Below, piece after piece: positions 1 through 64,000 of a DNA stretch of 64,000 nucleotides. The notes beneath the pieces are model-generated. The model made no database searches and was not told the DNA's origin. It saw only the letters and a program-made list of their open reading frames with translations. This stretch comes from Microbacterium sp. Leaf151 (GTDB lineage: Bacteria; Actinomycetota; Actinomycetes; Actinomycetales; Microbacteriaceae): positions 434,001 to 498,000 of the forward strand of contig NZ_LMOR01000002.1 in assembly GCF_001424225.1 (NCBI RefSeq), written 5' to 3'. The position numbers and the translations under genes were made by a program. Position 1 is the first letter of the stretch, and every line of letters starts with the position of its first letter.

Positions 1-1258
1 TCCCTTGAACGGTCTCGCCCGGACGCTCGGGGAGGTCGATCCGCACCACGGTGCCGACGGGCGGCAGGTCGCCGTGCGTCTCGATGACGAGACCCGCGAC
101 GGTCTCGACGTCGCTCTCGGCGAGGTCGTGCCCGATGAGGCGCTCGAGTTCGTCGAGGTGCAGGTCGCCCGGCACGCTCCACGCGTCGTCGCCGACGGAC
201 GCCGCCTCGGCGGTCTCGACGTCGTGCTCATCGGACAGCTCGCCGATCACTTCTTCCGTGAGGTCTTCGATGGTCAGGATGCCGTCGAAGTTGCCGTACT
301 CGTCGACCACGCACGCGAGTTCGTTGCGCGAGTGTCGCATGCGGTCCAACGCCACGGGAAGCAGCATCGAGGTGGGGATGACGACGGCGGCGCGCATGAC
401 GGATGCCACGGGGGCGTCGTCGGCAGGCTGCTCGCGCAGGAGGTCGATGAGCTCGACGACGCCGACGGGGGAGTCTTCGTCACCGATCACCGGGTAGCGC
501 GTGTGGCCCGTCGCCATGAGCGCTCGCACCTCGCCGACCGTGGTGTCGGGCGTCACCGAGTCGATCTGGGAGCGGGGGACCATCGCGTGCTCGACATCGC
601 GCTGGGGGAAGTCGAGGATGCGGTCGATGATGATCGACAGGTCGTCGGGCAGATCGCCGCTCTGGCGCGACTCCTCGATGATGGCCTCGAGGTCGCGCGC
701 GGTGGCACTCTCGTCGACGTCTTCCAACGGCTCGATGCGCAACAGACGGAGCAGCGCGTTGGCGGCGACGTCGAAGACGGTGATGAGCCACCCGAACAGC
801 ATGAGGTAGATGCGCGTGGGCATGGCGAGGGCGCGGGCGAGGGGCTCGGGGCTCGCGATGGCGAGGTTCTTCGGGTACAGCTCACCGAAGATCATCGTCA
901 CGATGGTCGCCAGCAGCAGCGCTCCCACGGTGCCGATGAGCACCGAGACGGCCGGGTCGATGCCCACACCGCCCAGCAGTGTCCCCAGCGACTCTCCGAT
1001 CAACGGCTCGGCGACGTAGCCGATGAGCAGTCCCGTGACGGTGATGCCCAACTGGGCGCCCGAGAGCATGAACGACGTGCGCTTGGTGATGGCGAGGACG
1101 CGCTTCGCCTGCGCATCGCCCTTCTCGGCCAGCGCCGCCATGCGCGAGCGGTCGACCGACATGTAGGCGAACTCCTGCGCGACGAAGAAACCGCACGCGA
1201 CGATGATCGCAAGAGTCACGATGACACCCACCAGGAGTGTCAAGGCCGCAGCCAGCAT
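1..1258 (-). CDS. CNNM/HlyC-CorC family membrane transporter, 3' end cut by window
   Basis: The reading frame starts at ATG 1258 and stays open to the window edge, giving about 419 residues of the N-terminal and central parts. The start (MLAAALTLLVGVIVTLAI) and the following hydrophobic helices form a DUF21 transmembrane domain, including the segment IFGELYPKNLAIA typical of the family. A CBS-domain pair follows, then the beginning of the CorC/HlyC C-terminal domain (VGTVVRIDLPERPGETVQG at the edge). Members are membrane proteins linked to magnesium or cobalt efflux, and the name hemolysin is historical. The ribosome binding site lies in the 3' arm of a hairpin just before the start. The family is clear; the transported ion is inferred from the family only. 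Confidence 0.9.
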   Translation of the reverse strand, partial: MLAAALTLLVGVIVTLAIIVACGFFVAQEFAYMSVDRSRMAALAEKGDAQAKRVLAITKRTSFMLSGAQLGITVTGLLIGYVAEPLIGESLGTLLGGVGIDPAVSVLIGTVGALLLATIVTMIFGELYPKNLAIASPEPLARALAMPTRIYLMLFGWLITVFDVAANALLRLLRIEPLEDVDESATARDLEAIIEESRQSGDLPDDLSIIIDRILDFPQRDVEHAMVPRSQIDSVTPDTTVGEVRALMATGHTRYPVIGDEDSPVGVVELIDLLREQPADDAPVASVMRAAVVIPTSMLLPVALDRMRHSRNELACVVDEYGNFDGILTIEDLTEEVIGELSDEHDVETAEAASVGDDAWSVPGDLHLDELERLIGHDLAESDVETVAGLVIETHGDLPPVGTVVRIDLPERPGETVQG

Positions 1259-1267
1259 CAGATTTCA

Positions 1268-1288
1268 CCCCCTCTCGAAAAGAGGGGG
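1268..1288 (-). promoter_or_regulatory. Hairpin containing the ribosome binding site of the CNNM gene
   Basis: CCCCCTCT (1268-1275) pairs with AGAGGGGG (1281-1288) around a 5-base loop. On the minus strand the 3' arm is a strong G-rich Shine-Dalgarno stretch ending 9 bases before the ATG at 1258. Folding of the mRNA would hide it. A regulatory role is inferred. Confidence 0.5.
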
Positions 1289-1609
1289 CTCGAAGATCGG
1301 CCCTCCTGGTCGGTGGAGGTGCGGTGATGGCTCACGGGTTTTCTCTCTCGTGGGTCGGATGATCGCAGATCCCTTCGACCCTATCGACCGTGGTGCGCGC
1401 CAGGCTGGGGATACGCCTCGACAGCGCAGCCCGGCGGTGTTCGGCCCGGGGCCCGGCGGCCGTGAAAAGTCCGACCGGCTCGGGGCGAGAAGCGTCGCGT
1501 CCCGAGCCGCGGACAGATCGCCCGGGGTGACGGTGCGAGACGACCCCAGAGCCCGGGAGCCGCGAAGGGGCCGAACCGCCCATCGCGATCCGGCCCGTCA
1601 TCGCCGCAG
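1289..1609. other. Intergenic region without a recognisable gene
   Basis: About 320 bases between the CNNM gene and the ABC permease, both read leftward. Frames on both strands give only arginine-, proline- and serine-rich shadow translations with no recognisable domain. The promoter of the CNNM gene must lie here, but I see no convincing -10/-35 pair. Confidence 0.5.
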
Positions 1610-2305
1610 TCAGGGAATCGCGCGGCGCAGGGTCGCGAACGACGATGCGGCCAGCGCGAACGTGAGCACGATGCCGCAGACGGCCAGCCCGAACGCCCCC
1701 AGCGTCACGACGTTCTCACCGACGGTGGCCCACGAGCGGGTCGCCGTGATGAGCCACGCTGCCGCGACGAGAGCGAGGCCGACGCCCACCAGTGTGACGG
1801 CCGTCGTCAGGCCACCGAAGCGCTTGAAGATCGTCGCCGCCCAGAAACCCACGACGAAGGCGAACATCGCCAGGGCGAAGTAGGCGATGCCGGCCGCCAC
1901 CGGGCCTGCTTCCCACACCCACGGGATGTAGAAGAACCACCCGTTCATGCCGTACCCGTTCGTGGCCTGCTCGAGCAGGCCACCGATGACGAAGACGACC
2001 GACAGCAGACCCGCGGTGAGCACCGCCGTCAGCAGCGTTCCGACGAAGAAGTCACCACGTGTGACGCTCATCGCCTGGGAGAACGGGAACGTGCGGGTCA
2101 GCGCCTGCGCCCCGATGACGCCGAAGTACCACAGCGGCGCCTGCACCCCGCCGCTGATCATGACCCCACGGGCGCCCGACGACTGGATGATGCCGTAGAG
2201 CAGCAGGCTGATCGCCAGTGACCCGAACAGGATGATGAGCGGGATCCAGACGAAGGTCTGGCGGTTGATGAGTTGGAGGCGGACGACCTTCAGCGCGCGG
2301 TTCAT
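1610..2305 (-). CDS. ABC-2 type transporter permease subunit
   Basis: This 231-residue protein is mostly hydrophobic, with about six predicted membrane helices (for example LINRQTFVWIPLIILFGSLA near the N-terminus and GIVLTFALAASSFATL near the C-terminus). It is the membrane partner of the ATPase encoded immediately upstream, whose stop overlaps this start by 4 bases. Together with the GntR gene it forms a YtrA-type operon; related systems export or respond to envelope-active compounds. No signature identifies the substrate. Confidence 0.85.
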   Translation of the reverse strand: MNRALKVVRLQLINRQTFVWIPLIILFGSLAISLLLYGIIQSSGARGVMISGGVQAPLWYFGVIGAQALTRTFPFSQAMSVTRGDFFVGTLLTAVLTAGLLSVVFVIGGLLEQATNGYGMNGWFFYIPWVWEAGPVAAGIAYFALAMFAFVVGFWAATIFKRFGGLTTAVTLVGVGLALVAAAWLITATRSWATVGENVVTLGAFGLAVCGIVLTFALAASSFATLRRAIP

Positions 2306-3213
2306 CGGAGCGCTCCTTCCTGGGCGGGGGCGGCCGGCGTGCTCGCCGCGTGTTGGGTGGATCGGACGATAAACTCCTGCAGCGACACCGGGGAGGCCTC
2401 CAGCCGTGCGTCCGCCAGCATCCGGCGGTCCTCGGTTGTCAGGGCGCCCAGGATGGTGACCGACGCGACGCGGCCCAAGGTCTCACGGTGCAGAACCTCG
2501 TGACCCGCGCAGAAGGCGTCGACCGCGGCGGCGTCGCCCATGATCGTCGCCGCGCGTTCGCGCACGGCATCCGTGTCCTCGTCCATCACGACGCGACCAC
2601 CGTCGAGCACGATGACGCGCTCGAGCAGATTGGCGACCTCGTCGATCAGGTGACTCGACAGGACGATCGTGCGCGGGTGCAGGGAGTAGTCCTGCAGCAG
2701 CCGGTCGTAGAAGATCTGGCGCGCGACGGCGTCGAGACCCAGGTACGGCTCATCGAAGAAGGTGATCTCGGCCCGCGACGCAAGACCGATGACCACACCC
2801 ACCGCCGAGAGCTGGCCGCGCGACAGCTTCTTGATCGTGCGTCCGACGGGGATCTGGAACGCCTCGATCAGGTCGGTGGCGAGGTCGTCGTCCCAGTTCG
2901 GGAAGAACAGGCGCGCCGCCGCGAACGCGTGGCGGGGTTTGGCGTCATCCGGATACTTCTGGCTCTCGCGGACGAAGCACATTCGCGATAGCACCCGCGG
3001 GTTCTCGTACGGGTCTTCCCCGAAGACCCGGACGCGCCCGCCGGTCGCGAAATTCTGCGCGGTGAGGATGGACATCAGGGTCGTCTTGCCGGCGCCGTTG
3101 CGCCCGAGCAGGCCGTAGATCGCGTCCGCCTCGACGGCGAACGACACATCGGTCAGCGCGTCGGTGTCACGGTAGCGCTTGTGGAGGCCGGCCACTTCGA
3201 TCACTGCGGTCAT
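2302..3213 (-). CDS. ABC transporter ATP-binding protein
   Basis: A 303-residue ATPase with a Walker A motif (GLLGRNGAGKTTL, about residues 34-46), a divergent signature (KLSRGQLSAVGV), Walker B with its glutamate (ITFFDEPYLGLD) and the switch histidine (VLSSHLIDE). After the roughly 220-residue nucleotide-binding domain comes a variable C-terminal extension, as in BcrA-type exporters. It overlaps the GntR gene upstream and the permease downstream by 4 bases each, so the three are translationally coupled. It should energise export or signalling by the permease at 1610-2305. Confidence 0.92.
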   Translation of the reverse strand: MTAVIEVAGLHKRYRDTDALTDVSFAVEADAIYGLLGRNGAGKTTLMSILTAQNFATGGRVRVFGEDPYENPRVLSRMCFVRESQKYPDDAKPRHAFAAARLFFPNWDDDLATDLIEAFQIPVGRTIKKLSRGQLSAVGVVIGLASRAEITFFDEPYLGLDAVARQIFYDRLLQDYSLHPRTIVLSSHLIDEVANLLERVIVLDGGRVVMDEDTDAVRERAATIMGDAAAVDAFCAGHEVLHRETLGRVASVTILGALTTEDRRMLADARLEASPVSLQEFIVRSTQHAASTPAAPAQEGALR

Positions 3214-3608
3214 CGTGCGGTCCCTTCGATGAGGTGAGCGGGGGAGGAGACGAGCGCGGCACGCTCGCGGATGAGTTCGGCGAGGTCGTCGGGGCCGAGG
3301 CCGAGCGTGCGCGCCTCGCTCAGGAGCGGATCGAGGTAGCGATCGGCGAAGGCCGAGCGCCGTTCGCCCAGGAGCTGTGCGCGGGCTCCGTCGGCGACAA
3401 ACATCCCGATTCCCCGGCGTTTGTAGAGGACTCCCTTGTCGACGAGCACGGCGATTCCTTTCGCGGCGGTGGCGGGGTTGATGCGGTGAAAAGCTGCCAG
3501 TTCGTTCGTGGAGGGCGCGCGGCTCTCTTCCGGCAGCGAACCGTCGACGATCTGGTCCTCCACGCCCTCGGCTATCTGGAGGAACAGCGCTCTGCCGTCG
3601 TCGATCAT
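3210..3608 (-). CDS. GntR family transcriptional regulator (YtrA type)
   Basis: This 132-residue protein has a GntR winged helix at the N-terminus (about residues 10-75, with SRAPSTNELAAFHRINPATA as the recognition region) and only a short helical C-terminus, which is the YtrA architecture lacking a large effector domain. The start ATG 3608 has GGAG 5 bases upstream. It is first in an operon with the ABC ATPase and permease, and inverted repeats lie just before it. Autorepression that lifts in response to a small molecule is the usual mode and is inferred here. Confidence 0.9.
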   Translation of the reverse strand: MIDDGRALFLQIAEGVEDQIVDGSLPEESRAPSTNELAAFHRINPATAAKGIAVLVDKGVLYKRRGIGMFVADGARAQLLGERRSAFADRYLDPLLSEARTLGLGPDDLAELIRERAALVSSPAHLIEGTAR

Positions 3609-3624
3609 GCGATCTCCGTTTGTT

Positions 3625-3648
3625 GGTTAGTTACTTGACTAGGTAACC
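3625..3648 (-). promoter_or_regulatory. Candidate GntR operator
   Basis: GTTAC (3630-3634) and GTAAC (3643-3647) form an inverted repeat with an 8-base spacer. Nested in the same stretch is TAGT-N6-ACTA (3628-3641). It lies 17-40 bases before the gntR start, where a YtrA-type repressor would control its own operon. The match is by symmetry and position only. Confidence 0.45.
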
Positions 3649-3862
3649 ATGCAACACGAACGCGGCCGCGTCAAGAGCAGGTCCGATTCGGTCCGAAATG
3701 GAGTTTGTCCACGGGCGAAGCATCTCCAGGCGATATATCGGTCGGACTCGGCCGACACGTCTCCGGGGGTGAAATACTGATGCTCCCGCATTGCCTCGCT
3801 TCCCGGCGTGGTCCCGCCCTTGCTCAACCGGTACGCTTTGGCGCGCCAGAAAAGGACCAGCC

Positions 3863-4204
3863 GTGGGACGCCTCATCTACCGAGACCGTGCATCGTTCGA
3901 CATCGACGACCGCATCCTCGCCCACCTCCGCATCGTCGTGATGAACAAGCTCCGTCGCAACGAGGGGTTCATGCTCCAGCTGCCCGTCAACGAGGGCGTG
4001 CGCCAGGCCAGCCTCTGGATCCATGCGTCGAACGCCCTCGTGATGCAGTTCTACGGCGGTCGCGAACCCGCCATCGATCGGAACCTCGTCGACCAGATGA
4101 TGCACGACGCCAGCGGCGCCGACGGCCTGACGTTGACCGCAGCCGGGATCGCTCCGGCCTCCGCGGCGCCCCGCCAGCCCGTCGGGGGCCACGCGCGTCC
4201 CTGA
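3863..4204 (+). CDS. DUF7882 family conserved small protein
   Basis: A 113-residue protein starting GRLIYRDRASFDIDDRILAH. I chose GTG 3863 because AAAGGA lies about 8 bases upstream and because this N-terminal sequence is the conserved start of a Microbacteriaceae family; an in-frame upstream ATG at 3791 gives an implausible arginine/proline leader. The core (KLRRNEGFMLQLPVNEG, SLWIHASNALVMQFYGGREP) suggests a compact alpha/beta fold. No signal peptide or membrane segment is seen. Its function is unknown. It stands alone between the GntR operon and the histidine kinase gene. Confidence 0.8.
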   Translation: MGRLIYRDRASFDIDDRILAHLRIVVMNKLRRNEGFMLQLPVNEGVRQASLWIHASNALVMQFYGGREPAIDRNLVDQMMHDASGADGLTLTAAGIAPASAAPRQPVGGHARP

Positions 4205-4246
4205 CCCCGTCAAGGGGCTGAGCCGGATGCCGCGGGGCCGGTGGCC

Positions 4247-5665
4247 TCAGCTCCGCGGCACCGTCACGACGAACCGTGCTCCAGCCCTCCCGGGCGCGCA
4301 GCGGACGTCGCCGCCGTGCGCGCGCGCGATGCCTCGCGCGATGGGGAGACCGAGTCCCACGCCGCCGGAAGAGACTCGTCCCTCGTCGAGGCGCACGAGC
4401 CTTTCGAAGATCCGCTCGCGATCGCCGTCGGCGACACCGGGCCCGTCGTCGTCGACCGTGACGCGGGCTTCTCCGCCCGCGCTGTCGACGCCGAGGAGCA
4501 CCGATCCGCGCCCGCCCGTCGCTCGAGCGGCGTTCTCGACGAGATTCGACAGCACCTGAGAGATGCGGTCGACGTCGATGCGGACGGGCACGGCGGCATC
4601 CGGGATCTCCGCTCGGATCCGTAGCGAGGGGTGCACGAGCGGCACCCGGCGCACTTCGGCCTCGACCACCGCCCGAAGATCGGCGTCGACGACGTGCAAC
4701 TCGAGGCCACGGTCGACGCGGGCCATCGTCAGCAGATCGTCGATGAGCCGCGACGCGCGGGTGGCCTCCCGCGCGACGTGGGCCGCGAGCTGATCGCGCT
4801 CGGGTCCGTCGAGGTCAGCGCGCACGAGGGTGTCGGCGGCGGCGCGGATGCCGGCGACCGGCGTGCGCAACTCGTGCGCGGCGTCGGAGAGGAACGCCCG
4901 CAGCCGTGCCTCGGCGTCACGCGCCGCCTGCTCGGCCCCCACGACGTCGTCGAGCATGTCGTCGAGCGCCGCGGCCACCCGGCCGATCTCGGTGTCGGAT
5001 CGCGTCGGTCGCAGCCGCCGCTCCCGCTCACCGGCGCCGATGGCCCGCGCGACCTGCGACACCTGCTCGAGCGGTCCGAGGCTTCGGCGTACCACGACCG
5101 TCACCGCCCCGGCCGCGAGCAGCAGGACGCCAGCGGATGCCAGCGCCATGATCCAGCGCACCTGCACGAGCGTCTCGTCCACACCGACCGCCGATGCCGT
5201 CAGCGTGAGCGTGGAGCCGTCGCTGAGGGTCGAGCGCAGAGTCACGAGCTGGTCGTCGCCGGACACATCGGATGCCACGACCGAGACACTGCCGGAGGCC
5301 GTGGGCTGCGGCACCGACCGGTCGCCTGCACCCGGCCCCCCGCCCGGCCCCGGGGGACCTTCGCGCAGTTGGTCGGGGCTGGGGCCCGCGACGACGGAGT
5401 CACCACCCGCCCCGTCGATCCGCACGGCCAGCCCCTGGTACGACAGGCGCTCGGCGAGCTCGGCGTCGTCGACCGTGCCGACGAGCGACGCGGCCGCGGC
5501 GGCGCGGTCGCGGAGGCGCTCCTCGATCTGTCCACGAAGGCGAGCGCCGAGCGCGAGGTCGACGACGACGGCGAGCACCACCAGGAGCAGCGCGACCAGG
5601 GCGAGCACGGCGACGATCGTCCGACGTCGCAGCGAGCCCGAGCGCAGGGGAGGCAGCGAGCTCAC
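4247..5665 (-). CDS. Two-component sensor histidine kinase
   Basis: This 472-residue kinase has a first membrane helix at about residues 14-36, a Gly/Pro-containing extracellular loop to about 165, and a second helix at about 168-192. A HAMP region, the H-box (DAAHELRTPVAG, His264) and the catalytic ATP-binding domain follow, with N-box (LVENAARA), G1 (DDDGPGVADG) and G2 (GVGLGLPIARG). It overlaps the response regulator gene by 4 bases and should autophosphorylate and pass phosphate to that protein. The stimulus is unknown. The divergent proline-rich membrane protein downstream of the regulator is a plausible target. Confidence 0.93.
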   Translation of the reverse strand: MSSLPPLRSGSLRRRTIVAVLALVALLLVVLAVVVDLALGARLRGQIEERLRDRAAAAASLVGTVDDAELAERLSYQGLAVRIDGAGGDSVVAGPSPDQLREGPPGPGGGPGAGDRSVPQPTASGSVSVVASDVSGDDQLVTLRSTLSDGSTLTLTASAVGVDETLVQVRWIMALASAGVLLLAAGAVTVVVRRSLGPLEQVSQVARAIGAGERERRLRPTRSDTEIGRVAAALDDMLDDVVGAEQAARDAEARLRAFLSDAAHELRTPVAGIRAAADTLVRADLDGPERDQLAAHVAREATRASRLIDDLLTMARVDRGLELHVVDADLRAVVEAEVRRVPLVHPSLRIRAEIPDAAVPVRIDVDRISQVLSNLVENAARATGGRGSVLLGVDSAGGEARVTVDDDGPGVADGDRERIFERLVRLDEGRVSSGGVGLGLPIARGIARAHGGDVRCAPGRAGARFVVTVPRS

Positions 5666-6336
5666 GGCGCCGCGCTCAAGCGATAGCCGAGACCGCGCAC
5701 GGTGTGGATGAGACGTGGACCGTGCTGCTCCATCTTGCGCCGCAGCGCGCTGAGGTGCACTTCGACGAGGTTGGGGTCGTAATCGTCGTACCCCCAGACC
5801 TGCGTGAGGATCTGCGCCTTCGACAAGGTCCTTCCGCGTCCGTCGGCCAACAGGTGCAGCAGGCGGAACTCGGTGGCCGTCAGATCCAGCACCGCTCCCG
5901 CGCGATGGGCTGTCGTGGCATCCGGATCGACGACGAGATCGCCGACCGAGATGGTCTGAGGCAGCCGCCCGCGCCGTCGGAGCACTGCTCCCGCGCGTGC
6001 CACGAGCTCCGCCATCGTGAAGGGCTTCAGCACGTAGTCGTCGGCCCCCTCGGCGAAGCCGCGCAACCGGTCATCGACCTCGTCGCGGGCGGTCAGCATG
6101 ATGACCGCGGTGTCGCCCGCCGCGCGCACGACGGGCAGTAACCGGATGCCACTCGGCCCCGGCATCATCCAGTCCAGCACCACGAGATCGGGGCGGAATG
6201 CGCTCAGTCGTTCGGACAGGTCCACGCCGTCGGCGGCGACATCGGTGACGAAACCCTCGGCGCGCAGTGCCGTCGCGACGGCAAGGCGGATCGTCTCGTC
6301 ATCGTCGACGACGAGCACACGGGCGGCGGGGGACAT
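5662..6336 (-). CDS. OmpR/PhoB family response regulator
   Basis: A 224-residue regulator with an N-terminal receiver domain (acidic pair DDD at 11-13, phosphoacceptor Asp55 in VVLDWMMPGPSG, conserved Lys near KPF) and a C-terminal winged-helix DNA-binding domain ending RKMEQHGPRLIHTVRGLGYR. It is the first gene of a two-gene leftward operon with the histidine kinase. OmpR-type regulators bind direct repeats with 11-base spacing, and such a repeat (CTTCAG at 6408 and 6419) lies in the 144-base divergent region upstream. Confidence 0.94.
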   Translation of the reverse strand: MSPAARVLVVDDDETIRLAVATALRAEGFVTDVAADGVDLSERLSAFRPDLVVLDWMMPGPSGIRLLPVVRAAGDTAVIMLTARDEVDDRLRGFAEGADDYVLKPFTMAELVARAGAVLRRRGRLPQTISVGDLVVDPDATTAHRAGAVLDLTATEFRLLHLLADGRGRTLSKAQILTQVWGYDDYDPNLVEVHLSALRRKMEQHGPRLIHTVRGLGYRLSAAP

Positions 6337-6407
6337 TCGGCCGACGATAGGGGCGACTGCTGTACGCCGGTTATGGCTTGCGTATGCAGTGACCGGTCGT
6401 CGACGAG

Positions 6408-6424
6408 CTTCAGGTTCGCTTCAG
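6408..6424 (+). promoter_or_regulatory. Candidate response-regulator direct-repeat site
   Basis: CTTCAG at 6408-6413 is repeated at 6419-6424, giving an exact 11-base period as expected for an OmpR/PhoB-type dimer. The site lies between the divergent regulator gene (start 6336) and the proline-rich membrane protein gene (start 6481). Binding by the adjacent regulator is inferred. Confidence 0.45.
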
Positions 6425-6480
6425 TCCCGGCTCGAAGTCTGGTCTCAGAGCCGGTGAACGCCACCGGCGAGAGGAAGATC

Positions 6481-7050
6481 ATGAACGACGACAACCCCAC
6501 CACCCCGCTGCCGCGACTGGACGACACCACCGAACCGCGCCGCCGCTCATGGCGTCGGCCCGCACTCATCGCGGGAGCCGTCATCGTGGCCGTCGGCCTC
6601 ACCGGCGGAAGCGCCGCCTTGGCTGCGCAGACCAACGGCGGCTCGTCGACGGCCGCGGCCACCTCGGCACCCAGCGCCGACGGCGGGTCGGTCGGCCCAG
6701 GCGCCGGCACGACCCCCAGCGCCGCCCCCACCGGCGCCCCAACGGATGGCACCGCGCCCACACCCCCGGCGGACGGCACCGCGCCCACCCCGCCCGCGCC
6801 CGGCGAGGGCTCCGGTCCCGGCGAGTGCGGACCCGGGAGCGGTCCCGCCGGCCCCGGACACGGACCGAAGGCCGAGGGCGACAAGCCCACCCCGCCCGCC
6901 GACGGCACCGCCCCCACACCCCCGGCAGACGGCACCGCGCCCACGCCCCCGGCCGAGGGCGACAAGCCCACGCCGCCCGCCGGCGGCACGGCTCCGACCC
7001 CGCCCGCCGACGGCACGGCGCCCACCCCGTCCGCCCAGCCGGGCAGCTGA
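6481..7050 (+). CDS. Membrane-anchored proline/alanine-rich repeat protein
   Basis: This 189-residue protein has an N-terminal cytosolic segment, one membrane helix (about residues 28-47, IAGAVIVAVGLTGGSAALAA) and a low-complexity outer tail. From about residue 75 the tail is dominated by copies of TPPADGTAP and variants (TPPAEGDKP, TPPAGGTAP). ATG 6481 is preceded by GAGAGGAAG. It is divergent from the two-component genes, and the shared intergenic region carries a direct repeat, so it may be under their control. No catalytic domain is visible. The repeats would form an extended wall-spanning rod, which is an inference from composition. Confidence 0.75.
   Translation: MNDDNPTTPLPRLDDTTEPRRRSWRRPALIAGAVIVAVGLTGGSAALAAQTNGGSSTAAATSAPSADGGSVGPGAGTTPSAAPTGAPTDGTAPTPPADGTAPTPPAPGEGSGPGECGPGSGPAGPGHGPKAEGDKPTPPADGTAPTPPADGTAPTPPAEGDKPTPPAGGTAPTPPADGTAPTPSAQPGS
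6745..7040 (+). repeat. Degenerate tandem coding repeats (TPPADGTAP units)
   Basis: The 3' half of the proline-rich gene is built of 27- to 30-base units encoding TPPADGTAP and related peptides. Units vary at third positions, so they are older than the 20-bp duplication seen at 34.7 kb. Copy number may vary between strains. Confidence 0.65.
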
Positions 7051-7130
7051 CCGCACCGCTCATACGAGCCGCGCACGAGCCGCCCCGTGCGATCCGCGAT
7101 CGCGCTGGCCGACGCGCCACATCCTGAGAT

Positions 7131-8057
7131 GTGCAGCGCGCGGTCAGCGCGGTACGGCACGATCGGAGGGTGGCGAGAACTGGCACGCGGCGCCGCCGCA
7201 CGAACCGCGCGCGCGTGCTCCGTCGCCGACGTATCGCCTTCGGCCTCGTCGCGGCCGGCCTCATCGCCCTCGTCGTGCTCGCCGTGGTGCCCCTGGTATC
7301 GCTGACGTCCGCGTGGAACGCAGCGTGGAACACGGAAGCGCGGCGCGATGCCGTCGACCTCACCGGCTTCGACCCGGGAACGCTCATCAGCGACGACGAC
7401 TTCTACGACGGCGACGCCCTGACCGCCGACGAGATCCAGCGCTTCCTCGACGAACAGGTCGGCCGGTGCGCGACCGACTCGTGTCTCGCGCGCTTGCGGA
7501 TGCCGGTCGAGGGCCGCGATCCGGTGGTCTCCGACGCGACGGGCGAGACCGTCTGCGAGGGCTTCGAGGGCGGCGACCTCAGCGCGGCCGAGGTCATCGA
7601 CCGCGTCCAGCGCGCATGCGGCATCTCGGCGAAGGTGCTGCTGGTCACCCTGCAGAAAGAGCAGAGTCTCATCTCGGGTCGCACCGCGCGCGCCCCCACC
7701 GAGCGGCAACTCGGTGCGGCGATGGGGGCGCGTTGCCCCGACGACGCGGCGTGCGACCCCGGCGCCGCAGGCTTCGCCGACCAGGTCGCCCAGGGTGCGT
7801 CCGACCTCAAGTCCTACAGCGCCTCCGACTTCATGCGCCAACCGGGGACGCACTACATCGCCTATTCACCCGACCCGGCATGCGGCGGTACCGACGTGAC
7901 GATCTCCAACGAGGCGACTGCCGCGCTGTACAACTACACGCCGTACCAGCCGAACCCAGCGGCCCTCGCCGCGCGGTGGGGGACCGGCGACGACTGCTCC
8001 GCGTACGGCAATCGCAACTTCGTCCTCTACTGGGCCCTCTGGTTCGCCCGCTCCTGA
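7131..8057 (+). CDS. Secreted or membrane-anchored lysozyme-like protein, uncharacterised
   Basis: A 308-residue protein with a very basic N-terminus, one membrane helix (IAFGLVAAGLIALVVLAVVP) and an extracellular domain. The domain contains ISDDDFYDGDALTADEIQRF, then CGISAKVLLVTLQKEQSLI, and ends with NRNFVLYWALWFARS. The KVLLVTLQKEQSLI helix resembles the catalytic-glutamate helix of lytic transglycosylases, so a peptidoglycan-cleaving lysozyme-like fold is possible but not proven. Six or more cysteines suggest disulphides. Related actinobacterial proteins are usually called hypothetical or hemagglutinin-like. GTG 7131 is taken as the start; GTG 7170, directly after GGAGG, is an alternative. 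Confidence 0.7.
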   Translation: MQRAVSAVRHDRRVARTGTRRRRTNRARVLRRRRIAFGLVAAGLIALVVLAVVPLVSLTSAWNAAWNTEARRDAVDLTGFDPGTLISDDDFYDGDALTADEIQRFLDEQVGRCATDSCLARLRMPVEGRDPVVSDATGETVCEGFEGGDLSAAEVIDRVQRACGISAKVLLVTLQKEQSLISGRTARAPTERQLGAAMGARCPDDAACDPGAAGFADQVAQGASDLKSYSASDFMRQPGTHYIAYSPDPACGGTDVTISNEATAALYNYTPYQPNPAALAARWGTGDDCSAYGNRNFVLYWALWFARS

Positions 8058-8096
8058 ATCACAGTGTTGTGATTTCGTTATGCGCGGGCGATAATG
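8057..8096 (+). promoter_or_regulatory. Promoter with palindromic operator before the DUF3145 gene
   Basis: AATCACA (8057-8063) and TGTGATT (8068-8074) form a perfect 7-base inverted repeat with a 4-base spacer. Its right arm supplies a -35-like TTGTGA (8068-8073), followed after 16 bases by a -10-like GATAAT (8090-8095). The palindrome would therefore cover the -35 element. The regulator is unknown. Confidence 0.5.
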
Positions 8097-8168
8097 GCCG
8101 GACAACCGAACAGTCGCCACACTCCATCCCAGGTCGTAGGGGAAGACGTACCTGACGAAGGAGAGACC

Positions 8169-8672
8169 ATGGCGATCACGTCTTCGCGCGGAGTGATCCT
8201 GATCCACTCCGCGCCCCGCGCGTTGTGCCCCCACCTCGAGTGGGCGGTAGGACGCGCCCTCGGCCGAGCCGTCAACTTCGACTGGGCCGACCAGCCCGTG
8301 CTCGTGGGCAGCCGCCGCGCGGAGTTCTACTGGGAGGGCCCGGTGGGTTCCGGTGCGGCTCTCGCGAGCGCCATTCGCGGCTGGGAGCATCTGCGCTTCG
8401 AAGTGAGCGAGGATCCCACTCCCCGCAGCGATGGCGGACGCTGGATGCACACGCCGGGTCTCGGCATCCATTACGCCCAGACCGACGCGGCGGGCAACGT
8501 CGTCATCGGCGAGGATCGCGTGCGCTACGCGATGGAGGTCGCCGCCGGCGACCTGCTGGAGCTGCAGCGCGAGCTCGACATCGCTCTCGGTTCGTCTTGG
8601 GACGAAGAGCTGGAGCCCTTCCGCCACGCGGGCGACGATCAGCAGATCGTCTGGCTCCACAAGGTGGGCTGA
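8169..8672 (+). CDS. DUF3145 family protein
   Basis: This 167-residue protein matches the actinobacterial DUF3145 family: ITSSRGVILIHSAPRALCPH at the start, then a WAVGRALGRAVNFDW segment and RYAMEVAAGDLLELQRELD. ATG 8169 is preceded by GAAGGAGAG at good spacing; an upstream in-frame ATG at 8094 would overlap the -10 element. No membrane segment or signal is visible, so it should be cytosolic. The function is unknown. The gene is monocistronic, between a palindromic promoter and a strong terminator, and convergent with fabF. Confidence 0.88.
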   Translation: MAITSSRGVILIHSAPRALCPHLEWAVGRALGRAVNFDWADQPVLVGSRRAEFYWEGPVGSGAALASAIRGWEHLRFEVSEDPTPRSDGGRWMHTPGLGIHYAQTDAAGNVVIGEDRVRYAMEVAAGDLLELQRELDIALGSSWDEELEPFRHAGDDQQIVWLHKVG

Positions 8673-8766
8673 GCGCCGCCACAGAACGTCGGCGGGGAGG
8701 CGCCACTAGCGGAGGTCGGTGAACACACCTGGCACCGAGACCGCGTATCCCCGGCCCGGCACGACG

Positions 8767-8813
8767 AACGCCCCCGGGCATCCCGACCTCAGTCGGGGAT
8801 GCCCGGGGGCGTT
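8767..8813. terminator. Strong bidirectional terminator hairpin
   Basis: A 21-base arm AACGCCCCCGGGCATCCCGAC (8767-8787) pairs with its complement at 8792-8813 around loop CTCA, with one extra G in the 3' arm. It separates the convergent DUF3145 gene and fabF. No clear U tract follows, as is common in this group. Confidence 0.8.
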
Positions 8814-8935
8814 CTCATCTGCGCACCGTGACGCGGGCCGCCGCCGGAGGGACCCGTGTCAGCTCGTCGTCGATACTCGGGAGTCCGCCAGGGCGCCTCC
8901 GGGTGTCGTGGACACTCGGGATCGCGCCTCAGCCG

Positions 8936-10174
8936 TCAAACCGAAGCGATCGCGACGACGGCGTTGTGTCCGCCGAAGCCGAAGGAGTTGCTGATGGCGA
9001 GCTGGTCGCCGGCGCCGAGCTCGACGGGCGAACCCGACAGCGAGAACGGAACCTCGGGGTCCTGCTCGGTGAGGTTGATCGTGGGCGGGGCGACGCGATC
9101 CTGCAGCGCCAGCACTGTGAAGATCGCCTCCAGCGCACCGGTGCCACCGAGCAGGTGCCCGGTCGAGGCCTTCGTGGCCGACACGGGGATCTCGTCGATC
9201 CGGTCGCCGAACACCGTGTGCAGCGCACGGTATTCGTTCGGGTCGCCGACGGGGGTCGACGTGGCGTGCGCGTTGATGTGCGTGACGTCGTCGGCAGATG
9301 CCCCGGCCATCTCGAGTGCCAGGCGCACGGCTCGGGCCGCGCCCGTGCCCTCGGGGTCGTTGGCGGTGATGTGGTACGAGTCGGCGGTGACGCCGCCTCC
9401 GACGATCGACGCGTAGATCTTGGCGCCGCGCGCCTTGGCATGCTCCTCGGTCTCGAGGATCAGCACCCCGGCGCCCTCGCCCATGACGAAGCCATCGCGG
9501 TCGATGCTGGCCGGACGTGAGGCCGTCTCGGGGGAGTCGTTGCGCTTCGACAGCGCCTGCATCGACGCGAACGACGCGATGGTGATCGGGTGGATCGCCG
9601 ACTCAGTGCCGCCGGCGATTACGACGTCGGCGAGGCCGTCGCGGATGTGCTGCACGGCGTTGACGATCGACTCGGTGCTCGACGCGCACGCCGAGGCCAC
9701 CGTGCGGGCGAACGCACGGGCGTTGAAGTGCAGCGACAGGTTGCCCGCCGCGGCGTTGGGCATGAGCATCGGCACCGTCATCGGCATGACGCGGCGCGGC
9801 CCCTTCTCACGCAGATCGTCCCAGGCGTCGAGCAGCGTCCACACACCGCCGATGCCGGTGGCGAAGTCGACACCGAGGCGGTCGGGGTCGATGTCGGGCG
9901 CACCCGCATCTTCCCAGGCTTCTTTCGCCGCGATCAGAGCGAACTGCGACGACGGGTCGAGACGCTTGGCGACGGGACGCTCGAGAACGGTCTCGGGGCG
10001 CACGAGCGCCTCGGCCGCGAAGGTGACGGGCAGGTTGTACTTCTCGACCCACTCGTGCTCGAGGGTGCGCGCGCCGGAGGTGCCGGCGAGCAGCGCCGAC
10101 CAGCTCTCGGGGGCGGTGCCGCCGATGGGCGAGGTGGCACCGATACCGGTGACGACGATGCGGGGTGTGCTCAT
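8936..10174 (-). CDS. fabF: 3-oxoacyl-[acyl-carrier-protein] synthase II
   Basis: A 412-residue condensing enzyme that extends acyl-ACP with malonyl-ACP in type II fatty-acid synthesis. The Cys-His-His triad is visible: Cys163 (TVASACASSTES), His303 (HINAHATSTPVGDP) and His340 (ASTGHLLGGTG). The length is typical for FabF. It is last in the leftward cluster fasR-fabD-fabH-acpP-fabF, 68 bases after acpP, and ends at the bidirectional terminator. In Streptomyces the equivalent fabDHPF cluster is controlled by FasR. The position after acpP supports fabF rather than a secondary-metabolism ketosynthase. Confidence 0.96.
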   Translation of the reverse strand: MSTPRIVVTGIGATSPIGGTAPESWSALLAGTSGARTLEHEWVEKYNLPVTFAAEALVRPETVLERPVAKRLDPSSQFALIAAKEAWEDAGAPDIDPDRLGVDFATGIGGVWTLLDAWDDLREKGPRRVMPMTVPMLMPNAAAGNLSLHFNARAFARTVASACASSTESIVNAVQHIRDGLADVVIAGGTESAIHPITIASFASMQALSKRNDSPETASRPASIDRDGFVMGEGAGVLILETEEHAKARGAKIYASIVGGGVTADSYHITANDPEGTGAARAVRLALEMAGASADDVTHINAHATSTPVGDPNEYRALHTVFGDRIDEIPVSATKASTGHLLGGTGALEAIFTVLALQDRVAPPTINLTEQDPEVPFSLSGSPVELGAGDQLAISNSFGFGGHNAVVAIASV

Positions 10175-10242
10175 GAGCGAAGAATCCTTGGTGCGGCCGA
10201 CGGATCGTGACCGGTGGGGGCCGGAGCCCCCACCGGGAGGTG

Positions 10243-10491
10243 TCAGGACTGGTTCGACGTGATGAAGGTCACGGCGTCGCCGACGGTCTTGAGGTTCTTG
10301 ACCTCGTCGTCGGGAATGGTGACACTGAACTTCTCTTCGGCGTTGACGACGATCGTCATCATCGAGATCGAGTCGATGTCGAGGTCATCGGTGAACGACT
10401 TCTCGAGGGCGACCTCGTCGGCCGAGATACCGGTCTCGTCGGTGATGAGCTCGGCAAGGCCGGCGAGAACCTCGTCGTTGGTGAATGCCAT
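10243..10491 (-). CDS. acpP: Acyl carrier protein
   Basis: This 82-residue acidic four-helix protein carries the phosphopantetheine attachment site in DLDIDSISMM (Ser41). The usual motif is DSLD/DSLS; here it is DSIS. It shuttles growing acyl chains between FabD, FabH and FabF. It lies between fabH and fabF in the same orientation with gaps of 69 and 68 bases, each with a purine-rich ribosome site, so it is part of the fab operon but not translationally coupled. Confidence 0.95.
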   Translation of the reverse strand: MAFTNDEVLAGLAELITDETGISADEVALEKSFTDDLDIDSISMMTIVVNAEEKFSVTIPDDEVKNLKTVGDAVTFITSNQS

Positions 10492-10560
10492 GATGTCTCC
10501 TGTTTTTCTTGGGGTGGGCCCGAACGAGCCTGGATCAGTTTAGGGTTCGACGACCGTGCG

Positions 10561-11565
10561 TCAGGGGAGGACGACGACCTGCGCGCCGAACACGAGTCCG
10601 GCGCCGAAGCCGATCTGCAGCGCGAGTCCGCCGCTGAGCTCGGGGTGCTCCTCGAGCAGGCGGTGGGTGGCGAGCGGGATGGATGCCGCCGAGGTGTTGC
10701 CCGTGGTCTCGATGTCACGGCCGATCACGACGGTCTCGGGCAGGCCGAGCTGCTTGGCGAACTCGTCGATGATGCGCATGTTCGCCTGGTGAGGCACGAA
10801 GGCGGCGAGGTCGGCGGGCTCGATGCCCGCGGCCTCGATCGCCTGGCGGGCGACCTTGACCATCTCCCAGACGGCCCAGCGGAACACCGTGGGCCCCTCC
10901 TGGCGCAGGGTGGGCCACGCGGCGGTGCCGTCGCGGAACTCGGTGAGCGTGGCGTTCATGCTCACGGCATCCGCCTTCGATCCGTCGGATCCCCAGACGG
11001 TGGGGCCGATGCCGGGGGTGTCGCTGGGACCGATGACGACGGCGCCCGCGCCGTCGCCGAGCAGGAACGAGATGCTGCGGTCGGTGGGGTCGACGATGTC
11101 GCTGAGCTTCTCGGCGCCCACCACGACGACGTGCTTCGCCAAGCCCGCGCGCACCAGCGCGTCGGCCTGACCGACGCCATAGGCGAATCCGGCGCAGGCG
11201 GCGTTGACGTCGTAGGCGGCCGCGGGGTTCGCACCGATGCGGTCGGCGACGATGGCCGAAGCCGACGGCGTCTGCTTGGGGTTGCTGATGGTCGCCACGA
11301 TCACGGCGTCGATGTCGGCGGGTGCGACACCCGACTTCTCGACGGCCTCCCGAGCGGCCTCGGTGGCCAGATCGATGGCATCCGTGTCTTTGTTCGCCCG
11401 CACGCGGGTCACGATGCCGGTGCGCTGGCGGATCCACTCGTCGCTGGAGTCGATGGGGCCGACGAGGTCGTCATTGGGCACGAAGTTCTCGCCTCGAGCG
11501 GCGCCGTACGCGTAGATGCGCGTGTGGGCGGGGCCCTGCAGCTGACGGAGGGTGGGGGTGCTCAT
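10561..11565 (-). CDS. fabH: 3-oxoacyl-[acyl-carrier-protein] synthase III
   Basis: The 334-residue enzyme starts fatty-acid synthesis by condensing a short acyl-CoA with malonyl-ACP. Active-site residues are Cys124 (NAACAGFAYG), His259 (VPHQANMR) and Asn290 (GNTSAAS). ATG 11565 overlaps the fabD stop by 4 bases; the frame is open further upstream, but only as a shadow of fabD. In this group FabH usually prefers branched-chain primers, which fits iso/anteiso lipids, although the sequence alone does not show it. Confidence 0.95.
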   Translation of the reverse strand: MSTPTLRQLQGPAHTRIYAYGAARGENFVPNDDLVGPIDSSDEWIRQRTGIVTRVRANKDTDAIDLATEAAREAVEKSGVAPADIDAVIVATISNPKQTPSASAIVADRIGANPAAAYDVNAACAGFAYGVGQADALVRAGLAKHVVVVGAEKLSDIVDPTDRSISFLLGDGAGAVVIGPSDTPGIGPTVWGSDGSKADAVSMNATLTEFRDGTAAWPTLRQEGPTVFRWAVWEMVKVARQAIEAAGIEPADLAAFVPHQANMRIIDEFAKQLGLPETVVIGRDIETTGNTSAASIPLATHRLLEEHPELSGGLALQIGFGAGLVFGAQVVVLP

Positions 11566-12482
11566 GCCTGATCTTCCTTCAAGAGTGAGACGGCCGCGTC
11601 GAGGTCGTCGGGGGTCTTGACCGCCACGGTGGGCGTGCCGCGCAGGGCGCGCTTGGCGAGCCCGGTCAGCGCGCCCGCGGGGGAGAGTTCGATGATGCCG
11701 GTCACGCCGTGTTCGGCGAAGGAGGCCATGCAGCGGTCCCACCGCACGGGGGAGGCGACCTGCGCGACCACCAGGTCGAGCGCGTGGCGGCCCTCGGTGA
11801 CGACGGAGCCGTCGGAATTCGTCCACAGCGTCGTCACCGGGTCGGATACCGGGACGTCCGCGGCCGCGGTGCGAAGCGCCTCGACCGCGGACTCCATGAA
11901 GCGGGTGTGGAAGGCGCCGGCCACCTGCAGGGCGATGACGCGCGCGCCGCGCGGCGCATCAGCTGCGAGCTCGGCGAGGGCGGGCTTCTCGCCCGCCGCG
12001 ACGATCTGGCCGCCGCCGTTGTAGTTGGCGGGGGTGAGGCCGAGGGTCTCGAGCCGCTCGAGCACGGCGGTCTCGTCTCCGCCGACGACCGCGCTCATGC
12101 CGGTCTCGACCGCCGCAGCTGCGTCAGCCATGGCGCGACCGCGCAGGCCCACGAGGCGCAGGGCATCGGCGTCACGGAGCACACCGGATGCCGCCAGCGC
12201 GGCGATCTCGCCGACCGAGTGACCCGCGACCCCGGCGACGGGCGTGCCGGCGCGCTCGGTGAAGGCGGCCCACGAGAGGAGGCTCGCTGCCACGATGAGT
12301 GGCTGCGCGACGGCCGTGTCGCGGATCTGGTCGGCGTCCCACTCGGTGCCCGCGGCGATCAGGTCGACGCCCGATTGCTCGGAGAAAGCCTCGAGGCGCT
12401 CACGTACTCCGTCGAGTTCGAGCCACGGGGTGAGGAATCCGGGGGTCTGCGAACCCTGTCCCGGGAAGACGGCGATGATCAC
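11562..12482 (-). CDS. fabD: Malonyl-CoA:ACP malonyltransferase
   Basis: A 306-residue acyltransferase that loads malonyl groups onto ACP. It has the N-terminal FPGQGSQ motif, the nucleophile motif GHSVGE with Ser89, and His192 in AGAFHTRFM. I chose GTG 12482 because GGATGGAG lies just upstream and the protein then begins with the canonical IIAVFPGQGSQ. It is the first fab gene after fasR, with an 82-base gap containing a candidate palindromic operator. Confidence 0.95.
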   Translation of the reverse strand: MIIAVFPGQGSQTPGFLTPWLELDGVRERLEAFSEQSGVDLIAAGTEWDADQIRDTAVAQPLIVAASLLSWAAFTERAGTPVAGVAGHSVGEIAALAASGVLRDADALRLVGLRGRAMADAAAAVETGMSAVVGGDETAVLERLETLGLTPANYNGGGQIVAAGEKPALAELAADAPRGARVIALQVAGAFHTRFMESAVEALRTAAADVPVSDPVTTLWTNSDGSVVTEGRHALDLVVAQVASPVRWDRCMASFAEHGVTGIIELSPAGALTGLAKRALRGTPTVAVKTPDDLDAAVSLLKEDQA

Positions 12483-12521
12483 GACTCCATCCTGACAGGG
12501 ATCGTTCAACCGCTTCTGGAG

Positions 12522-12537
12522 ATATCGACACAGATAT
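12522..12537 (-). promoter_or_regulatory. Candidate operator between fasR and fabD
   Basis: ATATC (12522-12526) and GATAT (12533-12537) are inverted with a 6-base spacer, 40-55 bases before the fabD start. The position fits control of the fab genes by the neighbouring PucR-type regulator. I see no published consensus to match it to. Confidence 0.35.
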
Positions 12538-12564
12538 GCGGCGTGTCTTTGTGCGTGCCGTGCA

Positions 12565-13863
12565 TCACCGCGGCTGCGACGGCCGCCGTTTGCCGGTTCC
12601 GCGACGCCGCGTGGCATCGGTGCCGATCGATCCGAGGATCAGCGCCGTCTGCAGGATGAGCGCCTCGCGCGGGCCCGTGGCATCCCATCCAATGACTTCG
12701 GAGACGCGCTTGAGGCGGTAGCGCACGGTGTTGGGATGCACGTACAGCTCGCGGGCCGTGGCCTCCAACGACCGGCCGTTGTCGAGGTAGCTCCACAGCG
12801 TTGCGACGAGATCGGCGCTGTGCGCGTGCAGCGGGCGGTATACGCGGTCCACGAGGGTCTGCTTCGCCACCGCGTCACCCGCCAGGGCGCGCTCGGGGAG
12901 CAGGTCGTCGGCCTCGACGGGCCGCGGCGCGTGCCTCCACGCGCGGGCCACCGCGAAACCCGCGAGCGCTGCGCGGGCGCTCTGACCGGCGTCGACGAGA
13001 GCCGGAACGGCGGGTCCGAGCACGAGGTGACCCGTACCGAAGCTGGGCTCCAGCCGCTTCGCGATGTCGGTGAAGGGCAGCTCGGTGATCTCGGCGCCAC
13101 CGCGGGCGGGCAGATCGGCGCGGCCGAGCACGAGCACGAGACGCAGGCCCTGCACTCCGATGAGCACGTCGACGCCGAGCTTGCGCGCGGTACGGCGCAC
13201 CTGATCGACATCGAGCTGCGGGGGAGTCGTGCCCACGAGCACCGACACCTCGCCGTGGCCGTGCCACCCGAGAGCGGCGATGCGGCTGGGGAGTTCGTCG
13301 TCGGCCTCGCCGGTGAGGATCGAGTCGACGACGAGGGCTTCGAGGCGCGCGTCCCAGAGGCCCCGCGCCTCGGCGGCGCGTGCGTAGACGTCGGCGGCGG
13401 CGAACGCCACTTCGCGCGAGTACGACAGCATCGCCTCGCGCACCTTTTCGCTGCGGCCGGCGACCCGCTCCTCCATCACCTCGACGGTGACGCGTACCAG
13501 CTGCAGCGTCTGGGTCAGGCTGACGCTGCGCAGCAGCTCGCGAGGAGCGGCGGCGAAGATGTCGGCCGCGATCGCGGGAGTGGATGCCGGCTCCTCGAAC
13601 CACTGCAGGAACGAGGTGATGCCGGCCTGTGCCACCAGCCCGACGGCGGAACGCCGCGCCGGCGGCATCTCGGCGTACCAGGGGAGCGTCTCTTCGAGGC
13701 GCTGGATCGTGGCGGTGGCGAGATCGCCCGAGATGCGACGCAGCCACGCGAGCGTTTCGGCCTTCTCGACGGCCGCCTCAGCGCGTACGTCCCCTCCCGG
13801 AGACCGGTCGGACCCGGCCCCGCCCGAAGAGGGGGAACCGGGTCCGACGGTGGAATCCGTCAC
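12565..13863 (-). CDS. fasR: PucR family regulator of fatty-acid synthesis (FasR-like)
   Basis: A 432-residue protein whose C-terminal 60-70 residues are a PucR-type helix-turn-helix (LEATARELYVHPNTVRYRLK). A central GGDEF-like/CdaR domain and an N-terminal region with the conserved segment WYAEMPPARRSAVGLVAQAG come before it. The position immediately upstream of fabD matches Streptomyces FasR, which activates fabDHPF. GTG 13863 lies 5 bases after the aceE stop, so it is probably cotranscribed with pyruvate dehydrogenase E1, coupling acetyl-CoA production to lipid synthesis. Confidence 0.88.
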   Translation of the reverse strand: MTDSTVGPGSPSSGGAGSDRSPGGDVRAEAAVEKAETLAWLRRISGDLATATIQRLEETLPWYAEMPPARRSAVGLVAQAGITSFLQWFEEPASTPAIAADIFAAAPRELLRSVSLTQTLQLVRVTVEVMEERVAGRSEKVREAMLSYSREVAFAAADVYARAAEARGLWDARLEALVVDSILTGEADDELPSRIAALGWHGHGEVSVLVGTTPPQLDVDQVRRTARKLGVDVLIGVQGLRLVLVLGRADLPARGGAEITELPFTDIAKRLEPSFGTGHLVLGPAVPALVDAGQSARAALAGFAVARAWRHAPRPVEADDLLPERALAGDAVAKQTLVDRVYRPLHAHSADLVATLWSYLDNGRSLEATARELYVHPNTVRYRLKRVSEVIGWDATGPREALILQTALILGSIGTDATRRRGTGKRRPSQPR

Positions 13864-13868
13864 GTGGA

Positions 13869-16595
13869 TCAGGCCTCGCCACCCGCGTTGCCGCTGGTGC
13901 CGGCGTTGACGTCGTGCAGGCGGTACTTCTCGATGGCCTGTCCGACCACGGCGCGGTCGATCTTGCCCTCTTCGGCCAGCGCCTGCAGGGCGCGGACGGC
14001 CAGCGAGGGACCGTCGATCTTGAAGAAGCGACGAGCCGCGGCACGGGTGTCGGAGAAGCCGAATCCGTCGGCACCGAGCGTCCAGTAGTTCTGCGGGACC
14101 CACTGGCGGATCTGATCCTGGACCGCGTGCATCCAGTCGCTGACCGCGACGACCGGGCCCTCGGCTTCTTTGAGCTTGTCGGTGAGGTAGGGCGTGCGGC
14201 GCTCCTCTTCGGGGTGCAGGAAGTTGTGCTCGTCCGCGGCGAGACCGTCGCGACGCAGCTCCGTCCACGAGGTGACCGACCACACGTCGGCGACGACGCC
14301 CCAGTCGTCCTTGAGCAGACGCTGGGCCTCGAACGCCCACGGCACGCCCACGCCCGAGGCGAGCAGCTGGGTGCGGGGACCGTCGCCCTCACCCGAGGAG
14401 ATGTGGTGGATGCCGCGGACGATGCCGTCGACGTCGACCCCCTCGGGCTCAGCCGGCTGCACGTAGGGCTCGTTGTACACCGTCATGTAGTACATGACGT
14501 TGGGATCGGGGTGGTTGCCGCCGTACATGCGCTCGATACCCGAACGCACGATGTGCGAGATCTCGTAGCCGTAGGCCGGGTCGTACGACACGGTCGCCGG
14601 GTTCGTGGATGCCAGCAGCTGCGAGTGGCCGTCGGCGTGCTGCAGACCCTCACCCGTCAGGGTGGTGCGACCCGCGGTCGCGCCGATGATGAAACCGCGC
14701 GCCATCTGGTCGCCCGCAGCCCACTGGGCGTCGCCGGTGCGCTGGAAGCCGAACATCGAGTAGAAGACGTAGACCGGGATGAGCGGCTCGCCGTGGGTGG
14801 AGTAGGACGTACCCGCCGCCGTGAACGCGGCCAGGGCACCGGCCTCGTTGATGCCGACGTGGATGATCTGCCCCTGCGGGCTCTCCTTGTACGCCAGCAG
14901 CAGCTCGCGGTCGACCGACGTGTAGTGCTGCCCCTTGGGGTTGTAGATCTTCGCCGTCGGGAAATACGCGTCCATACCGAACGTGCGCGCCTCGTCGGGG
15001 ATGATCGGCACGATGCGGTGACCGAAGTCCTTGACCCGCAGGAGGTCCTTCAGCAGACGCACGAACGCCATCGTCGTGGCAATCTCCTGGGTGCCCGAGC
15101 CCTTCTTGGGCAGCGCGTACGCGGCATCCCCGGGGAGCTCGAGACCGACGTGGGTGGTGCGGCGCTCGGGCAGGAACCCGCCGAGCGAACGGCGACGCTC
15201 CAGCATGTACTGGATCGTCTCGTCCTTCTCGCCGGGGGTGTAGTACGGCGGCTGGTACGGGTTCTCTTCGAGCTGCGCGTCGGTGACGGGGATCTCCATC
15301 GCATCGCGGAACGACTTGAGGTCGTCGAGCGTCAGCTTCTTCATCTGGTGCGTGGCGTTGCGACCCTCGAAGTGGGGGCCGAGGCCGTAGCCCTTGATCG
15401 TCTTGGCGAGGATGACGGTCGGCTGGCCCTTGTGCTCGGCCGCCGCCTTGAACGCCGCGTAGACCTTGCGGTAGTCGTGGCCACCGCGCTTGAGGCCCCA
15501 GACCTGCTCGTCGGAGAAGTCCTTGACGAGCTCGAGGGCGCGCGGGTCGCGACCGAAGAAGTTCTCGCGGACGTAGGCGCCGTTCTCGGCCTTATACGTC
15601 TGGTAATCGCCGTCGGGGGTGGTGTTCATCAGGTTGAGCAGTGCGCCCTCGGTGTCGCGGGCGAGCAGGTCGTCCCACTCGCGGCCCCAGACGACCTTGA
15701 TGACGTTCCAGCCGGCACCGCGGAAGAAGCTCTCGAGCTCCTGGATGATCTTGCCGTTACCGCGCACGGGACCGTCGAGGCGCTGGAGGTTGCAGTTGAT
15801 GATGAAGTTCAGGTTGTCCAGGCCCTCGTTGGCCGCGACCTGCAGCTGACCACGGCTCTCGACCTCGTCCATCTCGCCGTCGCCGAGGTAGGCCCAGACC
15901 TGCGAGTCGCCGACGTTCTTGATGCCGCGGTTGGCGAGGTACTTGTTCGACATCGCCTGGTAGATGGCGTTGATCGGACCGAGGCCCATCGACACCGTCG
16001 GGAACTGCCAGAACTCCGGCATGAGACGGGGGTGTGGGTACGAAGGGATGCCGTTGGGGGCCTGCGACTTCTCCTGGCGGAAGCCGTCGAGCTGCACCTC
16101 GGTGAGGCGACCCTCGAGGTAGGCGCGGGCATAGGCGCCGGGCGAGGCGTGGCCCTGGATGAAGATCTGGTCGCCGCCCGAGGGGTCGTCCTGGCCGCGG
16201 AAGAAGTGGTTGAAACCGACTTCGTAGAGCGCGGCCGACGAGGCATAGGTCGAGATGTGGCCGCCGACACCGATGCCGGGGCGCTGCGCGCGGTGCACGG
16301 TGACCGCGGCGTTCCAGCGGATCCACTTGCGGTAGCGCCGCTCGAGCTCCTCGTCACCGGGGAACTCGGGCTCGTTCTTCTGCGAGATGGTGTTGATGTA
16401 GTCGGTGGTGGGAACCATCGGCACGTTGAGGTGCAGTTCCTTCGAGCCCTTGAGAAGGCTCAGCATGATCTCGCGCGCACGGGCCGGGCCCTTGGCCTGG
16501 ACCAGCTGTCGCAGGGATTCCTGCCACTCCCCGGTCTCTTCCGGGTCGCTGTCCTGCGGCCCCTGCGAATACGGATCCTGGTCGTGAACAGTCAC
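13869..16595 (-). CDS. aceE: Pyruvate dehydrogenase E1 component, homodimeric type
   Basis: This 908-residue enzyme decarboxylates pyruvate using thiamine diphosphate and passes the acetyl group to the E2 lipoyl domain. The ThDP/Mg site is visible as LGDGEMDE (Gly-Asp-Gly at 238-240) followed by [20 protein letters not shown]. The family features [20 protein letters not shown] and the C-terminal transketolase-like region are present, and the length matches E. coli AceE. GTG 16595 has AAAGG about 8 bases upstream. fasR follows after 5 bases. The E2/E3 genes lpdA and sucB lie about 20 kb away in this window. Confidence 0.96.
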
Positions 16596-16612
16596 GGAAG
16601 ACCTTTCGTCGT

Positions 16613-16629
16613 CTGGCAGGTCATGCCAG
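16613..16629 (-). promoter_or_regulatory. Inverted repeat in the aceE leader
   Basis: CTGGCA (16613-16618) and TGCCAG (16624-16629) flank GGTCA, 18-34 bases before the aceE start. It could be an operator or an mRNA hairpin. The evidence is symmetry only. Confidence 0.3.
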
Positions 16630-16846
16630 AGAATCGCCATACGAGTGCGGCAACCCTTGTCTGCTCCGCACAATCAACCAGAGTCCACCCTAGCGAGTCG
16701 GGGCGGTCCCGGATGCGCGCTGCCGATACGCCCCGCCGCACGCTCGCAGCTACTGTTCGACGTCGAGACGTCTGCGGCATCCGTGTGCTCCTCATGAAGG
16801 ATGCCGGGCCACGTCGCACGGGCGGGGGAGGCGAGCCTCGCGGGTC

Positions 16847-16852
16847 TAGCCT
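16847..16852 (+). promoter_or_regulatory. Leaderless-type -10 element (TAGCCT)
   Basis: TAGCCT ends 6 bases before GTG 16859, so transcription would start at or next to the start codon. There is no Shine-Dalgarno sequence, which agrees with a leaderless mRNA. Confidence 0.5.
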
Positions 16853-16858
16853 GAGCGC

Positions 16859-17554
16859 GTGAGCCCGCAGGATCCCGCCACGTTCCGCACCCGCCCCGAG
16901 CATCGGTGGCCGGTGCTCATCGCCCTCGCCGTCGGGACGGGCCTGTACGCCGTCCTGCCGAGCGAGGCGTCGGGTGTGCTCCGCTACGTCGTGGTGGGCG
17001 CCGGTGTGCTGTGCGCGATCCCGATGATCGCCACCAACCCCGCCCGGCTGACGCGCGATTCGCGCCTGGGGCGCGGCTTCGCGCTGGCGTTCACGGCGCT
17101 CCTGCTGCTCGCGAACCAGGTTGCCCTCGTGCTGCTCATCCGCCAGTTGCTGCAGGGGGAGGGCGAGGGGGCCACGACCCTGCTCGGGGCGGCCCAGGTG
17201 TGGGCGATCAACGTCATCGGCTATGCCGTCGTCTACTGGGAGATGGACCGGGGCGGACCCATCGCCCGTCGCCGCGACCTGCGCGACGCGCTGCCCGCGG
17301 CCGACTTCCAGTTCCCGCAGGACTCCGACGGCGACGCGGTGAGCGAGGTGCGGCGCCGCTCGTCCGACGTCGACCACTGGGCGCCGGGCTACGTCGACTA
17401 CCTCTACTTCTCGGCATCCAACGCGATGGCGTTCAGCCCGACCGACGTCATGCCGCTGTCGTCGCGCGCGAAGCTGTTCATGATGGTGCAGGCGGTGTCG
17501 GGGTTCATCCTGCTCGCGCTGGTCATCGCGCGGAGCGTGAACGTCCTGAATTGA
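16859..17554 (+). CDS. Conserved multi-pass membrane protein (DUF1345-like)
   Basis: This 231-residue protein has about five membrane helices: WPVLIALAVGTGLYAVLP, YVVVGAGVLCAIPMIA, ALAFTALLLLANQVALVLLI, VWAINVIGYAVVYW and a C-terminal FMMVQAVSGFILLALVIA. The segment YFSASNAMAFSPTDVMPLSS before the last helix is conserved in a family of bacterial membrane proteins sometimes labelled DUF1345 or ion-channel-like. GTG 16859 is leaderless-looking. The gene ends 4 bases from the 3' end of the oppositely oriented tRNA-Val. Function unknown. Confidence 0.8.
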   Translation: MSPQDPATFRTRPEHRWPVLIALAVGTGLYAVLPSEASGVLRYVVVGAGVLCAIPMIATNPARLTRDSRLGRGFALAFTALLLLANQVALVLLIRQLLQGEGEGATTLLGAAQVWAINVIGYAVVYWEMDRGGPIARRRDLRDALPAADFQFPQDSDGDAVSEVRRRSSDVDHWAPGYVDYLYFSASNAMAFSPTDVMPLSSRAKLFMMVQAVSGFILLALVIARSVNVLN

Positions 17555-17557
17555 GGG

Positions 17558-17630
17558 TGGGCCCTGCCGGGATCGAACCGACGACATCCACGGTGTAAAC
17601 GTGGCGCTCTACCAGCTGAGCTAAAGGCCC
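17558..17630 (-). tRNA. tRNA-Val (anticodon TAC)
   Basis: The minus-strand sequence begins GGGCCTTTAGCTCAGCTGGT and ends GGTTCGATCCCGGCAGGGCC plus CA, 73 bases. The acceptor stem GGGCCTT/AGGGCCC, the D arm, the anticodon stem CCACG/CGTGG with loop TTTACAC, and the T arm with GGTTCGATCCC all fold. The anticodon is TAC (valine). CCA is not encoded. It is convergent with and nearly touches the membrane protein gene. Confidence 0.97.
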
Positions 17631-17659
17631 GGGATGCCACGAGTCTAGCGCGGCGCCGT

Positions 17660-17710
17660 CCCGAGGCCCGCGCCATCCCGATGCCCGCGCCGTCCCAAGG
17701 CCCGCGCCGA
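17660..17710. repeat. Three tandem 17-base repeats
   Basis: CCCGAGGCCCGCGCCAT (17660-17676) is followed by near copies at 17677-17693 and 17694-17710, differing at two or three positions. They lie upstream of tRNA-Val in non-coding DNA. No function is evident. Confidence 0.6.
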
Positions 17711-17895
17711 TCCGCCGGAGAGCCGCGAGACGACATGCCCTTCGCGACATCACACACCGTTCGGCAGAAAGTCAGTTAATCTCGGACAAATCGAGTGATC
17801 TCGCCGCGCGGGTGAAGCCGCCCACCGGAAGCCGCGGCGCCCCCTGGTCCGAGGACGCACCGCCGATGTCCCACCCCCGGGGTAGCGTTGAGACC

Positions 17896-18624
17896 GTGAA
17901 TGCCGATCCCGCCGACCAGCGCAAACTGCTCGACCTCGCCGACCTCGATGCGCGAATCCATCGCGATGAGAAGGTCGCCGCGAACCCGCCGCAGGCCGAG
18001 CGCGTCCGCGAGTTGATCGCGCAGCGGGGCGCCCTCTCGCAAGAGCTCGGGTCCCGAGCCAACGCGCGTGACGACATCACCGCCGAACTGAAGCGTCTCG
18101 AGTCCGACGTCGCCGTGGTCGACGCCCGAATCGCCCGCGACACCGAGCGGCTCGCCGCCTCGTCGAACGCGAAGCAGGCACAGGGCTTCGAGAACGAGCT
18201 GGTGTCGCTCCGGCGCCGCAAAGACGACCTCGAAGACATCGAGATCACCCTCATGGAGCGCCTCGAGGCTGCCGACGCCGCCGTCGCCGAGCAACAAGCG
18301 CTGATCGCCGACACCAACGCACAGGGCGCGCAGCTGAGCGCCGAGGCCAAGACCACCGTCGCCGACGCGACCACCCGCCTCGAGGGCGCACGTCGCGATC
18401 GCGACGCCGTCGCCGCCTCGGTCCCCGCCGCCCTGCTCGCCCTCTACGAGCGTCTCGCGTCCCGCGGCAACGGGGCCGGACTCCTCCTGGCCGGTGCGTG
18501 CGAAGCATGCCGAATGGTGCTGCCGCCCAGCGACCTCAACGTGGTGCGCCGCTCGCAGACCGACGAGGTGGTGTTCTGCCCCGAGTGCGGCGCGATCCTC
18601 GTTCGCACCGAAGAATCCCGATGA
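17896..18624 (+). CDS. Coiled-coil zinc-ribbon protein (CT398/zf-RING_7 type)
   Basis: A 242-residue protein made of a long helical hairpin (about residues 10-180, rich in Glu, Arg and Ala: RIHRDEKVAANPPQAERVRE) and a C-terminal zinc ribbon with CEAC and CPEC pairs separated by about 24 residues. GTG 17896 is preceded by TAGCGT at 17882-17887, a leaderless arrangement. Members are widespread and often called nucleic-acid-binding zinc-ribbon proteins. It lies 15 bases before the DNA polymerase-like gene and is probably cotranscribed with it. A direct role in DNA or RNA handling is inferred from context. Confidence 0.88.
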   Translation: MNADPADQRKLLDLADLDARIHRDEKVAANPPQAERVRELIAQRGALSQELGSRANARDDITAELKRLESDVAVVDARIARDTERLAASSNAKQAQGFENELVSLRRRKDDLEDIEITLMERLEAADAAVAEQQALIADTNAQGAQLSAEAKTTVADATTRLEGARRDRDAVAASVPAALLALYERLASRGNGAGLLLAGACEACRMVLPPSDLNVVRRSQTDEVVFCPECGAILVRTEESR

Positions 18625-18639
18625 CCCCGATCGGCGTCC

Positions 18640-20346
18640 GTGGTCTCTGACACGGTCGTCGTCGGGCGCAGCGCGACCGGGCGGATCGCCCTCGTCTCCG
18701 TAGGGCCGGATGCCGTGCCGTCCGGCGCCACCGAGATCGACGTCGACGCCCTCGCCGACGCCGTCTCCACACGGGAGGGCGCGGGCGAGGTCCGATGGGT
18801 CTGGGCCGACACCTCCGCCACCTATCCGCGCCTGCTCGCGGCCGGCGTGCGCGTCGCTCGCGCCTGGGACCTCCGGCTCGTGCACGCCATCCTTCGTCAG
18901 GCGCAGGCGCTGACCGACGACCACGGTCTCCGCCACGCCACGCAATGGGAAGCCGACAGCGCCGTGCCCGCGGTCGGAGACACGCTCTTCGACCTGGGCG
19001 ACTCGGCATCCGGGGTCCCCGACAGCGCCGACGCCGCCGTGGCGGAGTACCGCCGCCAGGTCGCCGCGATCACGTCGTCGGAGATACCCGGCGCGCTGAG
19101 GTTGCTGTGTGCGGCCGAGTCGGCGGGGGCACTCATCTCGGCGGAGCTCCATGCCGCAGGAGTGCCGTGGAGCCGCGCCGCGCACGAGCAACTGCTCGAG
19201 GGTGAACTCGGCGCCCGGCGCGGGGGAGGGCTCCCCGTCCGCATCGAACAGGCGGCCGTCACCGTGCGGGCGGCACTCGGCGATCCCTCGGCCTCTCTCG
19301 ACTCCCAGCCGCGCCTGCTGCGCTCGCTCCACCGCGCGGGACTGATGGTGCAGTCCACCAGCCGATGGGAGCTCGCCGAGCACGACCACCCCGCCGTCGC
19401 TCCGCTCATCGCCTACAAGAAGCTCATGCGCCTCTACACCGCGAACGGGTGGGCGTGGCTCGACGAGTGGGTGCGCGATGATCGGTTCCGCCCCGTCTAC
19501 GTTCCGGCAGGGGTCGTGACGGGCCGCTGGGCGTCATCCGGCGGCGGGGCTCTGCAGATCCCGCGATCATTGCGCACGGCCGTCCGTGCCGACCCTGGCT
19601 GGACCCTCGTCACCGCCGACGTCGCTCAGCTCGAACCCCGCGTGCTCGCGGCGATGGCACGCGACACCGCGCTGGCCGAAGCGGCATCCGGTCGCGACCT
19701 CTACGCCGGCATCGTCGAGCGCGGAGCCGTCGCCAGCCGCGCCGAGGCGAAGCTCGCGATGCTGGGTGCGATGTACGGCGCCACGACGGGTGAGAGCGGG
19801 CGTCTGCTGCCGCGGCTCCGGCGCACCTTCCCGCGGGCCATGCAGCTCGTCGACGACGCCGCCCGCACGGGTGAAGAAGGGGGAGTCGTGCACACGTGGC
19901 TCGGGCGCACGTCACCCCTGGCGGGGGAGTCATGGCGCGAGCTGCAGTCGCGGGCGAGCGACGCCGCGGCATCCGGAGTCGATGAGACTCGCGCCCGCCG
20001 CTCCGCACGCGACCGGGGCCGCTTCACCCGCAACTTCGTCGTGCAGGGCACTGCCGCCGAGTGGGCCCTCGCGTGGTTGGCCGACCTGCGCGCGCGCCTG
20101 GCCGCCCTCCCCGAGGTGGATGCCGCCCGCGCGGCGCCGGCATCGGGCGCGGTGTTCGGGCGGGCGCCGCACCTGGCGTTCTTCCTCCACGACGAGATCG
20201 TCGTGCACACCCCCCTCGAGCACGCGGAGGCCGTGGCCGAGGCCGTGCGCGAGTCGGCTGCATCGGCGGGCCGACTGCTCTTCGGCACGTTCCCGATCGA
20301 CTTCCCCCTCGACCTGCGCGTCGGCCAGACGGCGGAAAAGGGCTGA
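18640..20346 (+). CDS. DNA polymerase I-like protein with degenerate exonuclease domain
   Basis: The 568-residue protein keeps the family A polymerase core: motif A (TADVAQLEPRVLAAMA, Asp327), motif B/O-helix (AKLAMLGAMYGATTG) and motif C (FFLHDEIVVHTP, His517-Asp518-Glu519). The N-terminal roughly 200 residues occupy the place of the 3'-5' exonuclease, but I do not see the carboxylates of the DEDD motifs, and there is no 5'-nuclease domain. Such proteins are often labelled bifunctional 3'-5' exonuclease/DNA polymerase in actinobacteria and are distinct from PolA. GTG 18640 follows the zinc-ribbon gene by 15 bases. A role in repair or bypass is inferred. Confidence 0.85.
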   Translation: MVSDTVVVGRSATGRIALVSVGPDAVPSGATEIDVDALADAVSTREGAGEVRWVWADTSATYPRLLAAGVRVARAWDLRLVHAILRQAQALTDDHGLRHATQWEADSAVPAVGDTLFDLGDSASGVPDSADAAVAEYRRQVAAITSSEIPGALRLLCAAESAGALISAELHAAGVPWSRAAHEQLLEGELGARRGGGLPVRIEQAAVTVRAALGDPSASLDSQPRLLRSLHRAGLMVQSTSRWELAEHDHPAVAPLIAYKKLMRLYTANGWAWLDEWVRDDRFRPVYVPAGVVTGRWASSGGGALQIPRSLRTAVRADPGWTLVTADVAQLEPRVLAAMARDTALAEAASGRDLYAGIVERGAVASRAEAKLAMLGAMYGATTGESGRLLPRLRRTFPRAMQLVDDAARTGEEGGVVHTWLGRTSPLAGESWRELQSRASDAAASGVDETRARRSARDRGRFTRNFVVQGTAAEWALAWLADLRARLAALPEVDAARAAPASGAVFGRAPHLAFFLHDEIVVHTPLEHAEAVAEAVRESAASAGRLLFGTFPIDFPLDLRVGQTAEKG

Positions 20347-20359
20347 GCGCGCCCGCCGG

Positions 20360-20365
20360 TAGACT
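20360..20365 (+). promoter_or_regulatory. -10 element of the RNase P RNA gene (TAGACT)
   Basis: TAGACT lies 7 bases before the 5' end of the RNase P RNA helix at 20373, the expected -10 to start-site distance. It immediately follows the polymerase-like gene. Confidence 0.6.
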
Positions 20366-20372
20366 GGGCGGT

Positions 20373-20760
20373 GCGAATGGGTCGGCTGGACGGTCGCGTC
20401 ACGGGTTCGCCCGTGCCGAGGAACGTCCGGGCTCCACAGGGCAGGACGGTGGGTAACGCCCACCCGGAGCAATCCGCGAGACAGTGCCACAGAGAGCAGA
20501 CCGCCTCGGCCCGCAGGGGTTCGGGGTAAGGGTGAAAGGGTGGTGTAAGAGACCACCGGGGTCGTGGTGACACGACCCGCGAGGTAAACCTCGTCCGGAG
20601 CAAGGCCAGACAGGGGATGCTGACGCGGCTCGCCGAGTCCCCGGGTAGGCCGCTGGAGCGGCACGGCAACGTGTCGCCGAGAGAGATGACCGTCCACGGG
20701 GCCCCGAGCTTGTCGAAGGGTCCCCGGACAGAACCCGGCGTACAGGCCGGCCCATTCGCC
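20373..20760 (+). ncRNA. rnpB: RNase P RNA, bacterial type A
   Basis: The catalytic RNA that matures tRNA 5' ends. The terminal P1 helix is visible as GCGAATGGG (20373-20381) pairing with CCCATTCGC (20751-20759). The conserved P4 strand reads GAGGAACGTCCGGGCTCC at 20418-20435, and the 3' conserved block ACAGAACCCGGCGTACAGGC lies near 20728. A GGGGTAAGGGTGAAAGGGTG segment in the specificity domain also fits. Length is about 388 bases, normal for actinobacteria. Confidence 0.96.
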
Positions 20761-20815
20761 CTGACGCGCGGCACAGCGCATCCAAACCGACCGGCGCTTC
20801 GCGCCGAATACCCAT

Positions 20816-20851
20816 CGACCCTCCTGCTGGCCCCCTGCCTCAGGAGGGTCG
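20816..20851 (+). terminator. Hairpin after RNase P RNA
   Basis: CGACCCTCCTG (20816-20826) pairs with CAGGAGGGTCG (20841-20851) around a 14-base loop, about 55 bases after the RNA end. A smaller hairpin CGGCGC-TTC-GCGCCG lies at 20792-20806. No U tract is seen. Confidence 0.55.
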
Positions 20852-20953
20852 CGGCGTGTCGGCGGACGAACGCGTGCGCGTCCCGTCCAACCCCGGGGTG
20901 AATGTCGGAGTTATGTTCTAACATCGACCACGGCCGGGGAAGGGGTCCGGCGC

Positions 20954-21244
20954 ATGGGTTCGACGAGGGTCAGCGACGAGATGGTCGCGCGGGTGCTGGC
21001 ATCCATCGCCCCGTGCACCCTGCAACCCGAGACGTGGGGCGCCCGACCCATCGAGTGGTACGCGCAGAAGCGTCCCGTGTGGGCATGGGTCACGTGGCCC
21101 AACCGGGCGGCCACGCGCGAACCGGCCTGGGCGACTGGCGGCAACGACCGCGTGGTCATGCTCGAGGTGCCGTGCGAGGGCGGGCACTGGGCGCCGGTGG
21201 TGTGGCGTAACGCCGTCAGCGTGCGGCAGGTCGACGCCGCATGA
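20954..21244 (+). CDS. Small uncharacterised tryptophan-rich protein
   Basis: A 96-residue protein starting GSTRVSDEMVARVLASIAPC and containing seven tryptophans (for example VWAWVTWPNRA and GGHWAPVVWRNAV). ATG 20954 has GGAAGGGG about 10 bases upstream, and a TAACAT that could serve as a -10 lies at 20923-20928. It has no signal peptide, membrane helix or known domain. Codon use is normal for the window and the frame is clean, so I take it as real. It is convergent with the glucokinase gene. Confidence 0.6.
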   Translation: MGSTRVSDEMVARVLASIAPCTLQPETWGARPIEWYAQKRPVWAWVTWPNRAATREPAWATGGNDRVVMLEVPCEGGHWAPVVWRNAVSVRQVDAA

Positions 21245-21268
21245 CGACGGGGACGACCAGGGCGCCGT

Positions 21269-22054
21269 CTACTTGACGGCGGGCAGCGCCTCAGGCACGG
21301 GAACGGCGAGGGACGCCGCACCGATGATGCCCGCGTTGTTGCGGTGCTTCGCCGGCACGATGGGCGCGCGCAGTTTCAGCAGCGGGAGGAACTGCTCGGA
21401 GTGCTTCGACACGCCGCCGCCGACGACGAGCAGGTCGGGGCTGAAGAGGAACTCGACGTAGTCGTAGTACCACTGCAGGCGCGTGGCCCACTTGTCCCAC
21501 GACAGTTCCTCGCGCTCCATTGCCGAGTAAGCGGCGAAGTGCTCGGCATCTTTCTTGTGACCGGCGCGCTGCAGGTGGCCGAGCTCGCTGTTGGGCACGA
21601 GCACGCCGTCGTAGATCATGGCCGAGCCGATCCCGGTGCCGAGCGTGGTGAGGATCACGAGACCCTCGACGCCCTTCGCCGCGCCGTAACGCACCTCGGC
21701 GATTCCGGCCACGTCGGCGTCGTTCGCGAAATGGATGCCACGCGACAGACCGTCTTCGAAGAACTTCTCCGCCTCGAAGCCGATCCAGGTCTTCGAGACG
21801 TTCGCCGCCGAAAGTGTCTTGCCGCTCTTCACGATGGCCGGGAAGGCCACGCCGAGCGGCAGATCGGCGGGGGCTTCGAGCGTCTCGAGCACCTGGCGTA
21901 CCGCGGTCAGGACGTCGGCGGGCTCGGCACCTGCGGGAGTCGCGACCTTGACGCGGTCGCTGACGAGCTCTCCGGCATCCAGGTCGACGATCCCGGCCTT
22001 GATGCCGGTTCCGCCGATGTCCACTCCGACCGCACGAGACGCATTCGTTGCCAT
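21269..22054 (-). CDS. ppgK: Polyphosphate glucokinase (ROK family)
   Basis: A 261-residue ROK kinase that phosphorylates glucose using polyphosphate or ATP. It begins with the phosphate-binding GVDIGGTGIKAGIVDLD, has the glucose-binding FANDADVAGIAEVRYGA region, the second phosphate motif LGTGIGSAMIYDG and a C-terminal LLVVGGGVSKH. The NSELGHLQ segment is characteristic of PpgK and lacks the zinc-cysteine cluster of repressor-type ROK proteins. I chose ATG 22054 (ATNASRAVGVDIGG) over an upstream ATG that adds 11 uninformative residues. It is monocistronic. Confidence 0.92.
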   Translation of the reverse strand: MATNASRAVGVDIGGTGIKAGIVDLDAGELVSDRVKVATPAGAEPADVLTAVRQVLETLEAPADLPLGVAFPAIVKSGKTLSAANVSKTWIGFEAEKFFEDGLSRGIHFANDADVAGIAEVRYGAAKGVEGLVILTTLGTGIGSAMIYDGVLVPNSELGHLQRAGHKKDAEHFAAYSAMEREELSWDKWATRLQWYYDYVEFLFSPDLLVVGGGVSKHSEQFLPLLKLRAPIVPAKHRNNAGIIGAASLAVPVPEALPAVK

Positions 22055-22149
22055 ACCCCTCAGCCTATCCAGCCGCGCGGTCGGCATCAGTAGGATCGGG
22101 GGAGCACCGGCGGTTCACGCCGACACGCGAGACCCACGTGAGGAGCATC

Positions 22150-22353
22150 GTGAGCGACGACAACACGAAGTACTGGTACAACCTCGAGACCGGTCAGGTC
22201 GAGCAAGGGTACGAGTCACCTGCCGTCGACCGCGCCGGCCCTTTCGACACCGCCGAAGAGGCGGCCAACGCGCCGCAGCTCTTCAAGGAGCGTTCGAAGA
22301 AGTGGGCCGAAGAAGAGGCTCGTGACGACTGGGGCTCCGGCTCCGCCCGCTGA
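22150..22353 (+). CDS. Small conserved SPOR-like protein
   Basis: This 67-residue acidic protein starts SDDNTKYWYNLETGQVEQGY and ends KWAEEEARDDWGSGSAR. The YWYNLETGQVE block followed by FDTAEEA is conserved in small actinobacterial proteins often labelled SPOR-domain-containing. GTG 22150 has GAGGAG at ideal spacing. It lies 23 bases upstream of glnA2 and is probably in the same transcript. It has no membrane segment. Its function, and any link to glutamine synthesis, are unknown. Confidence 0.75.
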   Translation: MSDDNTKYWYNLETGQVEQGYESPAVDRAGPFDTAEEAANAPQLFKERSKKWAEEEARDDWGSGSAR

Positions 22354-22376
22354 CCGCACCGATACGAGGGATGACG

Positions 22377-23717
22377 ATGGACAAGCAGCGTGATTTCGTC
22401 CTGCGCACGATCGAGGAGCGCGGCGTCAAGTTCGTGCGCCTGTGGTTCACCGACGTGGTGGGGACGCTGAAGTCGGTGGCGATCGCCCCGGCCGAGGTCG
22501 AGGGGGCGTTCACCGAGGGACTGGGCTTCGACGGATCGGCGATCGAGGGGCTCACCCGCTCGTACGAGTCCGACCTGCTCGCCCACCCCGACCCCACGAC
22601 GTTCCAGATCCTGCCGTGGCGCGGTGAGATCGACCCGACGGCGCGCATGTTCTGCGACATCACCACGCCCGACGGCCAGCCCGCCGTCGCCGACCCCCGC
22701 CACGTGCTCAAGCGCACGCTCGCCAAGGCCGCCGACGCCGGGTTCACGTTCTACACGCACCCCGAGATCGAGTTCTACCTGCTGAAGTCGTCGCAGCTCG
22801 GCCCCGACGGACGCCCGCAGCCGGTCGACTCGGCGGGCTACTTCGACAACGTCCCCGGCGGCACGGCGCACGACTTCCGCCGCCGTTCGGTGCGCATGCT
22901 CGAAGACCTCGGCATCTCGGTCGAATTCAGCCACCACGAGGGCGGCCCCGGGCAGAACGAGATCGACCTGCGTTATGCCGACGCCCTCACCACGGCCGAC
23001 AACATCATGACCTTCCGCACGGTCGTGAAAGAGGTCGCGATCGAGCAGGGCGTGTACGCGACCTTCATGCCCAAGCCCATCAGCGGTCAGCCCGGCAGCG
23101 GCATGCACACCCACCTCTCGCTCTTCGAGGGCGACATGAACGCCTTCTACGAAGAGGGCGGTCAGTACCAGCTGTCGAAGGTCGGTCGCCACTTCATCGC
23201 GGGCCTACTGCGCCACGCGAACGAGATCTCTGCGGTGACGAACCAGTTCGTCAACTCGTACAAGCGCCTCTGGGGCGGCGACGAGGCACCCAGCTTCATC
23301 TGCTGGGGCCATAACAACCGCTCCGCGCTCGTGCGCGTGCCGCTGTACAAGCCGAACAAGGGCCAGTCGACCCGTGTGGAGTATCGCGCGCTGGACTCCG
23401 CGGCCAACCCGTACTTGTCGTACGCGCTCATGCTCGCGGCTGGTCTCAAGGGCATCGAGGAGGAGTACGAGCTCCCCGCCGAGGCGGAAGACAACGTGTG
23501 GTCGCTCACCGACTCGGAGCGCCGGGCCCTCGGTTACGCGCCTCTGCCGGCGAGCCTCGACCACGCTCTCGAGTACCTCGAGGAGTCCGAGCTCGTCGCC
23601 GAGACGCTGGGCGAGCAGGTGTTCAAGTACGTCCTGCTCAACAAGCGCCGTGAGTGGCAGCAGTACCGCGCCCAGGTGACGCCGTTCGAGCTCGCGAGCA
23701 ACCTCGAAGCACTCTGA
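22377..23717 (+). CDS. glnA2: Glutamine synthetase GlnA2 (GSI, non-adenylylated type)
   Basis: A 446-residue type I glutamine synthetase. It shows the N-terminal LWFTDVVGTLKSVAI, metal-ligand EIEFYLL, SHHEGGPGQNEIDLRYADAL, the ATP loop region MPKPISGQPGSGMHTHLSLF and the glutamate-binding RVEYRALDSAANPYL. At the position of the adenylylated tyrosine of GlnA1 it has Trp375 (DNVWSLTD), so it should not be a GlnE target. I chose ATG 22377 because GAGGG lies 6 bases upstream; ATG 22371 is too close to it. It is followed after 10 bases by glnE, the arrangement seen in other actinobacteria. Confidence 0.92.
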   Translation: MDKQRDFVLRTIEERGVKFVRLWFTDVVGTLKSVAIAPAEVEGAFTEGLGFDGSAIEGLTRSYESDLLAHPDPTTFQILPWRGEIDPTARMFCDITTPDGQPAVADPRHVLKRTLAKAADAGFTFYTHPEIEFYLLKSSQLGPDGRPQPVDSAGYFDNVPGGTAHDFRRRSVRMLEDLGISVEFSHHEGGPGQNEIDLRYADALTTADNIMTFRTVVKEVAIEQGVYATFMPKPISGQPGSGMHTHLSLFEGDMNAFYEEGGQYQLSKVGRHFIAGLLRHANEISAVTNQFVNSYKRLWGGDEAPSFICWGHNNRSALVRVPLYKPNKGQSTRVEYRALDSAANPYLSYALMLAAGLKGIEEEYELPAEAEDNVWSLTDSERRALGYAPLPASLDHALEYLEESELVAETLGEQVFKYVLLNKRREWQQYRAQVTPFELASNLEAL

Positions 23718-23727
23718 CGGTCGTCCC

Positions 23728-26718
23728 ATGACCTCGGGCGATCGCTCCACCGCGCTCACCGCGCTCGCTCGCACCGGCTTCTCGCGGCTCACCGAGGCGG
23801 ACACCCTGCTCGGTGAGCTCGACGAGACGGTCGGTGTCGACCGGGCGGATGCCATGCGGCTGGCGCAGCGCGTGGCCGACCCCGACGGAGCCCTGCGGGC
23901 GATCCTGCAGGTGGCCCGGCGCGACGCGGCGGCCGTGAGAGCGGCTGCCGCCGACGCGGGCGCGTGGCGTGCGCTGTGGGATCTGGTGGGGGCGTCCGAC
24001 GGCTTCGCGGAGTTCTACCTTCGGCATCCCGATGAGCTCGTGCACCTGTCGGGTGCGGGCCTCACCGTTCCCGACGAGCAGTCGATGCGCGCCGAGCTGC
24101 TGGAATCCGTCGGCGACGTCGATGGATTCGCGTCGGAGGCTTCGGATGCCGCGTGGGTCGCGCTGCGGGTGCGCTACCGCCGCCTGCTGGCGCGTATCGC
24201 GGCATACGACCTCGGTCAGGACGACCCGGCGGGGGCGATCGACGTCGTCTCGGCGGCGTTGGCCGACATCGCCGGCGCGGCGCTGGAGGCGTCGCTGAGT
24301 GTCGCCCGCGCTCGGGTGTCGGCTCCCGGGCCCGGCGCCTTCCCCCGCGAGCAGGTCGAGGCCACCCGCTTCGCCATCATCGCGATGGGCAAGACGGGCG
24401 CGCGCGAGCTCAACTACGTCAGTGACGTCGACGTGATCTTCGTCGGAGGAACGTCCGACGACGATGTCGTCTCGGAGGCTCGGGCGATCGACATCGGTAC
24501 CCGCCTCGCCGTGCAGACGATGCGCGGCATCTCCGGCCCCGAGATCGAGCCGCCCCTCTGGGAGGTCGATCCGAACCTGCGCCCCGAGGGCAAGCAGGGC
24601 GCGCTCGTGCGCAGTCTGGCGTCGCACCAGCAGTACTACGACCGGTGGGCGAAGAGCTGGGAATTCCAGGCGTTGCTCAAGGCGCGGGCGATCGCCGGTG
24701 ACCCGGCCCTCGGCGCCGAGTACATCGCCGCCGTGCAGCCGCTGGTGTGGCACAGCGCCGCGCGCGAGAACTTCGTCGAGGGCGTCCAGCGCATGCGGGA
24801 GCGCGTGACCGAGCACATCCCCTCGGCCGAGGTGAACCGTCAGCTCAAGCTCGGGCCCGGTGGCATCCGCGACGTCGAGTTCACCGTGCAGCTGCTCCAG
24901 CTCGTACACGGCCTGACCGACGAGCGCATTCGCCAGCGCGGCAGCCTCGAGGCCCTCGAGGCGCTCGTGGCTGAGGGATACATCGGCCGCTCCGAAGCCG
25001 AGGCGTTCGCCCGCGACTACCGCACGCTGCGCCTGCTCGAGCACCGGTTGCAGTTGCGCGGGCTCCGCCGGACGGCGCTACTGCCCGAGAAGGACGACGA
25101 CCTCCGAGTGCTCGCGCGCGCGACCCGGCTGGCCGACTCGGCATCCGGGGTCCAAGCGGCGTGGGAAGCCATCAAGCGCGAGGTCCGCGACATCCACGTG
25201 CGCCTGTTCTACCGTCCGCTGCTGTCGGCCGTGGCATCGCTGCCCGAGGGGGAGCGGACGCTGTCCACCGCGCAGGCGCGCGACCGTCTCGCGGCCATCG
25301 GCTTCCGCGACCCCGCCGGGGCGCTTCGCCACATCGCGGCACTGACCAGCGGCCTCAGCCGCAAGGCGACGATCCAGCGGCACCTCATGCCGGTCATGAT
25401 CCGGTGGTTCGCCGACGGCGTCGATCCCGATTACGGCCTCCTCGTCTTCCGCCGCATCAGTGAGCGGCTCGGTAACACGCCGTGGTTCCTGCGCATGCTG
25501 CGCGACTCCGCGGGCGCGGCCGAAAGTCTCACGCGCGTGCTCTCGGGCTCGCGCTACATCGGCGAACTGATGGAGTGGATCCCCGAGTCCGTCGCCTGGC
25601 TCGACGACGATGCCCTGCTTCGACCTCGCTCGGGCAAAGCCCTCGAAGAAGAGGCGCGGGCGATCCAGACCCGTTGGCACAACATCGACGACGCCATGCG
25701 GTCGGTGCGGGCGCTGCGCCGCCGCGAGATGCTGCGGGTGGCCATGGCCGCGGTCCTCGGAACAGTGTCGCTCGAAGAACTCGCCGACGCCCTCTCGACG
25801 ATCACGGAGGTGACGATCCAGGCGACACTGCGCGCGGTGCGACGCGTGGTCGTGCCGCCCGAAGACGACGACCTCGACTTCGCGGTCATCGCGATGGGGC
25901 GCTTCGGCGGGCGCGAGATGGGGTTCGGGTCGGATGCCGACGTCATGTACGTCTACCGCGCCAACGGCGTCGACCCGCAGCGCGCGGGTCAATTGGCGCT
26001 CAAACTCGTCGCCGGCATCCGGGAGCACTCGGAAGACCACCGCCTACCGCTCGACCTCGACGCCGAGCTCCGGCCCGAGGGCCGCAGCGGCCCGCTCGCC
26101 CGGTCCATCGAGGCGTATGCGGAGTACTACCGGCGATGGTCGCTGTCGTGGGAGGCACAGGCGCTGCTGCGCGCCCGGGGCGTCGCGGGCAGCGTCAAGC
26201 TCATCGCCGCGTTCATGGCGCTCGCCGACGAGGTGCGTTATCCGGCGTCGGCCGACCAGAACGGTCTGCGCGAGATCCGCCGTATCAAGGCGCGCGTCGA
26301 GAACGAGCGGCTCCCGCAGGGCGCCGATCCCGCGCGTCACCTCAAGCTCGGCCCCGGATCGCTCAGCGACGTCGAGTGGCTCGTGCAGCTGCTGCAGCTG
26401 CAACACGCCCGAGCCGTTCCGGCAATGCGCACCACCTCGACACTGACGGCGCTGAACGCTGCGGTCGAGGCGGGGATCGTCGAGGCCGACGCGGCGCAGA
26501 AGCTCGCCGCCGCCTGGCATCTCGCAAGTCGCCTGCGTTCGGCGAACACGCTCCTGTCGGGGCAGACGAGCGACGTCCTGCCCGCCGACCGGGTGCGACT
26601 CGACGGGATCGGGCGAATCCTCGAGTATCCGCCCCGCTCGGCGACGCGCGTCGAAGAGGACTACCTCGGTGCGACACGTCGGGCTCGGCGCGTCTTCGAC
26701 AAGCTCTTCTACGGCTGA
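23728..26718 (+). CDS. glnE: Glutamine synthetase adenylyltransferase/deadenylase
   Basis: The 996-residue bifunctional enzyme adds and removes AMP on GlnA1 according to nitrogen status. It has two nucleotidyltransferase domains: the N-terminal with IIAMGKTGARELNYVSDVDV (Asp233, Asp235) and the C-terminal with MGRFGGREMGFGSDADV (Asp736, Asp738). Each is followed by a helical GlnD-PII-uridylyltransferase-like domain (LKLGPGGIRDVEFTVQLLQL and LKLGPGSLSDVEWLVQLLQL). Full length. It lies 10 bases after glnA2, but the adenylylatable synthetase is encoded at 32684-34108. Confidence 0.95.
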   Translation: MTSGDRSTALTALARTGFSRLTEADTLLGELDETVGVDRADAMRLAQRVADPDGALRAILQVARRDAAAVRAAAADAGAWRALWDLVGASDGFAEFYLRHPDELVHLSGAGLTVPDEQSMRAELLESVGDVDGFASEASDAAWVALRVRYRRLLARIAAYDLGQDDPAGAIDVVSAALADIAGAALEASLSVARARVSAPGPGAFPREQVEATRFAIIAMGKTGARELNYVSDVDVIFVGGTSDDDVVSEARAIDIGTRLAVQTMRGISGPEIEPPLWEVDPNLRPEGKQGALVRSLASHQQYYDRWAKSWEFQALLKARAIAGDPALGAEYIAAVQPLVWHSAARENFVEGVQRMRERVTEHIPSAEVNRQLKLGPGGIRDVEFTVQLLQLVHGLTDERIRQRGSLEALEALVAEGYIGRSEAEAFARDYRTLRLLEHRLQLRGLRRTALLPEKDDDLRVLARATRLADSASGVQAAWEAIKREVRDIHVRLFYRPLLSAVASLPEGERTLSTAQARDRLAAIGFRDPAGALRHIAALTSGLSRKATIQRHLMPVMIRWFADGVDPDYGLLVFRRISERLGNTPWFLRMLRDSAGAAESLTRVLSGSRYIGELMEWIPESVAWLDDDALLRPRSGKALEEEARAIQTRWHNIDDAMRSVRALRRREMLRVAMAAVLGTVSLEELADALSTITEVTIQATLRAVRRVVVPPEDDDLDFAVIAMGRFGGREMGFGSDADVMYVYRANGVDPQRAGQLALKLVAGIREHSEDHRLPLDLDAELRPEGRSGPLARSIEAYAEYYRRWSLSWEAQALLRARGVAGSVKLIAAFMALADEVRYPASADQNGLREIRRIKARVENERLPQGADPARHLKLGPGSLSDVEWLVQLLQLQHARAVPAMRTTSTLTALNAAVEAGIVEADAAQKLAAAWHLASRLRSANTLLSGQTSDVLPADRVRLDGIGRILEYPPRSATRVEEDYLGATRRARRVFDKLFYG

Positions 26719-26841
26719 GGCGCATGGCTGCCGGGAGCTCCGGCATCCATGCCTACCTCGTGGCTCGTCGGTGCCGTACGTTGCCCGTCCGACGCCGGCC
26801 GCGGGTGCGTCCCGCGGACATCTGCTCCGAGCCCGCGAGCC

Positions 26842-28539
26842 TCACGACGCCATGAGGCGCTCTCGTACCTCGCGGCGCAGCACCTTGCCGATGAGCGAGC
26901 GCGGAAGGTCGTCGACCACGACGATGCGGCGCGGCACCTTGTACGCCGCCAGGCGCGTCTTGCAGTAGTCGCGCACCGTCTCCGACGAGATGTCGACACC
27001 GTCACGGACGACGATGGCAGCGGCGACGTCTTCTCCGCCGCGCGGCTTGGGTAGCGCGACGACCGCAGCACTCTCGATGTCGGGATGCGAGGTGAGCACG
27101 TCTTCGACCTCGGTCGGCGCCACGTTGAAGCCACCGGTGATGATGATCTCCTTCAACCGGTCGACGATGGTGACGAACCCGTCGGAGGACACCGTAGCGA
27201 TGTCGCCGGTGCGCAGCCAGCCGCCGGGCAGCAGGGTGTCGGCGGTGTCGGCCGGGCGCTGCCAGTACCCCCGGAAGACCTGGGGGCCGCGCAGCAGCAA
27301 CTCGCCCGCTTCTCCGAGCGGACGGTCGACGGCCGGGTTCTCGGGATCGACGATGCGGATCTCGGTACTGGGGAACGGCACGCCGACGGTTCCCGGCCGC
27401 CGCGAGGGGCCGATGGGGTTGCCCAGGGCGACCGGGGACGACTCGGTCATGCCGTAGCCCTCGACGAGCAGCCCGCCGGTGGCCTGTTCCCACCGGTCGA
27501 CGGTCGCCACCGGCAAGCTCATCGCCCCGGAGATCGCGAACCGCACGCTCGTCAGATCGATCGAGCCGCGCGCGGCGGCGCGCGCGAGCTGGTCGTAGAT
27601 CGGCGGGACCGCGGGCAGGAACGTCGGCGGGCTCTTCTTCGCGGCCGCGGCGACGAGATCGAGATCGTATTTCGGGAAGAGCACGAGCTTCGCGCCGATA
27701 CTCATCGCGAACGTCAGGCACAGCGTCAGGCCGTACGCGTGGAAGAGCGGGAGTACGGCGTAAAACGTCTCTTCGCCGTCGTGGAGCCCCGGCACCCACG
27801 CCCGCCCCTGCATCGCGTTTGCCCGCAGGTTGGCGTGGGTCAGGATCGCCCCCTTGGGCGTGCCGGTCGTGCCACTGGTGTACTGCAGCAGGGCGATGTC
27901 ATCGACCCGCGGGCCGGGGTGCTTCTTCGACAACGTGCCGCGGGTGAGCAGCTTCTCCCAGCGGCTCGGACGCTTCGACTGGGGTGTCGCCGTCAGTTGC
28001 GCGCGTGCCGTGCGGGCCTTGGTGATCGGCAGACGCAGGGCCAGCCGCTTGGAGAGCGGGAATGCGGCGGTGATGTCGACGCTCACGATGTGCTCGAGCG
28101 CGAGGTCGGACGGGAAATCGGCGACGGTGTCGGCGAGTTTGTCCCACACGATCGCGAAGCGAGCCCCGTGATCTTCGAACTGGTGGCGCAGCTCGCGCGC
28201 CGTGTACAGCGGATTGTGCTCGATGACGATGGCTCCCAGGCGCAACGCCGCGTAGAACGCGACGACGTGCTGCGGGCAGTTGGGGAGCACCAGCGCCACC
28301 CGGTCGCCCGCGCGGACGCCCAGCCGGCGGAGCCCTTCGGCGGCACGCGAGATGTCATCGCCGAGCTGCGCGTACGTCGTCTGCGCACCGAAGAACTCCA
28401 GGGCCACCTTCTTTGCGTACGACGAGACGGAGGCCGCCAGCATCTCGGGCAGGGTTTGCGATGGCACGTCGATCTCGAGCGGGACGCCCTCGGCGTACGA
28501 GGTCGACCACGGACGCGAGGCGTAAGGAGACTCCGGCAT
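26842..28539 (-). CDS. Long-chain fatty-acid--CoA ligase
   Basis: A 565-residue member of the AMP-forming acyl-CoA synthetase family. It has the P-loop motif LQYTSGTTGTPKGAILTH, motif VEGYGMTESSPVALGNP, GGWLRTGDIATVSSDG and the C-terminal LKEIIITGGFNVAPTEVE with the catalytic lysine near SLIGKVLRREVRE. It activates fatty acids with ATP and CoA for degradation or lipid synthesis. ATG 28539 (PESPYASRPWSTSY) is chosen; an upstream start at 28617 adds 26 unconserved residues. It is monocistronic and convergent with glnE. Chain-length preference cannot be read from the sequence. Confidence 0.92.
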   Translation of the reverse strand: MPESPYASRPWSTSYAEGVPLEIDVPSQTLPEMLAASVSSYAKKVALEFFGAQTTYAQLGDDISRAAEGLRRLGVRAGDRVALVLPNCPQHVVAFYAALRLGAIVIEHNPLYTARELRHQFEDHGARFAIVWDKLADTVADFPSDLALEHIVSVDITAAFPLSKRLALRLPITKARTARAQLTATPQSKRPSRWEKLLTRGTLSKKHPGPRVDDIALLQYTSGTTGTPKGAILTHANLRANAMQGRAWVPGLHDGEETFYAVLPLFHAYGLTLCLTFAMSIGAKLVLFPKYDLDLVAAAAKKSPPTFLPAVPPIYDQLARAAARGSIDLTSVRFAISGAMSLPVATVDRWEQATGGLLVEGYGMTESSPVALGNPIGPSRRPGTVGVPFPSTEIRIVDPENPAVDRPLGEAGELLLRGPQVFRGYWQRPADTADTLLPGGWLRTGDIATVSSDGFVTIVDRLKEIIITGGFNVAPTEVEDVLTSHPDIESAAVVALPKPRGGEDVAAAIVVRDGVDISSETVRDYCKTRLAAYKVPRRIVVVDDLPRSLIGKVLRREVRERLMAS

Positions 28540-28633
28540 GCCTCCATCCTTCCAAGCCCCTCCGACATCCCGCCCGCACTTGACGGGGACGGACCCATCG
28601 GTCGTCCCTCTCGCCATGCGCCCGCGATCGGCC

Positions 28634-28639
28634 TACCCT
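28634..28639 (+). promoter_or_regulatory. Leaderless-type -10 element (TACCCT)
   Basis: TACCCT ends 7 bases before ATG 28647. There is no Shine-Dalgarno sequence, so the DUF2277 mRNA is probably leaderless. Confidence 0.5.
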
Positions 28640-28646
28640 GTGGGGC

Positions 28647-28958
28647 ATGTGCCGCAACATCATCCCCCTGCACAATTTCACGCCGCCGGCCACGGACGCT
28701 GAATGCCACGACGCCGCACTGCAGTTCGTGCGCAAGATCGTGGGGACGACTACGCCGTCGCGAGCCAATGAGGCGGTCTTCGATCACGCCGTGGCCGAGA
28801 TCACGGCGTCCGTCCGCCTGCTGCTCGACGACCTCGTCACCGCGGCACCGCCGAAGGTCCGCGAAGTCGAGGCCGCGAAGCGGCAGGCGCGTTCGGCCGA
28901 ACGCTACGAGGCCATCCGGGTGTTCCAGGAGCAGAAGCGGGCCGAACGCACCGCCTGA
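28647..28958 (+). CDS. DUF2277 family protein
   Basis: The 103-residue protein starts CRNIIPLHNFTPPATDAECH, the invariant N-terminus of DUF2277, and continues with helices (LQFVRKIVGTTTPSRANEAV; a charged C-terminus RYEAIRVFQEQKRAE). It is small and cytosolic, with a Cys at position 2. The gene is leaderless and monocistronic, divergent from the acyl-CoA ligase and convergent with the phosphatase. Biochemical function is unknown. Confidence 0.9.
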   Translation: MCRNIIPLHNFTPPATDAECHDAALQFVRKIVGTTTPSRANEAVFDHAVAEITASVRLLLDDLVTAAPPKVREVEAAKRQARSAERYEAIRVFQEQKRAERTA

Positions 28959-28965
28959 ACGCCTC

Positions 28966-28999
28966 GATGCCCGCCCCCGCGAGTGCGGGAACGGGCATC
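28966..28999. terminator. Bidirectional terminator hairpin
   Basis: GATGCCCG (28966-28973) pairs with CGGGCATC (28992-28999), and an inner CCCGC/GCGGG stem closes loop GAGT. It separates the convergent DUF2277 and phosphatase genes. Confidence 0.75.
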
Positions 29000-29012
29000 G
29001 GGGAGAGTCGGA

Positions 29013-30914
29013 TCAGACGAACTCGGTGCGGCGACGACGACGCAGACGCAGGATCACGCCGACGGCGAGCAGTCCCATCGCCAGCACGATCGCGCCCAAG
29101 GGCAGAGCCGCACCGGTCATCGCCAGCGGCGAACCCCCGCCGTTCTGCCCCACGCCCGCAGCGCCCGCCCCGGCCGTGGGCGAGGGCAGAGGGGTGGGAG
29201 TGGTCGTCGGGGTAGGAGCCGCCGAGGCGGACACGCGGAACGACGCGGTCTTGACGACACCGGTCTGCGCACCGCTCACCGTGACTTCGTAGGTGCCCTC
29301 CGCCGTCGGGGCCGTGGTCGCGAAACGCGCGGAGCCGCGCAGCGCGTCGCGCTGCCCGAGGTCGCCTGTCGTCGACACCGTGCCGGCGAGCTGCCAGTCG
29401 GCCGCGAAGCCGTCGGCGGCCACCGTGAGCGGGTCGCCCGGGCGGACCTCGGCGGGCACGCTGACCGTCGCCTGCGCGCTGAGAGCGGCGAGGTTCTGCG
29501 AGAGGGCGAGGCCGTTCGCGGCGGTGAAGAACAGGTCGGTCTGGTCGGTGAGACCGACGACGTTCGCCGCACCCGGGCCGTACCCGGCGATACGCACCTG
29601 GGAGCCGGTGTGCTGCTGCGAGCCGCCTGCCGGCGAGGTTCCATACGCGACGATCAGGGGCTGGCCGTCGGCAGTGAGCAGGTGGGTGTTGAGGCCGGGG
29701 ATCGCCGAGCCCACGATCTGGCTCGTGTGCGCGTGGTCGGCGGTGACGACCACGAGGGTGTCGCCCTGAGTGCGTGCGAACTCCAGGGCGACCTGCACGG
29801 CCTCGTCGAGGTCGACCGTCTCACCGATCTGACCGCAGGCGTTGGCGGCGTGGTCCTGCTTGTCGATGCTCGCGCCCTCGACCTGCAGGAAGAAGCCGTT
29901 GTCGTTGTCGAGCAGGTCGATCGCCTTAGAGGTGAGCGATGCCAGCGACAGACCCGTGGCCAGACGATCGGGGTTCTCCGTGCAGGAGACCGGAGCGGGG
30001 AGCTCGCCACCGGAGGTCAGATCGGTCGCCGCGGGGCCGTTCCAGCGGACGGGGAAGTTGCCCTCGCTGAAGAGCCCGAGCAGGGGCCGATCGGCATCCG
30101 CCGCGGTGATCGCGTCGAGACCGGCGGCATCGTCCACGAGGGCGTAGCCACGGTCGCGCGCCTGGTCCGAGAGCGTCCGCCCCTCCCAGGGGCCCGCCTT
30201 CGCCGTCTGCGCGAAGCTCGCCGCGCCGCCGCCGAGGGTGACGTCCGGGCGCACGTTGAGCAGCTGCTCGCTGATCGAGCCGAGGCCGCCGTTCTCGAGC
30301 GCCTCCGCGGAGCAGTTCTTCGACGCTTGCTCGGGGCCGTAGCATCCACGGGCCGAGATGTGGGCGATCTGCGCGCCCGGAGTGGCATCCTGGATCTCCG
30401 CGGTCGAGACGTTGCCGGTCTTGAGGCCGTTGGCTTTGGCGATCTCGAGCAGGGTGGCCTGCGGCGTGTTGGCGACGTCGACGCTGAGGCGACCGTTCAC
30501 CGTCTTGGTACCCGTCGACCAGGCGCTGGCGGTCGAGGCCGACTCGGAGGCGTAGTTGGGCTTGCCCGCCTCATCGATCGAGTACGTCGTGTACTGCCCC
30601 GTCAGGGGGAGCGCGTCGATACCGGCGAACCGCCCCGCCGCGCCCTCGGCGTAGTCGCGCGCGACGGTGATCTCGGAGTCGCCCATGCCGTCGCCGATCA
30701 GCAGGATGACGTTCTTGGCGGGACCGTCGACGATCGACTCGCGCAGCAGGTCGGTCATGTCGCCGTCGTTGCGAGCCGCTCCACCGTGCTCGGTGATGTC
30801 GGGCGTCGCGGCCAGCGCGGGAGCGGCCACGAGGCCGATCGAGGTCGAGGCCGCCAGCGCGACGGCCACCGAGGCGGCGGCCGCGCGGAGGCGTCGGGAA
30901 GTGCGAGAGTCCAT
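29013..30914 (-). CDS. Secreted, sortase-anchored alkaline phosphatase
   Basis: This 633-residue protein has a signal peptide (residues 1-36, cleavage near APALA-A), an alkaline phosphatase domain (metal site [14 protein letters not shown], nucleophile Ser125 in [13 protein letters not shown], and [13 protein letters not shown]) and an Ig-like/Pro-Thr-rich spacer. The C-terminal wall signal is LAMTG (597-601), a hydrophobic helix and RRRRR. LAxTG is the motif used by class E sortases of high-GC actinobacteria. The residue before the nucleophile is Glu where E. coli PhoA has Asp. ATG 30914 is preceded by AAGGA. A PHO-like box lies upstream, consistent with phosphate-starvation control. Confidence 0.92.
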
Positions 30915-30992
30915 GGGGGAGTCCTTCGTCGGATCGGGGCGGCCGTCGACCGCACGCCAAGCCCACTGCCCGGTGGTCACCCCTTCGCGATG

Positions 30993-31014
30993 CCCAGGTG
31001 AAGATCAGGTGTCC
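30993..31014 (-). promoter_or_regulatory. Candidate PHO box upstream of the alkaline phosphatase
   Basis: On the minus strand GGACACCTGAT is followed by CTTCACCTGGG. These are two 11-base direct repeats resembling the actinobacterial PhoP unit GTTCACC plus four bases. TTGACT at 31022-31027 lies just upstream as a -35-like element. Confidence 0.5.
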
Positions 31015-31063
31015 AGACGGTAGTCAATCGCCCACCGGCGGTCAGCTCTCGGATACGCGCGCC

Positions 31064-31069
31064 TAGGCT
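31064..31069 (+). promoter_or_regulatory. Leaderless-type -10 element (TAGGCT)
   Basis: TAGGCT ends 7 bases before ATG 31077, with no ribosome binding site between. Confidence 0.5.
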
Positions 31070-31076
31070 CGGCTCG

Positions 31077-31484
31077 ATGACCGTCGCCGTATCCCGCTCG
31101 TCCGACCGGCGCGCCGCCGAGCGTGCGGTCCGGCTTGCGCTGGCGGTCTTCCTCCTGGTCTGCGCCTGGGCCACGACGCACTTCGATGAAGCGGGCGGTC
31201 ACCACGAGGGCACGGCGCACAGTGCCATCACGGTCGGTTCCCTCCTTCACGCGGATGACAACGCGATTCCGGATGCCGCGCTGGTCCCGCCCGTCGACAC
31301 CGACGCGACGAACGTGGTCGCCGCCGACGGGTCGATCGATGTGGTTCTGCTCGTCCTCACCGCCGTCGTGTTCGTTGTCCTGAGCCTCCGCCCGCTCGCG
31401 GCGGTCCGCGGAGGGGCGATGCCGTCGGGAGCGCCGCCGCCACGGCGGCATCCTCTGATCGTCTTCGGTATCTCCCGTACCTGA
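31077..31484 (+). CDS. Small uncharacterised two-helix membrane protein
   Basis: A 135-residue protein with an N-terminal helix (LALAVFLLVCAWATTHF, about 20-36), an outer loop rich in His and Asp (DEAGGHHEGTAHS), a second helix (IDVVLLVLTAVVFVVLSL, about 87-104) and a basic C-terminus. It has no known domain. The His/Asp loop could bind metal, but this is only a composition-based guess. The start is leaderless. The AAA/HTH gene follows 82 bases downstream in the same direction, with two hairpins between. Confidence 0.65.
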   Translation: MTVAVSRSSDRRAAERAVRLALAVFLLVCAWATTHFDEAGGHHEGTAHSAITVGSLLHADDNAIPDAALVPPVDTDATNVVAADGSIDVVLLVLTAVVFVVLSLRPLAAVRGGAMPSGAPPPRRHPLIVFGISRT

Positions 31485-31492
31485 GATCGCAC

Positions 31493-31536
31493 GCCGCCGC
31501 TCATGCGGCGGATCGCGGCCGTCGAACGACGGCCGA
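31493..31536 (+). terminator. Two adjacent hairpins between genes
   Basis: CCGCCG (31493-31498) pairs with CGGCGG (31505-31510), and CGGCCGTCG (31517-31525) pairs with CGACGGCCG (31528-31536) with a very tight loop. They lie between the membrane protein gene and the AAA/HTH gene and could end the first transcript or act as a leader structure for the second. Confidence 0.45.
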
Positions 31537-31566
31537 TCGTGTCGACCTCAGCTCGGGAGATCCCTC

Positions 31567-32610
31567 ATGTCCGTCATCCCTGTCACTGCCCGCACCACCC
31601 GTTCGGCAGGTTCACCGCCTCGCGGTCGACGCCAGGTGCGGCTCGCCGCCGACGACCTCGCTCAGATCGTCGAATTCGCCGTGCGGGGCACCGACCCGGC
31701 GGCGCGAACCGTGCTCGCGCAGATCGCCGATCACGACGGAGCGGGCGCCTCCGAGGTGATCGCCGGGATCCTCGAACGCACATCACCCCGTCCGGTCCAG
31801 CCGAAGAACCGTCCCGTGGCACCGATCGCGACGGTGGAGCGCGTCGTGCCCGCCCCCGGGGAAGGCCTGGGGGCGGCGAAGACGCGTCACCTCAGCTCCG
31901 TCGCCGAGCGCCTCGGGGAGGGCGGGTCGGTGCTCTTCGTCGGCGCCGAGGGGACGGGCAAGACCCTGCGCGTACGGTGGATGGCCCATCAACGGAGACG
32001 TGCGATCACCACGATCGATCTCGCGACGACGCGCGATGTTCCGCTCGCACGTCTCGTCGACGCGGTCGCCTCCGCCACGGCATCCGGGATGACGGTGCAC
32101 CTGGAGAATGCGCAGGTGCACGACGTCGAGGCACTCACGATGCTCGTGCGCGCCCGTGCCGGATCGGGTCTCGTCCTGGTGGAGACGATCGAGGCGCGCA
32201 TCGATCTCGCCGTCGATGCGGTCATCGAGGTCGGCGTCCCCGACGTCGCCATGGTCGAGTCTCTCCTCCGTGACATGGTGGGCGACATCGACGACCGCGT
32301 CATCCGGGTGATCGCTGCTCTGCGCCAGGGCGAGACACCGCGCGCGATCAAGCAGGCGGTCGAAAGCGCCCGACGGTTCGCCGCGATGACGGAGATCGGC
32401 GTCGGAGAAGCCCTCCACGCGGCCACCGTGCAGCGCCTCAGGTCATGGCCGCCGCGGCGGCGCCGCGACGCCGCCGTCGCGCTGATGCACATCGCGGGGC
32501 TGAGCCAACGCGCTGTGCACGAGCTCACGGGGGTGAGTCGCGACACGCTGCGCCGTCATTCCTCTTCGATCGTGGTCGACGGAGACAGCAGCGCGGGGGC
32601 CGTCCGCTGA
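31567..32610 (+). CDS. Unrecognised AAA-like ATPase with C-terminal helix-turn-helix
   Basis: A 347-residue protein with no family I can name. Residues 24-71 form a helical N-terminal region. A P-loop GAEGTGKT (126-133) sits in VLFVGAEGTGKTLRVRWMA; the strand expected to hold Walker B reads MTVHLENAQ (175-183) with Glu-Asn instead of Asp-Glu. Residues 226-276 look like an AAA+ lid, and the C-terminus ends in a helix-turn-helix (IAGLSQRAVHELTGVSRDTL, 309-328). GGGAG precedes ATG 31567. An ATP-responsive DNA-binding regulator is the simplest reading. Confidence 0.75.
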   Translation: MSVIPVTARTTRSAGSPPRGRRQVRLAADDLAQIVEFAVRGTDPAARTVLAQIADHDGAGASEVIAGILERTSPRPVQPKNRPVAPIATVERVVPAPGEGLGAAKTRHLSSVAERLGEGGSVLFVGAEGTGKTLRVRWMAHQRRRAITTIDLATTRDVPLARLVDAVASATASGMTVHLENAQVHDVEALTMLVRARAGSGLVLVETIEARIDLAVDAVIEVGVPDVAMVESLLRDMVGDIDDRVIRVIAALRQGETPRAIKQAVESARRFAAMTEIGVGEALHAATVQRLRSWPPRRRRDAAVALMHIAGLSQRAVHELTGVSRDTLRRHSSSIVVDGDSSAGAVR

Positions 32611-32630
32611 CCGTCCCGCCGCAACGCGAC

Positions 32631-32666
32631 GACGCCCGCCCCCGCGAAACGGCGGGGACGGGCGTC
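32631..32666. terminator. Bidirectional terminator hairpin
   Basis: GACGCCCG (32631-32638) pairs with CGGGCGTC (32659-32666), with an inner CCCCGC/GCGGGG stem. It separates the convergent AAA/HTH gene and glnA. Confidence 0.75.
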
Positions 32667-32683
32667 GGGTGGTGCTGCGGCGA

Positions 32684-34108
32684 TCAGACCCCGAAGTACA
32701 GCTCGTACTCGAAGGGGTGCGGACGCTGGGCCATCGGCTGGATCTCGTTCTCGATCTTGTACTCGATCCAGGTGTCGATGAGCTCCTGCGTGAAGACGCC
32801 ACCGGCGAGCAGGAACTCGTGGTCGGCGCGCAGGGCCTCGAGCGAGTCGAGCAGCGAGTTCGGAACCTGCGGGATGTTCGCGGCCTCTTCGGCGGGGAGC
32901 TCGTAGAGGTCCTTGTCGACGGGCTCGTGGGGCTCGATGCGGTTCTTGATGCCATCGATGCCGGCCATGAGCTGCGCGGCGAACGCGAGGTACGGGTTGC
33001 CCGAGGCGTCGGGGGCGCGGAACTCGATGCGCTTGGCCTTGGGGTTCGTGCCCGTGATCGGGATGCGGATGGCCGCGGAGCGGTTACCGGCCGAGTAGAC
33101 CAGGTTCACCGGCGCCTCGAACCCCTTCACCAGACGGTGGTAGCTGTTGAGGGTCGGGTTGGTGAAGGCCAGCACCGCGGGAGCGTGCGCGAGCAGACCA
33201 CCGATGTACCAGCGGGCGACGTCGGACAGTCCGCCGTAGCCGGTCTCGTCGTAGAACAGCGGCTTGCCGTCGTTCCACAGCGACTGGTGGGTGTGCATTC
33301 CCGAGCCGTTGTCACCGAAGAGCGGCTTGGGCATGAAGGTCGCGACCTTGCCCCACAGCTCGGCGGTGTTCTTGACGATGTACTTGAACTTCAAGATGTC
33401 GTCGGCCGCGTGCAGCATCGTGTCGAAGCGGTAGTTGATCTCCTGCTGACCACCGGTGCCGACCTCGTGGTGCGAGCGCTCGAGCGCGAAGCCCGCCTCG
33501 ATCAGCTTGAGGGTGATGTCGTCGCGCAGGTCGGCCGTCTTGTCGACCGGCGAGACCGGGAAGTACCCGCCCTTGTAGGGGGTCTTGTTGGCGAGGTTTC
33601 CGCCTTCTTCCTGACGGCCGGTGTTCCACGCGCCTTCCTCGGAGTCGACCGAGAAGAAGCTCGAGTTCTGCTTCACCTCGTAGCGCACGTCGTCGAAGAT
33701 GTAGAACTCGGCCTCGGGGGCGAAGAACGCCGTGTCGGCGATGCCGGTGGAGGCGAGGTACTTCTCGGCCTTCTTGGCGACCTGACGCGGGTCCTTCGAG
33801 TAGATCTCACCGTTGCGCGGGTTGTAGATGTCGAAGATCATCACGAGGGTCTTGGCCTCGCGGAACTGGTCGACGTACGCCGTGGTCACGTCGGGGATCA
33901 GCTGCATGTCCGACTCGTGGATGTTCGCGAACCCGCGGATCGACGAGCCATCGAACAGCTGCCCGACGGTGAAGAACTCCTCGTCGACGGTCGAGGCGGG
34001 GATGTTGAAGTGCTGCTGCACACCAGGAAGATCCGTGAAACGGATGTCGAGGAACTTGACGTCCTCGTCCTGGATGAACTTGAGCACCTCGGACGAATCT
34101 TTGAACAT
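32684..34108 (-). CDS. glnA: Glutamine synthetase GlnA1 (GSI-beta type)
   Basis: This 474-residue enzyme makes glutamine from glutamate, ammonia and ATP. The signatures FDGSSIRGF, the metal-ligand region [34 protein letters not shown] and NRSAAIRIP are all present. The adenylylation tyrosine is Tyr402 in DLYELPAEE, matching the E. coli DLYDLP site, so it is the expected substrate of GlnE at 23728-26718. ATG 34108 has GGAG at good spacing. A GlnR-like four-part box lies 70-108 bases upstream, indicating nitrogen control. Confidence 0.97.
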
Positions 34109-34164
34109 GAAGACTCCAGAGGTAGAACATTCGGGATCGGCGGGCCTCGCCCAGCCTCCTCGAC

Positions 34165-34170
34165 CCTATA
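34165..34170 (-). promoter_or_regulatory. -10 element of glnA (TATAGG)
   Basis: On the minus strand TATAGG lies 57 bases before the glnA start. The -35 region 17 bases upstream coincides with the right half of the GlnR-like box. Confidence 0.45.
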
Positions 34171-34178
34171 CAGAACCG

Positions 34179-34216
34179 GTGTCTCGGCGATATCTCGCAT
34201 GTTTCGGGCGTGTTAC
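34179..34216 (-). promoter_or_regulatory. Candidate GlnR binding site upstream of glnA
   Basis: On the minus strand GTAAC-N6-GAAAC (34216-34201) is followed after 6 bases by GATAT-N6-GACAC (34194-34179), giving four half-sites with an exact 11-base period. The first pair is a perfect match to the actinobacterial GlnR consensus GTNAC-N6-GAAAC; the second is degenerate. The position before glnA1 is where GlnR acts in Streptomyces and mycobacteria. Confidence 0.65.
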
Positions 34217-34227
34217 GCAGCCCCGAT

Positions 34228-34233
34228 TACTCT
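34228..34233 (+). promoter_or_regulatory. Leaderless-type -10 element (TACTCT)
   Basis: TACTCT ends 7 bases before GTG 34241 of the RDD gene, with no ribosome binding site. It sits 12 bases from the GlnR-like box, so the divergent genes share one regulatory region. Confidence 0.5.
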
Positions 34234-34240
34234 GGATGCC

Positions 34241-34669
34241 GTGAGCGCACCCTCCGAGCACGACTATCCGGGCCAGCGACTGGGTCTTCCCCGCGAGGGG
34301 CGCGGCTCCATCGCCCGTCCGGGCCGAAGGATCGCCGCGCTCCTGATCGACGTCGTCAGCGCGGGCCTGGTCGGCTTCGCCTTCTTCTCGACACCCGATC
34401 CGGTGACCGGCGTCCCGTTCGCGAACCCGATCGCGGCCAACGTCATCTTCTTCGCCGTGCAGATCCTCTTCATCCCGCTGATCGGGGGAAGCCCCGGACA
34501 CCGCCTCATGGGGATGCGCCTCGAGCTGGCATCCGGGGGATGGGTGGGGCTGTGGCGCCCGATCGTGCGAACCGTGCTTCTGGCCCTGATCATCCCCGCT
34601 GTGGTCTGGGACGCCGATCAGCGCGGTCTGCACGACAAGATCGTCGGCACCGTCCTCGTCCGAACGTGA
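34241..34669 (+). CDS. RDD family membrane protein
   Basis: A 142-residue protein with the RDD signature near the N-terminus (RPGRRIAALLIDVVSAGLVG, Arg and Asp), three membrane helices (about 31-49, 65-86, 108-127) and the C-terminal DQRGLHDKIVGTVLV typical of the family. RDD proteins sit in the membrane; some act as sodium/proton antiporters, most are uncharacterised. GTG 34241 has no Shine-Dalgarno but has a -10 at the leaderless distance. It is divergent from glnA1, an association common in actinobacteria. Confidence 0.9.
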   Translation: MSAPSEHDYPGQRLGLPREGRGSIARPGRRIAALLIDVVSAGLVGFAFFSTPDPVTGVPFANPIAANVIFFAVQILFIPLIGGSPGHRLMGMRLELASGGWVGLWRPIVRTVLLALIIPAVVWDADQRGLHDKIVGTVLVRT

Positions 34670-34688
34670 TGGAGGCACGAACGGAGAA

Positions 34689-34710
34689 GGCCCCCGCGAC
34701 GGCGGGGGCC
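34689..34710. terminator. Bidirectional terminator hairpin
   Basis: GGCCCCCGC (34689-34697) pairs with GCGGGGGCC (34702-34710) around GACG, followed by CTCTTC. It lies between the convergent RDD and DUF4191 genes. Confidence 0.8.
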
Positions 34711-34711
34711 C

Positions 34712-34748
34712 TCTTCATCTCGGGATCAACTTCTTCATCTCGGGATCA
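34712..34748. repeat. Recent 20-base tandem duplication
   Basis: TCTTCATCTCGGGATCA occurs at 34712-34728 and again, identical, at 34732-34748, a period of 20 bases. The second copy includes the stop codon of the DUF4191 gene, so the duplication lies just beyond that reading frame. Confidence 0.8.
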
Positions 34749-35456
34749 GCGCGGGCGCGGCGACCGCATCTTGGTGGGATCGACGCCCTTGGGGATCGGC
34801 AGTGACGACAGCCCCTGCGAGACCGAGGACACGCGCTTGATGACGGCCGCCATCGTCGCACGGTCGACCTTCTTCGGGAGGCCTTTGATGGTCGAGGCGA
34901 GCTTCGCGATCGGCACCTCGTCGTCGCCGTGTCCGATGTAGAGCACCGTCACGGGAACGCCCGAGGCGATGCGCTGGACGCGACCGCGCTCCTCGCCCAC
35001 GAGGCGCGTGAGGCGGCTGCGGTTGCCCTCACCGATGAGGACGACACCCCCGCGGCCGATCGCGCGGTACAGAGCCTCCTGCGTGCGCGGGTTGACGCCC
35101 ACCGGGGTCTCGGAAGCCTGCCAGTTGCGGCCGAGGGACGACGACAGCACGTGGCCGGTGGCACCCGGCATGCCGTCGATCTTCTTGTACATCGCCGTGG
35201 TCGACAGGCGAGTCATGGTGATCATTGCGGCCAGGATGCCGGCCAGCAGGCCTGTCACCGCCCACAGGATGATGCTCCACACCGCCAGCGGCGGGATCAG
35301 GAAGCCGACGACCACGCCGAGGGCGATGCCCACCAGCACGATGCCGGCCAGCAGGAACGGCAGCCACCGGTACTCCTTCTGGGTGAAGGTGTAGAGGGTC
35401 TTGAGCTGCGAGAAGAAGCCCGGACGCTTCTCGGGCGTGGAAGTACGAGCGGCCAT
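34746..35456 (-). CDS. DUF4191 family membrane protein
   Basis: The 236-residue protein starts AARTSTPEKRPGFFSQLKTL, has two adjacent membrane helices (WLPFLLAGIVLVGIALGVVV and AVWSIILWAVTGLLAGILAA, about 30-85) and a cytosolic C-terminal domain with GRGGVVLIGEGNRSRLTRLV and VTVLYIGHGDDEVPIAKLA. This layout is the actinobacterial DUF4191 family, commonly encoded near glnA and RDD genes, as here. The cytosolic part suggests a ligand-binding or signalling role, but the function is unknown. ATG 35456 is chosen by the conserved N-terminus. Confidence 0.88.
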   Translation of the reverse strand: MAARTSTPEKRPGFFSQLKTLYTFTQKEYRWLPFLLAGIVLVGIALGVVVGFLIPPLAVWSIILWAVTGLLAGILAAMITMTRLSTTAMYKKIDGMPGATGHVLSSSLGRNWQASETPVGVNPRTQEALYRAIGRGGVVLIGEGNRSRLTRLVGEERGRVQRIASGVPVTVLYIGHGDDEVPIAKLASTIKGLPKKVDRATMAAVIKRVSSVSQGLSSLPIPKGVDPTKMRSPRPR

Positions 35457-35573
35457 GAGAACGATTCTATCTTCGACACCGCCCCCTCCTCCCCAGAGCC
35501 GTGAACGCGTCATCCGTCCCCGTTCCGACGTCGCCACGCCGCGGGCGGTGCCACCCTTCGCCACCATCGGGGG

Positions 35574-36680
35574 ATGAGCAGCTCCGCGACCTCCCTCCTG
35601 GTCGAACCGTTCGACGCCTACCTCCGGCGTCGCGCCCGAAGCGCCGTCGCGTTCACGGCGGGCGAGGCGGTCACGGCCGCGATAGCGCTGCTCCGTGGCT
35701 GCCGCGGCGCGACGGGACGATTCGCCGGCACACGATGGTGGCTGCGGGCCGATGGGTGCCCCGTCGCCGAAGAAGAGGAAGGGGGACCGGATGCCATCGC
35801 GGCCACGGCCGAGACGCTGGAGCGGATCGCGACGATCACCGACGACGACGCCACCCGAGACATGTTGACGCGCGCCCGGGAGAGCGTGCTCACTCTGCCG
35901 CCTCGCGAGTGGGATGCCGTCGAGCGCCGACTCTTCCAGCATGCCTGCCCGATCCCGCTCGTCTTGGGACCGTTGACCCCGGTGGCGGAGGCGCCGCCCG
36001 CGCCGGCCCGGCAGGTGACGAAGGGAGCGCCGTCACGCATGCTCGAGCTCGTCGACGCCGATCTCGCCGACGCCGTGCACGAGGTGTTGCGCGACGTGCG
36101 TGCGCGATGGCGCAGCTCGCCGGCCGTCCGCTTCGGCGCGCTGTGCACCGCCGGTGCGGTCATCGTGGTGACGGCTCTGCTGGCGTGGCCGACCCACGAC
36201 GGGTCGGCGGCGTCGGCGCCCGAGCCGTCGGTCGCACGCGCCGCCGGCGGGTCTCCGTCGGCGAATGCACCATCGGCGCTCGCCCCGTCCACCGGCGAGC
36301 AGCCGGTATCCGTCGCGCCGACGGTGACACCTCCGTCACTGCCGCCCGATGAGGCCGTGAGCGAGCCCGAGCAGCAGCGACAGGCAAGCCCTTCGTCGCC
36401 CGGCGAGTTCGTCGGGACCGCCCGCGACCTGTTCGCGGAGATCGATCGATGCGACGGTGATGCCGCGTGCGTGGCGTCATATGAGGAGGACTCGGGGTTC
36501 CCGCGTGAGCCGCTGATCGCCGGCGCGGACGACGCCGACATCCACCTCGTCGACGACTTCGGCGGAGTCGTCGTCGTCCGGCTCAGCGTCGACTCCACCA
36601 CGCAGTACGTGACGCTCGTCAGGCAGGAAGACCGATGGCTGGTCCGCGCCGTCAGAGCGGTCGCGGACCAGCCATCATGA
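35574..36680 (+). CDS. Uncharacterised single-pass membrane protein
   Basis: A 368-residue protein that I do not recognise. Residues 1-180 form a helical cytosolic domain (EPFDAYLRRRARSAVAFTAG; LTLPPREWDAVERRLFQHAC). One membrane helix follows (FGALCTAGAVIVVTALLAW, about 184-202), then an Ala/Pro/Ser-rich linker (205-285) and a C-terminal outer domain from about 287 (TARDLFAEIDRCDGDAACVA) with a probable CDGDAAC disulphide. The layout resembles anti-sigma-like or substrate-sensing membrane proteins, but no domain match is claimed. ATG 35574 lies 117 bases after the divergent DUF4191 gene. It is convergent with sucB, 17 bases apart. Confidence 0.7.
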   Translation: MSSSATSLLVEPFDAYLRRRARSAVAFTAGEAVTAAIALLRGCRGATGRFAGTRWWLRADGCPVAEEEEGGPDAIAATAETLERIATITDDDATRDMLTRARESVLTLPPREWDAVERRLFQHACPIPLVLGPLTPVAEAPPAPARQVTKGAPSRMLELVDADLADAVHEVLRDVRARWRSSPAVRFGALCTAGAVIVVTALLAWPTHDGSAASAPEPSVARAAGGSPSANAPSALAPSTGEQPVSVAPTVTPPSLPPDEAVSEPEQQRQASPSSPGEFVGTARDLFAEIDRCDGDAACVASYEEDSGFPREPLIAGADDADIHLVDDFGGVVVVRLSVDSTTQYVTLVRQEDRWLVRAVRAVADQPS

Positions 36681-36697
36681 GCCGGTGTTCAGCTTCG

Positions 36698-38443
36698 TCA
36701 GATGCCGAGGTCGCCTTCGAACTGCGCCGCTTCGAGGCGTGCCTTGACCGCGCCGAGGAAACGGGCAGCGTCCGCACCGTCGATCGTGCGATGGTCGTAC
36801 GACAGTGCGAGGTACACGTAGGAGCGGACCGAGATCGCGTCCTTGCCGTCGACCGACACGACACCCGGCTTCTTCACGACGGCCCCGAGACCGAGGATGG
36901 CCGACTGCGGCAGGAAGACGATCGGGGTGTCGAACAGCGCGCCGCGCGAACCGGTGTTGGTCAGCGTGAACGTGCCGCCGGCGAGCTCGTCGGGCTTCAG
37001 CTTGTTGTCGCGCGTGCGCGCGGCGAGATCGGCGATCTCGCGAGCGAGCTGTGCGATGTTCTTGTCGCCCGCCTCCTTGATGACCGGCGTCAGCAGACCA
37101 CGCTCGGTGTCGACAGCGATCGCGACGTTCTCCTGGGCGGGGTAGACGATCTCGTCGCCCTCGACCGTGGAGTTGATGATCGGGTACGACTTGAGCGCCT
37201 CGATGGCCGCGATCGCGAAGAACGGCAGGAACGACAGCTTGTCGCCCGTCTTCTGCTGGAACTCGCCCTTCATCCGGTCGCGGAGGGCCGCGACCTTCGT
37301 CACGTCGACCTCGACGACCGTCGTCAGCTGAGCCGTCGCCTGCATCGACGCGACGGCGCGCTCGGCGATGACCTTGCGCAGACGCGACATCTTCTGGGTG
37401 GTGCCGCGCAGCGGCGAGACCTCCACTGGCGCCGGAGCAGCGGCGGGCGCGGCAGCCGCGGGAGCGGACGACGCGGCGGGTGCGGCTTTGGCTGCCTCGG
37501 CGGCCTTCAGCACGTCTTCCTTACGGATGCGACCGCCCACGCCGCTGCCCGTGACCGAGGCCAGGTCGACGCCCTGCTGCTGCGCCAGACGGCGCACGAG
37601 GGGCGTGACGTAGGTGATGTCGTCGTTCGACGACGCGGCCGGGGCCGGAGCTGCAGGCTTCTCCTCCGCAGCCGGAGCGGCGGGCTTCTCTTCTGCGGCG
37701 GGGGCCGGGGCGGCGGGCTTCTCTTCCGCGGGCGCGGGCTTCTCCGCGGCGGGGGCAGGCTGCTCGGCCGGCTTCTCTTCGGCGGCCGGAGCGGCGGGCG
37801 CCTCGGGCTGCGCCGCGGGAGCCGCACCGCTGCCGATGCGGGCGAGGGCGGCACCGACATTGACCGTCTCGTCTTCCTGCACGAGGATCTCCTGCAGCGT
37901 GCCCGCGACGGGCGAGGGAATCTCGGTGTCGACCTTGTCGGTCGAGATCTCGAGCAGCGGCTCATCGACGGCGACGTCGTCGCCGACGGCCTTCAACCAG
38001 CGGGTCACCGTTCCCTCGGTCACGCTCTCGCCCAGTTCGGGCAGCTTGACCTCGGTCGAGTCGCCATCGGCCGCCGGAGCCGGCTGCTCCGCCGGGGCCG
38101 ACTGCTCGGCCGGCGCAGACGCGGCGGGCGCGGCTTCCTCGGCGGGAGCCGACTCCTCTTCGGCCGGAGCGGCCTGCGGGGCATCGTCGGACGACGTCGC
38201 GCCCGAGCCGTCGCCGATCTTGGCGAGGACGGCGCCGACCTCGACGGTCTCGTCTTCCTGGACGAGGATCTCTTCGATCACGCCCGCGACGGGCGAGGGG
38301 ATCTCGGTGTCGACCTTGTCGGTCGAGATCTCCAGCAGACCCTCGTCCTCCTGGACGGTGTCACCGACCTGCTTGAGCCAGCGGGTGACCGTTCCCTCGG
38401 TGACGCTCTCGCCGAGAGCGGGGAGGACGACGGAAGTGCTCAT
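36698..38443 (-). CDS. sucB: Dihydrolipoamide acyltransferase E2, two lipoyl domains
   Basis: A 581-residue E2 of a 2-oxo acid dehydrogenase complex. Two nearly identical lipoyl domains carry Lys43 and Lys170 in [14 protein letters not shown]. After each is an Ala/Pro/Glu-rich flexible linker. An E3-binding domain ([20 protein letters not shown]) and a C-terminal catalytic domain with [13 protein letters not shown] follow. Annotation as SucB (2-oxoglutarate) is conventional here, but in actinobacteria the same E2 can serve both pyruvate and 2-oxoglutarate dehydrogenases. It follows lpdA (E3) after 54 bases in the same direction. Confidence 0.92.
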
Positions 38444-38497
38444 GAATAGTTCTCCTTCGTACCGGATGCGGTATCTAGCTTAGTGACCGGTTTGTGG

Positions 38498-39871
38498 TCA
38501 GAGTGCGTGCAGGGGCTTGCCGGCGAGGGCCAGGAAGGCCTCGCCCAGCGCTTCGCTCTGGGTGGGGTGAGCGTGGACGAACGGTGCGATGTCTTCCGGG
38601 TGCGCTTCCCACCCGACGGCGAGTTGCGCCTCGGAGATGAGTTCGCCCACCCGATCGCCCACGAGATGCGCCCCGATGACGGGCCCGTCGACCCGCCGGA
38701 CGATCTTGACGATTCCCGAGGTGCCGATGATCTCGCTGCGGCCGTTGCCGGCGAGGTTGTACTCGTACGCCTTGACGGCCTCGGATCCATAACGATCCTG
38801 GGCCTGAGCCTCGGTGAGCCCGACGGAGGCCACTTCCGGGTGCGAATAGGCGACGCGGGGAACGTGCACGTCGGGCACGAGCACGGGCGTCAAGCCCGCG
38901 ATCTCCTCGGCGACGAAGATGCCCTGCTGGAACCCGCGGTGCGCGAGCTGCAGGCCGGGCACGATGTCGCCCACGGCCCACACGTGCGCGGACGCCGTGC
39001 GCAGACGGTCGTCGGTCTGCACGAAGCCCCGGTCGAGCACGACTCCCGCCTCCTCGTAGCCGAGGCCCGCCGTGACGGGCCCACGCCCGACGGCGACGAG
39101 GACGTAGTCGGCCACGAGCTCCGATCCGTCGTCGAGGGTGACGGTCGCGGCATCCGTGGTCTGCGAGAGCGAGGCGAAGCGACGACCGAGCTGGAACGAG
39201 ATCCCGCGCTTGCGGAACGCCCGCTCCAGCGCCTTGCTCGACGACACGTCCTCGGCGGGCAGCAGGTGCGGCAGCGCCTCGACGATCGTGACCTCGACGC
39301 CGAACGAGCGCCACACGCTGGCGAACTCGACGCCGATCACCCCGCCGCCCAGCACCACGACGCGCTCGGGGATGACGTCGAGGTCCAGCGCCTGCTCGCT
39401 CGTGAGGACGCGGCCGCCGATCTCGAGGCCCGGCAGACTCCGGCTGTACGAGCCGGTCGCCAAGATGACGTCGGTGCCCCGGTACACGTCGTCGCCGACG
39501 CGGACGGCGGGGCCGGTCTCGAGCGTGCCCTCACCGGACACGACGCGGATGCCGCGCGCCGAGATGAGACCCTCGAGTCCCTTGAACTTCTTGGCGACGA
39601 TGCCCTCGCGGTAGGCACGCACGCGAACGGGGTCGATCCCGCCGAGGGTGACGTCGACGCCGATGTCGGCGGCGCCCCGGGCGGCGTCGGCCACCTCGCC
39701 CGCGTGCAGCAGAGCCTTGGTCGGGATGCACCCGCGGTGCAGACACGTGCCGCCGAGTTTGTCCTTCTCGACGAGCACGACGTCTTTTCCGAGCTCGGCG
39801 AGGCGGATCGCCGCAGCATATCCGCCACTTCCGCCGCCCAGCACGACGACGTCTGCCGTGTGGTCCGTCAT
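38498..39871 (-). CDS. lpdA: Dihydrolipoyl dehydrogenase (E3)
   Basis: This 457-residue flavoprotein reoxidises dihydrolipoyl groups of the E2 with NAD. The FAD motif VVLGGGSGGYAAAIRLAELG, redox disulphide GGTCLHRGCIPTK, NAD motif VVLGGGVIGVEFASVW and the C-terminal HAHPTQSEA with its catalytic His-Glu are all present. ATG 39871 overlaps the pepA stop by 4 bases, so translation is coupled. It is upstream of sucB in the leftward pepA-lpdA-sucB cluster and probably serves all 2-oxo acid dehydrogenases of the cell, including the AceE encoded at 14-16.6 kb. Confidence 0.96.
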   Translation of the reverse strand: MTDHTADVVVLGGGSGGYAAAIRLAELGKDVVLVEKDKLGGTCLHRGCIPTKALLHAGEVADAARGAADIGVDVTLGGIDPVRVRAYREGIVAKKFKGLEGLISARGIRVVSGEGTLETGPAVRVGDDVYRGTDVILATGSYSRSLPGLEIGGRVLTSEQALDLDVIPERVVVLGGGVIGVEFASVWRSFGVEVTIVEALPHLLPAEDVSSSKALERAFRKRGISFQLGRRFASLSQTTDAATVTLDDGSELVADYVLVAVGRGPVTAGLGYEEAGVVLDRGFVQTDDRLRTASAHVWAVGDIVPGLQLAHRGFQQGIFVAEEIAGLTPVLVPDVHVPRVAYSHPEVASVGLTEAQAQDRYGSEAVKAYEYNLAGNGRSEIIGTSGIVKIVRRVDGPVIGAHLVGDRVGELISEAQLAVGWEAHPEDIAPFVHAHPTQSEALGEAFLALAGKPLHAL

Positions 39872-41334
39872 CGTGCCGCCTCCGCGGAGAGCATCTCGAC
39901 GAGCGAACGGACCGTCGCGCCGGTCACACCCTTGTCGGTGTACCCGAACGGCGCCGACTTGTTCATACCGACTCCGGCGATGTCCAGATGCACCCAGGGG
40001 ATGCGGGCAGCGTCCGGATCTTCGGAGACCCGACCGATGAAGTGCCGCAGGAAGAGACCGGCGAAAAGCGAGCCGCCCGCCGGGTCGCCGATCTTGGCGT
40101 TCTGCAGATCGGCGATGGGGGAGTCGAGGTCGTCGACCATGTGGTCGGGCAGGGGCAACTGCCACGCCGGCTCGGAGGCACGGCCGGCCGCCGCGAGGTA
40201 CTCCGCCACGGCGTCGTCGTCGCCCATGACACCGGCGTGGCGGTTTCCGAGGGCGACCGTGATGGCACCGGTCAGCGTGGCCACATCGACGATGAGGTCG
40301 GGCTTCTCACGGCTGGCCGCGGCCAGACCGTCGGCCAGCACGAGGCGCCCCTCCGCGTCCGTGTTCAGGACCTCCACGGTGGTGCCGTCGAGCGTGCGCA
40401 GCACGTCTCCGGGACGGATGGCCCGGCCGGACGGCATGTTGTCGGCGATGCACAGCCACGCGCTGACCCTGACCGGCAGGCGTATCTCGGCTGCGGCTTT
40501 CAGCACCGCGAGCACGGTGGCGGCGCCGCACATGTCGTATTTCATGCCGACCATGGATGCCGCGGGCTTGAGCGACAATCCGCCGGTGTCGAACGTGATC
40601 CCCTTGCCGACCAGCGCGACGTGACGCTGGGCACCCGCGGGGGAGTAGTCCAACCGCACCAGTCGGGGCGGACGGTCGGACCCCTGCCCGACACCCAGGA
40701 TGCCGCCATACCCGCCCTCGCGGAGGGCCGCCTCGTCGAGCACCTCGACCTCGACGGGGAGTCCCTCGACGGCCTTGACGGCGGCGTCGGCGAAGTCAGC
40801 GGGTCCGAGCCACTCGGCGGGGGTCGTCACCAGATCTTTCACCAGCGCCACAGCGCCCGAGACGGCGGCGACGGCGACGGTGTCGGCGTCGGACGGCGCC
40901 GCGGACGCGAAGACGCTGACGCGCGCGGCGCGCACCTTCGCGGACTTCTTCTTGTAGTCGGCGAAGCGATACCCGCCGAGGGCCGCGCCCTCGGCCAGCG
41001 GACGCCACGGGGCGTCGACGAGGGCCTGGACCGCCACGTGCGAGAACCCGGTGAGCTGACGAACGCCCGTACCCGCGGCATCCCGCAGCGCCGAGTCACT
41101 CGGATCGGTGCCCGCACCCACGACCGCCAGCGGCGTGTTCACGCCCGGCACGTGCACCCGCTGGAAGGAGCCGGTCGCGCCCGTGAAACCGACGGCCGAC
41201 AGTGCGCCGCCGAGGCCGTCCCATCCGTCGGGATCCGGTGCCCCCTCCGAAACAGTCGGGACGATCAGGAGGATCGCGTCGGCGTCGGACTCGAGAACGG
41301 GGGCGTCGGTGTACGCCACAGAGGGGAAGGGCAT
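39868..41334 (-). CDS. pepA: Leucyl aminopeptidase (M17)
   Basis: A 488-residue manganese/zinc aminopeptidase. The catalytic C-terminal domain shows VGKGITFDTGGLSLKPAASM (metal Asp and Lys), the conserved MKYDMCGAATVL, and NTDAEGRLVLADGLAAA, the M17 signature with metal Asp and Glu and catalytic Arg. The N-terminal roughly 170 residues form the less conserved hexamer-contact domain. I chose ATG 41334 (PFPSVAYTDAPV) because AGGATGGA precedes it; ATG 41343 is 9 bases upstream. It removes N-terminal residues from peptides in the cytosol. Confidence 0.94.
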   Translation of the reverse strand: MPFPSVAYTDAPVLESDADAILLIVPTVSEGAPDPDGWDGLGGALSAVGFTGATGSFQRVHVPGVNTPLAVVGAGTDPSDSALRDAAGTGVRQLTGFSHVAVQALVDAPWRPLAEGAALGGYRFADYKKKSAKVRAARVSVFASAAPSDADTVAVAAVSGAVALVKDLVTTPAEWLGPADFADAAVKAVEGLPVEVEVLDEAALREGGYGGILGVGQGSDRPPRLVRLDYSPAGAQRHVALVGKGITFDTGGLSLKPAASMVGMKYDMCGAATVLAVLKAAAEIRLPVRVSAWLCIADNMPSGRAIRPGDVLRTLDGTTVEVLNTDAEGRLVLADGLAAASREKPDLIVDVATLTGAITVALGNRHAGVMGDDDAVAEYLAAAGRASEPAWQLPLPDHMVDDLDSPIADLQNAKIGDPAGGSLFAGLFLRHFIGRVSEDPDAARIPWVHLDIAGVGMNKSAPFGYTDKGVTGATVRSLVEMLSAEAAR

Positions 41335-41406
41335 GGTGTCCATCCTAGGTTCGCGCGTGTTCGCTAGCAGCGGGACGCACCGCCGCCGGCCCGGGGGGAG
41401 CGCTCG

Positions 41407-41412
41407 TAAAGT
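41407..41412 (+). promoter_or_regulatory. Leaderless-type -10 element (TAAAGT)
   Basis: TAAAGT ends 6 bases before ATG 41419 of the PAC2 gene; no ribosome binding site is seen. Confidence 0.5.
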
Positions 41413-41418
41413 GGACGT

Positions 41419-42345
41419 ATGCCCGTATCCGCACCGCTGTACGACCGCGCTCCCGCGGCACCGCCCGTGCCGTCGGGCTTGCCGCTGGTGATCTCGCTCA
41501 CCGGGTTCACCGACGCCGGTGGCGCCGTGACGCGGTTGGTCGAGTACTTCCGCAACGACCTCGAGCCCAACCCCGTGGTCGTCTTCGACAACGACCTGCT
41601 GCTCGACTACCGCGCTCGCCGGCCGATCATCACTTTCGTCGAGGACCACCTCACCGACTACCGCCCCGCGCGTCTCGAGCTGTCGCTCGCGCACGACTCG
41701 ACGGGGCAGCCCTTCCTTCTGCTCGCCGGCTACGAGCCCGACTTCCTCTGGGAGGCCTTCGCCGAGTCCGTGCTCGAGTTGGCGGCCGGGCTCCAGGTGT
41801 CGTCGGTGACGTGGGTGCACGCGATCCCCATGCCCGTGCCGCACACCCGCCCGATCGGCACGACGGTCAGCGGAACCCGTCCCGACCTCGCCGAAGCCCA
41901 CTCGGTGTGGCGTCCCCACACGCAGGTCCCGTCGACGGCGGGCCACTTGCTGGAGTTCCGCTTCGCCGAGGCCGGAGCCAAGGTGGTCGGCTTCGCCCTG
42001 CTCGTTCCCCATTACCTGGGCGACACCGAGTACCCGGCGGCCGCCCTGGCCGCCCTCGACAGCCTCACCGCCGCCACGGGCCTGGAGTTCTCGGGCGAGG
42101 TGCTGCGCGAAGAGAATCGTGAGTTCCTCACGAAGGTCACCGAGCAGGTCGAGGCCAGCGACGAACTCACGCGCATGCTCGAGAACCTCGAAGAGCGTTA
42201 CGACGCCTACATGGCGGGCTCGACACAGGCGACGCCGATCATCCACACGGGCGATCTGCCCAGCGCCGACGAGCTGGCCGCCGAGCTGGAGCGCTTCCTC
42301 GCGACGCGTCCCGGCGACGACGATCGCCGCGGCAAACTCGGCTGA
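41419..42345 (+). CDS. PAC2 family protein
   Basis: A 308-residue protein of the PAC2 (proteasome assembly chaperone 2-like) family. It starts with LVISLTGFTDAGGAVTRLVE, has the family core LLAGYEPDFLWEAFAESVLE and WVHAIPMPVPHTRPIGTTVS, and ends in a helical acidic tail. The bacterial members are common in actinobacteria, some of which have proteasomes, but Microbacteriaceae often lack one, so a chaperone role for a proteasome is uncertain. It is cytosolic and divergent from pepA with a leaderless start. Confidence 0.9.
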   Translation: MPVSAPLYDRAPAAPPVPSGLPLVISLTGFTDAGGAVTRLVEYFRNDLEPNPVVVFDNDLLLDYRARRPIITFVEDHLTDYRPARLELSLAHDSTGQPFLLLAGYEPDFLWEAFAESVLELAAGLQVSSVTWVHAIPMPVPHTRPIGTTVSGTRPDLAEAHSVWRPHTQVPSTAGHLLEFRFAEAGAKVVGFALLVPHYLGDTEYPAAALAALDSLTAATGLEFSGEVLREENREFLTKVTEQVEASDELTRMLENLEERYDAYMAGSTQATPIIHTGDLPSADELAAELERFLATRPGDDDRRGKLG

Positions 42346-42622
42346 CCCGACGACGGCGGCTCCCCGCCGACGACGCCGAACCTATTCAGAGCGCCGAGTC
42401 CCCGGCATCCGGGAATGCTCGTCGGCGCGTCCGCGTTGTCTACGCATAGATCCCCGGTCCACGTCAAGTCCTGGTCCGAGGATGTGAGACAATAAAGAAC
42501 CTGACCCATTGTCAACCGGTCCAGGAGCCCCCGCTCCTCGGATCGGGACTTGACAAGGGTCTTACTAGTGTCCGAGAACGACCGGCGGCCGTGCAACGTA
42601 CGTTCCCGGTGAAAGGCGAAAC
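42346..42622 (+). promoter_or_regulatory. Promoter region of the primary sigma factor gene
   Basis: This 277-base gap lies upstream of the sigma factor gene. TTGACA occurs at 42550-42555, but the nearest -10-like TAGTGT (42566-42571) is only 10 bases away, so the pair is not convincing. No small gene or RNA is recognisable. Confidence 0.3.
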
Positions 42623-43947
<1,325 letters not shown>

Positions 43948-43951
<4 letters not shown>

Positions 43952-44646
43952 GCGGCGAGGCCAACGCCGGCAAGGCGCTCACCCGCACCGTCGAGGGCAC
44001 CTCGTACGCCCGCATCCCGATCCGAACCCGGGTCGTCATGCCGGGCGACGACCTCGACGCCTTCATTCTCGAGTACGCGAAAGATGCCGTGCAGCCGGGC
44101 GACCTGCTGTTCGTCACCGAGAAGATCGTCGCGATCACGCAGGGACGCTCGTACAAGCTCGACAGCATCCAGCCCAGAAAGCTCGCGCTGTTCCTGTCCA
44201 AGTACGTCACCCGCACGCCCTACGGCATCGGACTCGGCATGCCCGAGACGATGGAGATGGCGTTGCGCGAATGCGGGACGCCCCGCATCCTGTTCGCTGC
44301 GGCCGTCTCGGCCGTGACGAAGGCGTTCGGGCGAAAGGGCGATTTCTACCGCATCGCCGGCGATAAGGCCCGCGCGATCGACGGCCCCACCTCGGGCACG
44401 ATCCCGCCGTACAACCAGGCCGTGGTGCTGGGGCCCGACCGCCCGCGCGAGGTCGCTGCGCGCCTGAAGTCGCTGCTCGGCGGCGACCTGCAGGTGGCGG
44501 TCGTCGACATCAACGACCTGGGCGGCAACATCCTCGGTTCGACGATGGACAAAGCGGGAGAGAAGCGCCTCGTCGCCATCCTGAAAGACAATCCGCTCGG
44601 TCAGGGACACGAGTCCACGCCGCTGGGCATCGTCCGCCACGGCTGA
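43948..44646 (+). CDS. Coenzyme F420-0:L-glutamate ligase-like protein (CofE family)
   Basis: A 232-residue protein with the CofE fold signatures: an N-terminal [51 protein letters not shown] and a [15 protein letters not shown] segment. Typical CofE proteins add glutamates to coenzyme F420, but many actinobacteria encode this single-domain relative next to rpoD with no other F420 genes nearby, so the true substrate may differ. ATG 43948 overlaps the sigma factor stop by 4 bases, meaning coupled translation. It ends at a strong terminator. Confidence 0.82.
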
Positions 44647-44656
44647 CGCGACCCTG

Positions 44657-44690
44657 CGAAGGCCCGCTCCGTTCACGGGGCGGGCCTTCG
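44657..44690 (+). terminator. Terminator hairpin after the CofE-like gene
   Basis: CGAAGGCCCGC (44657-44667) pairs with GCGGGCCTTCG (44680-44690) around a 12-base loop, 11 bases after the stop codon. Confidence 0.8.
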
Positions 44691-44804
44691 CCGTATCCGG
44701 ATGCCACGACTCGGAGCCGGCCCCCGCGACACGCTCGGGGTCCTCGACGCTGGGGCCGTCGACGCCGGATGTCGCAGCCCGTCGAAGCCACCGGGATAGA
44801 GCGA

Positions 44805-44831
44805 AGGCCCGCCCCTCGCGGGAGCGGGCCT
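44805..44831 (-). terminator. Terminator hairpin after the ATP-grasp gene
   Basis: AGGCCCGC (44805-44812) pairs with GCGGGCCT (44824-44831) with additional GC pairing inside. It lies 16 bases beyond the stop of the leftward ATP-grasp gene. Confidence 0.7.
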
Positions 44832-44846
44832 ACGCGGCATCCGGTG

Positions 44847-45869
44847 TCAGAAACCGATAGCGGCCTGGTAGCGCGGCTTGTGACCGGTGCGGATACCGGT
44901 GACGCTCGGCTTGTTCTCGTAGACACCGGCGCCCCAGTTGCCCTCGACGAGCACGGGGCCGTCGGGGCCGACGACGATGTCCCAGCCGACGTACTGCACC
45001 TGCGGCACGACGCGCGCGACCTGATCGACGAACGCCTTGACCTCTTCGATCAGCGGAAGCTGGAAGTCGGCGATGCGGACACCCGAATCGGGGTGCAGCT
45101 CGTGCACGTGCCCGTGGGAGTCGTACCCGGCCCCGAGCGCGCGACCGTCGTCATCGAGCATCGTGTAGAAGCCGCCGAACGTCATCTGGTCACTGACAGC
45201 GCCGCGGCCGAACTTCTGGGCCATCGCGAGGATGTGCGTCGTCTCTCCGTCGAAGAACGCGGTGACGCGCGTGGTGTTCACGGTGCCGGGGCAGACCGCG
45301 GCAAGGTCGTCGTGCTGACGGATGACCTCCTCGACGAGGATCTCGCCGCGTTCGAGCAGACCGCGGTGGAAGGCGTCCCAGTCGGCGACCTCGGCCGCGT
45401 GGTATCGGTGCACACCGGTTCCCGCCTGGCCGACGGGCTCCTTCGTGACGACGGTGCCCAGACGCTCGGCGAAGGCGCGCAGCTCGTCGGCGTTGTGGGC
45501 ATCGACCACCATCCACTCGCGGCGGAGGAACTCGCTGAAACGCCGGTCGAAGGCGACCTTGTCCTGGAAGATGCCGCGGAAGTCGGGGTGGTCGTACTTC
45601 TGCGAAATCTGGTTCGACACCGGGTGCGTCATGTACGTCGCGCGCTCGGCCGGGGTGAGGATCGCGAAGTCGTAGTCGATGTAGTCCTGGAACCCGACGT
45701 TCTTCACGCCCGCCTGGAAGAGCATGTCGCCGACGACGAGCGGCAGCGATTTGCCGTGCTGCGCCGAGGCCTCTTTGGCCCGTTCGATCACCGAGCCCAC
45801 GTCGATGCGGCGGGCACGTCCGGCGAGGTAGCGCAGACGGGTGACGGGGGAGAAGCCGTGGGTAGGCAT
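44847..45869 (-). CDS. Sugar-transfer-associated ATP-grasp protein
   Basis: A 340-residue protein of the ATP-grasp superfamily resembling ATPgrasp_ST. The ATP-binding region includes VTKEPVGQAGTGVHRY and ILVEEVIRQHDDLAAVCPGT, and the metal-binding end reads YVGWDIVVGPDGPVLVEGN. The N-terminal 100 residues (YDFAILTPAERATYMTHPVS) match the family lead domain. Members are often in cell-envelope polysaccharide loci. The divergent neighbours are alanine racemase-like genes, which fits a cell-wall role, perhaps joining an amino acid or peptide. Substrates are unknown. ATG 45869 is used; GGAGCG lies upstream. Confidence 0.78.
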   Translation of the reverse strand: MPTHGFSPVTRLRYLAGRARRIDVGSVIERAKEASAQHGKSLPLVVGDMLFQAGVKNVGFQDYIDYDFAILTPAERATYMTHPVSNQISQKYDHPDFRGIFQDKVAFDRRFSEFLRREWMVVDAHNADELRAFAERLGTVVTKEPVGQAGTGVHRYHAAEVADWDAFHRGLLERGEILVEEVIRQHDDLAAVCPGTVNTTRVTAFFDGETTHILAMAQKFGRGAVSDQMTFGGFYTMLDDDGRALGAGYDSHGHVHELHPDSGVRIADFQLPLIEEVKAFVDQVARVVPQVQYVGWDIVVGPDGPVLVEGNWGAGVYENKPSVTGIRTGHKPRYQAAIGF

Positions 45870-45902
45870 GCACGCTCCGGGGTCGGGGACGACGGACCCC
45901 GT

Positions 45903-45908
45903 TAGTCT
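45903..45908 (+). promoter_or_regulatory. Leaderless-type -10 element (TAGTCT)
   Basis: TAGTCT ends 6 bases before GTG 45915, the first gene of the alanine racemase pair. No ribosome binding site is seen, so a leaderless mRNA is likely. Confidence 0.5.
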
Positions 45909-45914
45909 AGATGT

Positions 45915-46550
45915 GTGACCTCCACGCTCCCTGCCCGCGCGCCCGGGGCCGGGACAGTGGCGCCGGTAGCCCTCGTTTCGGAGGCCGCGCTGCGCCGGAA
46001 CGCCGGGCGGGCCGTGGGCGGTCGCGACGACGTGCTGACAGCGGACGGGTGGGGCCACGGCGCCGAATGGGTGGCATCCGTGCTCGCCGATCTCGGGCTG
46101 GATGCCGCGGCCCTCGACGCCGCGGTCCTGTACGGCCTCCCGGGTTCCGCCACCACGCCCGTCCTGTCGCTGCGCGGGCGCGCCCTGGGCACCAAGCCGC
46201 TGCTGCGGGGCGAGGGCGTCTCGTACGGCTACACCCACCGCGCGCCCGCCGACACGAACGTGGCGCTCGTCACGGGCGGATACGCGCAGGGCGTCGTGCG
46301 CTCCCTCGGCAACGTGGCCACCGTGGCCATCGAGGGGTGTCGCCACCCGATCGTCGGTCGCGTGGCGATGGACGTCTGCGTCGTCGACGTCGGCGGCACC
46401 CCGATCCCGCGCGGCACCGAAGTCGTCTTCTTCGGCGATCCGGCCGCCGGTCACCCCTCCCTCGCGGAGTGGATGGATGCCACGGGCTGGAGCGCAGCCG
46501 AGATCGTCGCCGCCGTGGGCGCGCGGTCCGACCGCCGGGTGTCCGCGTGA
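45915..46550 (+). CDS. Alanine racemase C-terminal-domain protein with PLP lysine lost
   Basis: A 211-residue protein. Residues 82-205 are an alanine racemase C-terminal beta domain: VLSLRGRALGTKPLLRGEGV, SYGYTHRAPADT, then GGYAQGVVR holding the catalytic tyrosine (Tyr123), and GRVAMDVCVVDVG. Residues 15-60 look like a shortened N-terminal domain: VLTADGWGHGAEWVA aligns with the PLP motif VVKADAYGHGA, but Lys is replaced by Thr42, and most of the barrel is missing. Alone it cannot bind PLP as an aldimine. Its stop overlaps the start of the next gene by 4 bases, indicating a complex with that protein. Confidence 0.85.
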   Translation: MTSTLPARAPGAGTVAPVALVSEAALRRNAGRAVGGRDDVLTADGWGHGAEWVASVLADLGLDAAALDAAVLYGLPGSATTPVLSLRGRALGTKPLLRGEGVSYGYTHRAPADTNVALVTGGYAQGVVRSLGNVATVAIEGCRHPIVGRVAMDVCVVDVGGTPIPRGTEVVFFGDPAAGHPSLAEWMDATGWSAAEIVAAVGARSDRRVSA

Positions 46551-47578
46551 GCGCGGTCTACCGCGTCGATCTCGACGCCTTCGCACGCAACCTCCGCCGC
46601 GTGCGCGCGGCCGTGGCGCCTGCCGCGCACATGCTGGTCGTCAAGGACGACGCGTACGCCCACGGGCTCGATGCGCTCGTGCGCCGGGCGTGGGATGAGG
46701 GCGTCCGCTGGTTCGGCGCCTTCGACGTCGCCACCGGAGGCGCGGTGCGCGCGGCGGTCGGCCCCGAAGCCCGCATCTTCGTCTGGCTCATCGGCGGATT
46801 CGACGACCTCGCGGCCGGGGTGGCCGCCGACCTCGACCTCGGCATCGGCGACGAAGCGCTGCTCGACGACCTCGCCACTCTCACCGGGGGCCCGGCCCGC
46901 GTGCACCTCAAGATCGACACCGGCCTCCACCGCAACGGCATCCGTCCCGAGCAGTGGGACAGCGCCCTCGCACGGACCTCCGTTCTCGTCGCCGACGGTC
47001 GAGCGGTCTTCGAGGGGATCTGGTCGCACATCTCCGAAGCCTCGGATGCCGACGACGACGACGCCAGAGCGCTGTTCCTGGCCGCGCGCGACGCGGCGCG
47101 CGCCGCGGGCCTTCACCCACGCTTCTCCCATTTGGCCGCCAGCGCCGCCGGCTTCGCCCGCGGGGAGTTCCGCGAAGACCTCGTGCGGGTCGGGGCGTTC
47201 TCGTACGGCATCCGGCCCGCCGGAGGCCCCGGCGAAACCGAGCTGGGCATCGAACCCGTCGCCGCCCTGGTCGCAACCGTGAACGCCATCGACCCGGCGG
47301 GCGTGCACCTCGACGTGGGCAGTCTGCACGGCCTGCCGAGCACCCTCTCCGGGCACTTCGACGTCGCCACCCCTGCGGGCCCCCGCCGCGTCGAGGACAT
47401 CGGTGCGACCGAGACCGTCGTCGCGCCGTGGGACGATGCCCGAACGGGCGACGAGATCGTCGTCTTCGGTCGAGGGGCGCTGTACAGTGCGACCGATCTC
47501 GCGGAGATCATCGACACCATCGGCGAGGAGATCGCGTTGCGCGTGTCGCCCTCGCTCCCTCGCGTCTACACGGCGTGA
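46547..47578 (+). CDS. alr: Alanine racemase, PLP subunit with degenerate C-terminal domain
   Basis: The 343-residue protein keeps the PLP barrel: Lys33 in MLVVKDDAYAHG, KIDTGLHRNGIRPEQW with Arg129, WSHISEASDAD, and RVGAFSYGIRPAGG. It ends with the family's SPSLPRVYT. In the C-terminal domain the catalytic GYADG becomes GSLHG (258-262), so the second catalytic base, Tyr, is replaced by Ser259. In canonical enzymes that Tyr comes from the partner subunit, here supplied by the upstream gene. GTG or ATG overlap at 46547 couples the two. It should interconvert L- and D-alanine, or a related amino acid, for peptidoglycan. Confidence 0.87.
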   Translation: MSAVYRVDLDAFARNLRRVRAAVAPAAHMLVVKDDAYAHGLDALVRRAWDEGVRWFGAFDVATGGAVRAAVGPEARIFVWLIGGFDDLAAGVAADLDLGIGDEALLDDLATLTGGPARVHLKIDTGLHRNGIRPEQWDSALARTSVLVADGRAVFEGIWSHISEASDADDDDARALFLAARDAARAAGLHPRFSHLAASAAGFARGEFREDLVRVGAFSYGIRPAGGPGETELGIEPVAALVATVNAIDPAGVHLDVGSLHGLPSTLSGHFDVATPAGPRRVEDIGATETVVAPWDDARTGDEIVVFGRGALYSATDLAEIIDTIGEEIALRVSPSLPRVYTA

Positions 47579-47596
47579 ACGTCAGGACACAGAAAA

Positions 47597-47631
47597 GGCC
47601 CCGGCCCGCTTCGGAGGAAGCGGTCGGGGCC
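47597..47631. terminator. Bidirectional terminator hairpin
   Basis: GGCCCCGGCCCGCTTC (47597-47612) pairs with GAAGCGGTCGGGGCC (47617-47631) around GGAG, with one bulge. It separates the convergent alr and DUF7455 genes. Confidence 0.8.
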
Positions 47632-47648
47632 GGATCTGGTGTGAGGGC

Positions 47649-47867
47649 TCAGTCGGCGGACGAGAGGCGCGCGGTCTCGTCGTGCCACGACGTGGCGATG
47701 CTGCGCAGCTTCTCTTCGTACTTGCGTCCGTGGTGCGCGCAGAACAGCAATTCGCTGCCGTTGACCTCGGCGGCGATGTATGCCTGCGCGCCGCAGGAGT
47801 CGCAGCGATCCGCCGCCGTCAGACGGTGGTCGAGAACAATCGCGTCGGGTGCGGTCGTGGTGGTCAT
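47649..47867 (-). CDS. DUF7455 small zinc-ribbon-like protein
   Basis: This 72-residue protein starts TTTTAPDAIVLDHRLTAADR and carries CDSCGAQAYIAAEVNGSELL followed by FCAHHGRKYE. The C-x2-C and C-x2-H pairs are a likely zinc site. Such proteins are conserved in actinobacteria, usually close to parE/gyrB or sigma factor genes, as here. ATG 47867 is preceded by GAGGG. Its function is unknown; it is cytosolic and too small to hold more than one domain. Confidence 0.88.
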   Translation of the reverse strand: MTTTTAPDAIVLDHRLTAADRCDSCGAQAYIAAEVNGSELLFCAHHGRKYEEKLRSIATSWHDETARLSSAD

Positions 47868-48018
47868 CTCGGGTGCCCTCCTCATGTGGTCGTGGGCGAG
47901 TCTCCATATACAACCACGCGGATGTTTCCCCTATGCCGCGCCTTGATCACATTTCGCTGTGCGCGTACGGCGACCCCACCTCGCTGTGTGTCTGCCAGGC
48001 GATGTCGGTGGCCCCGAT

Positions 48019-48024
48019 TACGCT
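48019..48024 (+). promoter_or_regulatory. Leaderless-type -10 element (TACGCT)
   Basis: TACGCT ends 8 bases before GTG 48033 of parE, with only a weak GGGAG between. A leaderless or very short leader is likely. Confidence 0.45.
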
Positions 48025-48032
48025 GGGAGATC

Positions 48033-50102
48033 GTGACGTCCGAGTACTCCGCCCACCACCTGCAGGTCCTCGAGGGCCTCGAAGCCGTGCGCAAGCGCCC
48101 CGGAATGTACATCGGCTCCACCGACTCCCGCGGTCTCATGCACTGCCTCTGGGAGATCATCGACAACTCCGTCGATGAAGCCCTCGCCGGGCACGGCACC
48201 CGCATCGACATCGTGCTGCACGCCGACGGCAGCGTCGAGGTGCGCGACCGCGCGCGCGGCATCCCCGTCGACGTCGAACCGCGCACCGGTCTGACCGGTG
48301 TCGAGGTGGTCTTCACCAAGCTCCATGCCGGGGGAAAGTTCGGTGGCGGCTCGTACGCGGCATCCGGTGGTCTGCACGGTGTCGGCGCGTCGGTCGTCAA
48401 CGCCCTGTCGGAACGCCTCGACGTCGAGGTCGACCGCGGCGGCAAGACCTACGCGATGTCGTTCCATCGCGGTGAGCCCGGGCTCTTCGCCGGAGACGGC
48501 CCCGACGCACCCTTCACGCCGTTCGAGCGCAGCAGCGAGCTGCGGGTCGTGGGCAAGGCGCCGCGCGGTGTCACGGGCACGCGCATCCGGTACTGGGCCG
48601 ACCGGCAGATCTTCACGAAGGACGCAGCCTTCGGCCACGACGAACTCGTGCAGCGCGTTCGCCAGACGGCGTTCCTCGTGCCCGGGCTCGAGCTCGTGGT
48701 GTTCGACGAGCGCGCGGAAGAACCGGTCGAGACGAGCTACCGCTTCGACGGGGGCATCTCGGAGTTCGCGGAGTTCCTCGCCCCCGATGCCGCGGTCACC
48801 GACACCTGGCGCCTGAACGGCACCGGAACGTTCACCGAGACCGTTCCGGTGCTGCAACCCGGCGGGTCGATGATTCCCACCGAGGTTCAGCGCGAGTGCG
48901 AGGTCGACATCGCGGTGCGCTGGGGGACCGGCTACGACACCACCTCACGCTCCTTCGTCAACATCATCGCCACGCCCAAGGGCGGGACCCACCAGCAGGG
49001 CTTCGAGCTGGGTCTGATGAAGGTGCTGCGCACGCAGGTGGAGCAGAATGCCCGCAAGCTCAAGGTGGGAGGCGACAAGGTCGAGAAAGACGACCTGCTC
49101 GCCGGTCTCACCGCGGTGTTGACCGTACGCTTGCCCGAGCCGCAGTTCGAGGGGCAGACCAAAGAGGTGCTGGGCACCCCCGCGGTACGCCAGATCGTGG
49201 CCTCCGTCGTCCAGAAAGAATTGGCGGAGCGATTCGCCTCACCCAAGCGCGACGACAAGGCGCAGACCGCGCAGTTGCTCGAGAAGATCGTGTCCGAGAT
49301 GAAGGCGCGCATCTCGGCCCGCACGCACAAAGAGACGCAGCGTCGTAAGAACGCGCTCGAGTCGTCGTCGCTGCCGTCGAAGCTCGTCGACTGCCGCTCG
49401 AACGACGTCGACAACTCCGAACTGTTCATCGTCGAGGGAAACTCCGCCCTCGGCACCGCGCGCGATGCACGCAACAGCGAATATCAGGCGCTGCTGCCCA
49501 TCCGCGGCAAGATCCTCAACACGCAGAAAGCGTCGATCAGCGACATGCTGTCGAATGCGGAGTGCGCCTCGATCATCCAGGTCATCGGGGCCGGGTCGGG
49601 TCGGTCCTTCGACCTCAGTGCCGCCCGCTACGGCAAGATCATCCTCATGAGCGACGCCGACGTCGACGGTGCGCACATCCGCACCCTGCTGCTGACGTTG
49701 TTCTTCCGCTACATGCGCCCTCTGGTGGAGGCCGGGCGGGTCTTCGCGGCCGTACCGCCGCTGCACCGCGTCATCGTGATCAACCCGGGCTCCAAGCCCA
49801 ACGAGACGATCTACACGTATAGCGAGCAGGAGCTGCACACACTGCTCGCGCGCCTCAAGAAGTCGAACAAGCGCTGGCAAGAGCCCATCCAGCGCTACAA
49901 GGGCCTCGGCGAGATGGATGCCGACCAGCTCGCGACCACCACCATGGACCGCGCCGGCCGTACGCTCCGTCGCGTCCGAGTGAAGGACATGGAGGGCGCA
50001 GCCCAGGTGTTCGACCTGTTGATGGGCAGCGAGGTCGCGCCGCGCCGCGAGTTCATCGTGCATTCCAGCGACCGGTTGGCCCGCGAGAGCATCGACGTCT
50101 GA
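48033..50102 (+). CDS. parE: Type IIA topoisomerase subunit B (ParE/GyrB type)
   Basis: A 689-residue ATPase subunit. The GHKL site reads VRKRPGMYIGSTDSRGLMH and IIDNSVDEALAGHG, the ATP lid GGLHGVGASVVNALSERL, and the TOPRIM domain ELFIVEGNSALGTARDARNS and MSDADVDGAHIRTLLLT, with the acidic metal site. Its partner is the GyrA/ParC-type protein encoded convergently at 50256-52721. Because gyrBA normally sits near dnaA, this second pair is probably topoisomerase IV, which separates daughter chromosomes. ParE versus GyrB is inferred from context; related actinobacterial genes are often labelled gyrB-like. Confidence 0.88.
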   Translation: MTSEYSAHHLQVLEGLEAVRKRPGMYIGSTDSRGLMHCLWEIIDNSVDEALAGHGTRIDIVLHADGSVEVRDRARGIPVDVEPRTGLTGVEVVFTKLHAGGKFGGGSYAASGGLHGVGASVVNALSERLDVEVDRGGKTYAMSFHRGEPGLFAGDGPDAPFTPFERSSELRVVGKAPRGVTGTRIRYWADRQIFTKDAAFGHDELVQRVRQTAFLVPGLELVVFDERAEEPVETSYRFDGGISEFAEFLAPDAAVTDTWRLNGTGTFTETVPVLQPGGSMIPTEVQRECEVDIAVRWGTGYDTTSRSFVNIIATPKGGTHQQGFELGLMKVLRTQVEQNARKLKVGGDKVEKDDLLAGLTAVLTVRLPEPQFEGQTKEVLGTPAVRQIVASVVQKELAERFASPKRDDKAQTAQLLEKIVSEMKARISARTHKETQRRKNALESSSLPSKLVDCRSNDVDNSELFIVEGNSALGTARDARNSEYQALLPIRGKILNTQKASISDMLSNAECASIIQVIGAGSGRSFDLSAARYGKIILMSDADVDGAHIRTLLLTLFFRYMRPLVEAGRVFAAVPPLHRVIVINPGSKPNETIYTYSEQELHTLLARLKKSNKRWQEPIQRYKGLGEMDADQLATTTMDRAGRTLRRVRVKDMEGAAQVFDLLMGSEVAPRREFIVHSSDRLARESIDV

Positions 50103-50255
50103 TCCGGGCGGCGCAGTCTCGCCCCGACGCGCCGCCGCGCGGCGCCCACCGCCGCGGGGCACCCGCCACCGACGCGTAGACCTGAGCGTCGACCGCTCCG
50201 CCGCCCACAGGGCGCGGCCCGCATCGTGCAAGCTGGTGCGGCCGAGCGGCCCGGC

Positions 50256-52721
50256 TCAGCGAACGACGGTGCCGATCGCGCCCACCGCGGCGTCGAGGGG
50301 CTGGCCCGAGGCGTCGCGCTTCGCGCCCGGCTCGGGCAACGCCCGCACCGAACCATCCGTACCCACCGCGCGCGGTTCGATACCGACCCAGGCGAGCACC
50401 AGGGCATCTTCGCCGCGCAGAAGCCGCTGTGCACGAACGCCGCCGGTGGCGCGCCCCTTCGCGGGGAACTCCGTGAAGGCCGAGACCTTCGCGCTGCCGG
50501 CGTCGGCTCCGGCAAGCGCGGCCGACGAGCCGGCCACGGTGACCACGACGGCGTCGAACGCCGACGCACCCACGACGGCGAAGGCGATGGCGCGCGCCCC
50601 GTCAGAGAGGCGGATGCCGGCCATCCCTCCCGCCGAGCGCCCCTGCGGACGCACAGACGACGCATCGAAGCGCAGCAGCTGCGCATCGTCGGCGACGAAC
50701 ACCAGCTCTGCGTTGTCACCTGCGGGGGCCGCTCCGACGACACGGTCTCCGTCGCGCAACGCGATGATCTCGATCTCGTCCTTCGTCCCCAGCTCGCTCG
50801 CAGCGACCCGCTTGACCACACCCTGCTCGGTACCGAGGGCGATGGTGGGTCCGTCGGTCAGGGGAACGAGGCCGATGACCGTCTCGCCCTTGCCGAGCGC
50901 CAGATACTGCTCGACCTTCATGCCCGCGGCAACCTGCACCGAATTGGCCGGCACCGAGGGCAGGTCGACGGGGGAGAAGCGCACGAGGCGCCCCGCCGAG
51001 GTGACCGCACCGATGTCACCGCGCGTGGTGGTGTCGACGGAGGAGCGGATCGCATCGTGCTTCGACCGGCGGGTGGGCGCGACCACGCCACCGCCCGGCG
51101 CGTCGGCGACGAGCTCGGCCCGCACCATGCGCCCGGTGGCCGACAGGTAGACGCGGCAGGGCGCGTCGGCGATCTGCAGATCCGCGGCGGCGGCGGCCTT
51201 GGCCGACCGGGGTTGAACGGGTCCGCCGTTGAGCAGCAGGGTCCGTCGCGGCGTGCCGTACGCCTCGGCCGCGGCATCCAGTTCTCGGGCCACCTGCTGG
51301 CGCAGCAGCGTCTCGCTGCCGAGCAGCTCGACGAGCTGCGCGATCTCGGCGTTCAACTGGTCGCGCTCGGCCTCGAGCTCGATGCGCGAGAACTTCGTCA
51401 GACGTCGCAGACGCAATTCGAGGATGTACTCCGCCTGCGGATGCGAGAGGTCGAACACCTCCTGCAGCTTGGCGCGGGCCTGCTCGCCGTCATCGGACGA
51501 GCGGATGACCTGGATGACCTCATCGATGTCGAGGATCGCGATGAGCAGGCCCTCGACGAGGTGCAGCCGCTCGCGCCGGCGCGCCAGGCGGTACTCGCTG
51601 CGCCGGGTGACGACGCGGACGCGGTGGTCGAGGTACACGCGCAGGAGGTCGCGCAACCCCAGGGTCTGCGGCTGCCCGTCGACCAGGGCGACGTTGTTGA
51701 TACCGAAGGAGTCTTCGAGCGGCGTCAGCCGGTAGAGGTGCTCGAGGACGGCCTTGGGGTCGAACCCGGTTTTGATGCCGATGACCAGCCGCAGACCGTG
51801 ATGTCGATCGGAGAGATCAGTGACGTCGGCGATCCCCGCCAGCTTCTTCGCCTGCACCGCGTCTTTGATCTTCTCGATCACCCGCTCCGCACCCACGAGG
51901 TAGGGCAGCTCCGTGATGACGATGCCGGTACGACGCGGGCCGAGCGATTCGATCGATGCCTTCGCCCGCGTACGGAAGGTGCCGCGACCGTTCGTGTACG
52001 CATCCTTGATGCCGTCGAGACCGACGATGATGCCGCCCGTGGGCAGGTCGGGGCCGGGGACGAACTCCATGAGCTCTTCCACCGTCGCATCCGGGTGCTG
52101 GAGCAGGTGCGTCGCCGCCGAAACGACCTCGACGAGGTTGTGCGGGGCCATGTTGGTGGCCATGCCGACCGCGATGCCCGTCGCGCCGTTCACGAGGAGA
52201 TTGGGGAAGGCCGCCGGCAAGACCTCGGGCTGTTGGAACTGGCCGTCGTAGTTCGGAATGAAGTCGACGACGTCTTCGTCGAGGTTCTCGGTGAGGGCGA
52301 GGGCCGGGGGAGCGAGACGTGCCTCGGTGTACCGCGACGCCGCCGGGCCGTCGTCGAGTGAGCCGAAGTTGCCGTGACCGTCGACCAGCGGCACGCGGAG
52401 CGTGAAGTGCTGCGCGAGGCGCACGAGGGCGTCGTAGATCGGCGCGTCGCCGTGGGGGTGCAGCTTTCCCATGACCTCGCCGACGACGCGGGCGCTCTTG
52501 ACGTGCCCGCGGTCGGGCCGCAGCCCCATCTCGGCCATCTGGTAGAGGATGCGGCGCTGCACCGGCTTGAGACCGTCTCGGGCGTCGGGGAGGGCGCGCG
52601 AGTAGATGACCGAGTAGGCGTACTCGAGGAAGGACCCCTGCATCTCGGTCGAGACATCGACGTCTTCGATGCGCTCGACGACGGGCGACGTCGCGGCGGA
52701 AGAGGAACGGGAATCGGGCAT
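50256..52721 (-). CDS. parC: Type IIA topoisomerase subunit A (ParC/GyrA type)
   Basis: An 821-residue DNA cleavage subunit. The winged helix holds the catalytic Tyr131 in ASRYTEARL, and the quinolone-determining loop reads [10 protein letters not shown] with Asp92, Ala93, Pro94 and Asp97. A coiled-coil tower follows ([20 protein letters not shown]), then a C-terminal beta-pinwheel with repeated variants of a GRMVRAELV-like strand. ATG 52721 has GAGG at good spacing. The gene is convergent with parE, an unusual arrangement, since these subunits are normally in one operon. Confidence 0.9.
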
Positions 52722-52791
52722 AGGAGGGCCTCGGGTCGGGCGGGCGTCCGGAACGGACGGGAATCGGGAGCCGTGTGGAAGACTTGCCCCG

Positions 52792-53910
52792 ATGTCACTC
52801 AGCTTACCGGCGGACCCGCCGCGCTCTCGGAGCCTCACCGGTGTCCTGACGCAGTCCGTCGCGGCGCTGGACGGGTCGTCCGAGTGGTTCGCCCCCGCGC
52901 GCAGCGTGATCGTCTTCCTCGTCGACGGTCTCGGCGCGCACAACCTCGCCGCGCGTCGCGGTCATGCGCGGTTCCTGGCCGCCGCCGGTGGTCGTCGCGA
53001 CGTCGCACGGACGGTCTTCCCCTCGACCACGGCCGCCGCACTCACCAGTCTGCTGACGGGGGTCGATCCCGGCGTGCATGGCATCGTCGGCTATCGCACA
53101 CGGATCCCGGGCACGTTGATCGCCTCCAACCAGCTGCACGGATGGGAGACCGACGGGCTGGATCCGCACTCCTGGCAGCGCCGAGAGCCGATCTTCGCCG
53201 CGCTCCCCGGCCGGGCGTTCGTCGTGTCCAAGCCGATGTACACCGGGACCGGCTTCACCGAGGCGACGCTGCGGGGGGCGGCTTTCTTCCCCTCCGACGA
53301 CCTCGACGAGCGAGTAACGATTGCGGCCGACCTGGCCGCTCGGCATCCGGGCTCCCTCACCTACTTGTATGCCCCCGAGCTCGACACCGCCGGGCACCGC
53401 GACGGCTGGGAGTCCGACCGCTGGACCGACGCCCTCGAACGCATCGACAGCGGCGCCCGCCGACTCGCCGAGGCCATCGATCCGCGCACCGGCGTGGTCG
53501 TCACCGCCGATCACGGCATGGTCGACGTGCCGGCGCACAAGCACGTTCTGCTGCGCGAAGGCGATCCTTTGCTCGACGGCGTCGCCCTCGTCGGCGGAGA
53601 GCCGCGCATGCTCCACCTCTACGCCGAGGACGGAAGCGCGGATGCCGTCGCCGCGGCGTGGAAAGAGGGCGAGGCCGGTCGCGCCTGGGTCATGACGCGT
53701 GACGAGGCGATACCCGCCGGTCTCTTCGGCGCGGTCGACGACGAAGTACGTCCCCGTATCGGCGATGTGCTGGTCGCCGCCCGCGGGCGGTTCGCTTACT
53801 ACGACGATCGCGAGCCCGACAAGCGCCCGCAGCGGATGGTGGGTCAGCACGGCTCGCTCACGGACGAGGAGCGCGCGGTCCCGCTCCTGCGCCTCGGCGC
53901 GTTCGCCTGA
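52792..53910 (+). CDS. Alkaline-phosphatase superfamily phosphodiesterase
   Basis: A 372-residue nucleotide pyrophosphatase/phosphodiesterase-like enzyme. The metal and nucleophile sites of the superfamily are visible: Asp45 in [13 protein letters not shown], the nucleophile threonine in FPSTTAAAL (about residue 79), DTAGHRDGW and [11 protein letters not shown] with metal-binding Asp and His. No signal peptide is clear, so it is probably cytosolic. The substrate is unknown. ATG 52792 lies 70 bases after the divergent parC start. It ends at a hairpin and is convergent with sepH. Confidence 0.9.
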
Positions 53911-53917
53911 GACCCGT

Positions 53918-53940
53918 GGATGCCGGACATCCCGGCATCC
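53918..53940. terminator. Bidirectional terminator hairpin
   Basis: GGATGCCGG (53918-53926) pairs with CCGGCATCC (53932-53940) around a 5-base loop. It separates the convergent phosphodiesterase and sepH genes and is built from the GGATGCC word common in this genome. Confidence 0.7.
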
Positions 53941-53955
53941 GTCGGATGCGCGCGA

Positions 53956-54981
53956 TCAGCTCTCGTCGGATCGCGCGCCGAAGACGATCTCGTCCCACGA
54001 GGGCATCGACGGACGGCCCTTCGCGCGGCGGGCCGAATCGGCCTGCGGGCGTTCCGGCTCGGGCGACGGTGCAGCGGGCTCGTCGACGAATCCCGGATCG
54101 ACGGCGTCGAACAGCGCCACGGGCGGACCCGACGGACGCGGCTCCGGCTCGACCTCGGTGATACCGGGCAGCGGCTCGCGCTGTCCGCGGCGCCGGCGAA
54201 GTGCCTCGAGGAGGTCGGCGGTCTCGGCCGAGGTGACGGGGACGTCGGGTGCGCGCTTGATCGCGGCCGCCTGGACGGCCGGGGCGACCGGTCCCGTGGC
54301 CTCCACGCCCGGTTCGTCCTCGATGTCGAGGCGGCGGGGACCGAAGGACCCGCTGTCGAAGCGCGAGTCGTCTTTCTGAACCGTGTCCAAGGCGCGCAGT
54401 CGCGGGATGAGACCCTCGGGCAGCGATCCCTGGCGCGAGAGCTGGATCGCGTCGGCGTTCTGGGGCGACAGCGTGCTCCGACGCGGATCAAATCCCCATC
54501 GAGCATCGTGGTCGACGCCGTTGGCGGTGAACTCGAGCTTCACCATCCAGCTCGCGCCCTCTTTCCAACTGTTCCACCGCTCGGCCGAGGCGGCCGCCTC
54601 GGAGAGCTTGGCGCGCACGGCCGCGCCGAAGGTGATCGGGGTGTCGTGCTCGATGGTGCCGCCGAGCAGCACGGGCACCGCGAGGGCTTGGCTGACGACG
54701 TGCTCGCGCTCGGCGAGTACCGGACCCTCGAAGCGCTCGATGTCTTCGATACGTGCGTTCAACAGAGTCGCGACCTCGCGCGCCGACATGCCGGCCCGGA
54801 TGTGCGCCTGGATCTCGCGGGGGCTGGGACGCGGGGCGCGGTCGTCGTCTTCACGATCCCGGCGCGCGCGGCGCGCTTCCACGCGCAGCACCTCGTCGAG
54901 TGCGAGGGCGAAGCGTTCGCCGGCCTGGGTCGCCACGACGAGGACGTCATCCTCGGTTCCGATGACTTTGAGCTGTTCCAT
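53956..54981 (-). CDS. sepH: Septation protein SepH (DUF3071)
   Basis: The 341-residue protein begins EQLKVIGTEDDVLVVATQAG, the DUF3071 N-terminus, followed by a helix-turn-helix-like region (SPREIQAHIRAGMSAREVAT). The C-terminal half is Pro/Ala/Arg-rich and ends SMPSWDEIVFGARSDES, a conserved C-terminal motif. SepH binds FtsZ and promotes its assembly in Streptomyces and mycobacteria, so it is a cytosolic cell-division factor. ATG 54981 is chosen because GGAGGGG lies 8 bases upstream; GTG 54990 overlaps that site. It is monocistronic. Confidence 0.92.
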   Translation of the reverse strand: MEQLKVIGTEDDVLVVATQAGERFALALDEVLRVEARRARRDREDDDRAPRPSPREIQAHIRAGMSAREVATLLNARIEDIERFEGPVLAEREHVVSQALAVPVLLGGTIEHDTPITFGAAVRAKLSEAAASAERWNSWKEGASWMVKLEFTANGVDHDARWGFDPRRSTLSPQNADAIQLSRQGSLPEGLIPRLRALDTVQKDDSRFDSGSFGPRRLDIEDEPGVEATGPVAPAVQAAAIKRAPDVPVTSAETADLLEALRRRRGQREPLPGITEVEPEPRPSGPPVALFDAVDPGFVDEPAAPSPEPERPQADSARRAKGRPSMPSWDEIVFGARSDES

Positions 54982-55202
54982 GCGAAACACCCCTCCGATC
55001 TGCGGTCAGCGCCCATGCTGACATGCCCACCCCGTGCTTTCGGGAATATCGCGGGCGCGCCGCGAGTTTCACGCCTCGCCCGGCACGCATACCCCTTCGG
55101 GAGCATTTGCTTATCGAAGGCTGGTCATGCAAACTATGGCCGCCCGATCGGGCACCCGATGGGGCACAGCACCACGAAATCCGGAAGTAGAGACCTGCAC
55201 GC

Positions 55203-55496
55203 ATGGCAACCGATTACGACGCACCGCGCAAGACCGAGGACGACAGCGAGTCGATCGAGGCCCTCAAGGAGCGCGTGCCCGACAAAGCGTCGGGGTCGAT
55301 CGACAACGAGGATGCCGACAACCCTTCGGGCTTCGAACTGCCCGGCGCCGACCTCTCCGACATCGAGCTCGATGTCGTCGTCCTTCCCCCGCAGGAGGAC
55401 GAGTTCACCTGCATGAGCTGCTTCCTGGTGAAGCACCGCTCCCAGATCGCTGAAGAGAGCGGCCCCGGCTTCATCTGCCTGGAGTGCGCAGCCTGA
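55203..55496 (+). CDS. DUF4193 family protein
   Basis: A 97-residue protein starting ATDYDAPRKTEDDSESIEAL, with DLSDIELDVVVLPPQEDEFT in the middle and a C-terminal cysteine pair (CMSC, CLEC) likely to bind zinc. This is the DUF4193 family, conserved next to sepH and dut across actinobacteria. The last 26 bases overlap the 3' end of the convergent DUF3093 gene. No membrane segment. Function unknown. Confidence 0.93.
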   Translation: MATDYDAPRKTEDDSESIEALKERVPDKASGSIDNEDADNPSGFELPGADLSDIELDVVVLPPQEDEFTCMSCFLVKHRSQIAEESGPGFICLECAA

Positions 55497-55962
55497 CCTG
55501 AGCGCGCTGGATCGCCGCCACCAGGCGATCCGGCGTGCGGGTCGAGATGACCCACATCGGGGTCGGGTCGTCGGGATCGTTCACCGGCACCGTCACGATG
55601 CCGTCGATCCCGCCCCGGATGACATGCCACGCCCGGCGATCGAGCCCGCTGCCGCGCGCGGTACGGGCCTCATCGGCCACGACTCCCGCGGGCTCACCCA
55701 GCAGATCCACGGCGATGTGCGCGCGACCGGCGCGCAATTCGCCGTCGCGCACCTCCACGATCGGCGAGAGGGCGAGCAGCGCCACCACGATGGCCACCGA
55801 CACGACCAGCCCGATGAACAGGGCAAGCGTCGTGTCAAGCGGTGAGAAGACCACGGCGGCCATGGGCCCGCACACGGCGGCGGCGACGAGCGCCCACAGG
55901 GACGGACTCAGACGCTCGCGATACTCGGCTGCGGTGCGGATGCCGCACCCCCTCTTCTGCAT
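55471..55962 (-). CDS. DUF3093 family membrane protein
   Basis: The 163-residue protein starts [20 protein letters not shown], has two membrane helices ([18 protein letters not shown] and [20 protein letters not shown], about 21-60) and a cytosolic C-terminal domain ([31 protein letters not shown]). This is the actinobacterial DUF3093 layout. I chose ATG 55962 because GAGGG directly precedes it; the frame is open to 56181, but only antisense to dut. Its 3' end overlaps DUF4193 by 26 bases and its start is only 12 bases from the divergent dut start. Function unknown. Confidence 0.88.
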
Positions 55963-55968
55963 TACCCT
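55963..55968 (+). promoter_or_regulatory. Leaderless-type -10 element (TACCCT) of dut
   Basis: TACCCT ends 6 bases before GTG 55975. On the other strand the same bases read AGGGTA and serve as ribosome site of the divergent DUF3093 gene, so one stretch has both jobs. Confidence 0.55.
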
Positions 55969-55974
55969 CGTGGG

Positions 55975-56430
55975 GTGACCGAAACGGTGGATGTCCTCAT
56001 TGTCGCATCCGAGCCCCCGGTCTTCGCCCACCCGGGCGACGCCGGTGCCGACCTGACCGCCGCGGAGGCGGTTCGCCTCGAACCCGGTCGCCGCGCGCTC
56101 GTGTCGACGGGCGTGCGGATCGCCCTGCCGGAGGGGCACGCGGCCTTCGTGGTACCCCGCAGCGGCCTCGCCGCCAAGCACGGCATCACCATCGTCAACT
56201 CGCCCGGCACGATCGACGCCGGCTATCGCGGCGAGATCAAGGTGGCGCTGTTGAACACCGACCTCGACGAGGCGTATGACATCGCGGTCGGCGACCGCAT
56301 CGCCCAGCTCATCGTGTTGCCCGTCCCGCCCGTGCGCTTCGTCTCCGTCGACGACCTACCCGACAGCGCGCGCGGCGACGGCGGCTTCGGATCGAGCGGA
56401 TACCAGAGCCTTCAAGGGAGCACCCGATGA
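55975..56430 (+). CDS. dut: Deoxyuridine triphosphate nucleotidohydrolase (dUTPase)
   Basis: A 151-residue trimeric dUTPase that hydrolyses dUTP to dUMP, keeping uracil out of DNA. All five motifs are seen, including motif I ([13 protein letters not shown]), II ([13 protein letters not shown]), III ([17 protein letters not shown]), IV (GDRIAQLIV) and V ([10 protein letters not shown]). GTG 55975 is leaderless. It leads the rightward dut-DUF3710-DUF3159 operon, in which each start overlaps the previous stop, a conserved actinobacterial arrangement. Confidence 0.96.
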
Positions 56431-57059
56431 CCGACGACGAGACGCAGACCACCCCCGAGGCGGAGCAGCCCGTGACCGACCTCGCCCCGCCCGCCAAGAG
56501 CGCGCCGATGGACCGCGAGAGCGCCGGTCCCTTCGACGAGGCCGAGGCCAACCCGGTGCGCCCCTACATCGATCTCGGCGGCATCAAGATCCTGCCCCGC
56601 GAGGGCCTCAACCTCCGCCTCGAGGTCGAGGAGCAGACCAAGCGCATCGTCGCCGTCGGCCTCGATTACGCCGACTCGACCCTGCAGGTGCAGCCCTTCG
56701 CCGCCCCGCGCACGAGCGGTCTGTGGCAAGAGACGCGCGAGCAGATCCGTCAGCAGGTCAAGCAGCAGGGTGGCCGCGTCGAGGAGCGCGAGGGCCCCCT
56801 CGGCCCGGAGCTGCTCGCCGAGGTGCCCGTCATGGCGGGTGCAGACGTCGCCTCGCAGCGTCTTGCTCGTTTCGTCGGCGTCGACGGCCCGCGCTGGTTC
56901 CTGCGCGGAGTCGTCGGGGGAGCCGCGACCAGCGACATCGAGGCCGCGGCCGCCGTCGAAGACCTCTTCCGATCGATCGTCGTCGTGCGCGGCACCTCGC
57001 CCATGCCACCGCGCGATCTGATCCCGCTCCGGATGCCGGGCACCGCCGGCACCGCATGA
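56427..57059 (+). CDS. DUF3710 family protein
   Basis: A 210-residue soluble protein with an acidic Pro-rich N-terminus and a conserved core starting [20 protein letters not shown], then [40 protein letters not shown] and [17 protein letters not shown]. This is DUF3710. ATG 56427 overlaps the dut stop by 4 bases and the stop overlaps the DUF3159 start. It has no signal or membrane helix. Its function is unknown, but fixed linkage to dut suggests a nucleotide or DNA-related role, which is inference only. Confidence 0.92.
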
Positions 57060-57811
57060 GCGACGACCCGACCCGGTCAGCGCCCGACGGCGACCGCGTT
57101 CCGCTCGAGCCGCCCACCGCAGCCGAGAGCGTGGGGGCCGCGCTCGGGAGTGCCGCCCGACGCGCGGGACTCGACCCTGCGCAGCACGGCTCGACCGGCG
57201 CCGCCGTCTGGTCGGCGATGGGCGGGGTGCGCGGCATCCTCGAGTCGGTGTTGCCCTCGCTCGCGTTCGTCGTGCTGTTCACGCTCACGATCGATCCCGA
57301 GACGCGGCAGGGAAACCTCTGGTTGAGCTTGGGCGTCTCCGTGGGCCTCGCCGTCGTGTTCACGCTCGCGCGGCTGATCGCCAAGTCGCCACCGAGCGCG
57401 GCGATCGGCGGCCTGCTCGCGACGGCCGGGGCCGCGGTGCTCTCCCTGGTGACGGGTCGCGGGCAGGACAATTTCGTCTTCGGCTTCTTCACCAACGGCG
57501 CCTACGGCACCGCATTCCTGGTGTCGGCGCTGGTCGGCTGGCCGCTCATCGGTCTGGCCGCCGGCTACCTGCTGGGGGAGGGCACGCGCTGGCGCAGCGA
57601 TCCCCGCAAGCGCCGGGCGTACACCTGGCTCTCGCTCGCGTGGGCGGCGCTGTTCGCGGCGCGTCTGATCGTGCAGCTGCCGCTGTACTTCGCGGGCGAC
57701 GTGACGGCGCTCGGCACGTTGAAGATCGTGATGGGGCTGCCGTTGTTCGCCCCGATGCTCGCGGTGACGTGGCTCGTGGTGCGTTCTCTCTCACCTCGGC
57801 GAGAGTCCTGA
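57056..57811 (+). CDS. DUF3159 family membrane protein
   Basis: A 251-residue protein with six or so membrane helices: ILESVLPSLAFVVLFTLT, LWLSLGVSVGLAVVFTLARL, AIGGLLATAGAAVLSLVTG, TAFLVSALVGWPLIGLAAGY, WLSLAWAALFAARLIVQLPL and LPLFAPMLAVTWLVVRSL. This is DUF3159, a family of uncharacterised actinobacterial integral membrane proteins with possible transporter character. The start overlaps the DUF3710 stop. The acnA promoter begins at the end of this gene, with the extended -10 at 57809-57817. Confidence 0.9.
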   Translation: MSDDPTRSAPDGDRVPLEPPTAAESVGAALGSAARRAGLDPAQHGSTGAAVWSAMGGVRGILESVLPSLAFVVLFTLTIDPETRQGNLWLSLGVSVGLAVVFTLARLIAKSPPSAAIGGLLATAGAAVLSLVTGRGQDNFVFGFFTNGAYGTAFLVSALVGWPLIGLAAGYLLGEGTRWRSDPRKRRAYTWLSLAWAALFAARLIVQLPLYFAGDVTALGTLKIVMGLPLFAPMLAVTWLVVRSLSPRRES

Positions 57812-57817
57812 TATTAT
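57809..57817 (+). promoter_or_regulatory. Extended -10 promoter of acnA (TGATATTAT)
   Basis: TG at 57809-57810 one base before TATTAT (57812-57817) forms an extended -10, a 5 of 6 match to TATAAT. Transcription should start near 57824, in the centre of the palindrome that follows, leaving a leader of about 120 bases. Confidence 0.6.
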
Positions 57818-57833
57818 CTTGACATCAAGATAA
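57814..57833 (+). promoter_or_regulatory. 20-base palindromic operator at the acnA promoter
   Basis: TTATCTTGA (57814-57822) and TCAAGATAA (57825-57833) are perfect inverted repeats with a 2-base centre (CA). It overlaps the -10 and the start site, so a bound protein would block transcription. The form resembles MarR-family operators; the regulator is not in this window. Confidence 0.65.
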
Positions 57834-57843
57834 ATCCGTCGCT

Positions 57844-57890
57844 CCCCGCGGTTAGGTCGACCTTCCTGGAATCGGCCTCGCAGCGCGGGG
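57844..57890 (+). promoter_or_regulatory. Structured 5' leader of acnA
   Basis: CCCCGCG (57844-57850) pairs with CGCGGGG (57884-57890), enclosing the 10-base palindrome AGGTCGACCT (57854-57863). The helix ends 42 bases before the GAAGGAG ribosome site. A role in mRNA stability or control is possible. Confidence 0.4.
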
Positions 57891-57944
57891 AAGATGGGAA
57901 GGAGCGGGCCCACGCCTGCGCATTCGCCGACGAAGGAGACGATC

Positions 57945-60785
<2,841 letters not shown>

Positions 60786-60800
60786 TCCACCCCGCAACGA

Positions 60801-60832
60801 TGTGCCCCGGGAGCCCGTGCTCCCGGGGCACA
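60801..60832 (+). terminator. Terminator hairpin after acnA
   Basis: TGTGCCCCGGGAG (60801-60813) pairs with CTCCCGGGGCACA (60820-60832) around CCCGTG, 16 bases after the stop codon. Confidence 0.85.
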
Positions 60833-60961
60833 TCGCGTTCGTCACGGATCGCCGATCCGCCGGCCCTCGGAGGCGCTCGAGCGGACAGCAGACGGACGTC
60901 ACGCGGCCGGGTCGCAGCGCGGCGCGCAAGCCGTTGCCGAGCCCGCCGCAGCCTCCGAGAC

Positions 60962-60967
60962 TAGAAT
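60962..60967 (+). promoter_or_regulatory. -10 element of dxs (TAGAAT)
   Basis: TAGAAT lies 44 bases before ATG 61012. TTGCCG at 60934-60939 is a possible -35 but the 22-base spacing is long. Confidence 0.45.
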
Positions 60968-61011
60968 TCATCGGGAGCGCACCACTGCGCGCACCGCACG
61001 AGAGGAGTCGG

Positions 61012-62961
61012 ATGGCTCTCCTGCCCGGCATCAACGGACCCCGCGACCTCGACGCGCTCACCCCTGACGAGCTGAGACAGCTGGCCGCCGAGGTGCGCTC
61101 GTTCCTCGTAGAGAACGTCGCCCGCACCGGCGGACACCTCGGTCCCAACCTCGGTGTCGTCGAACTGACGATCGCCTTGCACAAGGTCTTCGACTCGCCC
61201 TCCGACCCCATCATCTTCGACACCGGCCACCAGTCGTACGTGCACAAGATGCTCACCGGTCGACAGGACTTCTCGGCGCTGCGTTCGCGTGGAGGCCTGG
61301 CCGGCTACCCGCAGCGCTCCGAGAGCGAGCACGATGTCGTGGAGTCCTCGCACGCCTCCAGCTCGCTCAGCTGGGCCGACGGGGTCTCGCGCGCCTTCAG
61401 CCGCACCGGTCGTCGTGATCGGCACGTCGTCGCCGTCGTCGGCGACGGCGCCCTCACGGGCGGTATGACGTGGGAGGCGCTGAACAACATCAGCGACGAC
61501 AACGACCGCAACCTCGTGATCGTCGTCAACGACAACGGCCGCTCCTACGCCCCCACGATCGGCGGCATGGCGCGTTACCTCAACCGGGTGCGCACGAACG
61601 ACGCCTATCGCACCCTGCACCGCGGCTCTGACACCCTGTTCCGCCGCCTCGGTCCCGCCGCCCGCGCGGTCTATCGCGGTGTGCGCGGCGGCACCCATGG
61701 CTTCCTGTCGCGTTTCACCAACAACGAAGCGCTGTACAGCAACCTCGACATCAAGTACCTCGGTCCCATTGACGGCCACGACTTCGAGTCGCTCATCGAG
61801 ACCCTGGAGCTGGCGAAGTCGTACGGGGCACCGGTCATCGTGCACGCGATCACCGACAAGGGCAGCGGCTACGCCCCCGCCATGAGCGATGTGGCCGACC
61901 AGTTCCACGCCGTGGGCAAGATCGACCCCATCACCGGAGAGGCGCTCGGCGCCGGCAGCGGTCTGCAGTGGACCGACGTCTTCGCGGAGGAACTGGCGAA
62001 GGTCGGCGCCGAACGAGACGACGTCATCGCGATGACCGCGGCGATGCTGCGCCCCACCGGATTGCAGCAGTTCGCCGAGCGCTTCCCCGAGCGGGTCTAC
62101 GACGTCGGCATCGCCGAACAGCACGCGGTCGCCTCGGCGGCCGGGCTCGCATTCGGTGGTCTGCACCCCGTCGTCGCCATCTACGCCACCTTCATGAACC
62201 GGGCTTTCGACCAGGTCATGATGGACGTCGCCCTCCACAAGGCGGGCGTGACCTTCGTGCTCGACCGCGCGGGGGTGACGGGCCCCGACGGTCCCAGCCA
62301 CCACGGCATCTGGGATCTGGCGATGCTGCAACTCGTCCCCGGCATCCGAATCGCCGCCCCGCGCGATGCCACGCGCCTGCGTGAGGAGTTCCGCGAGGCC
62401 GCCGCTGTCGAGGACGCACCCACCGTGGTGCGCTACCCCAAGGGCAAGGTGAACGACGACGTCGAGGCCATCGAGCGCCTGCACGACGGCGTAGACGTTC
62501 TCGCCCGCGGTGCGAGCGAAGACGTGCTCCTGGTCGGCATCGGCCCGATGGTGCACCTCGCCCTCGAGGTCGCTGAGCGACTCGAGGCGCAGGGCATCGG
62601 AGCGACCGTCATCGACCCGCGCTGGGCCATCCCCGTGCAGCCGTCGATCGTCGACCTCGCGCGCGATCACCGTCTCGTCATCACGATCGAAGACGGCATC
62701 CGCGTCGGTGGCGTCGGTACCCGCGTGCGACAGGTGCTGCGCGAGGCGGGGGTGGACACGGCCGTCGACGAGCTCGGCATCCCCGATGAGTTCATCGATC
62801 ACGCCACACGCGAGCAGATCTTCGAGGATGCCGGCCTCACGGCTCCCAAGATCGCGCACGATGTCGTCGCCCAGGTGCTCGGTACCCGCATCCCCATGGC
62901 ACGCCAGACGCCCACGGGTTCTATCCCCACGATCGAGCAGTGGGAGAAGTCGCGCCCGTGA
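61012..62961 (+). CDS. dxs: 1-deoxy-D-xylulose-5-phosphate synthase
   Basis: A 649-residue thiamine diphosphate enzyme joining pyruvate and glyceraldehyde 3-phosphate, the first step of the MEP isoprenoid pathway. The motifs DTGHQSYVHKMLTGR, VVGDGALTGGMTWEALNN (ThDP/Mg), DIKYLGPIDGHD and the transketolase-like C-terminal half with GIAEQHAVASAAGLA are all present. ATG 61012 is preceded by GAGAGGAG. It is monocistronic, following acnA in a conserved actinobacterial neighbourhood. Full length with no anomalies seen. Confidence 0.96.
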   Translation: MALLPGINGPRDLDALTPDELRQLAAEVRSFLVENVARTGGHLGPNLGVVELTIALHKVFDSPSDPIIFDTGHQSYVHKMLTGRQDFSALRSRGGLAGYPQRSESEHDVVESSHASSSLSWADGVSRAFSRTGRRDRHVVAVVGDGALTGGMTWEALNNISDDNDRNLVIVVNDNGRSYAPTIGGMARYLNRVRTNDAYRTLHRGSDTLFRRLGPAARAVYRGVRGGTHGFLSRFTNNEALYSNLDIKYLGPIDGHDFESLIETLELAKSYGAPVIVHAITDKGSGYAPAMSDVADQFHAVGKIDPITGEALGAGSGLQWTDVFAEELAKVGAERDDVIAMTAAMLRPTGLQQFAERFPERVYDVGIAEQHAVASAAGLAFGGLHPVVAIYATFMNRAFDQVMMDVALHKAGVTFVLDRAGVTGPDGPSHHGIWDLAMLQLVPGIRIAAPRDATRLREEFREAAAVEDAPTVVRYPKGKVNDDVEAIERLHDGVDVLARGASEDVLLVGIGPMVHLALEVAERLEAQGIGATVIDPRWAIPVQPSIVDLARDHRLVITIEDGIRVGGVGTRVRQVLREAGVDTAVDELGIPDEFIDHATREQIFEDAGLTAPKIAHDVVAQVLGTRIPMARQTPTGSIPTIEQWEKSRP

Positions 62962-62976
62962 CATCGGCTCCGCCGT

Positions 62977-63016
62977 GAGATGAGGCCGGGACGCACGCGC
63001 GTCCCGGCCTCATCTC
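62977..63016 (+). terminator. Strong terminator hairpin after dxs
   Basis: GAGATGAGGCCGGGACGC (62977-62994) pairs perfectly with its 18-base complement at 62999-63016 around ACGC. It is the longest perfect stem in the window and is followed by GTTCC. Confidence 0.88.
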
Positions 63017-63090
63017 GTTCCGCCCTCACGATTGGCCCGCGCTGCACTGTTGCGCCGTGCCGCGTGCCCCGCCGCCAGGGCAAGCGACCG

Positions 63091-63350
63091 CACCAACAAG
63101 CGGTCTCACCAAGACAAGCGGTCTCACCAGAACAGGCGATCACGCCGTAACAGGCCGTGACCCGCCTACCGGGGCCTGTTCTCACCGAAATACCCGTCCT
63201 CGCGCGCCGCCCGCTCCCCGGACCCGCGCACCACTCCGGTCTCACCAGAACAGGCGATCACGCGGAAACAGGCCCTGACCCGCCGGCCCGGGCCTGTTGT
63301 CACCGAAACACCTGTCCTCGCACGCCGCCCACTCCCGGGCCCGCCCGCAG
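63091..63350. repeat. Intergenic repeat region with two 118-base direct copies
   Basis: A unit starting GGTCTCACCAGAACAGGCG at 63120 recurs at 63238 and is mostly conserved for about 112 bases. Within each unit the TCACC word returns at half-period (63124, 63182, 63242, 63300: spacing 58, 60, 58), and AACAGGCC is inverted to GGCCTGTT (63149-63156/63173-63180 and 63267-63274/63291-63298). Degenerate shorter units, CACCAACAAG and CACCAAGACAAG, precede it. It has no reading frame and no fixed spacer pattern as in CRISPR. It may belong to a REP-like family. Confidence 0.7.
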
Positions 63351-63354
63351 CGAC

Positions 63355-63391
63355 GAGAGCGGCGCCGCCCCTCGGGGACGGCGCCGCTCTC
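63355..63391 (-). terminator. Terminator hairpin after the hydroxyacyl-CoA dehydrogenase gene
   Basis: GAGAGCGGCGCCG (63355-63367) pairs with CGGCGCCGCTCTC (63379-63391), with an inner CCCC/GGGG stem. It lies 13 bases beyond the stop of the leftward gene. Confidence 0.8.
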
Positions 63392-63403
63392 GCGTTCAGA
63401 GGA

Positions 63404-64000
63404 TCAGCCCCCGATGCCGCGGATGGGCGGGTGATGGAACGTGTCGCCGAAGGCGCGCTCCGACGCCCCCTCGCGGTCGAGGTAGGGCGAGGCGCCACCG
63501 TCGATGAAGGGCCAGCCGGCGCCGAGGATGAGGCACAGGTCGATGTCCTGCACCTCGGGTACCACGCCCTCGTCGAGCATGATCTTGATCTCCTGGGCGA
63601 GGCCGTCCTGCACGCGGGCGAGGATCGTCTCGGGCGCCACGGGCGTCTTTCCGGTGACGAGCACCTTCTGCGCCGCTCTGGTCCAGCCGGTCACACGGCC
63701 GCCCTTGTCCTTCTCGACGACCTCGGGAAGCGCCGCGAGCTCGTGGAAATTCTCCGACGAGAAGAAGCGGTCGGGGAAGGCGTGCGCCATCGTGTCCTGC
63801 ACGTGGGCCGCGACCTTCCAGCCCACGAGGTCGATGAGCTGGAACGGGCCCATCGGCAGCCCGAGGGGCGCGAACGCCTTCTCGACCGTCGTGATCGGGG
63901 TGCCCTCGTAGACAGCACGTGCCGCCTCGCCCATGACCTTCGCCAGCAGACGGTTCACGACGAAGCCGGGCGCATCGGCGGTGAGCACGGCATTCTTGCC
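63404..64000 (-). CDS. 3-hydroxyacyl-CoA dehydrogenase, C-terminal part (5' end beyond window)
   Basis: The frame runs in from the window edge and ends at 63404, giving 199 residues. The sequence GFVVNRLLAKVMGEAARAVY is the conserved start of the 3-hydroxyacyl-CoA dehydrogenase C-terminal domain, followed by FAPLGLPMGPFQLIDLVGW. A second copy of the domain ends with DLCLILGAGWPFIDGGASPY. This resembles the C-terminus of FadB-type trifunctional or bifunctional proteins of fatty-acid beta-oxidation. The NAD-binding part and any hydratase domain lie outside the window, so the exact type is open. Confidence 0.88.
   Translation of the reverse strand, partial: GKNAVLTADAPGFVVNRLLAKVMGEAARAVYEGTPITTVEKAFAPLGLPMGPFQLIDLVGWKVAAHVQDTMAHAFPDRFFSSENFHELAALPEVVEKDKGGRVTGWTRAAQKVLVTGKTPVAPETILARVQDGLAQEIKIMLDEGVVPEVQDIDLCLILGAGWPFIDGGASPYLDREGASERAFGDTFHHPPIRGIGG

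Follow-up and report, generated by a model that had tools for sequence, protein, structure and literature searches.

Alanine racemase (Alr) is a textbook homodimer and a drug target. According to the parts of two papers available to us, the Lys39 and the Tyr265 of each active site belong to different subunits, and the substrate carboxylate contacts Met312′ (PMC3485190, PMC3245724; residue numbers here and below are those of the G. stearothermophilus enzyme, mapped through conserved motifs). Position 354, a Tyr in Alr, is described as a specificity gate that is Thr in lysine racemase (Lyr) and Ala in broad racemase (Bar), enzymes with a wider pocket and basic substrates (PMC3485190, likewise from the part available). 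The Tyr blocks larger side chains in Alr, and in the T. tengcongensis enzyme charged residues at this position lowered alanine activity. We found no description of a heterodimeric or split racemase of the Alr fold in the literature searched, which was covered in part.

The window analysed here, a stretch of 64,000 nucleotides from Microbacterium sp. Leaf151 (contig 2, bases 434001-498000), contains two overlapping genes that divide an Alr between them. Gene 1 (45915..46550, + strand, GTG start, 211 aa) encodes the C-terminal domain with a remnant of the barrel start and is the Tyr-bearing partner, and gene 2 (46547..47578, + strand, GTG start, 343 aa) encodes the full barrel and carries the lysine that binds pyridoxal phosphate (PLP). 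The stop of the first and the start of the second share the four bases GTGA (46547..46550, +), an arrangement that suggests translational coupling; the identical overlap occurs in 21 of the 30 best loci of the family, the window's own among them, with start codons assigned by script. Gene 1 matches only Ala_racemase_C in Pfam (PF00842, E 5e-29). Gene 2 matches the whole of Ala_racemase_N (PF01168; 1-220 of 220) and, under the cut-off of the latter model, positions 79-127 of the 127 of Ala_racemase_C, the active-site loop of its C-terminal domain being missing. Both Pfam domains of the fold type III PLP racemases to which Alr belongs are therefore present, but on separate chains, and each chain misses the TIGR00492 equivalog cut-off for Alr (168 bits) with scores of 85.3 bits for gene 1 and 106.3 bits for gene 2. 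By alignment, gene 1 has Thr42 (VLTADGWGHG; 46038..46040, +) at the position of Lys39 and Tyr123 (GGYAQG; 46281..46283, +) at that of the catalytic Tyr265; its Met152 (46368..46370, +) corresponds to Met312, the substrate carboxylate contact (PMC3245724, available in part). Gene 2 has Lys33 (KDDAYAHG; 46643..46645, +) as the PLP lysine, Ser259 (GSLHG; 47321..47323, +) in place of Tyr265, and Glu327 (47525..47527, +) at the specificity position 354; Met312 and a loop of about 17 residues bearing the SYG motif are also gone. An earlier sequence-only reading had named Thr42, Tyr123, Lys33 and Ser259 with their motifs, and had described two overlapping genes with complementary losses, the first an Alr C-terminal domain from which most of the barrel is missing; the alignment and Pfam results agree with that description throughout.

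To place these losses among relatives, 82 distinct gene-1 and 81 distinct gene-2 proteins, comprising all those extracted from alignments A1, A2, A4 and A5 together with loci L038-L067, were aligned to the canonical Alr of the same genome. The division of the active site was near perfect, with the PLP lysine, the loop, the catalytic Tyr and Met312, which an Alr holds in one chain, distributed over two in all 82 and 81 sequences. No gene-1 protein has Lys at position 39: the residue is Arg in 51, Ala in 16, Thr in two and one of five other letters once each, and it is unreadable in eight, namely four from genus g73, where this part is lost, and four in which the start chosen is too short or the motif absent. 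The other barrel residues are deleted from gene 1, which retains the SYG tyrosine (82/82), Tyr265 (80/82), Met312 (82/82) and Asp313 (81/82). Conversely, Lys39, Tyr43, Lys129, Arg136, His166, Ser204 and Arg219 are each kept by all 81 gene-2 proteins, from every one of which the SYG loop has been deleted and Met312 lost. Whereas these two losses are universal among the gene-2 proteins aligned, those of Tyr265 and Asp313 are not, since six keep the Tyr (L049, L055, L056, L059, L063 and L064, all without the loop) and 23 have Asp at 313. The two gene-1 proteins that lack Tyr265 (L050 and L067) read GFADG, and their gene-2 partners also have Phe there, so that the Tyr is on neither chain; the same was seen in L226, where gene 1 again reads GFADG, and the rest of the partition is kept at all three loci. 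In genus g73 the start of the gene-1 barrel is lost and its end kept, the reverse of the other genera, and the barrel has thus decayed in more than one way while the C-terminal domain stayed.

The two genes also travel together. Each was used as a query against 366 genomes of the genus, with presence counted by eye from the tables: 296 genomes have both genes and 64, some of them incomplete, have neither, while three have gene 1 with a weak gene 2 (G106, G261, G305; 68-76% complete) and three have gene 2 with a borderline gene 1 (G296, G297, G344). Co-conservation of this kind was one of the checks proposed by the sequence-only reading, and its suggestion that related Microbacteriaceae might contain the same pair also proved right. 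A gene-1 open reading frame directly precedes gene 2 in all 30 of the best family loci (window's own included) from 398 genomes searched, and counting further regions and loci we read the adjacent pair in 20 genera; the highest gene-2 score among named genomes was that of M. proteolyticum. Outside the family, ten loci among L278-L290 look like single canonical-type chains (L279, L284 and L287 in this range belong to the window's family), as do the seven loci L031-L037; these come from part of 297 order-level genomes, and in several of the loci the script used to find motifs failed to pick up the lysine or the loop. Across six genomes dN/dS was 0.25-0.37 for gene 1 and 0.11-0.32 for gene 2, indicating purifying selection on both. 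Given these values and the recurrence of the pattern in 82 and 81 distinct sequences, the pair is neither a chance arrangement nor a pseudogene.

Structure prediction for the single chains (AlphaFold2) gave a mean pLDDT of 93.7 for gene 2, whose fold matches the S. lavendulae Alr (1vfs) with a TM-score of 0.92. Gene 1 reached a mean of 85.7, and its best matches in the PDB are also Alr, with a TM-score of 0.61 over gene 1 for the M. tuberculosis enzyme. Its disordered first ten residues score 48, and after these the weakest block is the one bearing Tyr123 (pLDDT 58), as for a loop that is missing its partner in the model.

Because Lys39 and Tyr265 come from different subunits in Alr, a dimer of the two proteins would have one site whole and the other empty. 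The partners co-occur, lie side by side and have lost complementary parts, and we infer that they form a physical complex; that this is an obligate heterodimer of the Alr fold with a single composite active site is well supported by sequence comparison, and the pair very probably works as one enzyme. In such a complex, the gene-2 barrel would bind PLP on Lys33, and the gene-1 C-terminal domain would cross the dimer interface, contributing the SYG loop together with Tyr123 and Met152. The other site of the dimer, related to the first by symmetry, would be dead, with almost no barrel and no lysine from gene 1 and, from gene 2, a C-terminal domain lacking the loop, the Met and mostly the Tyr. The sequence-only reading had proposed this obligate heterodimer with one active site as an alanine racemase; complementary loss, co-occurrence, adjacency in 20 genera and natural fusions (described below) support the architecture, and it is the assignment to alanine that has not fared well.

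Evidence on the substrate comes in the first instance from position 354, which in the aligned gene-2 proteins is Glu in 70 and Asp in 11 and Tyr in none. The gate residue of Alr is thus replaced, as it is in Lyr and Bar, by an acid rather than by Thr or Ala. An acidic residue here would suit a basic side chain, and it could also weaken binding of the PLP phosphate. Together with the position of the pair in an island of peptidoglycan-modification genes, this replacement makes a diamino-acid racemase the most likely job. The substrate would be a basic diamino acid: L-ornithine, converted to D-ornithine, in this Microbacterium, and perhaps diaminobutyrate or lysine in other genera. The putative ATP-grasp ligase encoded next to the pair would then attach the product to the bridge of B-type peptidoglycan. 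We regard a role as racemase for the basic diamino acid of the wall as probable, with clear room for doubt, and we lean to a similar degree towards the explanation as a whole, in which an obligate heterodimer with a composite site serves as diamino-acid racemase for the B-type wall.

The island is bordered on the left by the gene for the sigma factor RpoD/SigA (42623..43951, +; assigned by Pfam on the ortholog at L068:12161-13570) and on the right by that for a topoisomerase subunit B (48063..50102, +; start codon approximate), which we take to be ParE. Following the sigma factor gene is one for a CofE-like protein (PF01996; 43948..44646, +), which occupies the place held by MurT-GatD in most other genera examined, and next, divergent from the pair, a gene of the ATPgrasp_ST family (44847..45872, −), a candidate amino-acid ligase. 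We also noticed, by eye, a small protein with a CDSCGAQAY motif (about 47650-47870, −) between gene 2 and the topoisomerase gene, and similar small open reading frames in the same place at L074, L077 and L078. In 20 regions chosen from other genera, MurT-GatD lies beside the pair in 14, the CofE-like gene in four and neither in one, the remaining region (L087) being another locus; the names MurT and GatD come from Pfam and NCBIfam matches of one ortholog, the NCBIfam scores lying under the equivalog cut-offs. Among 20 further Microbacterium regions with the pair, five have MurT-GatD, 14 the CofE-like gene (13 of these with the ATP-grasp gene) and one neither. The CofE-like gene is present in 19 of 20 pair-less Microbacterium regions, drawn from 30 pair-less genomes, and ATP-grasp genes in these regions number two in a row in 13, one divergent in five and none in two. 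The tandem ATPgrasp_ST copies in those 13 regions (among L090-L108) stand at the place of the pair; genes of this family are candidate ligases for the bridge amino acid. Across the Microbacteriaceae regions that we read, the CofE-like gene, a member of the F420 ligase family, and MurT-GatD (L068 9543-11587) alternate at the place after rpoD, a pattern that might mean that each can carry out a reaction at the D-Glu carboxyl of peptidoglycan. One contig filed as Stenotrophomonas maltophilia (L134) carries a Microbacterium-type island of rpoD, CofE-like, ATP-grasp and topoisomerase genes, and is probably contamination.

We then compared the presence of the pair with reported wall types in named genomes, using a scan with the CofE-like protein from which 80 loci of at least 504 were taken (L206 and L207 are one genome). 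The pair is in the locus in 58, absent from 19, and at three the locus is cut or rearranged. A genome-wide search for gene 2 in 24 genomes recovered it in the three cut cases, in L205 and in four positive controls, and in the 16 pair-less genomes searched whole it returned only the weaker match that a canonical Alr gives. In total, gene 2 is present in the genomes of 62 of the 80 loci; the remaining 18 comprise the 16 whose whole genomes were searched and two (L131, M. arborescens, and L134) that are pair-less at the level of the locus. The pair-less genomes include M. radiodurans, M. saccharophilum, M. flavum, M. pullorum, M. oleivorans (two), M. lacticum, M. hominis and M. paulum, among others, in addition to M. 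arborescens at the locus. For M. flavum, M. hominis, M. lacticum and M. paulum the wall type is presumably L-lysine.

Wall types were found for few pair-less species, most having none in the literature searched, and those used were taken from the available parts of three papers (PMC10757982, PMC10978784, PMC9998209). On these reports, pair and wall type agree in seven of ten species: M. arborescens (L-Lys, no pair at the locus) and M. saccharophilum (Lys, no pair); M. testaceum and M. galbinum (D-Orn, pair); M. oxydans and M. maritypicum (pair; both are reference strains of a clade reported as D-Orn); and M. elymi (Orn), where the pair is there but broken in the assembly, as is the neighbouring topoisomerase gene. 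The island genes of M. elymi (L208), the topoisomerase gene included, are broken into several frames in a complete chromosome, which looks like sequencing error. The three conflicts are M. radiodurans (D-Orn, no pair), M. enclense (L-Lys, pair) and M. kunmingense (Lys, pair), the first two of which are listed as atypical for their clades in the part of PMC10757982 available. The same part places M. flavum, M. hominis, M. lacticum and M. paulum in one clade, outside the clades that it names as mixed. The pair-less species may form few lineages, and the correlation with wall type may therefore rest on few independent events.

The three conflicts with ornithine are among the reasons to consider that the heterodimer acts on something else, be it a different amino acid, a precursor (peptidyl or UDP-MurNAc-peptide) that it would epimerise, or a substrate of a one-base PLP reaction. 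An acidic residue at the gate and an island that can include MurT-GatD would fit such a role as well. However, the intact site keeps both racemase bases, Lys and Tyr, in all but two of the gene-1 sequences aligned, and the pair-less species include ones with L-lysine, and on balance we consider a different substrate or reaction unlikely.

A second alternative is that the pair is a heterodimeric isozyme of alanine racemase, sharing as it does the fold and most catalytic residues of Alr. The 3.6 Mb assembly has a complete canonical alr on contig 4, encoding 373 aa with VVKADGYGHG and GYADG in one chain and scoring 287.9 bits against TIGR00492. It is therefore unlikely that the pair is the organism's alanine racemase. 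The sequence-only reading had suggested looking for such a gene and held that finding it, together with a monomeric or separately functional second protein, would count against the heterodimer; the gene is there, but gene 2 does not look functional alone, and what is weakened is the alanine reading and not the heterodimer. Its remark that a non-alanine substrate was possible has become the better reading, in view of the canonical gene and the acidic residue at position 354. A search for other racemase candidates gave four Ala_racemase_N matches in the genome, namely the pair, the canonical Alr, a protein above the YggS/TIGR00044 cut-off and a partial match (29 bits, E 1.2e-6).

Relatives hold natural single-chain fusions of the two halves, and also a second class of divided Alr that bears on the isozyme reading from both sides. 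One locus (L217) is a single open frame of 832 codons with gene 1 followed by gene 2 and an alanine-rich joining stretch, and six others (L216, L218, L220, L228, L241, L244) are fusions in the reverse order, in which a barrel with the lysine and without Tyr265 precedes a C-terminal domain with the loop, the tyrosine and AMDQ (the second half of L228 is known as motifs only, from row L243). Fused proteins were classed by reading their sequences, as the motif script had counted them as canonical; it also labelled a few canonical rows as 'noloop' or as lacking the lysine. In genus g93 the second class, to which these reverse-order fusions belong, takes the form of two adjacent genes, barrel first (L087, L219, L223, L224, L235-L240), and the barrel protein retains GYGDG and lacks the loop. 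Tyr354 is retained by this split or fused class in all rows examined (as TINYE or TIGYE), and the canonical Alr proteins likewise have Tyr wherever the script returned a motif (for four it returned none; L029 was read by eye).

When 15 genomes were searched with the canonical Alr, every near-full-length match was split or fused in 11 of them (six of g93; G684, G611 and G761 of g89; G750 and G700 of g36), and a canonical Alr was found in the other four (G726, G505, G408, G434). In G761, which is 90% complete, the sole Alr-like protein found is a fusion of 701 codons. No D-amino-acid transaminase scored above the TIGR01121 cut-off in the 15 genomes, and weaker matches of this fold occur in 12; transamination is thus a possible way of obtaining D-alanine without racemisation. 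If D-alanine is made by racemisation in the genomes where we found no canonical Alr, a split or fused Alr must do it, and these genomes provide what we take as the best sign, at the level of sequence, that an Alr divided in this way can be catalytically competent. In the barrel tree, the acidic gene-2 barrels group in a single clade (SH-aLRT 96.8) and the split versions that keep Tyr354 fall elsewhere, while a single clade for all 52 split barrels was not rejected (AU test, p 0.318); the C-terminal domain tree resolves little. The first barrel tree included four gene-1 rows of g73, which formed a long branch and were removed with one duplicate row for the AU test.

That split or fused proteins with Tyr354 seem to be the only Alr of some genomes lends the isozyme reading some support, but all 11 genomes without a canonical Alr found have versions that keep this Tyr, 10 of them carrying the acidic version besides, and the acidic residue is invariant in the aligned gene-2 proteins. 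Along with the canonical alr of the window's own genome, this makes a second alanine racemase improbable. Even less credible, and in our judgement very unlikely, is that the proteins act apart, with gene 2 a homodimeric PLP enzyme and gene 1 a regulator or decaying fragment: gene 2 alone folds with high confidence and six of its relatives keep Tyr265, but co-occurrence, adjacency in 20 genera, natural fusions, purifying selection on gene 1 and its conservation of just those residues that would reach the partner's site all argue against it.

Returning to the composite diamino-acid racemase, the two equivalent sites of Alr appear to have been reduced to one through complementary loss, in a form legible in hundreds of genomes. 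Because several stages can be read, among them Arg in place of Lys, differing barrel deletions and fusion, the steps from a homodimer to an obligate heterodimer can be put to the test directly. Should the pair act on ornithine or diaminobutyrate, it would also provide a candidate enzyme behind the D-diamino acid of B-type peptidoglycan, a character by which these bacteria have long been classified; we found no paper in the literature searched that names this enzyme. A broader reading, to which we give an even chance, is that Microbacteriaceae have a 'half-site' racemase, a duplicated Alr that lost one active site, became heterodimeric and was put to use twice. It would serve as a new D-diamino-acid racemase that helps to set the chemistry of the B-type wall, and as the supply of D-alanine in some genomes of three genera without a canonical Alr found; in some it would have been re-fused into a single chain carrying one composite site.

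With canonical homodimeric Alr (TIGR00492; PDB 1vfs, 1xfc, 1bd0) the pair shares the fold, the PLP lysine, the cross-subunit Tyr and the catalytic residues of the barrel, and it differs in having Lys and Tyr on two genes, one chain nearly without a barrel, Glu or Asp at position 354 and, as proposed, one site per dimer instead of two. Serine palmitoyltransferase LCB1/LCB2 offers a parallel as a PLP heterodimer of paralogous subunits, one of them without the PLP lysine, although it belongs to fold type I. The serine racemase VanT (PDB 4ecl) has the Alr fold and acts on a non-alanine substrate for wall precursors, but is membrane-fused and is not known to show complementary loss. Lyr and Bar (PDB 4dza, 4dyj) have the Alr fold with Tyr354 replaced, as in the pair, and, in the part of PMC3485190 available, are homodimers with two sites and Thr or Ala at the position where the pair carries Glu or Asp.
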